Source of the DNA: a virus
IMG/VR virus record: IMGVR_UViG_3300000956_000043
Location: 1 to 23,883 of that record
Strand: one strand, 5' to 3'
DNA length: 23,883 nt
A model generated the notes under the pieces. It saw only the letters and a program-made list of their open reading frames with translations. It searched no databases and was not told where the DNA came from. Below, piece by piece: positions 1-23,883 of the stretch (within the stretch, counting starts at the first letter, position 1; every line of letters begins with the position of its first letter). The position numbers were made by a program, and so were the translations under genes.

Positions 1-125
1 CCCGCCACTGTGGCTCGGCCGAGTTCCTGCCAGACGTCGCGGCCGAGTACTCGGCTTGGCGCCGCGTCGTCACCTGGCCTGACGGCACGGTGATCACAAC
101 ACCCTGGAGATCCGATGGCGAGTGA
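1..125 (+). CDS. C-terminal end of an unknown protein, cut by the window edge
   Basis: The reading frame beginning at base 3 is open from the window edge to a TGA at 123-125. It encodes about 40 residues that begin RHCGSAEFLP and end PWRSDGE. The stop lies inside the next gene, whose ATG is at 115, giving an 11-base overlap like the other tight junctions downstream. The visible part is charged and contains one His-Cys pair. The rest of the protein lies outside the window, so no function can be given. Support is the overlap with the next start and the absence of any other plausible content in these bases. Confidence 0.5.
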   Translation, partial: RHCGSAEFLPDVAAEYSAWRRVVTWPDGTVITTPWRSDGE

Positions 126-441
126 CATCCCCCCAGAATCCCTACGGGAACGGCTACTCCAGGATGAGCTCGCGGCGATGATCACGCAACAGAAGCGCTG
201 GAGTGCCGGCCGCACGGCGACAGCCACGGCGCTTGCGGGCGAACGCGCAGACCGAACCGCCGCCGTGGTTGCTGCATGGCTACGGGACAAGGCAGCCGCA
301 CTGCGCGCGCTTGCTGAAGCGGCCGAGAACTCGACGGGCCGGACAATCATGGTGATTCGCGCCGAACAGATGGGCTGGGCCGCCGACGAGATCGACCCAC
401 CGAAGGGAGACGAGACGTGCTCGTCTACTCCTACAGCCTGA
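115..441 (+). CDS. Hypothetical small protein
   Basis: This encodes 108 residues from the ATG at 115, which is preceded by GGAGATCCG as a ribosome-binding site. The protein is Ala/Arg/Glu-rich and probably mostly helical: residues about 15-90 read as amphipathic helix, with stretches such as RADRTAAVVAAWLRDKAAAL. No signal peptide, membrane segment or catalytic motif is visible. It overlaps the following gene by 25 bases. I do not recognise the family. Position at the head of a run of small genes suggests an accessory or early phage function, which is inference only. Confidence 0.7.
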   Translation: MASDIPPESLRERLLQDELAAMITQQKRWSAGRTATATALAGERADRTAAVVAAWLRDKAAALRALAEAAENSTGRTIMVIRAEQMGWAADEIDPPKGDETCSSTPTA

Positions 442-626
442 TATGCGACGGTTGCGGCTTCTTGGCGCGCGGTGACACCGACGGCGCCGAGGACATGCGC
501 GCGGTCACCGGGCGGCAGGGCTGGGAACACAAGCCCGCTCGCCTATTCGACGGCCTCACCATACCTGCTGCGGACTTTTGCCCGAAATGCAAGGCGGCAC
601 CGGAGGGAGACACCAATGGGGAGTGA
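417..626 (+). CDS. Small zinc-ribbon-like protein
   Basis: This encodes 69 residues from a GTG at 417, with the ribosome-binding site AAGGGAGA 9 bases upstream. Two Cys pairs, CDGC near residue 10 and CPKC near residue 55, form a likely zinc ribbon. The intervening section is hydrophilic. The last ten residues (AAPEGDTNGE) are encoded by the ribosome-binding region of the next gene and are identical to the end of the next protein. It overlaps the downstream ATG at 616 by 11 bases. Function is unknown. Small zinc ribbons of this kind are common among phage accessory proteins and may bind nucleic acid or protein. Confidence 0.75.
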   Translation: MLVYSYSLICDGCGFLARGDTDGAEDMRAVTGRQGWEHKPARLFDGLTIPAADFCPKCKAAPEGDTNGE

Positions 627-631
627 GCGCG
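593..631 (+). repeat. 39-base exact direct repeat, copy 1
   Basis: Bases 593-631 are identical to 1038-1076, and the match ends abruptly on both sides (A/G at the left flank, A/G at the right). The repeat contains the last codons of one gene, the ribosome-binding site CGGAGGGAGA, the next gene's ATG and first five codons (MGSER), and the upstream gene's TGA. It is therefore a complete gene-junction unit. Confidence 0.95.
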
Positions 632-1071
632 ACTGGCGGTTCTGGCGAACGAAGCCGAAGGCGGTGCTGGATCTGACGCCGCTCCAGGGCCAGTGGGTTG
701 CCGTCATGCGGGACGCGGTCATCGCGACCGGGACCAGCCCTGCCGAGATCTTCGACCGAATCCAGAAGCGCCGCGACGGTGGCAGGGGCGCCACGATTTG
801 GTACGAGGCCCGCCCCGAGGAAGTTGAGGTTTGGCGCGACTTCGCGGCCGAGGACCGGCGAGTGATCACGGCCCAGCATGGACTGGTGCGCGCGGAGTAC
901 GTCCGGCTTGGTGCCGTATCACATCTGCCGACTCGCATTGCCAACGCCGAGCAGGCGCTGGCCGAGGCGGAAGAGGAACTTCGGTCGGCGCAGTACCGGG
1001 TCAAGGCGCGCAGCCGCGATCTTGCGGAACTACGCCGGGCGGCACCGGAGGGAGACACCAATGGGGAGTGA
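616..1071 (+). CDS. Hypothetical protein with C-terminal coiled coil
   Basis: This encodes 151 residues from the ATG at 616, placed 6 bases after GGAGGGAGA. An in-frame extension upstream exists but would run through the whole previous gene, so this start is preferred. The N-terminal half contains FWRTKPKAVLDLTPLQGQW and a WYEARPEEVEVWRDFAAEDRR segment. Residues about 110-140 (IANAEQALAEAEEELRSAQ and following) have heptad character and should form a coiled coil. The end, AAPEGDTNGE, duplicates the end of the preceding protein because of the 39-base repeat. No known family is recognised. Confidence 0.75.
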   Translation: MGSERDWRFWRTKPKAVLDLTPLQGQWVAVMRDAVIATGTSPAEIFDRIQKRRDGGRGATIWYEARPEEVEVWRDFAAEDRRVITAQHGLVRAEYVRLGAVSHLPTRIANAEQALAEAEEELRSAQYRVKARSRDLAELRRAAPEGDTNGE

Positions 1072-1076
1072 GCGCG
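1038..1076 (+). repeat. 39-base exact direct repeat, copy 2
   Basis: This is the second copy of the junction unit at 593-631, 445 bases downstream. It again spans the end of one gene and the ribosome-binding site, ATG and MGSER codons of the next. The two genes bounded by the copies are otherwise unrelated, so the identity is confined to the junction. Confidence 0.95.
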
Positions 1077-1309
1077 GGCCGGTGCAGGTCTACGAAGTGA
1101 TCTGGCGTTCCGGCCACGTAGAGCGGGTGTTGGCACATCAGGTGGCCTGGCCGGGGCTCGGCGCGGGCCTATTCGGCAGCCGGGCAACGCCGCAGCAGAT
1201 CACCTTCCACGCCGAGATCGACGGCCACTGGCTGCCGACGCTGATCGCCGACGAGGCGGACATTCAGACCGTCCGGCTCGTAACGTCCGACGAGCCGATC
1301 CCGTCGTGA
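1061..1309 (+). CDS. Hypothetical small protein
   Basis: This encodes 82 residues from the ATG at 1061, in the second copy of the 39-base repeat. The first five residues MGSER are the same as those of the preceding gene, but the remainder (GPVQVYEVIWRSGHVERVLA and onwards) differs. The pattern VYEVIWRSGHVERV followed by a second strand-rich section with QITFHAEIDGHW suggests a small beta-rich fold. There are no cysteines, membrane segments or catalytic motifs. The TGA overlaps the next GTG as GTGA at 1306. Function is unknown. Confidence 0.75.
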   Translation: MGSERGPVQVYEVIWRSGHVERVLAHQVAWPGLGAGLFGSRATPQQITFHAEIDGHWLPTLIADEADIQTVRLVTSDEPIPS

Positions 1310-1731
1310 CTCCCATTGAGGAGTGGGAGGCACTCCGCGAAGCCGTAGAAGGCATGCTCAAGATCGCCGAGGCGGCAACGCCTGGTGAGTGGTTCGTGAG
1401 CAACGCTAACGAAGGCACCGAGTACCTGCCGCTTTGGACGGTCATCAACGACGCCTACCTCACCCCACCGGGCGACGACGACGAACCGTGGCTGGCGATC
1501 GAGCTGCACACCGGCTTCTCGGAGGACACCGAGTACGTCGCTGCTCATGATCCTTCGTGGGCTCTGTCCGCTCACCGGGAAGCACTGGAGAGACTGAACC
1601 GGCACGTTCCCTACCAGTCGTTCCTGACCGGCGAGTGGGTGTGCCCCAATCACCGCAAGCTCGACCTGCCCTGGCCCTGCCCCGAGGTTTCCGGTCTCCG
1701 CTCCGTCTACATGAAGGGAGAGCAGACGTGA
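1306..1731 (+). CDS. Hypothetical protein with TPGEW and AAHDP motifs
   Basis: This encodes 141 residues from a GTG at 1306 that overlaps the upstream stop. No clear ribosome-binding site precedes it, so translation is probably coupled. The protein has a layout often seen in small actinophage and Ead/Ea22-type proteins: a helical N-terminus, ATPGEW near residue 24, then EDTEYVAAHDPSWALSAHRE around residues 72-90. A C-terminal section with CPNH and WPCPE could bind zinc. The spacing resembles the DUF6221-type gene at 2636-3064 (ATSGPW then HIARWDPARVL), so the two may be distantly related. Biochemical role is unknown. Confidence 0.7.
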   Translation: MTPIEEWEALREAVEGMLKIAEAATPGEWFVSNANEGTEYLPLWTVINDAYLTPPGDDDEPWLAIELHTGFSEDTEYVAAHDPSWALSAHREALERLNRHVPYQSFLTGEWVCPNHRKLDLPWPCPEVSGLRSVYMKGEQT

Positions 1732-2033
1732 TCTTCACCGAAGAAACGGTCAAGGACTTCGCCAAGGCGTGCCCGGGCTGCGGCGAGCGCGTCGAACAGG
1801 ACTGGGTGGACGTCACCGATCGCCCCGACGCGCCCAAACAGTTCGTGCCCGGTTGGTGGGCCTGCTGGACGGAGGGCTGCGAGTACGGCCCACCCGCCCG
1901 GCCCAGCGGCTGCATCTGCCCCATCGTCGACAAGACCACGTACGGCGACGAGTACAGGCACTTCGAGCTGGGCGGCGACCCGCGCTGCACTGCCCACGCC
2001 CGGCCTACTCCTGAAGGAGACACACAGACGTGA
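1728..2033 (+). CDS. Cysteine-rich zinc-binding hypothetical protein
   Basis: This encodes 101 residues from a GTG at 1728 behind GAAGGGAGA, overlapping the previous stop. It contains CPGC near residue 14, a second cluster CWTEGCEYGP near residue 45, then CICP and a late Cys-His pair (RCTAH). Six or more Cys/His ligands suggest one or two structural zinc sites. The C-terminus TPEGDTQT is again encoded by the following gene's ribosome-binding region. The intervening sequence is aromatic- and proline-rich without a recognisable enzyme motif. No function can be assigned. Confidence 0.75.
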   Translation: MIFTEETVKDFAKACPGCGERVEQDWVDVTDRPDAPKQFVPGWWACWTEGCEYGPPARPSGCICPIVDKTTYGDEYRHFELGGDPRCTAHARPTPEGDTQT

Positions 2034-2344
2034 GCGACGAAGAGTTCGGCCCCGACTTCAAGCCGACCCCGGCGCAGCAGGCGAACGCCGACCAGCGCCA
2101 TGCCTCCGCCCGGAACAGCGTCGACCGGCTTATCGGCAAAGCCATGCGCGGTGAGCTCGGCGACGAGTACCCCTCGTGGGTCGCGGTGGCACTACTCGCC
2201 GCCGACGAGGTGAGCGAGCTCGCAAGCACCGACGAGGACATGCTGCCGGCTGCGCTTGCTCTCGTTGCCGAGGCTGTTGGCCGTGCTGTTCATGCCGAGA
2301 ACGAACTGGCCCACCTGGCTTCACGGAAGGACACCCAAGCATGA
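2030..2344 (+). CDS. Hypothetical helical protein
   Basis: This encodes 104 residues from a GTG at 2030 preceded by TGAAGGAGACACACAGAC, with the GTGA overlap to the gene before. The N-terminus is acidic (VSDEEFGPDFKPTPAQQ), followed by what look like three or four helices, including WVAVALLAADEVSELAS and MLPAALALVAEAVGRAV. These are hydrophobic but interrupted by charges, so soluble helices are more likely than membrane segments. No motif is recognised. Confidence 0.7.
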   Translation: MSDEEFGPDFKPTPAQQANADQRHASARNSVDRLIGKAMRGELGDEYPSWVAVALLAADEVSELASTDEDMLPAALALVAEAVGRAVHAENELAHLASRKDTQA

Positions 2345-2643
2345 GCCACAAGATCGAGTGCCCGTCCTGCAAGGCGTACACGTCCAGCGTCGCCACCGCC
2401 TACGACCGGGGCGAGGACTGTCCATACTGCGGCCTCAGCAGCACGGCGATGGCCACCGTCCTCGAGGTGCGCAAGCGCTATGACGAGTCCGAACTGCGCG
2501 ACAAGTATGAGGCGGCCGAGGTGCGCGCTGGCCGGGCCGAAGCCGAAGCGGCCAAGCTCGCGGCGGCGATACGGCAGATCAAGTACCAGATCGACCGTGC
2601 GATCGGCGCTCTGCCTTCGGGGGAGGACACCCAAGGTGAGTGA
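2341..2643 (+). CDS. Zinc ribbon plus coiled-coil small protein
   Basis: This encodes 100 residues from the ATG at 2341, overlapping the previous TGA (ATGA) with GGAAGGACACCCAAGC upstream. The N-terminal 35 residues contain CPSC and CPYC, 20 residues apart, a likely zinc ribbon. Residues about 45-90 (RKRYDESELRDKYEAAEVRA and following) are a strong coiled coil. An in-frame extension upstream overlaps the preceding gene completely and is disregarded. Zinc ribbon plus coiled coil suggests an oligomeric nucleic-acid or protein-binding accessory factor, which is inference. Confidence 0.75.
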   Translation: MSHKIECPSCKAYTSSVATAYDRGEDCPYCGLSSTAMATVLEVRKRYDESELRDKYEAAEVRAGRAEAEAAKLAAAIRQIKYQIDRAIGALPSGEDTQGE

Positions 2644-3064
2644 CGACCTGGTGACATGGTTGCGCACACAACTAGACGACGACGCGGCGGTGGCCAACTC
2701 GGCCACCAGTGGCCCGTGGAACAACGACGACCGGCTGGCCCGCGACGCTGTGTTCGCGCCGGCGATTGACGGGTTCATCGTCGACTGCGACTACGGCCGA
2801 ATGGGGCCGTTCGCCATCCACAACGCCACCCACATCGCCCGTTGGGATCCGGCCCGTGTCCTGGCCGAGGTAGAGGCGAAGCGGAAGATCCTCGACCTGC
2901 ACGCCCACTACCCGGTGTCGTTCGGTGAGGGGTTCGGCTGCGGGATCTGCGCCTGGGATGGCCGCCTCGGCGAACTTGCTAACGAGCAGTGGTGCGCGAC
3001 GGTCCGCCTGCTGGCTCTCCCGTTCGCGTCCAGACCCGGCTACCGCGAGGAGTGGCGTCCTTGA
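2636..3064 (+). CDS. DUF6221-family protein
   Basis: This encodes 142 residues from a GTG at 2636, preceded by GGGGGAGGACACCCAAG. The pattern matches my memory of the actinobacterial DUF6221 family: N-terminal SDDLVTWLRTQLDDD, then ATSGPW, HIARWDPARVLAEVEAKRKI near residue 75, a Cys pair (GCGIC), and the terminal TVRLLALPFASRPGYREEW. The family is widespread in actinomycete phages and prophages and has no established function. The TGA overlaps the next start as TTGA. The family call rests on recognition of these motifs, not on a search. Confidence 0.85.
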   Translation: MSDDLVTWLRTQLDDDAAVANSATSGPWNNDDRLARDAVFAPAIDGFIVDCDYGRMGPFAIHNATHIARWDPARVLAEVEAKRKILDLHAHYPVSFGEGFGCGICAWDGRLGELANEQWCATVRLLALPFASRPGYREEWRP

Positions 3065-3885
3065 TCCTCTGCTCCAACCCCTGGTGCAAGGCACTGGGCC
3101 GTCACGCCCCGGACTGTCAAGGGGAGTGCCGCGGCTGCCTGCCCCGGATCGCGGCCGACGGCCGGAACCTGTGCGAGATTTGCACCCGCCGACTGGCCGA
3201 GGACGCCCACACCGCCGGCGCCCTGCACCGGGCGCTCGAGCTGGTCCTGGCCGCCACCGGCCGCCCTGGACTGAACGTCTCCGGCACCAGGGACCCTGGG
3301 CTGAAGCTCAACCACACCGCCAAGGAGTGCCGCACCGAGATCCGCCACACCCTGGTCTCCTGGTGCCTGCTGATCTCCGAGGAACGGGGCTGGACCCCAC
3401 CGGAGAACACGGTCACGGCAATGGCGGCATATGTCCGCACCAGCGCGGTCTGGCTGTCCGCCCACCCGGCGGCAAACGACGCGGCCGACGAGTTCCACGA
3501 GCTCTCCCACGGCAAACCGTGGCGCACCGCCTACCCGTCCGGGGTGCGCAGATACCCGGTCGGGGGGTGTCCGTCCTGTGCCGGGACGATCCTGGCCACC
3601 ATCCGCGACACCGACCACCTGTTGCCCTCGGTGCTCAGTTGTGACCTGGACGAGTCCCACGTCTGGACCGCCGACACCTGGCGCTCCCTGGGCAGGACCC
3701 TGCACCCCAACGGCGGCTTCACCCACATCTCCCCCCACGAGGTGGCGAGCACCTGGCACCTACCCCTGGGCACGGTGTACTGGCTGGCCAACCGCGACGC
3801 CTGGCCCAGAACGGCAAGACCCACCAGGTACCTGTCCGCCGCGGTGGAGACAACCATGACCCATCACGTCAGGAGACCGGCATGA
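3061..3885 (+). CDS. Zinc-cluster and helix-turn-helix protein
   Basis: This encodes 274 residues from a TTG at 3061. That start places GAGGAG 9 bases upstream, overlaps the previous stop, and gives an N-terminus (MILCSNPWCK) typical of actinophage relatives. Residues 4-41 carry seven cysteines (CSNPWC, CQGEC, CLP, CEIC), probably zinc sites. CPSC at 170-173 is another possible site. Residues about 223-250 (SPHEVASTWHLPLGTVYWLA) form a convincing helix-turn-helix followed by basic RTARPTRY. A DNA-binding regulatory or recombination-accessory role is likely. An alternative ATG further upstream would overlap the DUF6221 gene by more than 70 bases. Confidence 0.75.
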   Translation: MILCSNPWCKALGRHAPDCQGECRGCLPRIAADGRNLCEICTRRLAEDAHTAGALHRALELVLAATGRPGLNVSGTRDPGLKLNHTAKECRTEIRHTLVSWCLLISEERGWTPPENTVTAMAAYVRTSAVWLSAHPAANDAADEFHELSHGKPWRTAYPSGVRRYPVGGCPSCAGTILATIRDTDHLLPSVLSCDLDESHVWTADTWRSLGRTLHPNGGFTHISPHEVASTWHLPLGTVYWLANRDAWPRTARPTRYLSAAVETTMTHHVRRPA

Positions 3886-4226
3886 ACAACAGCGAAAGCG
3901 GCTTCCGGGCCTACGTCGACCGGGACTTCTTCATGTTCGACGGCCTGCGGATCTGGCTGGTCGACCGACGTGGCCAGCGACGAGCGCTGATGGTGTCACA
4001 TACCCCGGTGTTCGAGGAGGCAGACGAGACGATTCAGCACGAGCCGTCTCTACGACTGGAGGACGGCGCCGCCCGTGCCCTCCTGGATGCACTCGCCGCG
4101 TACTTCGGCGGCACCGGAGAGCTGCAAACCCTACGCCGCGACTACGAGGCCGAGCGCAAGCGGGTGGACCGGTTCATCGAACACCTGACCCGGCGAGACT
4201 CGCCGAACACACCCCCGGGTGCTTGA
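3882..4226 (+). CDS. Hypothetical protein
   Basis: This encodes 114 residues from the ATG at 3882 behind CAGGAGACCGGC, overlapping the previous TGA. The N-terminal half is strand-rich (FRAYVDRDFFMFDGLRIWLV, RRALMVSHTPVFEEAD). The C-terminal half contains LRLEDGAARALLDALAAYFG and a basic helix RRDYEAERKRVDRFIEHLTR. Its stop codon lies inside the -35-like TTGACG of the promoter for the next gene, so it closes the early run. No family is recognised. Confidence 0.75.
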   Translation: MNNSESGFRAYVDRDFFMFDGLRIWLVDRRGQRRALMVSHTPVFEEADETIQHEPSLRLEDGAARALLDALAAYFGGTGELQTLRRDYEAERKRVDRFIEHLTRRDSPNTPPGA

Positions 4227-4227
4227 C
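4206..4227 (+). promoter_or_regulatory. 22-base promoter-associated element, copy 1
   Basis: The element reads AACACACCCCC, three variable bases, then TGCTTGAC. It recurs at 5164-5185 with 19 of 22 bases identical, the three differences all falling in the middle. Both copies end in a -35-like TTGAC. A shared regulator or shared promoter architecture is inferred. Confidence 0.6.
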
Positions 4228-4257
4228 GCACCGGATGTACTGGTATTAACTACATCC
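4223..4257 (+). promoter_or_regulatory. Promoter for a leaderless regulator mRNA
   Basis: TTGACG at 4223-4228 is a near-consensus -35. TATTAA at 4244-4249 (spacer 15) or TAACTA at 4247-4252 (spacer 18) could be the -10. The ATG at 4258 follows the -10 by 8 or 5 bases, and no purine-rich ribosome-binding site is present. Together this predicts a transcript starting at or near the A of ATG, as is common for leaderless genes in Actinobacteria. Confidence 0.55.
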
Positions 4258-4632
4258 ATGGTTGAGCGCGAACAGGTCTGCGTCCGCCTTGATGTGGAAG
4301 TGGTAGAGGCGATCGACATCCTGGCGAAGGCACACCTGCGCAGCAGGTCGGACATGATCCGATTTCTCCTGGCGGAGGCCCTCGCGTACCGCGAGGAGCC
4401 CACGGAGGAGTTTGAGCAGATGGTCCGCCGCACCGTGGCCCAAGTCATCGCCGAGATTGCGCCGAGTGTCAGTGAGTACGTCGAGACCCTCCGGCCAGCC
4501 GTACCCGCCACCGACATCCCACGCGACGCGGCGGGGCTCGCTCAACTCCTAGGAGTGTCGCCCGACTTCGCGCCAACCCCAGTCGACCTTCTGCCGTATC
4601 GAGTCATGAACAAAGCCGAGGAGCCAAAGTGA
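4258..4632 (+). CDS. Ribbon-helix-helix DNA-binding regulator
   Basis: This encodes 124 residues from the ATG at 4258. Residues 6-42 have the CopG/Arc-like layout: a short strand (QVCVRLDVEVV), helix A (EAIDILAKAHL), the turn RSRSD, and helix B (MIRFLLAEALAYRE). The remainder (about 45-124) is an acidic helical tail that could mediate oligomerisation or partner contacts. It has its own promoter and no ribosome-binding site. The downstream nuclease-like gene overlaps its stop (GTGA), so the two are co-transcribed. A repressor role, possibly autoregulatory, is inferred from fold and context. Confidence 0.8.
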   Translation: MVEREQVCVRLDVEVVEAIDILAKAHLRSRSDMIRFLLAEALAYREEPTEEFEQMVRRTVAQVIAEIAPSVSEYVETLRPAVPATDIPRDAAGLAQLLGVSPDFAPTPVDLLPYRVMNKAEEPK

Positions 4633-5138
4633 CCGTCCTTCAATTCCCCCAGCGCAAGGCCGTAGGCGACAAGCACCAAGACCGCGTCAAGGTAGAACTC
4701 GAGAAGCGCGGGTGGAGGGTCGACCCACAGGGGCAGGACACCCTGTCCGAGGAAGTCAAGCGGGCGCTGAAGCAAACCGAGAGCCCGGAGCGATGGAGGC
4801 CGGACTTCCTGGTCGCCTGCGGCTCGACCATCCGGTTCGTCGATGCCAAGGGCTCGATGCATGGCGTACGGACGGACAAGAACCTGGTGAACAAGAAGGC
4901 GCTGGCCGCCTACCTGAGGCTCACGGCCGAGCAGGACATCCCGGTCTACCTCGTGTTCGACGACCTTGGCGTACTCACCCCGGCCGAGGTCATGCAGATC
5001 GCAGGGTACGAGCGCCTCGGCAACGCCTCCGGCGCCTACCTCTCGGTGCCCCGCTCGCGCTCACGCAGGTTCGACGACATCTTCGGCACCGAACACCCAA
5101 CGACCTGGGGCGCGGCCCCACTGTTCGATGCTGCCTGA
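4629..5138 (+). CDS. PD-(D/E)XK nuclease-like protein
   Basis: This encodes 169 residues from a GTG at 4629, coupled to the regulator before it. Residues 16-30 (HQDRVKVELEKRGWRV) give the N-terminal helix with a conserved Glu. PDF at 58-60 and VDAKG at 71-75 are separated by a hydrophobic strand, forming the PD-(x)n-(D/E)xK active site of the restriction-endonuclease-like fold, with D in place of E. A following strand (IPVYLVFDD) fits the fold. Such proteins in phages are often Holliday junction resolvase-like or other DNA-processing nucleases. The precise substrate cannot be told. Confidence 0.75.
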   Translation: MTVLQFPQRKAVGDKHQDRVKVELEKRGWRVDPQGQDTLSEEVKRALKQTESPERWRPDFLVACGSTIRFVDAKGSMHGVRTDKNLVNKKALAAYLRLTAEQDIPVYLVFDDLGVLTPAEVMQIAGYERLGNASGAYLSVPRSRSRRFDDIFGTEHPTTWGAAPLFDAA

Positions 5139-5163
5139 CCAGAACGGCCTACGAATCGTAGGC

Positions 5164-5185
5164 AACACACCCCCACATGCTTGAC
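5164..5185 (+). promoter_or_regulatory. 22-base promoter-associated element, copy 2
   Basis: This is the partner of 4206-4227. It ends in TTGAC, extended here to a perfect TTGACA at 5181-5186. No good -10 lies at standard spacing: TATGCT at 5210-5215 would need a 23-base spacer, and ACAACT at 18 is poor. It may be an operator or a regulated promoter. Transcription from it would run towards the small terminase candidate and be antisense to the membrane-protein gene at 5262-5438. Confidence 0.45.
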
Positions 5186-5261
5186 AATGATCGCCAAGCG
5201 TGTCACAACTATGCTCAAGCGGGGTGCGCCCGTTCTCCACACGCGGCGCAACACGGAAGAC

Positions 5262-5438
5262 CTACGTCTCCGTTTTGTCCGCCTTAGACGTGCTCTTCGG
5301 CCCGGTCAACAGCCACACCACCCACCCGGCCAGGAAGCCAGCCACCACATTCGGCCCGAACCCGGTCAACGGCGTGGCCAGCACGACCACCAGGAACCCA
5401 ACCAGTAACGACACCCCGAACCGCCGGTCACGACTCAT
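5262..5438 (-). CDS. Small two-helix membrane protein
   Basis: This - strand frame of 58 residues runs from the ATG complementary to 5436-5438 to a TAG complementary to 5262-5264. It starts with basic MSRDRRFG, then a hydrophobic segment at about 9-27 (SLLVGFLVVVLATPLTGF). After the turn GPN comes a second segment at about 31-46 (VVAGFLAGWVVWLLTG), then a charged tail (PKSTSKADKTET). This is a coherent helical hairpin with a positive N-terminus, unlike a chance frame. It is the main content of the 314-base gap between neighbouring + strand genes. No strong ribosome-binding site or promoter is evident. Function is unknown; exclusion or holin-like roles are only possibilities. Confidence 0.7.
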   Translation of the reverse strand: MSRDRRFGVSLLVGFLVVVLATPLTGFGPNVVAGFLAGWVVWLLTGPKSTSKADKTET

Positions 5439-5452
5439 GCCGGCAGGGTGCC

Positions 5453-6034
5453 ATGAATACGCAAGCGGAGGTGTCGGTGGCCCGACTCGACAAGGCTCGA
5501 CGTCGGGCTGTCGCGAAGGTCCTCCCCCCGGTCAAGTGCAGCGGAACGATCTGGAGCACGGGACTGCAGTGCGACCAGTGGGCCGTCGTCGGCGCCACGG
5601 TGTGCCCCACCCACGGGGGCAGGGCACCACAGGTCCGGGAGGCAGCCGAGCGCCGTGTATCCATCGCCGAAGCCCTGGTCCGCAACGACCCCCGTCCCCC
5701 ATGGGAAGTGCTCGAGGATGCCCTACGGGTAGCCGACGTTGTCATGCAGGACGCCCTGGGTGAGGTCAAGGAACTGGGTAGCGTCACCCCGCAACTGCTG
5801 GACAAGCTCATCGCAGCGGTGGAGCGGGCACACAGGCTAGCCAAGGTGAACCTCGACGCGGGCATCGACCAGCGCAGGATGCGCCTAGCCGAGGCGCAGG
5901 CAGAGCAGATGCAGCGGGTCTTCACCCGGGTACTCAACGGCCTAGGACTTACGGCAGAGCAGCAGGCACTCGTGCCGCAGCTGCTGAGGCGGGAGATCCA
6001 GGGCGTGGTGACACGGGAGATAGAAGCGGCTTGA
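5453..6034 (+). CDS. Zinc-finger protein, candidate small terminase subunit
   Basis: This encodes 193 residues from the ATG at 5453. A GTG at 5477 has a better ribosome-binding site (GGAGG, 5 bases upstream) and may be the true start, giving 185 residues. Residues about 29-66 contain the motif C-x10-C, then VCPTHGGRAPQVREAAERR, a zinc finger seen in actinophage proteins encoded just before the large terminase. Residues 70-185 are largely helical (LLDKLIAAVERAHRLAKVNL and a long charged helix), fitting an oligomeric DNA-binding small terminase. The large terminase is about 1.6 kb downstream rather than adjacent, which weakens the assignment. Confidence 0.6.
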   Translation: MNTQAEVSVARLDKARRRAVAKVLPPVKCSGTIWSTGLQCDQWAVVGATVCPTHGGRAPQVREAAERRVSIAEALVRNDPRPPWEVLEDALRVADVVMQDALGEVKELGSVTPQLLDKLIAAVERAHRLAKVNLDAGIDQRRMRLAEAQAEQMQRVFTRVLNGLGLTAEQQALVPQLLRREIQGVVTREIEAA

Positions 6035-6234
6035 CGCTGAAGGGTTGAAGGCAACAAAAGCCCGATGACCTTGAAAACGTAGGCTGCCAGGACGTATCCC
6101 GCGGTCTACCCATGGCGCGCCAGTGACCCACTGGGCTACAACATAATGACTCTTATGTCTACGCAGAGTCACGGGGCTGCTCTAGAACTAGGGCATAACG
6201 GGACATAAGCTGTTCGATAATGGCCATTATGTAA
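6035..6234. promoter_or_regulatory. AT-rich palindromic intergenic block
   Basis: This 200-base stretch has no convincing gene and is visibly richer in A/T than its surroundings. It holds a hairpin at 6120-6134 (CCAGTG-ACC-CACTGG), ACATAA at 6141-6146 facing TTATGT at 6153-6158, and a 7-base inverted repeat TGACTCT/AGAGTCA at 6147-6153 and 6165-6171. It also has ACATAA at 6203-6208, the perfect 14-base palindrome ATAATGGCCATTAT at 6217-6230, and TTATGT at 6227-6232. GATAAT at 6216-6221 resembles a -10 box but lacks a recognisable -35. Operators, a recombination site or a control region are possible readings. No tRNA could be folded from it. Confidence 0.55.
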
Positions 6235-6327
6235 AGTACGCAGGTCAGAGGCCTTCTGGAATGCTTCCAAAAGTTCGCAGGGGCCGGAGATCAGGATCTC
6301 TCTACTCCACAGGACATCAAGATCAAC

Positions 6328-6561
6328 TTGAGCCCGATCGTAGCCAGATACGGCACTCAGGCATGGCGCTACCTGGGCTGGACCGACCGTGGTCTGGCGC
6401 GGATAGAGCGATGGAAGGCAAAGGCTGCTGCCTGCGGCATGTCCACGGCTGAGGTTGAGGCGCTGTGGGCACAGGTGGAGCTGGCCCAGATGCTCGGTGC
6501 TACGCCGTTCAGCGCGCTGGTAGAGGCGGACCGGCGGCTTGTGGCCTGGATGGCGCGCTAG
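6328..6561 (+). CDS. Hypothetical protein with uncertain or lost start
   Basis: From a TTG at 6328 this encodes 77 residues (SPIVARYGTQAWRYLGWTDR, ending RRLVAWMAR), mostly helical, tryptophan-rich and of protein-like composition. The frame stays open upstream to 6235 with equally protein-like sequence (VRGLLECFQKFAGAGD), but contains no ATG or GTG, only a CTG at 6256. Immediately before the open part, in the same frame, sits ATG TAA at 6229-6234. The gene may use a rare start or may have lost its original 5' end. Its TAG shares the CTAG at 6558-6561 with the convergent - strand gene. Family not recognised. Confidence 0.5.
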   Translation: MSPIVARYGTQAWRYLGWTDRGLARIERWKAKAAACGMSTAEVEALWAQVELAQMLGATPFSALVEADRRLVAWMAR

Positions 6562-6719
6562 GGTCTCCATCCTTTCGGCATGCGTTGGGCGTAGGCGAGC
6601 ATCCGTCGCATGAGCTCGGAGCGGGACAGGCCCTCGTCCTTGGCGCGGGTTTCCAGGGCTGCGGAGCCGGCCTGGGTGAGCCAGAGGCCCACGAAGTAGG
6701 GGCGTCGGCGGGTGGGCAT
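6558..6719 (-). CDS. Short ribbon-helix-helix protein
   Basis: This - strand gene of 53 residues runs from the ATG complementary to 6717-6719, with an in-frame stop just upstream, to a TAG complementary to 6558-6560. The sequence begins MPTRRRPYFVGLWLT (basic start plus strand), continues with helix QAGSAALETRAKDEG, turn LSRSE and helix LMRRMLAYAQRM, and ends PKGWRP. This is the standard layout of tiny actinophage ribbon-helix-helix proteins. The - strand sequence TATGTT, six bases, then ATG lacks a ribosome-binding site and fits a leaderless promoter. Two identical TGTTTAACA sites upstream suggest autoregulation. It lies between the small and large terminase genes. Confidence 0.75.
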   Translation of the reverse strand: MPTRRRPYFVGLWLTQAGSAALETRAKDEGLSRSELMRRMLAYAQRMPKGWRP

Positions 6720-6760
6720 GTGTTAAACATACTGCCGAATCAAGATCCCGTGTTAAACAC
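6720..6760. promoter_or_regulatory. Two identical operator-like sites 30 bases apart
   Basis: GTGTTAAACA occurs at 6720-6729 and again at 6750-6759. Each contains the near-palindrome TGTT-A-AACA, and the second extends to GTGTTAAACAC. The centre-to-centre distance of exactly 30 bases is close to three helical turns, placing both on one DNA face. The first overlaps the inferred -10 and start of the - strand ribbon-helix-helix gene; the second overlaps its upstream promoter region and precedes the + strand gene at 6776. This suits a dimer-of-dimers repressor site controlling both directions. Confidence 0.6.
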
Positions 6761-6775
6761 GCGCCGGGGGGTGTC

Positions 6776-7489
6776 ATGCCCGCTCGGGTGATGGTGGCTG
6801 GCCGGTGGGCGGGGGTTGAGGAGATCCTGGGTCATCCGGGACATTCCAGCCAGAAGTCGCATGGTCGCAGAGGTGGGCCGGGCACCGGGCGGAACCTGAT
6901 CGAGACCAAGGAGGCGGCCGAGGCGTTGGCCGCCCGTGTCTGGTCGACTGCCGGCGAGTCCCAGTTCGGTCCGCACGGCGACGAAGTTCTGCATCACATC
7001 GTCAAGGAGCAGGGGTTCGGCCCGACCGAAGTGGTGCCGAAGGGTCAGATGGACGCGATCCGGGCCGAGCACAGGGGGATGTTCCGGGGGGTCGGGCCGT
7101 CGCGCGACGGGAAGAAGTCGGGCGACGACATTCACAATGAGATGGCAACCGACGCCGCGTTCCAGGGTCGGGGGGTTGCCGGCAACGGCACCTACATGAC
7201 CAGTCGGGCCAGCGAGGCCGCAGGATACGGGACGGTGCGGGCCTACGCACTGCACAAGGACGCCCGGGTCGTGCAACATAACGAGATGCACGCCGAACAG
7301 AAGGCGTTCCTGAGTCAGCTCGACCGGGGGTCGCTGGCTCATGCGATGTTCAGCGACCGCGGCCGGTTCGCCGCCGCCCGTGGGTATGACGCGTACGAGT
7401 GGGAGTTCTCCGATCCCGAGGCTGGTGGGGCCATGACCGGCCGCTGGGTGGTACTCAATCGCGGGGCACTGTTCATGGAGGAGGCGTAA
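6776..7489 (+). CDS. ADP-ribosyltransferase-like protein with HPGH leader
   Basis: This encodes 237 residues from the ATG at 6776, with GGGGGGTGTC before it. Residues 1-32 form a leader with HPGHSSQKSHGR at 20-31, shared with the metallopeptidase-like protein at 9153. The body has features of phage ADP-ribosyltransferase-fold proteins: FRGV at 103-106 (candidate NAD-binding Arg), the GNGTYMTS loop and strand at 136-143 followed by ASEAAGYG, GYDAYEWE at 203-210, and WVVLNRGAL at 224-232. Members transfer ADP-ribose from NAD to host proteins. Exact catalytic Glu assignment is unclear. It is followed with overlap by a small acidic gene and then the large terminase. Packaging in the virion is inference. 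Confidence 0.7.
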   Translation: MPARVMVAGRWAGVEEILGHPGHSSQKSHGRRGGPGTGRNLIETKEAAEALAARVWSTAGESQFGPHGDEVLHHIVKEQGFGPTEVVPKGQMDAIRAEHRGMFRGVGPSRDGKKSGDDIHNEMATDAAFQGRGVAGNGTYMTSRASEAAGYGTVRAYALHKDARVVQHNEMHAEQKAFLSQLDRGSLAHAMFSDRGRFAAARGYDAYEWEFSDPEAGGAMTGRWVVLNRGALFMEEA

Positions 7490-7665
7490 TGCCCACGCCG
7501 GAACTGTCCCGGCGACTGGGTGAGGCTGTCGGCACCCACGCGGTCGACCCCGACGAGCAGAAGCTGATCTTCGACGCGTACAACCAGGCGGAGGACTTCG
7601 ACGACCTTCCGTCCGAGATCCAGCAGTTGGTGCAGGACATCGAGGCCAGCCCGCCGTCGCCGTGA
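7489..7665 (+). CDS. Small acidic protein
   Basis: This encodes 58 residues from the ATG at 7489, overlapping the previous stop (TAATG) behind a strong GGAGGAGG site. It is markedly acidic, with segments DPDEQKLIFDAYNQAEDFDD and EIQQLVQDIEAS, probably three short helices, and no cysteines. Tight coupling to the ADP-ribosyltransferase-like gene raises the possibility of a partner, inhibitor or immunity protein, but acidic small proteins are also common beside terminases. Nothing in the sequence decides between these. Confidence 0.7.
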   Translation: MPTPELSRRLGEAVGTHAVDPDEQKLIFDAYNQAEDFDDLPSEIQQLVQDIEASPPSP

Positions 7666-7680
7666 CCGTCTGGGGGTGTC

Positions 7681-9156
7681 ATGGACATCCCCGCCGCCGC
7701 ATGGGACAAGTTCCTCTCGTTCTACGAGCCGAAGGCCGACAAGTACGCCACGCCGGGTCAACTGGCGCAGGCCCTTGATCACCGGACCGTCCAGACCCCG
7801 GCGCTGGATCTTGTCGACCAGGCGTTGTGCAACCTCGCCGACGGGCTGACCAAGCGGCTGATCATCTCGATCGCCCCGCAGGAAGGCAAGTCGGAGAGGG
7901 TGTCGCGGCGGTTCCCGCTGTGGATGCTGCTCCGCAACCCCGACCTGCGGATCGCGATCGCGTCGTACGAGGCGACTAGGGCCAGACGGTGGGGGCGGGC
8001 GATCCGCAACGACATCAAGGCGCACCCCGAGCTGGGGCTTTCGGTGTCGTCGGACCGGGCGGCGGCGGCGGACTGGCAACTGGCGGCCTCCAACGGGTCG
8101 ATCTACTGCGTCGGTGTGGGCGGGGCCTTGACGGGTAGTCCGGTGGATCTCATGATCATCGACGACCCGCACAAGGGCCACAAGGAGGCCGACTCTCCCG
8201 TCCAGAGAGATGACGTGTGGGAGTGGTGGACCGGCACCGTCCGGACCCGGTTCGCGCCGGAGACGCCGATCGTGCTGATCATGACCCGCTGGCACGAGGA
8301 CGACCTCGCCGGACGGATGATCCGCGACGACGGGGCGTCGTGGACCGTGATCAACATCCCGGCGCAGGCCGACCACCGGCCGGACCACGGCGAGACCGAC
8401 CTACTTGGAAGGGAGCCGGGGCAGTTCCTGGTCTCCACCCGCGGCCGACATGAACTGCGGCCGAAGGGGACGTGCGCCAAGCACCCCGACCGGGAGTGCT
8501 GCGACTGGGAGGACATCAAGGCCGACGTCGGCTCCCGGACCTGGAGCGCGCTGTATCAGGGCAAGCCTTCACCGGGTGAGGGGCTGATCTTCCGCCGGGA
8601 GTGGTGGCAGTACTACCAGACTCCTCAGTGGCTGGTCGAAGACGACGGCACCCACCTGACGCTGACTTTCGACGAGGTCCTGACGTCCTGGGACTTTGCG
8701 TTCAAGGACACCGACTCGTCGGACTTCGTGGTCGGGCAGGTCTGGGGACGCAGGGGAGCGGACGCATACCTGCTGGACCAGGTGCGGGGACGTTGGTCGT
8801 TCGTCGAGACGTGCATGCAGTTCCGGTCCCTCGCCGCGAAGTGGCCTTCGGCCATCGCTCAACTGGTGGAGGACAAGGCCAACGGTCCTGCGGTCATCTC
8901 GTCTCTGCAGCGAGTGGTTCCCGGGATCATCCCGGTCCAGCCGGACGGGTCCAAGGTCGCGCGGGCGAGCGCGGTGAGTCCGTTCTGTGAGGCCGGCAAC
9001 GTGTATCTGCCGGAGTTCGCGCCGTGGGTCGGTGACCTGGTCGAGGAGTGCGCGTCGTTCCCGCTCTCGACCCACGACGACCAGGCCGACACGTTGTCCC
9101 AGGCGCTGACCCGACTGCTGCTGCACAACGTCCGACCCCGGGTGAGGTTCCTGTGA
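7681..9156 (+). CDS. Terminase large subunit
   Basis: This encodes 491 residues from the ATG at 7681, after GGGGGTGTC. It powers DNA packaging at the portal and cuts concatemers. The ATPase half has a Walker A-like loop APQEGKS at 65-71 (an atypical form), Walker B LMIIDDP at 157-163 and a coupling motif around TRWHEDDLAG at 202-211. The nuclease half shows the RNase H-like acidic residues in SWDFAFKD (Asp338), VEDKANG (Glu397/Asp398) and HDDQAD (466-470). A Cys-containing insert, CAKHPDRECCDW at 265-276, sits between the domains. Length is normal. The stop overlaps the next GTG (GTGA), so the following gene is co-translated. Confidence 0.95.
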   Translation: MDIPAAAWDKFLSFYEPKADKYATPGQLAQALDHRTVQTPALDLVDQALCNLADGLTKRLIISIAPQEGKSERVSRRFPLWMLLRNPDLRIAIASYEATRARRWGRAIRNDIKAHPELGLSVSSDRAAAADWQLAASNGSIYCVGVGGALTGSPVDLMIIDDPHKGHKEADSPVQRDDVWEWWTGTVRTRFAPETPIVLIMTRWHEDDLAGRMIRDDGASWTVINIPAQADHRPDHGETDLLGREPGQFLVSTRGRHELRPKGTCAKHPDRECCDWEDIKADVGSRTWSALYQGKPSPGEGLIFRREWWQYYQTPQWLVEDDGTHLTLTFDEVLTSWDFAFKDTDSSDFVVGQVWGRRGADAYLLDQVRGRWSFVETCMQFRSLAAKWPSAIAQLVEDKANGPAVISSLQRVVPGIIPVQPDGSKVARASAVSPFCEAGNVYLPEFAPWVGDLVEECASFPLSTHDDQADTLSQALTRLLLHNVRPRVRFL

Positions 9157-9989
9157 AGCTGCGGGTCTCGGGGTTGTGGGTGGACGTCGGGAACGTTATC
9201 GAGTTGCTGAACCACCCGGGCCACGCCGACCAGAAGTCACACGGACGCAAGAAGTCCGGCGGCGATCACGAGGTCCGGGACGCGCTCGCTGGCGCCGGGA
9301 CGATTGGGGCGATTAGCCGCGCCGCCGCGGCAGAGGCGAAGCGCATCACCGGGCGGGACATTCTATTCGAGATGGACGGGTCGGACCCGCAGACCGCCAG
9401 GGAGCACGCGGAGGGGGTCCTCCAGGGGCTGGAGCGGTTCCCCGCTGCGAATCTTGGGCGCGTCAGTGTGGCGAGGCTTGGCCCAACCACCTATGCGCAC
9501 GCCGACGGAAACACCATCGTGTTCAACTCAACCTACGCATCCAGGGCCGGCCGGGCCGAGTACCTCAAAAGCCTCGCCGTGGATGTGCGGGGGTGGGACG
9601 AAGGGCTTCAGGTGTACGGAATCAGCGCTCTGAAGATGAGCGGCTTCCATACCCGCAACAGTGGGTCCCCGACGGCGGTCGCGCTGCACGAGTTCGGCCA
9701 CGTGATGGACATTGCGACGACGCATCGACGCAGTGGGCCGCGGGTGGATGAGATTGTCCAACGGGCCACGAAGCGCGAGCAGGCCAAGCAGACCGTGCCC
9801 GGTAGTCCGGTGAGTGGATCCGGCGATCTGGTACTTCGGACCGTGTCCGGCTACGCGATGACCAACCGAACGGAACTCATTGCCGAGGCGTTTACCGATG
9901 TGATGGTGAATGGCTCCGGCGCGTCTTCGGTCTCTCGCGACATCTTCGGCGTCCTGGAGGACTCGTACAACGCGTCCCACGGGAGATGA
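9153..9989 (+). CDS. HExxH metallopeptidase-like protein with HPGH leader
   Basis: This encodes 278 residues from a GTG at 9153, coupled to the terminase. The leader contains HPGHADQKSHGR at 21-32, the same motif and position as in the ADP-ribosyltransferase-like protein. The catalytic signature is HEFGHVMD at 179-186 (two zinc-binding His and the general base Glu). A later NRTELIAEAFTD at 238-249 offers a Glu as third zinc ligand, with an upstream Tyr (GYAM). This matches zincin-type proteins found with phage head genes. The segment 95-165 is strand-rich. Substrate is unknown: host target, cell wall or phage protein. Activity is inferred from the motif only. Confidence 0.75.
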   Translation: MKLRVSGLWVDVGNVIELLNHPGHADQKSHGRKKSGGDHEVRDALAGAGTIGAISRAAAAEAKRITGRDILFEMDGSDPQTAREHAEGVLQGLERFPAANLGRVSVARLGPTTYAHADGNTIVFNSTYASRAGRAEYLKSLAVDVRGWDEGLQVYGISALKMSGFHTRNSGSPTAVALHEFGHVMDIATTHRRSGPRVDEIVQRATKREQAKQTVPGSPVSGSGDLVLRTVSGYAMTNRTELIAEAFTDVMVNGSGASSVSRDIFGVLEDSYNASHGR

Positions 9990-9999
9990 GTGGGTTGTC

Positions 10000-10248
10000 A
10001 TGACCAGTCGGCCCGCCATTCAGTGTCTCACTTGCAAGCACTACGTCAGTCCATTCGACCGCGAAGACGAAGGCGCACGATCCGACGAGCCGACCCAGGT
10101 CTGCGCTGCATATCCGGCGGGAATCCCGGACGAGATCTGGACCAACAAGGTCGACCACCGCGAGCCATTCGAGGGCGATAACGGAATCCGGTGGGCAACC
10201 AGCGGACCCGACTTCCCCGAGTATGCGATGAGTGAGGGGGGCCAGTGA
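10000..10248 (+). CDS. Conserved small Cys-containing phage protein
   Basis: This encodes 82 residues from the ATG at 10000, preceded by GTGGGTTGTC, which resembles the G-rich sites before 6776 and 7681. CLTCKHY near residue 9 and a later CAAYPAGIPDEIW, followed by DHREPFEGDNGIRW, form a pattern I have seen repeatedly in short actinophage proteins beside portal or capsid genes. The Cys residues could bind zinc. No function is established for the pattern. The TGA overlaps the following GTG. Confidence 0.75.
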   Translation: MTSRPAIQCLTCKHYVSPFDREDEGARSDEPTQVCAAYPAGIPDEIWTNKVDHREPFEGDNGIRWATSGPDFPEYAMSEGGQ

Positions 10249-10460
10249 CTACCTGGGAGTACGCGCACGAGTGGGCCCGCCCCCGCGCGCGCGCGGGGGC
10301 CCAGGCCCTGACCACCGTTGCACGTAAGGCCCGCAAGCTTGCCCTGCCCGTCCTCGGCGCCGGGTGCTTCGTCGGCGCGGCGTTCACCGTCTCCGTCCTC
10401 GCCGGACTCCTCGTGGCTGGGGCGGCGTGCTTCTTCGTCGAGTGGCGGTTCGCCAAGTGA
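10245..10460 (+). CDS. Small membrane protein
   Basis: This encodes 71 residues from a GTG at 10245. The N-terminal 33 residues are basic (RPRARAGAQAL, ARKARK). Residues about 34-66 are hydrophobic (PVLGAGCFVGAAFTVSVLAG, then LLVAGAACFFVEW), long enough for two closely spaced membrane helices or one long one. The gene sits between packaging and portal genes and overlaps the portal start. Role unknown. A 22-base GC-only palindrome lies near its 5' end. Confidence 0.75.
   Translation: MTTWEYAHEWARPRARAGAQALTTVARKARKLALPVLGAGCFVGAAFTVSVLAGLLVAGAACFFVEWRFAK
10279..10300. repeat. 22-base perfect GC palindrome
   Basis: The element is G, CCCCC, (GC)5, GGGGG, C: perfectly self-complementary, made only of G and C, with five alternating GC steps at its centre. 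It lies about 35 bases into the small membrane-protein gene. In mRNA or single-stranded DNA it would form a very stable hairpin; in duplex DNA the centre is prone to the Z form. Confidence 0.8.
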
Positions 10461-11749
10461 GGTCCACCCTCCATGGCCTGATCGACACCTTCCGCAACGC
10501 GACCCCCGTTCCGTACGTCGGGAAGTCGAACATCGCGTGGCCGTGGGCGAAGAAGGGCAACACCACCGCCCAACTGGAAGCCATGGGCACTGTCGGGACG
10601 CTGTTCAACATCGTCTCTACGACGTCGGTGGCGGTGGCCGAGGTGGAGTGGAAGCTCTACCGCAAGTCGACGACCGGCGACCCGAACGACCGCAAGGAAG
10701 TCACCTCGCACGCGGCGCTGGACCTGTGGAACCAGCCGAACAAGTTCATGACGAGACAGGAGCTCGTCGAGTCGGTGCAGCAGCACATCGACCTGACCGG
10801 CGAGGGCTGGTGCGTGGTCTCCCGCAACCCCCGGGTCCCGTCCATTCCCTTGGAGTTGTGGCCGGTCCGCCCCGACCAGATGGCCCCCCAACCCTCCCCA
10901 ACGGACTTCATCGTCGGCTACTGGTTCACCGCCCCCGACGGCGCGCAGATGCCCCTGCCGGTCGACGACGTCCTGTTCATGCGCATGCCGAATCCAACGG
11001 ATCCCTACCGGGGGATGGGCCCCGTCCAGTCGGTCATGCTCGACCTGGACTCGTCACACCTGTCGGCGCAGTACAACCGCAACTTCTTCGCCAACTCCGC
11101 CCAGCCCGGCGGGATCATCGAGGTCGAGAAGCGGCTGAGCGACGACGAGTTCAACGAGCTTGTCGCCCGGTGGAGAGAACAGCACCAGGGTGTGGCCAAC
11201 GCCCACCGGGTCGCGGTGATCGAGCAGGGCAAGTGGGTCACGAACAACTACACGATGCACGACATGCAGTTCGTCGAGCTGCGCAACGTGTCGAAGGAGA
11301 AGATCCGCGAGGCGTTCGGGTTCCCCGCCTTCGCTGCCGGCGAGGTTGTAGACGTAAACAAGGCCGTGGCCGAGGCATCCTCGCTGTGGTTCGCCCGAAG
11401 GCTGACCGTTCCCCGCCTCAAGCGGTGGAAGGGGATGCTGAACAACGACTTCCTGCCGTTGTTCGGCGCCACCACCAAGGGCCTGGAGTTCGACTACATC
11501 TCCCCGGTGATGGAGGACCGCGAGGCCAACAACGCCGAGCGCGACTCGATCACCACAGCGCTGGCGACGCTCGCTCCCGTGGTCGAGGTCGACCAGAACG
11601 TCCTGTCGTGGCTGGGCCTGCCGCCCACGTTCAAGCCCGCGCCGAAGCCCGAACCAGCCCCCGTAGAGCCGGCTGCGGTTCCCACCGAGCAGGTGACGGC
11701 CCTACTGCGCGCGGTGGTGAACGATGGCCGGCGCAACTGGTGGGATTAG
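10457..11749 (+). CDS. Portal protein, HK97 family
   Basis: This encodes 430 residues from a GTG at 10457 that overlaps the previous stop. A longer frame upstream exists only as overlap. The sequence matches HK97-type portals: LEAMGTVGTLFNIVSTTSVA near the N-terminus, AALDLWNQPNKFMTRQE, the GEGWCVV strand, PDQMAP, DVLFMRMPNPTDPYRGMGP, then YNRNFFANSAQPGGIIE and LRNVSKEKIREAFGFP. Twelve copies form the ring through which DNA enters and to which the neck attaches. A Pro/Glu-rich tail follows about residue 395. It overlaps the MuF-like gene by 26 bases. Confidence 0.93.
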   Translation: MRSTLHGLIDTFRNATPVPYVGKSNIAWPWAKKGNTTAQLEAMGTVGTLFNIVSTTSVAVAEVEWKLYRKSTTGDPNDRKEVTSHAALDLWNQPNKFMTRQELVESVQQHIDLTGEGWCVVSRNPRVPSIPLELWPVRPDQMAPQPSPTDFIVGYWFTAPDGAQMPLPVDDVLFMRMPNPTDPYRGMGPVQSVMLDLDSSHLSAQYNRNFFANSAQPGGIIEVEKRLSDDEFNELVARWREQHQGVANAHRVAVIEQGKWVTNNYTMHDMQFVELRNVSKEKIREAFGFPAFAAGEVVDVNKAVAEASSLWFARRLTVPRLKRWKGMLNNDFLPLFGATTKGLEFDYISPVMEDREANNAERDSITTALATLAPVVEVDQNVLSWLGLPPTFKPAPKPEPAPVEPAAVPTEQVTALLRAVVNDGRRNWWD

Positions 11750-12500
11750 CAACGTAGTCGACATTGACCTGTCCGAGGTCGAGCGGGAGTTCGAGGAACG
11801 TCTGGACTCCCTGTGGTCGGGGTGGGACCAGATCTCCGCCGAGTGGCGGCGGCAGATCGTCGACCAGGTAAGAGTCGCCGTCACCGCCAACGACCTCGCC
11901 GCGCTGGCCGCGATCTCGGTCAGTACGGCGGCAGCGCAGGAGGCGCTGGTCGAGGCGATGGTGGACATGGCCCTGACCGCGGCAAGGCGGATGTCCCGCG
12001 AAGCCGAAGCACAGGGGGTCCGGATCGACCCGGTGGCGTCGGACTCGGCCGTCTTCGCCGCGGTCGCCGGTGCCTCTGTGGCACTGCTCGCCGAGGGGCT
12101 GACCAACTCTGCCGGGCGCGAAGCCCTGCGGCAGTGGTCCCCCTCCACGTCGGGTGATGACGTCTCCCGGTCGGTGCTCGAGCACCTGGAGCAGTTGTCC
12201 GACGCCTTCCCCCGGATGCAACTGGGCGCCGCGCTCACCTCGGCCCAGAACACCGGCCGTCTCAACACCGCCCTGTCCGGTCCGGTCGCCGCGCTGTATG
12301 CGAGCGAGGTCATGGACCGCAACACCTGCAGACCATGCCGGGAGGTGGACGGGAAGTGGCTGGGCAACACCGACGACCCCGACACCCCCGCGCGGGTGGC
12401 GGAGGTCTACCCGAACGGCGGCTACCGGTTCTGTCAGGGCGGAGTGCGCTGCAGAGGCACGATCGTGAGCGTTTTCAGACCAGAAACGGTGGGTCCATGA
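11724..12500 (+). CDS. MuF-like head morphogenesis protein
   Basis: This encodes 258 residues from the ATG at 11724, inside the portal's 3' end. The N-terminal two thirds are helical and acidic (VEREFEERLDSLWSGWDQIS, long Ala-rich helices). Residues about 185-258 resemble the MuF domain: LYASEVMDRNTCRPCREVDG with a CxxC, then YPNGGYRFCQGGVRCRGTIV with two more cysteines. MuF proteins are minor capsid proteins made next to the portal and may enter the virion. There is no toxin domain fused at the C-terminus. A short overlap with the protease (ATGA) follows. Confidence 0.85.
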   Translation: MAGATGGISNVVDIDLSEVEREFEERLDSLWSGWDQISAEWRRQIVDQVRVAVTANDLAALAAISVSTAAAQEALVEAMVDMALTAARRMSREAEAQGVRIDPVASDSAVFAAVAGASVALLAEGLTNSAGREALRQWSPSTSGDDVSRSVLEHLEQLSDAFPRMQLGAALTSAQNTGRLNTALSGPVAALYASEVMDRNTCRPCREVDGKWLGNTDDPDTPARVAEVYPNGGYRFCQGGVRCRGTIVSVFRPETVGP

Positions 12501-13387
12501 AGTCCTGGTACCGGATCGAGAACCGGGTGGGCGACCGCACCTCGGTCTACCTCTACGACGAGGTGGGCGGGTTCGGCGTCACCGCGGCCGACTTCGTCAA
12601 CGACCTGTCCGGCATCGACGGTGACTTCGACCTGCACATCAACTCGCCCGGCGGCGCGGTGTTCGACGGCATGGCGATCTACAACGCCATCCGCAACCAC
12701 CCCGGCAACGTCCGGGTCGTCATCGACGGCCTGGCCGCCAGTGCCGCGTCGTTCGTGGCGATGGCCGGCGACGAGGTTGTGGCTGAGCGCAACGCAACGC
12801 TGATGATCCACGACGGCATCGGGATCGCGGTCGGCAACGCCAAGGACATGCTGGAACTTGCCGGACTGCTGGACAAGTTCTCCGACAACATTGCGGCGAT
12901 CTACGCCGACCGTGCCGGAGGGACTCCGGAGGACTGGCGCAAGCTGATGCGGGCCGAGACCTGGTACTCCGCACAGGAGGCCAAGGACGCCGGCCTGGTC
13001 GACGAAGTGATCGGCGGCAAGTCCACCAAGAAAATGCCGACGAACACCTGGGACCTGTCGCTGTTCCAGCACGCGGGTCGACAGGACGCCGCGCTGTTCC
13101 CCGCGGCCAAGGCGCCCGACCCACCACCCGAACCAGCCACCCAGCCGGACCCGCCCGACGAGGCGGGTTTTTTGATGCCCGCCCTCGACCTCGGGGCGAT
13201 CCGGGACTCCATCGAGTCCCTCGACGACATCCCGCTGCAGCCCGACCTGATCAAGGCCGCGGTCTTCCTGGCCGCCACCGACGTGCCGGCACCCGATCCA
13301 GCACCAACCCCGACTCCGGACCCGGAGCCGGATCTGTCCATCAACCTGCCGGCCCTCCGGCGCCTTCTCAGAGAGGTCACGACGTGA
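12497..13387 (+). CDS. ClpP-type prohead protease with possible scaffold tail
   Basis: This encodes 296 residues from the ATG at 12497. Residues 1-175 are a ClpP-fold serine protease: HINSPGGAVFDGMAIYNAI at 47-65, nucleophile Ser82 in GLAASAASFVAMAG, and His105 in MIHDG, with the third residue probably in the helix region after 125. It should cleave capsid delta domains during maturation. A Pro-rich linker (206-220) leads to a helical tail, then a second Pro/Asp linker and a final helix. An intrinsic-terminator-like sequence lies under residues 218-226, and Met227 could be an internal start. The TGA overlaps the capsid GTG. Confidence 0.9.
   Translation: MKSWYRIENRVGDRTSVYLYDEVGGFGVTAADFVNDLSGIDGDFDLHINSPGGAVFDGMAIYNAIRNHPGNVRVVIDGLAASAASFVAMAGDEVVAERNATLMIHDGIGIAVGNAKDMLELAGLLDKFSDNIAAIYADRAGGTPEDWRKLMRAETWYSAQEAKDAGLVDEVIGGKSTKKMPTNTWDLSLFQHAGRQDAALFPAAKAPDPPPEPATQPDPPDEAGFLMPALDLGAIRDSIESLDDIPLQPDLIKAAVFLAATDVPAPDPAPTPTPDPEPDLSINLPALRRLLREVTT
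13150..13173 (+). terminator. Intrinsic terminator-like hairpin inside the protease gene
   Basis: CCCGCC at 13150-13155 and GGCGGG at 13162-13167 make a perfect 6-base stem with loop CGACGA, followed at once by TTTTTT at 13168-13173. This is the full form of a rho-independent terminator, and T6 runs are rare in DNA this GC-rich. It lies within the coding frame, about 210 bases before the major capsid start. Confidence 0.65.
13175..13387 (+). CDS. Possible nested scaffold-like product
   Basis: An ATG at 13175, in frame with the protease and directly after the T-run, would give a 70-residue protein made of the protease tail: helical MPALDLGAIRDSIESLDDI, a Pro/Asp-rich linker and a terminal basic helix LPALRRLLREV. 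GAGG about 11 bases upstream is a weak ribosome-binding site and would be occluded by the hairpin. In phage lambda, scaffold Nu3 is made from an internal in-frame start of protease gene C, so the arrangement has a precedent. Against it, the capsid protein here carries its own N-terminal delta-like region. Confidence 0.3.
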   Translation: MPALDLGAIRDSIESLDDIPLQPDLIKAAVFLAATDVPAPDPAPTPTPDPEPDLSINLPALRRLLREVTT

Positions 13388-14766
13388 CTGCTCCAACCAC
13401 GACGCTCCCGAGTGGGGAGCGGATCACTGTCCCGACCAACCAGCATGAACTCGAAGAACTGCTCGGCGACGCCAAGAAGATCACCGCGCTGGCCAAGCAG
13501 GGCGACCTCCCGGCCGCGATCGAGGCGTACGCGCGCTTCGTCGCGAAGTCCGACATGGACATCACCCGGCAGGTCCAGGAGCAGACCCAGCAGTTCCTCG
13601 CCCAGTGGGTCAAGGACAACGACGACGCCGGTGTCGGGCGGCCCGATCTGCGCACCCCGGCCCAGATGCCACCGGCGGGCAACGCCAACAACGTCATCCA
13701 CAACCCGCGGGCCATGGGCGCGCCACTGGACAAGGAGTTCCAGGGCCCGACCGCGGCGGCGGACTACTTCAACACAATCTGGCACAACGCCAACCGCAGT
13801 GCCGACGTCCAGGCGAAGCTGCACCGCATCCGCAACGCCTTCTCCTCGACGGTCCCCTCCGAGGGCGGCTACCTGATCCCCGAGGTACTGCGCTCGGAAC
13901 TGCTGCGGGTTTCGCTCGAGACCTCCATCGTGCGCCCGCGCGCGCGGGTGATCCCGATGGACTCGCTGCGGGTGCCGTTCCCGGCCATCGACTCGACGTC
14001 CAACGTCTCGTCGGTGTACGGCGGCGTGGTCGGCTACTGGACGCAGGAAGGCGCGGCGCTGACCGCGTCGCAGGCCTCGTTCGGCCGGATCGTGCTCGAC
14101 GCCAAGAAGCTGACCGCCTACACCGAGGTCCCCAACGAGCTCATCTCCGACTCGATCATCTCGTTCCAGGCCTTCCTGGACCAGATCTTCCCCGAGGCGC
14201 TGGGCTTCTACGAGGACGACGCCTTCATCAACGGCACCGGCGTCGGGGAGCCCCTGGGCTACCTCAACGGCTCGGCCGCCGTCTCGGTGTCCAAGGAGTC
14301 CGGCCAGCCCGCGGACACGATCGTCTGGCAGAACATCATCAAGATGTACGCCCGGATGCTGCCCGGCTCGCTGAGCCGCGCGGTGTGGGTCGTCCCGCCG
14401 GACGCCTTCCCGGAACTCGCCACCATGTCGCTGTCGGTCGGCACCGGTGGCTCGGCGATCTGGCTCAACAACGGCGTCTCCGGCCCGCCGGCCACGATCC
14501 TCGGCCGACCGGTCCTCATCTCGGAGAAGGTCCCGAAGCTCGGCGACGCCAAGGACGTGTCGTTCGTCGACTTCGGCTTCTACCTGCTGGGTGACCGCCA
14601 GGTCATGTCGGCCATGTCCAGCCCGCACTACAAGTTCGGCGAGGACGAGACCGCCTACCGCATCATCGAGCGCTGCGACGGCCGCCCGTGGCTGAACTCG
14701 GCCATCACGCCCAAGAACGGCGGCGCCACCCTGTCCCCGATCGTGACGCTCGCCGAGCGCGCGTAA
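13384..14766 (+). CDS. Major capsid protein, HK97 fold
   Basis: This encodes 460 residues from a GTG at 13384 behind AGAGAGG. Residues 1-130 are helical and charged (HELEELLGDAKKITALAKQG, RQVQEQTQQFLAQW), like the delta domain removed by the prohead protease. From about 150 the HK97 core follows: FSSTVPSEGGYLIPEVLRSE, RPRARVIPMDSLRVPFP, the WTQEGAALTASQASFGRI strand, KLTAYTEVPNELISDS, GFYEDDAFINGTGVGEPLGY, and the C-terminal domain ending in FVDFGFYLLGD and IERCDGRPWLNSA. The capsid lattice is built of hundreds of copies. The gene is followed by twin hairpins. Confidence 0.95.
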   Translation: MTAPTTTLPSGERITVPTNQHELEELLGDAKKITALAKQGDLPAAIEAYARFVAKSDMDITRQVQEQTQQFLAQWVKDNDDAGVGRPDLRTPAQMPPAGNANNVIHNPRAMGAPLDKEFQGPTAAADYFNTIWHNANRSADVQAKLHRIRNAFSSTVPSEGGYLIPEVLRSELLRVSLETSIVRPRARVIPMDSLRVPFPAIDSTSNVSSVYGGVVGYWTQEGAALTASQASFGRIVLDAKKLTAYTEVPNELISDSIISFQAFLDQIFPEALGFYEDDAFINGTGVGEPLGYLNGSAAVSVSKESGQPADTIVWQNIIKMYARMLPGSLSRAVWVVPPDAFPELATMSLSVGTGGSAIWLNNGVSGPPATILGRPVLISEKVPKLGDAKDVSFVDFGFYLLGDRQVMSAMSSPHYKFGEDETAYRIIERCDGRPWLNSAITPKNGGATLSPIVTLAERA

Positions 14767-14775
14767 CACCGCACA

Positions 14776-14807
14776 GCCCGGGGTGGCAATAAACCCCCAC
14801 CCCGGGC
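14776..14807 (+). repeat. Twin hairpin 1 after the capsid gene
   Basis: An 11-base perfect stem (GCCCGGGGTGG with CCACCCCGGGC) encloses the loop CAATAAACCC at 14787-14796. It begins 10 bases after the capsid stop. There is no T-run, so it is not a standard intrinsic terminator. The loop and closing pairs recur in hairpin 2. Confidence 0.8.
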
Positions 14808-14816
14808 CATTCACCG

Positions 14817-14838
14817 GCGCGGCAATAAACCCCCGCGC
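14817..14838 (+). repeat. Twin hairpin 2 before the next ribosome-binding site
   Basis: A 6-base stem (GCGCGG with CCGCGC) encloses the same loop CAATAAACCC at 14823-14832. The 14-base core GGCAATAAACCCCC is identical in both hairpins (14785-14798 and 14821-14834), while the stems differ but keep pairing. It ends two bases before AGAGG, the ribosome-binding site of the gene at 14853, so folding could affect its translation. Confidence 0.75.
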
Positions 14839-14852
14839 GGAGAGGCACGAAA

Positions 14853-15275
14853 ATGAATGCACTCGGAAGGCTGTTCGACATCGTCCCGGTCGCCCAGGAC
14901 GTGTTCTTCAGCGTGAAGGACTGCGAGAACGTCTGCTTCGTCGGCGTGCTCGCGGCCGGCGACACGTGGACCCTGTCGGAGGCCACCGCGGTCAGCGGCG
15001 GCACCGAGCAGGAACTGGCCGTCATCACCTACTCCTACGTCCAGACCACCGGCACCGGCGCCGACACGTGGACGAAGATCACCCAGTCGGCTGCGGCGGC
15101 CGAGGTCACCTCGTCCTCACAGGACGCGGTCGTCATCGAGGTGGACACCGACTCGCTGTCGGCCGGGTTCGACTACCTGAAGTTGGTCTCGACGTCGACC
15201 GGCACCGTGACCGCGATCCTGACCGACCTCAAGGTGCAGCGCAAGCCCGAGAACCTCCCGGCGCGGGGAGTCTGA
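14853..15275 (+). CDS. Capsid-associated structural protein (candidate)
   Basis: This encodes 140 residues from the ATG at 14853, with AGAGG 7 bases upstream. The N-terminus NALGRLFDIVPVAQDVFFSV, followed by strand-rich sequence (AVVIEVDTDSLSAGFDYLKL) and the end VQRKPENLPARG, matches a conserved actinophage protein encoded immediately after the capsid. It is Thr/Ser/Ala-rich and beta-rich, with no signal or membrane segment. A decoration or head-vertex role is a reasonable inference from position and composition. The exact function is not established as far as I know. Confidence 0.7.
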   Translation: MNALGRLFDIVPVAQDVFFSVKDCENVCFVGVLAAGDTWTLSEATAVSGGTEQELAVITYSYVQTTGTGADTWTKITQSAAAAEVTSSSQDAVVIEVDTDSLSAGFDYLKLVSTSTGTVTAILTDLKVQRKPENLPARGV

Positions 15276-15276
15276 C

Positions 15277-15735
15277 ATGGCCAACTTCCTTCAGGGCCAG
15301 GAGCTGCGCACGCTCCTGCTCGGCAACCGGGTCTCGAAGTCGACCGGCACCCTCGCGGCAACCACCATCTCGCTGTTCACGGTGGCCGGCGGTCAGTGTC
15401 TCGTCACGTCCATGTACGGGCTGGTGACCACGTCGATCACGGTGGCCAACTCATACAAGCTGATCATGAACCCGACCGACGGCGACACGCAGGACCTGTG
15501 CGCCGCCACGGACATCGGGACGACGGACACCCTGGCCGGCTCGATCCTGCAGTTCGGCCTGGCCACCACCACGGCACCGCCGAAGCTCATCTCGGTTGGG
15601 TACGGCACGTCGCGGCTGGATGTGACCGTTCCGATCGGCGACATCCAGCACACGTCGGCGGGTACGGACGGCGTCATCACCTGGTACCTGACGTACATCC
15701 CGATGTCCGACGGCGCGACCATCGTAGCCGCCTAG
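15277..15735 (+). CDS. Second capsid-associated structural protein (candidate)
   Basis: This encodes 152 residues from the ATG at 15277, one base after the previous stop. The start MANFLQGQELRTLLLGNRVS is followed by alternating strands rich in Thr, Ile, Val and Gly (TISLFTVAGGQCLVTSMYGL, ISVGYGTSRLDVTVPIGDIQ) and the end ITWYLTYIPMSDGATIVAA. This is a beta-sandwich-like protein of virion type, placed with the capsid genes. Decoration or trimeric head-surface protein is the likely role, inferred from location and composition only. Confidence 0.7.
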   Translation: MANFLQGQELRTLLLGNRVSKSTGTLAATTISLFTVAGGQCLVTSMYGLVTTSITVANSYKLIMNPTDGDTQDLCAATDIGTTDTLAGSILQFGLATTTAPPKLISVGYGTSRLDVTVPIGDIQHTSAGTDGVITWYLTYIPMSDGATIVAA

Positions 15736-15737
15736 CT

Positions 15738-16499
15738 ATGGCCGGCTACAACCGTGGAACCGAGGGTCGACTGAACGACATTCTGTCGACCCTCGGCACC
15801 ACCACGCCGTCACTGTGGCCGTTCTGGGAGGCGACGGGACTCACCGTCACCGGCATCGGCGTGGGCGACCTGACCCCGACCGAAACCGGCTCAACAGGCT
15901 TCGCCCCGCTGCAGCTTCCGTGCGGGCTGTACTCGTACCACTTCCACCCGACCGGCGACCACCACCTGGCCGGGATCGACCACGCCAACTACACCTTCGG
16001 CAACGGCACCGTCGACACCCCGTTCTCGGTGGGCGCGTGGATCCGGCCCAACGCCATCGCCTCCAACACGATCATGGCCAAGTACTCGGCCACCGTGCGG
16101 GAGTGGCGGTTCTGGATCGACGGCGACGGCAAGCTGGACCTGGAGCTGTACGACGAGTCGGCCGACACGACCGAGATCGCCGCCTCCACGTCCGCGCTGA
16201 CGCTGGGCCAGTGGCAGTTCGTCGTCGCCTCCTACGACGGAACGGAGTCCGCCCCTGTGGTGAACCTCTACGTCGACGGGACGCTGGCCAACGACGGCAC
16301 CACCGCCGAGACAGGCGCGTACGTGGCGATGGAGGACACCGCCACCCCGCTCACCGTCGCCTGCTCGGGCGTCACCGCGACGCCGGTCAACGAGTTCCAC
16401 GGCCGTATGGCGCTGCCGTTCATCACGGGCAAGGCGCTGTCCGCGGCCGAGGTGACCACCCTGTACACAACCATGGCGCCGATGGTGGGGGTCGCGTGA
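15738..16499 (+). CDS. LamG/concanavalin A-like lectin-fold head protein
   Basis: This encodes 253 residues from the ATG at 15738, two bases after the previous stop, without a good ribosome-binding site. Residues about 85-250 have the LamG/ConA-like jelly-roll pattern: PFSVGAWIRPNAIASNTIMA, REWRFWIDGDGKLDLELYD, LGQWQFVVASYDG, VNLYVDGTLANDG, and the closing FHGRMALPFITGKALSAAEV. Such domains bind carbohydrates. Sitting among capsid genes rather than tail fibre genes, it is probably displayed on the head. The N-terminal 80 residues may anchor it. The target glycan is unknown. Confidence 0.75.
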   Translation: MAGYNRGTEGRLNDILSTLGTTTPSLWPFWEATGLTVTGIGVGDLTPTETGSTGFAPLQLPCGLYSYHFHPTGDHHLAGIDHANYTFGNGTVDTPFSVGAWIRPNAIASNTIMAKYSATVREWRFWIDGDGKLDLELYDESADTTEIAASTSALTLGQWQFVVASYDGTESAPVVNLYVDGTLANDGTTAETGAYVAMEDTATPLTVACSGVTATPVNEFHGRMALPFITGKALSAAEVTTLYTTMAPMVGVA

Positions 16500-16888
16500 C
16501 CCTCAACGTCTGTGCCCACTGCACATCGAAGTTCTCGGTCGGCGCCCTGCACTGTCCGCAGTGCGGCAACGCCGACTACTACGAGGAGGGCACCATGCCG
16601 AAGATCACCCGACACGGCGGCCCGTCGTACGCCGGCGAGCCCGGCGGCGAGGTACACGTCTTCGACATCAGCGAGACCGAGGTGACGGTCACCGTCGAGG
16701 AGTCCGCCGAGCCGGATCCCACCGACCCGTACGAGGGCCTGCTGCGCGAGGACCTCAAGAAGCTCCTCGACGAGCGCGGACTGCCGACCTCCGGCAACAA
16801 GCCCGAGCTCGTGGCCCGCCTCCTGGCCGCCGACGAGGAAGCCGAGGTCGAGGAAGACCAGGAGTCTGAGGAGCCCGACTCCGAGTGA
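16496..16888 (+). CDS. Zinc ribbon and SAP-domain protein
   Basis: This encodes 130 residues from a GTG at 16496 overlapping the previous stop. Residues 5-24 have CAHC and CPQC (zinc ribbon). A central strand section (VHVFDISETEVTVTVEES) is followed at about 82-112 by LREDLKKLLDERGLPTSGNK and PELVARLLAADE, the two-helix SAP/LEM-like nucleic-acid-binding motif. The tail is very acidic. Proteins of this type recur between capsid and adaptor genes in actinophages; a head-assembly or DNA-end-binding role is inferred. It overlaps the next GTG. Confidence 0.8.
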   Translation: MTLNVCAHCTSKFSVGALHCPQCGNADYYEEGTMPKITRHGGPSYAGEPGGEVHVFDISETEVTVTVEESAEPDPTDPYEGLLREDLKKLLDERGLPTSGNKPELVARLLAADEEAEVEEDQESEEPDSE

Positions 16889-17058
16889 GCTGGGAGCAGC
16901 TGCTCTCCATCCTCAAGGAGGCGTCGGACTCCGCCCGGGACGAGCAGTCCCGCCCACCGCAGGCATGCCCGTTGTGTGGGGAGCCCCTGATCTCCGGCCC
17001 CAACGGCGAGCTGTTCTGCAAGTACGACGGGTATCAATACCCCAGGGACGGGCGGTGA
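16885..17058 (+). CDS. Short zinc-binding phage protein
   Basis: This encodes 57 residues from a GTG at 16885, overlapping the SAP-protein stop, to a TGA at 17056-17058. The sequence VSWEQLLSILKEASDSARDE is followed by RPPQACPLCGEPLISGP, then GELFCKYDGYQYPRDG. This pattern, with CPLC and a later Cys, is one I recognise from very short proteins just before the head-tail adaptor in many actinophages. One zinc site is likely. No function is established. Confidence 0.85.
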   Translation: MSWEQLLSILKEASDSARDEQSRPPQACPLCGEPLISGPNGELFCKYDGYQYPRDGR

Positions 17059-17061
17059 CCT

Positions 17062-18132
17062 GTGGCCATCTCGACGCCCGTGTATTGCCTGAGGGAGGAC
17101 GTCAAGCGGGCGCTGGACAGCCCTGAGGTGGCGCGCAACAACGGCCAGGTCGACCGTGCGCTCGAGGCGGGCGCGCGCGCGGTCGAGGGGCTGACGCACC
17201 GCCGGTTCTACCCGTGGGCGGGGACCCGCTACTTCGACTGGCCCAACTACCAGTACGCCCGCTCGTGGCGGCTGTGGCTGGACAGCAACGAGGCCATCTC
17301 CCTGTCGGCGCTGGTGTCCGGCGGTACCACCATCTCGTCGTCGGACTACTTCCTGCGCCGCTCCGACGACCTGGACGAGCCCCCCTACACCTACATCGAG
17401 ATCGACCTTGACTCGTCGGCGGCGTTCAGTTCCGGCGACACCCACCAGCGGTCGATCGCCGCGACCGGGGTGTTCGGCTACTCCGCCGACGAGGCGACCG
17501 CCGGCACCATCACCGAGGCGCTGGCCGACACCACCGGCACGACCGTGGTGATCTCCGACTCGACGCTGGTGGGAACAGGGTCCCTGATCAAAGTGGACAG
17601 TGAGCGGATGCTGGTCACCAACCGCACCATGTCCGACACCGGGGTCAACATCGACGCGGGCGACAGCCTCACCGCGTCGAACTCCGACGTGTCGATCACC
17701 ATGTCCACCACCACCGGCGCGCCCGCGGCCGGCGACGTCATCCTCATCGACTCCGAGCGGATGCTCGTCGTCGACGTCGCCTCGACGGTGCTGACGGTCA
17801 AACGCGCCTGGGACGGGTCGGTCCTCGCCACCCACGCTGGCGGCGCGGACATCTTCGCCCTGCGCACCCTCACCGTCGTGCGGGGGTTCCTGGGCACCAC
17901 CGCGGCGACCCACCTCGACAACGCGGCGGCGGTCAGGCACGTCCCCCCGCCGCTGGTGCGTGAGCTCAACATCGCCGAAGCCCTCAACATCCTCCTGGGA
18001 GAGAGCTCCGGGTATGCCCGCCAGGTCGGCTCCGGCGACGGATCCCGTGCCGCCTCCGGGGCCGGCCTGGCGGACCTTCGCGAGCAGGTGCTGACGACGT
18101 ACGGGCGCAAGGCGCGCGTGAGGGCAGTGTGA
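17062..18132 (+). CDS. Head-to-tail adaptor with an internally repeated insert
   Basis: This encodes 356 residues from a GTG at 17062, three bases after the previous stop. The N-terminus (YCLREDVKRALD, VDRALEAGARAVEGLTHRRF, PWAGTRYFDWP) and C-terminus (PPPLVRELNIAEALNILLGE) resemble gp6/gp15-type adaptors that sit under the portal. Between them lies an insert with two copies of a unit containing VDSERMLV (about residue 178) and IDSERMLV (about 229), ending RAWDGSVLATH and RGFLGTTAATH. The insert is strand-rich and may project from the neck. The protein is far longer than a minimal adaptor. Confidence 0.8.
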   Translation: MAISTPVYCLREDVKRALDSPEVARNNGQVDRALEAGARAVEGLTHRRFYPWAGTRYFDWPNYQYARSWRLWLDSNEAISLSALVSGGTTISSSDYFLRRSDDLDEPPYTYIEIDLDSSAAFSSGDTHQRSIAATGVFGYSADEATAGTITEALADTTGTTVVISDSTLVGTGSLIKVDSERMLVTNRTMSDTGVNIDAGDSLTASNSDVSITMSTTTGAPAAGDVILIDSERMLVVDVASTVLTVKRAWDGSVLATHAGGADIFALRTLTVVRGFLGTTAATHLDNAAAVRHVPPPLVRELNIAEALNILLGESSGYARQVGSGDGSRAASGAGLADLREQVLTTYGRKARVRAV

Positions 18133-18506
18133 CCGCGCCGTTCCGTGTGTCGGGGCCCCTGTTCGATGGTCGGGCCAAGCGTGCCGCCGAGGATCTGTGT
18201 GACGCGATCGAGTACACGGTGGCGCACCAGGCCCACGCCGAACTGATGCGGGTCATGGACGGCTCGTTCCGCAACCCGACCCCGTACTACGAGATCCAGA
18301 CCACCGTCCAACCTCGGGGTGAGGAGATGGTGGTGCACGACCGCGGCATCGTCTACGGGCCGTGGTTGGTTGGGGTATCCAGTCGGAACCGGACCTCGAA
18401 GTTCAAGGGATATGACATGTACCGTCGCGCCACTACGGCCGTCATCCCCCAGGTCGCCCGACTCGTCGCGCATGTCCTGCCGCAGTTCCTGAGGCGGATG
18501 GGATGA
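18129..18506 (+). CDS. Neck/connector protein, HK97 gp10-like (candidate)
   Basis: This encodes 125 residues from a GTG at 18129, overlapping the adaptor stop. It contains RAKRAAEDLCDAIEYTVAHQ (helix), a central FRNPTPYYEIQTTV and MVVHDRGIVYGPWLVGVS, and an amphipathic C-terminal helix VIPQVARLVAHVLPQFLRR. The pattern of a helix, then 'YGPWLEG'-like strand, then a final helix is typical of head-tail connector proteins at this position. Assignment is by order and pattern; it could instead be called a minor neck protein. Confidence 0.7.
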   Translation: MTAPFRVSGPLFDGRAKRAAEDLCDAIEYTVAHQAHAELMRVMDGSFRNPTPYYEIQTTVQPRGEEMVVHDRGIVYGPWLVGVSSRNRTSKFKGYDMYRRATTAVIPQVARLVAHVLPQFLRRMG

Positions 18507-18955
18507 GCCTCGACTCCGCCGGACTGTTCACGGCGCTCACCTCGCACGCGCAGGCGCTGGGTGTCTTCGACCACGTCAACGGCCACGAGACGCTCAACCC
18601 GCCCGGTCACGGGCTGACCTGCGACGTGTTCTTCGTCCGCTTCGGACCGGCGCTGAGTTCCGGGCTGTCATCGACCAGCGGCGTGGTCGTATTCATGGCG
18701 CGGATCTACAAGCCCAACACCCTGCCCGAGGACCACGTCGAGATCGAGCTGCTGTCGGCCGCGGACGCTCTGGTCGCGGCGTACTCGGGCGACTTCACCC
18801 TCGGCGACCGGGTGCGGCAGGTGGACCTGATGGGCCAGACCGGGACCCCGCTGTCGGCCCAGGGCGGCTGGCTGCGCATCGACGAGACCATGCACCGCAC
18901 CGCCGACATCACCATCCCACTGGTCGTAAATGATCTTTGGACCCAGGCGCCCTAG
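18503..18955 (+). CDS. Tail terminator-like protein (candidate)
   Basis: This encodes 150 residues from the ATG at 18503 overlapping the previous stop. It starts with a helix (SAGLFTALTSHAQALGVFDH), then strands GLTCDVFFVRFG and GVVVFMARIYKP, a helix EIELLSAADALVAAYSG, and final strands GWLRIDETMHRTADITIPLV. This alpha/beta layout and the position directly before the tail tube gene fit a tail terminator that caps the tube and joins it to the neck. No specific motif proves it. Confidence 0.7.
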   Translation: MSLDSAGLFTALTSHAQALGVFDHVNGHETLNPPGHGLTCDVFFVRFGPALSSGLSSTSGVVVFMARIYKPNTLPEDHVEIELLSAADALVAAYSGDFTLGDRVRQVDLMGQTGTPLSAQGGWLRIDETMHRTADITIPLVVNDLWTQAP

Positions 18956-18964
18956 GAGGACTGA

Positions 18965-19720
18965 GTGGCCAAACAGTCGGGGATGGGCGACCAGCTCTAC
19001 ATCGCCGGTTATGACGTCTCGGGTGACACCGGGTCGATCGAGCGGATCGGCGGTGGCCCGAACGCCCTCGTGGTGACCGGCATCAACAAGTCCGGCATCG
19101 AACGACTCGGTGGCGTGCGGGACGCTGGGGTGGACTTCTCGACCTGGTTCAACCCCGCCGCGGCGGCAGAGCACGCCGCCCTCAAAACCCTGCCGACCGC
19201 CGACGTCATCGTCACCTACTTCCGCGGCACGACGATCGGCAAGCCGGCCGCGTCGATGGTCGCCAAGCAGGTCAACTACGACCCCGACCGCGGGCCGGAC
19301 GGTTCGCTGGCGTTCACCGTCAACGCGCTCTCCAACGGCTACGGGTTGGAGTGGGGCGAGCAACTGACGGCGGGGCTGCGCACCGACACCTCGGCCACCG
19401 CGGGCTCCGCGTGGCAGGACCCCGGCGCGGCGACCACCAACTTCGGCCTGCAGGCCTACCTCCAGGTGACCGCGTTCAGCGGCACCGACGTGACGATCAA
19501 GCTGCAGGAGTCCTCCGACAACGGCGCCGACACCTACGCCGACGTGACCGGCGGCGGGTTCACCCAGGTCACCTCGGCACCGTTCGCGCAGCGGATCGCG
19601 ACCGCCACGAACCTGGCGGTCGAGGAGTACCTGAAGGTCACCACCGTCACGACGGGCGGGTTCACGTCCTGCACCTTCGCCGTAATGGTCGTCCGCAACC
19701 TCGTGGCTCCGACGTTCTGA
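18965..19720 (+). CDS. Major tail (tube) protein with C-terminal domain
   Basis: This encodes 251 residues from a GTG at 18965 with a near-perfect AGGAGG 5 bases upstream, one of the two best ribosome-binding sites in the window. Residues 1-135 form the tube domain (AKQSGMGDQLYIAGYDVSG, LVVTGINKSGIERLGGVRD, PDGSLAFTVNALSNGYGLEW). Residues about 150-251 are a separate beta domain (YLQVTAFSGTDVTIKLQESS, FTQVTSAPFAQRIATATN, CTFAVMVVRNLVAP), probably exposed on the tail surface. The tube domain aligns by eye with the protein at 20191. Confidence 0.85.
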   Translation: MAKQSGMGDQLYIAGYDVSGDTGSIERIGGGPNALVVTGINKSGIERLGGVRDAGVDFSTWFNPAAAAEHAALKTLPTADVIVTYFRGTTIGKPAASMVAKQVNYDPDRGPDGSLAFTVNALSNGYGLEWGEQLTAGLRTDTSATAGSAWQDPGAATTNFGLQAYLQVTAFSGTDVTIKLQESSDNGADTYADVTGGGFTQVTSAPFAQRIATATNLAVEEYLKVTTVTTGGFTSCTFAVMVVRNLVAPTF

Positions 19721-20175
19721 TGCGGCAACTGAACCGGATCACGCCTAACGCCCCGGCGCAGGCATACAAGACGTACACCATCATCTCCCCGACCGACCGC
19801 ACCGTCGTGGCGGCGTGCGAGCAGGTCGGCTGCCTGGCGTGGCGCAACGGCTGGGACACCGTGGTCGACGAGTCGACCGAACTGGGCCGCAACCAGGCCG
19901 CCTATATCCGCCTGCGGTCGGGCCGGACGTTCCGGGAGTCCCGGTCGGGGACCCTGACCGCGTTCCGGTTCGAGGCGCATCAGCGCTGCTTCCGCGAGCA
20001 CAGCACCCGCCCGGAGTTCTACGGCGTCCTGCGCGGCGACTGGCGGCTGCACGACAACCAGCCCGGTCTGGCCCGGCAACTGGGTGGGCTTCGGGTCCAC
20101 CAGCGACCGGAGGACTGGGTGGAGGACTTCGCACTCAATCAGGACCGGGTAGCCGAGGCACGCCAGCGCGGCTAG
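19720..20175 (+). CDS. Conserved tail-region protein
   Basis: This encodes 151 residues from the ATG at 19720 (TGATG overlap). The start RQLNRITPNAPAQAYKTYTI, the segment WDTVVDESTELGRNQAAYIR, and the end HQRPEDWVEDFALNQDRVAE are a signature I recognise in short actinophage proteins near the tail tube gene. It is basic, carries CEQVGC, and has no membrane segment. It is often left without a function. Its placement between two tail-tube-like genes suggests a role in tail assembly. Confidence 0.8.
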   Translation: MRQLNRITPNAPAQAYKTYTIISPTDRTVVAACEQVGCLAWRNGWDTVVDESTELGRNQAAYIRLRSGRTFRESRSGTLTAFRFEAHQRCFREHSTRPEFYGVLRGDWRLHDNQPGLARQLGGLRVHQRPEDWVEDFALNQDRVAEARQRG

Positions 20176-20190
20176 ACACAAGGAGGAGCC

Positions 20191-20619
20191 TTGGCAAAGC
20201 AGAATGGTCTCGGCTGGACGACGCTCCAGATCGACGACAGCGGCGGCACACTGCGGGACATCCGCAACGACGTGACCAACTTCTCGTTCGCCACGCCCCG
20301 CGGCGTGCAGGACGTGACGGGCCTCGACAAGTCGGCGATGGAGCGGCTGCTCCTGCTGGCCGACATGTCGATCAACCTCAACTTCGTCTTCAACGACGAC
20401 AACTCCAGCGCCGACGTCCACAACGTGTTCAAGACGGTGCCGTCCACGTCGGTGGCGCGGGAGTTCAACATCACCGTCTCGGGCCAGATCCTCGGCGTCA
20501 CCAACACCCCGACGCTGCTGTTCACCGACTACTCGCTCAACCGGGCGCAGGACGGGTCCCTGACCGGCACCGCACCCGGGGTGCTGGCCAACGGCGGCGT
20601 CCCGACCTGGTCCACCTGA
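20191..20619 (+). CDS. Second tail-tube-like protein
   Basis: This encodes 142 residues from a TTG at 20191 with AAGGAGGAGCC immediately upstream. The strong site decides the unusual start. The sequence AKQNGLGWTTLQIDDSGG, VQDVTGLDKSAMERLLLLAD, VFKTVPSTSVAREFNITVSG and AQDGSLTGTAPGVLANGG aligns with the tube domain of the protein at 18965 (shared AKQxGxG, VTGxxKSxxERL, DGSL). It lacks that protein's extra C-terminal domain. It could be the true tube subunit, a minor tube component, or part of a mixed tube. Confidence 0.8.
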   Translation: MAKQNGLGWTTLQIDDSGGTLRDIRNDVTNFSFATPRGVQDVTGLDKSAMERLLLLADMSINLNFVFNDDNSSADVHNVFKTVPSTSVAREFNITVSGQILGVTNTPTLLFTDYSLNRAQDGSLTGTAPGVLANGGVPTWST

Positions 20620-21023
20620 TGGGTTTCGTCCACCAGCGCAAGACGTACCGGCTGCTGTTCGAGGGCGACCTCGACGGCCTGGAGGTGGTGGCCAGGTCGG
20701 CGTCGGCGCGGATGTATACGCGCATCGCCGCCCTGGCCAACCGGGAGTGGTCCAACCCGCTCTCGGCCGAGGACCTGGCCGAGTTCGAGGCGCTGTGCCA
20801 GGCGTTCGCCAAGGTGCTGGAGTCCTGGAACCTCGAGGAAGAGGTTCAGGTCAAGGGCAAGCCCAGCCGCCGGGCTGTACCCGCCACCCTGGACGGGCTG
20901 CTCGACCAGGACCTCGAACTGGTCACGGCCATCGTGCTCGCCTGGATGGACGCTGTCGCCGGCCCCGCGGCCGTGAGCGGGCCGTTCTCGGAAGAGTCGC
21001 TGCCGATGGAGGCACTGCCGTAG
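20619..21023 (+). CDS. Tail assembly chaperone
   Basis: This encodes 134 residues from the ATG at 20619 (TGATG overlap). The sequence has TYRLLFEGDLDGLEVVARSA, a helical middle (EDLAEFEALCQAFAKVLESW), then the WNLEEEV ... RAVPATLDGLLDQDLELVTA pattern and IVLAWMDAVAG. This layout, between the tail tube and tape measure genes, is that of actinophage tail assembly chaperones, which keep the tape measure protein unfolded during assembly. The usual programmed frameshift to a longer form is not evident: the -1 frame closes at 21037, and no strong slippery heptamer was seen. Confidence 0.85.
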   Translation: MGFVHQRKTYRLLFEGDLDGLEVVARSASARMYTRIAALANREWSNPLSAEDLAEFEALCQAFAKVLESWNLEEEVQVKGKPSRRAVPATLDGLLDQDLELVTAIVLAWMDAVAGPAAVSGPFSEESLPMEALP

Positions 21024-21037
21024 GACTGGAGGCGTAG

Positions 21038-23338
21038 GTGACCAGTCCCGGAGGCAATCTGGTTGAGATCCGTGTCGTCGCCGTGGATCAGACCGGTCCC
21101 GGCTTCGACTCGGCCACCAAGAAGGCCAAGGGTCTGGCCCAGGCGGTCGCCGGTGGGCCGGGCTCGGCCGCGGGGGCGTTGAAGGAAGCCGAGAAGCAGG
21201 CCAGCGGCCTGGGCTCGACGCTGCGCCGGGTCGGCGAGGTGGCCGGCGGTGTGCTGGTCGCCGACGCCGTGCAGGCGATGGCCCAGCGCGCCGTGGCGCT
21301 GGTGAAGTCCACCGCGAAGGCCGCCTCCGACCTCGGCGAGTCTGTGAACGCCGTCAACAAGACCTTCGAGGCGTCCTCACAGCAGGTTGTCCAGTGGGGC
21401 GAGGACAACGCCAACGCCTTCGGCCTGTCGCAGCGGGCGTTCAACCAGATGGCCGTGCCCCTGGGTGCGATGCTGAAGAACCAGGGGTTGCAGCTCGACG
21501 AGGTCACCGACCACACCCTGAAGCTGACCCAGCGGGCCGCCGACATGGCCTCGGTGTTCAACACCGACGTCACCGACGCCCTGATGGCGATCCAGGCTGG
21601 CCTGCGCGGCGAGATCGACCCGCTGGAGCGCTACGGCGTATCCCTGTCCGCCGCCGCGGTCGAGGCAAGGGCGCTGGCCGACTCCGGCAAGGAGAGCGCC
21701 AAGGAGCTCACCGCCCAGGAGAAGGCCCTCGCCCGGCTGAACATCCTGTACGAGCAGACCGCCGACACGGCGGGTGACTTCGCCGACACCTCCGACGGGC
21801 TGGCCAACTCGCAGCGGATCATGCGAGCCCAGATCGAGGACGCCCAGGCGACTATCGGCACCTCGTTCATGCCGGTACTCGCCAAGGCGGCGCAGTTCGC
21901 CGGCAACCTGGCCGAGTCGTTCGCGGGGATGCCGGCGCCACTGCAGATCGCCTCCGCCGCCGTAGTTGGGTTGGCCGGGGCGATTGGGCTCTTGGCCCCC
22001 AAGGCGCTGGCGGCCAAGGCGGCACTGGACGAGATGGCGGTGTCAGACTCCCGCCTCCAGCGCGGCATGGCTAAGACGACGGTCGCCGTCGGGAAGGCCG
22101 GCGCGGCGTTCGCGGCCCTCGGCCTGGCGGTCGCCGGGCTCTCGGCCGTCTTCGGCGATGACCTCAATCCTCAGGTCGAGGCCGCCGCCAAGGGGCTGAC
22201 CGAGTGGAACAAGCGGGCGAAGCTCTCCGGTGAGGCGGCCCGGCTGTTCGGCGAGGACACCAAAGTCCTCGAGATGTCGATGCAGCAACTGGCGCAGGGC
22301 GGCCTGTACAAGGCCGGCGACCAGGTTGGGCAGTTCCTGTCCAGCCTCGTCGGCGCTCCCGGGCCGCTGGGTCGCGCCAAGGAGCACGTCGACGCCTTCG
22401 ACTCCGCCCTGGTCCAGATGGTCCAGGGCGGTCACGCCGACGAGGCCGCCGAGGCGGTTGCGCGTCTGGCCGAGCTCACCGGCATCTCCATCGAAGACGC
22501 GCTGAAGCTCCTGCCCCAGTACTCAGGCGCCGTGGAGGTCGGCGCACGGAAGACTTCCGAACTCGGACGGGCAGCCGAAGAGACCGCCCTCGGCATCGAC
22601 GAGTTGCGCAAGTCGACCAAGGAGTACCTCGACGAGGCGTTCTCCCTGGAAGAGGCACAGGACCAGGTTGCCGAGTCGACACAGCGGCTGATCGAGCAAC
22701 TGAAGAAGCAGCACGAAGAGGAGGTCGCGGGTGCCGGTGCACTGACCGGCAACACCGAGGCCGCCCTCGCCAACCGGGAGATGGTCCGGACGCTCACCGA
22801 GGACTACTCGCGGATGATCCTGGAGACAGCCGAGGCCGGTCGTTCCACCGACGACCTGCGTGGCGAACTCCAGACGCTGCTGGTGAACCTGGGCTTCGGC
22901 GCGGCCGAGGCCGAGCGGTACACGCGGGAACTCGCCGGCCTCGAACAGCAGCTCGCCCAGATCAAGTCCAAAGAGGTCAAGATCCGGGTCAAGGTCGAGC
23001 AGGGCCAGATCTTCGGCGGCGGTGCCACGGAGTTCGCCCACGGCGGCATCACCGGCGCGGCCTCCGGTGGAGTCCGGAGCGGGCTGCAGGTGGTCAACGA
23101 GCAGGGACCCGAACTGGCCCGCATCCCCACCGGGGACATCGTGTCGCTCCCCACCGGCTCCACGGTGATCCCGCACGGCCAGTCCATGGCGATGCTCGCC
23201 AACGGCGGCGGAGGGCAGATCGCCTGGGCGGCCCCGGTGGTGTTCAACCCGCCGTGGGACACGTTCTTCGCCGGCTTCCGCGATGAGATCCAGGCCCGCG
23301 GCGGCACCCTGGCGGTCATCGGAATCCGGAACGGCTGA
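21038..23338 (+). CDS. Tail tape measure protein
   Basis: This encodes 766 residues from a GTG at 21038 after GGAGGCGTAG. It sets tail length; at the usual 1.5 angstrom per residue this predicts a tail of about 115 nm. Residues 1-120 are Ala/Lys/Gly-rich and helical. Hydrophobic segments lie at about 298-325 (PLQIASAAVVGLAGAIGLLA) and 350-375 (AAFAALGLAVAGLSAVFG). The region 480-650 is coiled coil. The C-terminus has the common tape-measure end: EFAHGGITGAASGGVRSGLQ, VVNEQGPELARIPTGDIV, GSTVIPHGQ. No peptidase or lysozyme domain is visible. Confidence 0.93.
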   Translation: MTSPGGNLVEIRVVAVDQTGPGFDSATKKAKGLAQAVAGGPGSAAGALKEAEKQASGLGSTLRRVGEVAGGVLVADAVQAMAQRAVALVKSTAKAASDLGESVNAVNKTFEASSQQVVQWGEDNANAFGLSQRAFNQMAVPLGAMLKNQGLQLDEVTDHTLKLTQRAADMASVFNTDVTDALMAIQAGLRGEIDPLERYGVSLSAAAVEARALADSGKESAKELTAQEKALARLNILYEQTADTAGDFADTSDGLANSQRIMRAQIEDAQATIGTSFMPVLAKAAQFAGNLAESFAGMPAPLQIASAAVVGLAGAIGLLAPKALAAKAALDEMAVSDSRLQRGMAKTTVAVGKAGAAFAALGLAVAGLSAVFGDDLNPQVEAAAKGLTEWNKRAKLSGEAARLFGEDTKVLEMSMQQLAQGGLYKAGDQVGQFLSSLVGAPGPLGRAKEHVDAFDSALVQMVQGGHADEAAEAVARLAELTGISIEDALKLLPQYSGAVEVGARKTSELGRAAEETALGIDELRKSTKEYLDEAFSLEEAQDQVAESTQRLIEQLKKQHEEEVAGAGALTGNTEAALANREMVRTLTEDYSRMILETAEAGRSTDDLRGELQTLLVNLGFGAAEAERYTRELAGLEQQLAQIKSKEVKIRVKVEQGQIFGGGATEFAHGGITGAASGGVRSGLQVVNEQGPELARIPTGDIVSLPTGSTVIPHGQSMAMLANGGGGQIAWAAPVVFNPPWDTFFAGFRDEIQARGGTLAVIGIRNG

Positions 23339-23883
23339 TGGCCACCGCGTTCCGGTCCGACAACGACGTCACGAACGGCACCGCCGGCACGTCGGTGACG
23401 GTGAACAAGCCGTCGGGGATTGTTGACACGGGCGACAATGGCGGCCGGGACATGCTGGTCGCGTACATCTCGTGTACGGGCACGACGACGATCACCCCAC
23501 CGGCCGACTGGGATCTGGTTACGTCGGCGGTGGATGCCGGCAACAACGTGACGATGTGGTGTTACACGAAGCTCGCCTCGTCGGAGGGGGCGTCGTGGAC
23601 GTGGACGTTGGGGGCGTCGCGGCGGAACTGGGGTTGGGTCGGGGCGTTCACCGGCGTCGACCCGACCACCCCGGTGAACGCGTCGGCCACCGATCTGACG
23701 TTGACCGGCAACACCGTCCTGTCGGCGACGGGCGCGACGATGCCGCTGCGGGGGCATGGTGTGTCGGCCGGGTCGGCGGTGCGGACGGCGTCGGGTGTGG
23801 CGACCACCTGGACCCATTCGGGCACCGAAGTGTCGGACGTGTCGACCAACGGCGGCGCCGGGACCGATATCGCCGGGGTGGTT
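23338..23883 (+). CDS. Minor tail protein, N-terminal part, cut by window edge
   Basis: From the ATG at 23338 (TGATG overlap with the tape measure stop) the frame is open to the window end, giving 182 residues. It is Thr/Ser/Gly/Val-rich and beta-rich: SDNDVTNGTAGTSVTVNKPS, RDMLVAYISCTGTTTITPPA, MWCYTKLASSEGASWTWTLG, WGWVGAFTGVDPTTPVNA. This resembles tail fibre or baseplate beta-sandwich domains of actinophages. Codon choice shifts noticeably to ACG, TCG, GCG and TTG compared with the C-ending codons of the tape measure gene, which may mean separate acquisition. Confidence 0.75.
   Translation, partial: MATAFRSDNDVTNGTAGTSVTVNKPSGIVDTGDNGGRDMLVAYISCTGTTTITPPADWDLVTSAVDAGNNVTMWCYTKLASSEGASWTWTLGASRRNWGWVGAFTGVDPTTPVNASATDLTLTGNTVLSATGATMPLRGHGVSAGSAVRTASGVATTWTHSGTEVSDVSTNGGAGTDIAGVV

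Follow-up and report, generated by a model that had tools for sequence, protein, structure and literature searches.

What does an AT-rich cluster of nested palindromes do among the packaging genes of a GC-rich phage? The window analyzed here, a linear fragment of a virus contig (IMGVR_UViG_3300000956_000043, 23,883 bases), carries such a cluster at positions 6120-6232, for which an earlier note had named three candidate roles: operators, a recombination or attachment site, or a packaging-related site. Within the cluster lies a close match to dif, the chromosomal site at which the recombinases XerC and XerD act.

The AT-rich stretch and its genomic setting

Direct reading of the letters and a computed repeat search confirm all of the repeats that had been described for 6120-6232, and the composition of the stretch is indeed out of keeping with its surroundings (48.7% GC versus 67.4% for the whole window). 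Of 23,770 windows of 113 bp, 48 are as AT-rich, and the lowest of them starts at 6137. ACATAA half-sites occupy 6141-6146 and 6203-6208, and TTATGT half-sites occupy 6153-6158 and 6227-6232. A 7-bp inverted repeat pairs TGACTCT (6147-6153) with AGAGTCA (6165-6171), and a perfect 14-bp palindrome, ATAATGGCCATTAT, at 6217-6230 is the sole AT-rich one among six such palindromes in the window. At the upstream edge, the hairpin CCAGTG-ACC-CACTGG (6120-6134), found by direct reading, is kept in the centroid fold and has no terminator-like T run. Arms of 6 bp around a 6-bp spacer occur at 13 places in the window and are thus not rare alone, and the fold of the AT-rich stretch is not unusually stable (z -1.07), on which grounds a strong cruciform was rejected. 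An RNA or tRNA feature was likewise rejected, since searches of the window returned neither a tRNA nor any Rfam family passing the gathering threshold. The feature of the stretch that stands above chance is its match to dif, beyond the repeats taken singly.

On its 5' side the stretch has a putative small terminase gene (5453-6034, plus strand) and on its 3' side the large terminase gene (7681-9156, plus strand), the dif-like site being about 1.4 kb from the latter. The large terminase subunit is clear from its match to phrog_38 (E 1.1e-106) and from tblastn matches to phage terminases, whereas the small subunit, also part of the placement described earlier, is assigned from its position and a weak similarity (31-34% identity) to translated stretches of two other records (L004 and L005); its product matches phrog_3678, of unknown function. 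Actinobacterial phages account for 13 of the best 20 terminase matches among phages, the top match being Microcystis phage MinS1, and the host is therefore probably an actinobacterium. Two neighboring proteins, encoded at 6776-7489 and 9048-9989, have an N-terminal motif, HPGHxxQKSHGR, in common; their remainders differ by eye, and neither has a Pfam match. The earlier view that no gene explains the cluster is likely correct, but three minus-strand ORFs of at least 60 aa do enter the stretch (5942-6172, 5949-6131 and 6169-6777). The last of these, a 202-aa ORF covering the dif-like site, has no Pfam or PHROG match.

A dif-like Xer core at 6210-6237

The sequence at 6210-6237 on the plus strand is very probably an Xer site and thus a candidate for XerC and XerD. 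It has a 28-bp, 11+6+11 layout, consisting of an XerC-like arm, CTGTTCGATAA (6210-6220), a 6-bp center, TGGCCA (6221-6226), and an XerD-like arm, TTATGTAAAGT (6227-6237). Compared with the sequence suggested as the dif site of Frankia alni in PMC3025954, 21 of 28 bases are identical, and the next place in the window reaches 18. The agreement with that sequence is distributed over the XerC arm (7/11), the center (4/6) and the XerD arm (10/11); in the XerC-like arm the inner CGATAA is kept and the outer CTGTT differs. None of 300 shuffles reached this score: the 150 Markov shuffles of the window peaked at 20, a single time, and the 150 of AT-rich composition at 19. Set against the actinobacterial dif consensus, positions 6210-6235 agree at 21 of 26 bases, and the next best place in the window agrees at 17. 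A matrix built from 42 phage sites, with the center ignored, gives 34.7 bits at 6210, a score that is partly circular because one and the same core served to select both the matrix sites and the contig set. Circularity weighs less on the F. alni comparison, on the flanks and on the second palindrome's rank. The flanks are T (not C) before the site and AAA after it, which amounts to one of the two dif-type flanks.

Chromosomal dif sites of the Actinobacteria type have the 28-bp 11+6+11 layout, AT-richness, the XerD arm TTATGTNAAGT and an XerC arm ending in CGATAA in common with the window site. Unlike them, the window site lies on a phage contig near a terminase gene, differs in its outer XerC arm and in its TGGCCA center, and is accompanied by a degenerate second copy 74 bp away. 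This second site, CTACAACATAA-TGACTC-TTATGTCTACG (6136-6163, plus strand), is the second best place for the matrix in the window at 2.8 bits, the next different place scoring -4.8. It has the same strand and 6-bp spacer as 6210-6237 and 16 of 28 bases in common with it, and we read it as a weak, apparently degenerate copy of the Xer-like site. Between the two, direct reading finds two direct CATAA half-sites on the minus strand (GGCATAACGGGACATAAG, 6192-6209). Both the degenerate site and these half-sites may be accessory recombinase contacts. Taken together, the copy of dif and its place beside packaging genes suggest that the phage may borrow XerC and XerD from its host for processing its genome. 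The recombination site proposed among the earlier candidates is in this respect supported, and can be named as a dif-like XerC/XerD core.

The conservation among related genomes by which the earlier note had proposed to judge the cluster was not seen. A matrix scan of 17 terminase- or portal-related loci, with identities of up to 64%, gave no comparable site (best 4.4 bits). These 17, out of 35 fetched, are the full set of 11 portal loci and 6 of the 24 terminase loci; some are near-duplicates, and in L006, L188 and L195 the terminase or portal gene is preceded by little available sequence. The full 24 terminase loci, compared with the actinobacterial dif consensus, agree with it at 19 of 26 bases at best, and a BLAST search with 6100-6260 returned one weak match among phages. 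In the absence of a site in these relatives, what supports the assignment is dif itself together with sites in unrelated phages.

Scanning viral contigs for the core CGATAATNNNCATTATGT returned at least 119 stretches, many of which are chance matches. Flank classing covered 117 of the listed stretches and measured how often a site falls in a stop-free stretch of at least 150 codons. Such long stretches surround 10% of the 40 sites with C before and NAA after, 25% of the 36 with the C flank only, 36% of the 11 with NAA only and 50% of the 30 with neither flank. The window site belongs to the NAA-only class, and its own 220-codon stop-free stretch arises from the minus-strand ORF at 6169-6777. 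Pattern searches of this kind also meet a trap, in that the coded motif VYIMAIIGAIFG spells an exact dif core in DNA. Three records with the window's exact core, its center TGGCCA included (L106, L152 and L153), were set aside as coincidence on this account, their cores lying inside one kind of head-protein-like coding sequence. Short dif-like matches were also observed in small rodent-faeces viruses that read as microviruses (H83-H85, H87-H92 and H101), several of them inside a replication initiator gene.

Sites upstream of large terminases and in terminal repeats

In contigs that carry a dif-like site and a detected large terminase, the site often lies shortly before the terminase gene. Of 33 such contigs, 22 have it 0-2 kb upstream of the large terminase domain; counted by family this is 15 of 25, where 2.7 would be expected and 20,000 random placements gave at most 10. 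Control contigs have a site in this interval in 1 of 12 cases (Fisher p 0.0006 by contigs). When PF03237 is the sole terminase model, as in the control, 19 of 26 contigs qualify, as do 13 of 19 families, versus 1 of 12 (p 0.0003 and 0.002, respectively). Because short contigs make chance hits likelier, the count was also restricted to contigs of at least 10 kb, where 12 of 22 families have the site within 2 kb upstream and 1.6 would be expected. The window has the same arrangement.

These counts start from 50 records, picked by hand, that measure at least 10 kb and have a core preceded by C or followed by NAA; a few of them sit in a stop-free stretch of at least 150 codons (L037 and L070, for example), and some qualifying records (L032, L035, L054, L107 and L108) were left out. 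A further 17 records, 11 of which came from later scans, enlarged the sample, and the 33 of 67 with a terminase match at E ≤0.001 were counted, several of these matches falling below Pfam's own cut-off. Families were grouped by hand from flanking sequence, and PF17289 was searched in the 50 only. PF03354, a further terminase test, matched 1 of 34 records (L170), which PF03237 matches as well. One contig with site and terminase at opposite ends (L128) was scored as a miss, and two whose sites appear by reading to be near terminase-like ORFs (L103 and L045) were left out. The control consisted of 36 records whose match is without a dif-type flank or is embedded in a long stop-free stretch; PF03237 matched 12 of them, and for three (L061, L085 and L153) the distance to the terminase was judged from ranges or locus positions.

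Isolated phages carry such sites as well. A BLAST search with one phage site returned 86 phage records, 62 of them from Enterococcus phages, with E values up to 5 among the matches listed. Six of the sites were inspected, of which five lie outside annotated genes and four of these five have the 11+6+11 layout; the site of phi4:1 has a 5-bp rather than a 6-bp center. The sixth site, that of Arthrobacter phage Hirko, was dropped, being inside an ORF. We inspected the record ends of BC611, fHoEfa06, Ef2.2 and Blastoid, together with one end each of Jayan and EG103P3. In each of the first four, an exact direct terminal repeat contains the site: the repeat measures 341 bp in Enterococcus phage BC611, 340 bp in fHoEfa06 and 319 bp in Ef2.2, also Enterococcus phages, and 830 bp in Bacillus phage Blastoid (L173, L182). 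The repeat-bearing phages belong to two genera, Saphexavirus (BC611, fHoEfa06 and Ef2.2; L178-L181, L200, L201) and Andromedavirus (Blastoid). As in the window, the Xer core of BC611, fHoEfa06 and Blastoid lies upstream of the terminase genes; its distance to the large terminase exceeds 2 kb in Blastoid (2.7 kb) and BC611 (5.3 kb). Whereas the sites of these four phages lie in a terminal repeat, the window is a linear fragment, and a comparison of the ends of the 23,883-base record found no terminal repeat. With the site at both ends, a genome would be well suited to recombine into a circle. The packaging-related role suggested for the cluster is supported by position only, through sites upstream of large terminases and inside the terminal repeats of other phages.

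FtsK activates XerCD at dif, and an FtsK/SpoIIIE gene is annotated in Blastoid. Its relative Glittering carries an FtsK/SpoIIIE gene, whose role was left open by the authors, and an 851-bp repeat (PMC3853048). The idea of a phage FtsK as a general Xer activator was dropped, since an FtsK domain occurs in 2 of 50 site-bearing contigs (the hand-picked terminase set) and in 3 of 50 controls, made up of the 36 control records and 14 loci related to the window by terminase or portal.

Circularization, integration and other possible roles

We consider it an even bet that host XerCD recombines copies of the site within the terminal redundancy of the phage, circularizing or monomerizing its genome. 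In this model, host XerC and XerD would bind 6210-6237. Packaging presumably starts in the region of the site, and each end of the linear genome in the capsid would then hold one copy within its redundant sequence. Once the genome has been injected, host XerCD would recombine the two copies into a circular genome, from which the phage would benefit, and later it could reduce multimers to monomers. In two families of sites, relatives with similar flanks differ in their centers (TGCCCA, TACCCA and CACCCA in one, TCTCCA and TACCCA in the other), and variable centers beside kept flanks fit a site that needs to match only its own copy. Counting against this reading are the missing terminal repeat in the record, the empty scan of the 17 related loci, the single dif-type flank of the window site, the distances above 2 kb in Blastoid and BC611, the lack of a general FtsK link and the four families with a constant center described below, besides the chance occurrence of exact cores inside genes. 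Bacteriophage P1 offers a parallel, its loxP/Cre system likewise using a site near the packaging start to circularize a terminally redundant genome and keep it monomeric. P1 encodes its own recombinase, whereas in the phage of the window the host would supply XerC and XerD.

The main rival is integration at the host dif, under which the site would be the attP of a temperate phage without its own integrase, inserted at the chromosomal dif by host XerCD in the manner of known Xer-exploiting elements (IMEXs). The core follows the same logic as known IMEX att sites, and integration at dif is the known use of dif mimics (PMC9765430, PMC3025954). Legionella LME-1 (PMC9765430), filamentous phages such as CTXphi, and gokushoviruses are, like the phage of the window, mobile elements with a dif mimic for host recombinases; they integrate at dif, whereas the window comes from a tailed phage with its site near the terminase, for which no integrated example was found in a search that did not reach actinobacterial genomes. 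The four bases that the TGGCCA center has in common with that of F. alni would suit integration, as would the constant centers of four families, although the search pattern itself fixed half of the center. In the two families described above, by contrast, the center changes while flanks and arms are kept, which a fixed host center should not freely allow. The exact 18-bp core of the window is also at about chance level in the genome collection, with 7 occurrences against 7.5 calculated and no actinobacterial title among them. One of these occurrences, preceded by GTC in a contig of a Verrucomicrobiota MAG (L146), has no ORF of at least 120 aa across it and precedes, by about 500 bases, a 261-aa protein of unknown role; since the neighboring proteins match phage families, this core probably belongs to phage DNA and not to a host dif. 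Further against integration, sites occur in Saphexavirus and Andromedavirus, both regarded as strictly lytic.

The window fragment encodes no tyrosine recombinase domain, which would favor integration by a host enzyme. The argument from a missing integrase was dropped, however: tyrosine recombinases are found in 7 of 50 site-bearing contigs and 6 of 50 controls, and the lack of an integrase is uninformative because both sets have one equally often. The site-bearing set here was 50 of 52 NAA records (L092 and L119 left out) and differs from the 50 used for terminase and FtsK; the controls had the make-up given above for FtsK. Elements that exploit Xer include filamentous phages, microviruses, tailless phages and islands. 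On balance we regard integration as rather unlikely for the window, though a serious alternative to recombination between the phage's own copies.

A recombinase encoded by the phage itself, outside the fragment, might instead act on the dif-like site. Dif-like sites do adjoin tyrosine recombinase genes in L035, in L107 and in plasmid pASPHE301 of the actinobacterium Pseudarthrobacter, where the XerD arm TTATGTAAAGT lies 5' of a site-specific integrase gene. With no tyrosine recombinase domain in the window and no excess of these enzymes in site-bearing contigs, we consider this improbable. In L107, a large UvrA-like ABC protein was also observed by reading beside the tyrosine recombinase and dif-like site.

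More doubtful still is an operator role, in which the palindromes would bind a phage regulator of late genes and the match to dif would be coincidental. Several half-sites do fall within about 100 bp, and ribbon-helix-helix proteins are encoded at 4219-4632 and 6561-6719 (minus strand), but the dif score stands above every shuffle, and a simple scan of 5950-6800 (sigma-70 consensus only) found no promoter-like site and no terminator. The nearest regulator, moreover, has boxes of its own: the 53-aa protein at 6561-6719 (RHH_1, E 3.3e-5) has two GTGTTAAACA boxes, at 6720 and 6750 (stretch 6720-6759), just upstream of its gene start, and is likely a self-regulated repressor. The operators proposed in the earlier note accordingly find no backing at this locus. 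Least plausible, and very unlikely in our view, is that the cluster is the packaging recognition site itself (cos or pac), as its place between the putative small and large terminase genes might suggest, since the part it has in common with other phages is the Xer core, found with terminases of different Pfam matches.

Recombination of the phage's own copies by host XerCD may extend beyond the window. We tentatively propose, at somewhat less than even confidence, that tailed phages broadly, lytic ones included, keep a dif-like site in or next to their terminal redundancy for circularization and monomerization by host XerCD, a lox/Cre-like arrangement with a host-supplied recombinase and a center that is free to drift because only the phage copies must match. 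A literature search at the level of titles and abstract openings, over partial listings and with few subscription papers, found no account of dif sites in the terminal repeats or beside the terminases of tailed phages. For many linear phage genomes without cohesive ends or their own recombinase, circularization is often left to general homologous recombination; if the proposal is true, host Xer sites in terminal repeats would offer a specific and testable answer. Phage infection would then depend on the host's chromosome-segregation enzymes, and the site could serve as a sequence marker of where the packaged genomes of uncultured phages end. Finding a dif-like site in a phage is not in itself proof of integration.

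Follow-up and report, generated by a model that had tools for sequence, protein, structure and literature searches.

We found that the mRNA interval between the major capsid protein gene (MCP) and the gene that follows it (D1) in a tailed phage carries a pair of hairpins, HP1 and HP2, with one shared loop and different stems, and that this arrangement of a conserved loop on covarying stems recurs in more than 100 related phages, which bears out the preliminary description of this DNA in calling it a selected RNA structure. That a conserved RNA element exists here is, on sequence comparison, practically beyond doubt. It is best explained as a cis-acting RNA carried on the late-operon mRNA and shared by a large group of tailed phages, and as the upstream part of the ribosome-binding region of D1. 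Our proposal for its function, namely that the twin hairpins are a cis-acting operator of D1 translation, is tentative, and no activity, binding or RNA data support it at present.

The window, meaning the whole stretch of DNA analysed, is the 23,883-base IMG/VR record IMGVR_UViG_3300000956_000043. HP1 (14776-14807) folds with 11 perfect pairs (-25.1 kcal/mol, z -4.8, equalled by 0 of 200 shuffles), while HP2 (14817-14838) forms 6 pairs and is unremarkable when folded alone (z -1.2). The stems start 41 nt apart, and the loops lie within identical 14-base cores, GGCAATAAACCCCC, at 14785-14798 and 14821-14834 (offset 36 nt); an exact search found exactly two copies of this core in the entire window. 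Sequence and fold thus confirm the twin hairpins first described, with a shared loop and differing stems that pair over 11 and 6 bases, and the gene coordinates place them between the capsid gene and its neighbour, with the second hairpin directly against a ribosome-binding site (Table 1). On the other hand, the preliminary description had gone too far in taking loop identity and stem covariation within one sequence as strong evidence. A loop shared by two hairpins of a single sequence is only suggestive, and it is the comparison across phages that excludes chance.

Table 1. Positions of the hairpins and of the adjacent genes in the window.
Feature	Position	Strand	Evidence or remark
Major capsid protein gene (MCP)	13384..14766	+	Pfam Phage_capsid PF05065, E 4e-51; PHROG major head protein, E 2e-51
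HP1 5' arm, GCCCGGGGTGG	14776..14786	+	Sequence, fold, covariation in 48 phages
HP1 loop, CAATAAACCC	14787..14796	+	Consensus CANUNRNNYC inside a G-C closing pair
HP1 3' arm, CCACCCCGGGC	14797..14807	+	Sequence, fold, covariation
Linker HP1-HP2	14808..14816	+	Linker plus HP2 5' arm near-constant, giving loops 33-36 nt apart
HP2 5' arm, GCGCGG	14817..14822	+	Sequence, fold, HP2 covariation
HP2 loop, CAATAAACCC	14823..14832	+	Sequence, loop alignment
HP2 3' arm, CCGCGC	14833..14838	+	Sequence, fold, HP2 covariation
D1 Shine-Dalgarno (SD), GGAGAGG	14839..14845	+	Immediately 3' of the HP2 stem; equally adjacent in most relatives
D1, 140 aa, predicted beta-sandwich	14853..15275	+	97-member family, AlphaFold2, structure comparison

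The search for the loop flanked by complementary arms, proposed earlier as a check, was carried out as three scans of IMG/VR, each using a single 14-mer DNA pattern and no protein information. Together they returned 140 hairpins with stems of at least 6 bp, 137 of which adjoin, on the same strand, a homologue of the window MCP and/or D1. The 14-mer of the window, GGCAATAAACCCCC, occurred in 119 viral stretches and had flanking stems of at least 6 bp at 44 sites, all but one of them (43/44) near MCP and/or D1 homologues. With the same stem threshold, 66 hairpins were found for GGCAGTAACGCCCC and 30 for GGCATTGAAACCCC, two variants of the loop; an MCP homologue precedes them on the same strand in 64/66 and 30/30 cases, respectively. 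In prokaryote genomes, GGCAATAAACCCCC was present in 118 stretches and had such stems in only two, in line with the 3% expected from generic GG-N10-CC sites. Since the prokaryote copies form stems only at the chance rate, we reject the hypothesis of a host-genome feature.

The reverse test gave a consistent picture. Among 67 distinct loci picked solely by MCP similarity, the motif lies downstream of MCP in 60, although one of these (L312) resembles a chance match within a later gene; two of the other seven (L308 and L276) have variants of the element. Absence of the loop and pairing from phages that share the capsid gene and its downstream neighbour had been named in advance as the refuting outcome, and the opposite was found. 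Furthermore, the motif is concentrated in the gap, with 97 matches in 58 kb of gap versus 9 in 1.14 Mb elsewhere, and taking the strongest stem of each gap without any loop condition led back to this loop in the majority of loci. Of 13 whole records (up to 122 kb), nine were matched by a covariance model built on the hairpin, each at one place. We therefore reject a multi-copy, genome-wide operator, as in each record the model matches the MCP-D1 place only.

The loop consensus over the 14-base core is RGCANUNRNNYCCY. The pattern used to collect the hairpins already fixed several of these positions, and the clearest evidence for the consensus is the unselected listing of gaps. Analysis of covariation in related phages, likewise suggested at the outset, showed frequent double changes. 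In the HP1 stem, 9 of 10 pairs have two-sided changes (154 double-change cells in 48 phages) and 99.4% of the cells are paired, versus 41-62% after sliding the alignment; in the HP2 stem these values are 6 of 7 pairs, 95 cells and 91.5%, versus 33-53%. The sequence sets behind the pair counts, A2 and A3, were preselected for stems and loop pattern. The unselected tests are instead the 14-mer scans with their neighbours, the prokaryote control, the loop-free best stem, the MCP-selected loci and the gap density. Chance pairing is rejected by the stem counts, the prokaryote control, the slid-alignment control and the density in the gap versus elsewhere.

Stem pairs rank at the top in mutual information, along with a contact within the loop, N5-N10 (columns 13-18). 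These two positions, at 14789 and 14794 of the window, covary as U-A, A-C, G-G, C-C or C-A. In the aligned loops this covariation is non-Watson-Crick and encloses a U-N-R-N turn, from which we infer a non-canonical N5-N10 pair closing a U-turn tetraloop. Kissing between the HP1 and HP2 loops was also considered and rejected, as the window loops are identical and the N5/N5 table reveals no pairing rule.

The geometry is constrained as well. HP1 stems are mostly 11-12 bp. The HP2 stem (4-10) and the spacer (3-17) compensate each other across phages, so that 44 of 49 pairs keep their loops 33-36 nt apart; in 40 of 59 loci, 0-5 nt separate the HP2 stem from the start of the SD. Strong, GC-rich hairpins between two cistrons might suggest an intrinsic terminator or an attenuator at the MCP-D1 junction, a reading to which we give almost no credit. 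The remark in the preliminary description that no T-run follows the hairpins holds for both stems on the + strand of the window and extends to the relatives, where TTTT follows the stems in 0 of 60 loci. Moreover, a terminator does not require a fixed loop, and stopping after HP2 would sever the D1 message. As a U-run after the stems is absent from the window and from all 60 relatives, the intrinsic terminator is rejected.

HP2 is the core of the element, whereas the hairpin in the upstream position, slot 1, can be exchanged. An alternative hairpin, HP1b, stands in for HP1 in 14 of the 59 loci that have one canonical hairpin and could be scored, versus 0 of 74 twin loci. In 13 of these 14 cases it is rooted 10-12 nt away from the HP2 loop; among random control stretches, HP1b turned up in 3 of 3000. 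Its internal loop is GA/GGUA in L089:13298-13335 and in L012, L050, L110, L242, L285, L292 and L500, and GUA/AGUA in L029, L274, L275 and L459. By our own reading, this internal loop is similar to a bulged-G or loop-E motif. Further non-canonical hairpins fill slot 1 in other loci. As a separate observation, L011 and L250 carry in slot 1 an HP1 whose loop is expanded to GGCAGGAGAUNACAUCAAGCCCC; the two versions are almost the same, although these phages differ in G+C content.

This exchangeability bears on the possibility that the element is an anti-pausing or antitermination RNA that binds RNA polymerase. The put RNA of phage HK022 is about 70 nt long, consists of two tandem stem-loops and acts in cis on the elongation complex (PMC9378689). 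The element, about 65 nt in total and conserved in sequence among its relatives, resembles putL/putR in the tandem stem-loops, the length and the presumed cis-acting character of a phage RNA, a likeness of layout for which the sequences were not compared. However, put lies downstream of early promoters and has RNA polymerase as its target, whereas our element sits deep in a late operon, where a scan restricted to the sigma-70 consensus found no promoter-like site in 13000-16000, and it abuts an SD. An unrelated hairpin can, in addition, take the place of slot 1. We consider a put-like function very improbable.

Several loci reveal to which gene the element is attached. In Streptomyces phage Dagobah, an additional ORF lies between MCP and the hairpins, which are still directly 5' of D1. 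Elsewhere the intervening genes are an Endonuclease_7 gene, a transglycosylase-like gene, unassigned ORFs or a tRNA, and the hairpins again stay before D1. Examples of tRNA, Endonuclease_7 and transglycosylase-like genes in the MCP-to-hairpin interval are at L273:3275-3361, L285:5515-5598, L370:1365-1949 and L263:5353-5697, as though genes inserted preferentially here. Because the hairpins remain before D1 when genes insert after MCP, we conclude, judging by gene order, that the element belongs to D1 rather than to MCP.

The loci that lack the element are also informative; D1 usually begins there no more than about 50 nt past the MCP stop. In five of them (L309, L254, L257, L312 and L303), D1 starts 4-33 nt past the MCP stop, a distance as for coupled translation, which we can only presume from the spacing. 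In L276, with its variant hairpin, D1 lies 48 nt past the MCP stop, and in L294 the motif is absent, a longer gap is kept and another hairpin is present. On the MCP tree the losses are scattered, with 6 changes for the 6 rows scored as lacking the element (one of which, L308, is a variant). Since it is lost sporadically, the element is not essential.

We also weighed a role in mRNA processing or stability, in which the hairpins would separate the MCP and D1 messages and shield the 3' end of the former and/or the 5' end of the latter, possibly with a cut by a loop-specific nuclease. The site is intercistronic, between the genes of two virion proteins that are probably very abundant, and an HP1 stem of 11-12 bp is very stable. 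However, plain protection needs only a stem and not a conserved loop, a set loop distance or adjacency to an SD, and the element keeps with D1, not with MCP. This explanation is in our opinion unlikely, though it deserves to be kept in mind.

The gene upstream of the element encodes an HK97-type major capsid protein, as judged from its match to the Phage_capsid profile (Table 1). The product of D1 belongs to a family, aligned here with 97 members, that is marked by the motifs ALGRLF (N-terminal) and QR.P.NL (C-terminal). Its sequence gave no useful match in PDB, Pfam or PHROGs. The AlphaFold2 model has a pLDDT of 94.9; a Foldseek search with this fold found nothing below 1e-3 in PDB, and the matches in BFVD were mostly to uncharacterised or unnamed viral proteins. 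The best solved structures by VIA were YomS (Z 9.2) and XepA (Z 9.0), followed at Z 8.2 by 9hz8_0 and 8fwg_l1, particle chains of Agrobacterium phage 7-7-1 and Milano, and such Z values are borderline relative to those that common folds produce. Based on the predicted structure, D1 is likely a decoration or auxiliary capsid protein, which is not proven. D1 is followed by D2 (window 15277-15735), a small predicted protein also found near D1 in many relatives and without a match in Pfam or PHROG.

As far as sequences alone can establish it, the comparison has shown a loop carried on a freely varying stem, HP2 set against the SD of D1, and a near-fixed distance between the two loops. Since the loop is conserved and the stem is not, and since the loop spacing is fixed despite a variable HP2 stem and spacer, the element has the character of a protein site. 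Likewise, a single matching place per record, in records of up to 122 kb, argues for local action. The preliminary description had left its list of possible functions open; the evidence now favours an action on the ribosome-binding region of the downstream gene. The conserved loop belongs to a hairpin that adjoins the ribosome-binding site, as would be expected of an autogenous phage translational operator of the gp43 or coat-protein type, and we read the element as a protein-bound operator because of the conservation of loop rather than stem, the fixed geometry, the adjacency to the SD and the loss in loci with short gaps.

We infer that a protein, whose identity is unknown and for which there are no binding data, would recognise the loops. 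The binder would probably be a dimer or a multi-site complex touching slot 1 and HP2 at the same time, and it may in this way set the frequency of ribosome starts on D1, the sign of the effect being unknown. The simplest form would be feedback repression by a phage virion protein, either D1 or MCP, which could match the amount of D1, the probable decoration protein, to that of the capsid protein. Against such an operator, the predicted fold of D1 contains no known RNA-binding domain, HP1 lies well away from the start codon without obstructing the ribosome itself, and an enhancer or a processing site would yield much the same sequence pattern.

In the T7 gene 10 leader, as in other SD-proximal stem-loops, a hairpin stands directly before the SD of a capsid gene, and in the element HP2 likewise abuts an SD in the capsid operon. 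A translation enhancer of D1, or a ribosome standby element, could be laid out in the same way and act without any protein, as HP2 lies immediately against the SD and both neighbours are probably high-abundance virion genes. Such a function would leave unexplained a conserved loop and a two-loop spacing in the presence of free stem sequence, and we know of no conserved loop pair at fixed spacing, across a phage group, in the T7 gene 10 leader. We hold this possibility to be rather improbable.

Returning to the protein-bound operator, the nearest precedent by mode of action is, by analogy, the gene 43 operator of T4. There, synthesis of gp43 is repressed at the level of translation by gp43 itself, acting on a hairpin 5' of the start whose loop carries a conserved -UAAC- (PMC3014915). 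The operator of T4 and RB69 resembles the element in being a hairpin 5' of the start with a conserved apical sequence and an overlap with the ribosome-binding site (PMC3014915), and UAAC also occupies the UNRN positions in many loops of the element (GGCAGUAACGCCCC). It differs in being a single hairpin, in a replication gene and with a known protein ligand, whereas the element has two loops at fixed spacing, other flanking loop bases, a place before a capsid-operon gene and an unknown ligand. In the RNA phages MS2, PP7 and Qbeta, a hairpin recognised by loop and stem at a start site regulates the virion-protein operon. These coat operators resemble the mechanism we propose; they are, however, single operators at the replicase start of RNA genomes, while the element consists of twin hairpins in dsDNA tailed phages with an HK97-type capsid protein.

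A more speculative idea, which we regard as having only a slight chance of being correct, is that the twin-hairpin RNA takes part in capsid assembly itself: capsid or decoration proteins would bind the MCP-D1 segment of the mRNA, which would nucleate the shell or pace its assembly where these proteins are synthesised, with slot 1 taken by either of two RNA modules presenting equivalent surfaces. If true, one step by which dsDNA tailed phages assemble would be directed by RNA.

No match to Rfam 15 reached the gathering threshold in the window or in ten related loci. Sub-threshold matches at the element scored 12.5-20.8 bits against gathering scores of 38-114, and a known Rfam family is rejected, as all matches fall below these scores. 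We found no paper describing the element in the open-licence literature, searched in part by literal text match to part of the loop. Cis-regulatory hairpins of phages are known; what appears to be new is this particular hairpin family, along with the geometry of its two loops and its location within a tailed-phage capsid operon. Control of capsid-gene expression through RNA is well established for RNA phages and, to our knowledge, little documented in tailed DNA phages. The element is apparently a structured RNA not described before. It is a marker of a large phage group with almost no cultured members, and its fixed loop, two-loop spacing and interchangeable first module make clear predictions for identifying the binding protein.

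At least 586 MCP relatives are present in IMG/VR, and the phages that carry the element are almost entirely uncultured. MCP matches were found in 2 of 396 Actinomycetota genomes and in 1 of 251 genomes of the Chloroflexi phylum; none of these three has a readable element nearby, and the best, L324, stops at a contig end. In a Streptomyces order, 7 of 392 genomes gave MCP matches, and 5 of the 7 are prophages with the element; of the remaining two, one is without it, D1 following MCP at a short distance, and the other is ambiguous. Among the matches listed, the only cultured close relative is Dagobah, a phage of S. coelicolor, which renders the predictions testable. Its hairpins lie at 7820-7849 and 7854-7883 of the record, in an unannotated stretch, and the word "hairpin" is absent from the Dagobah paper. 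The same genome (L564) also has an annotated SsgA-family sporulation regulator at 20593-21057 and a Pup-like protein at 22613-22849.
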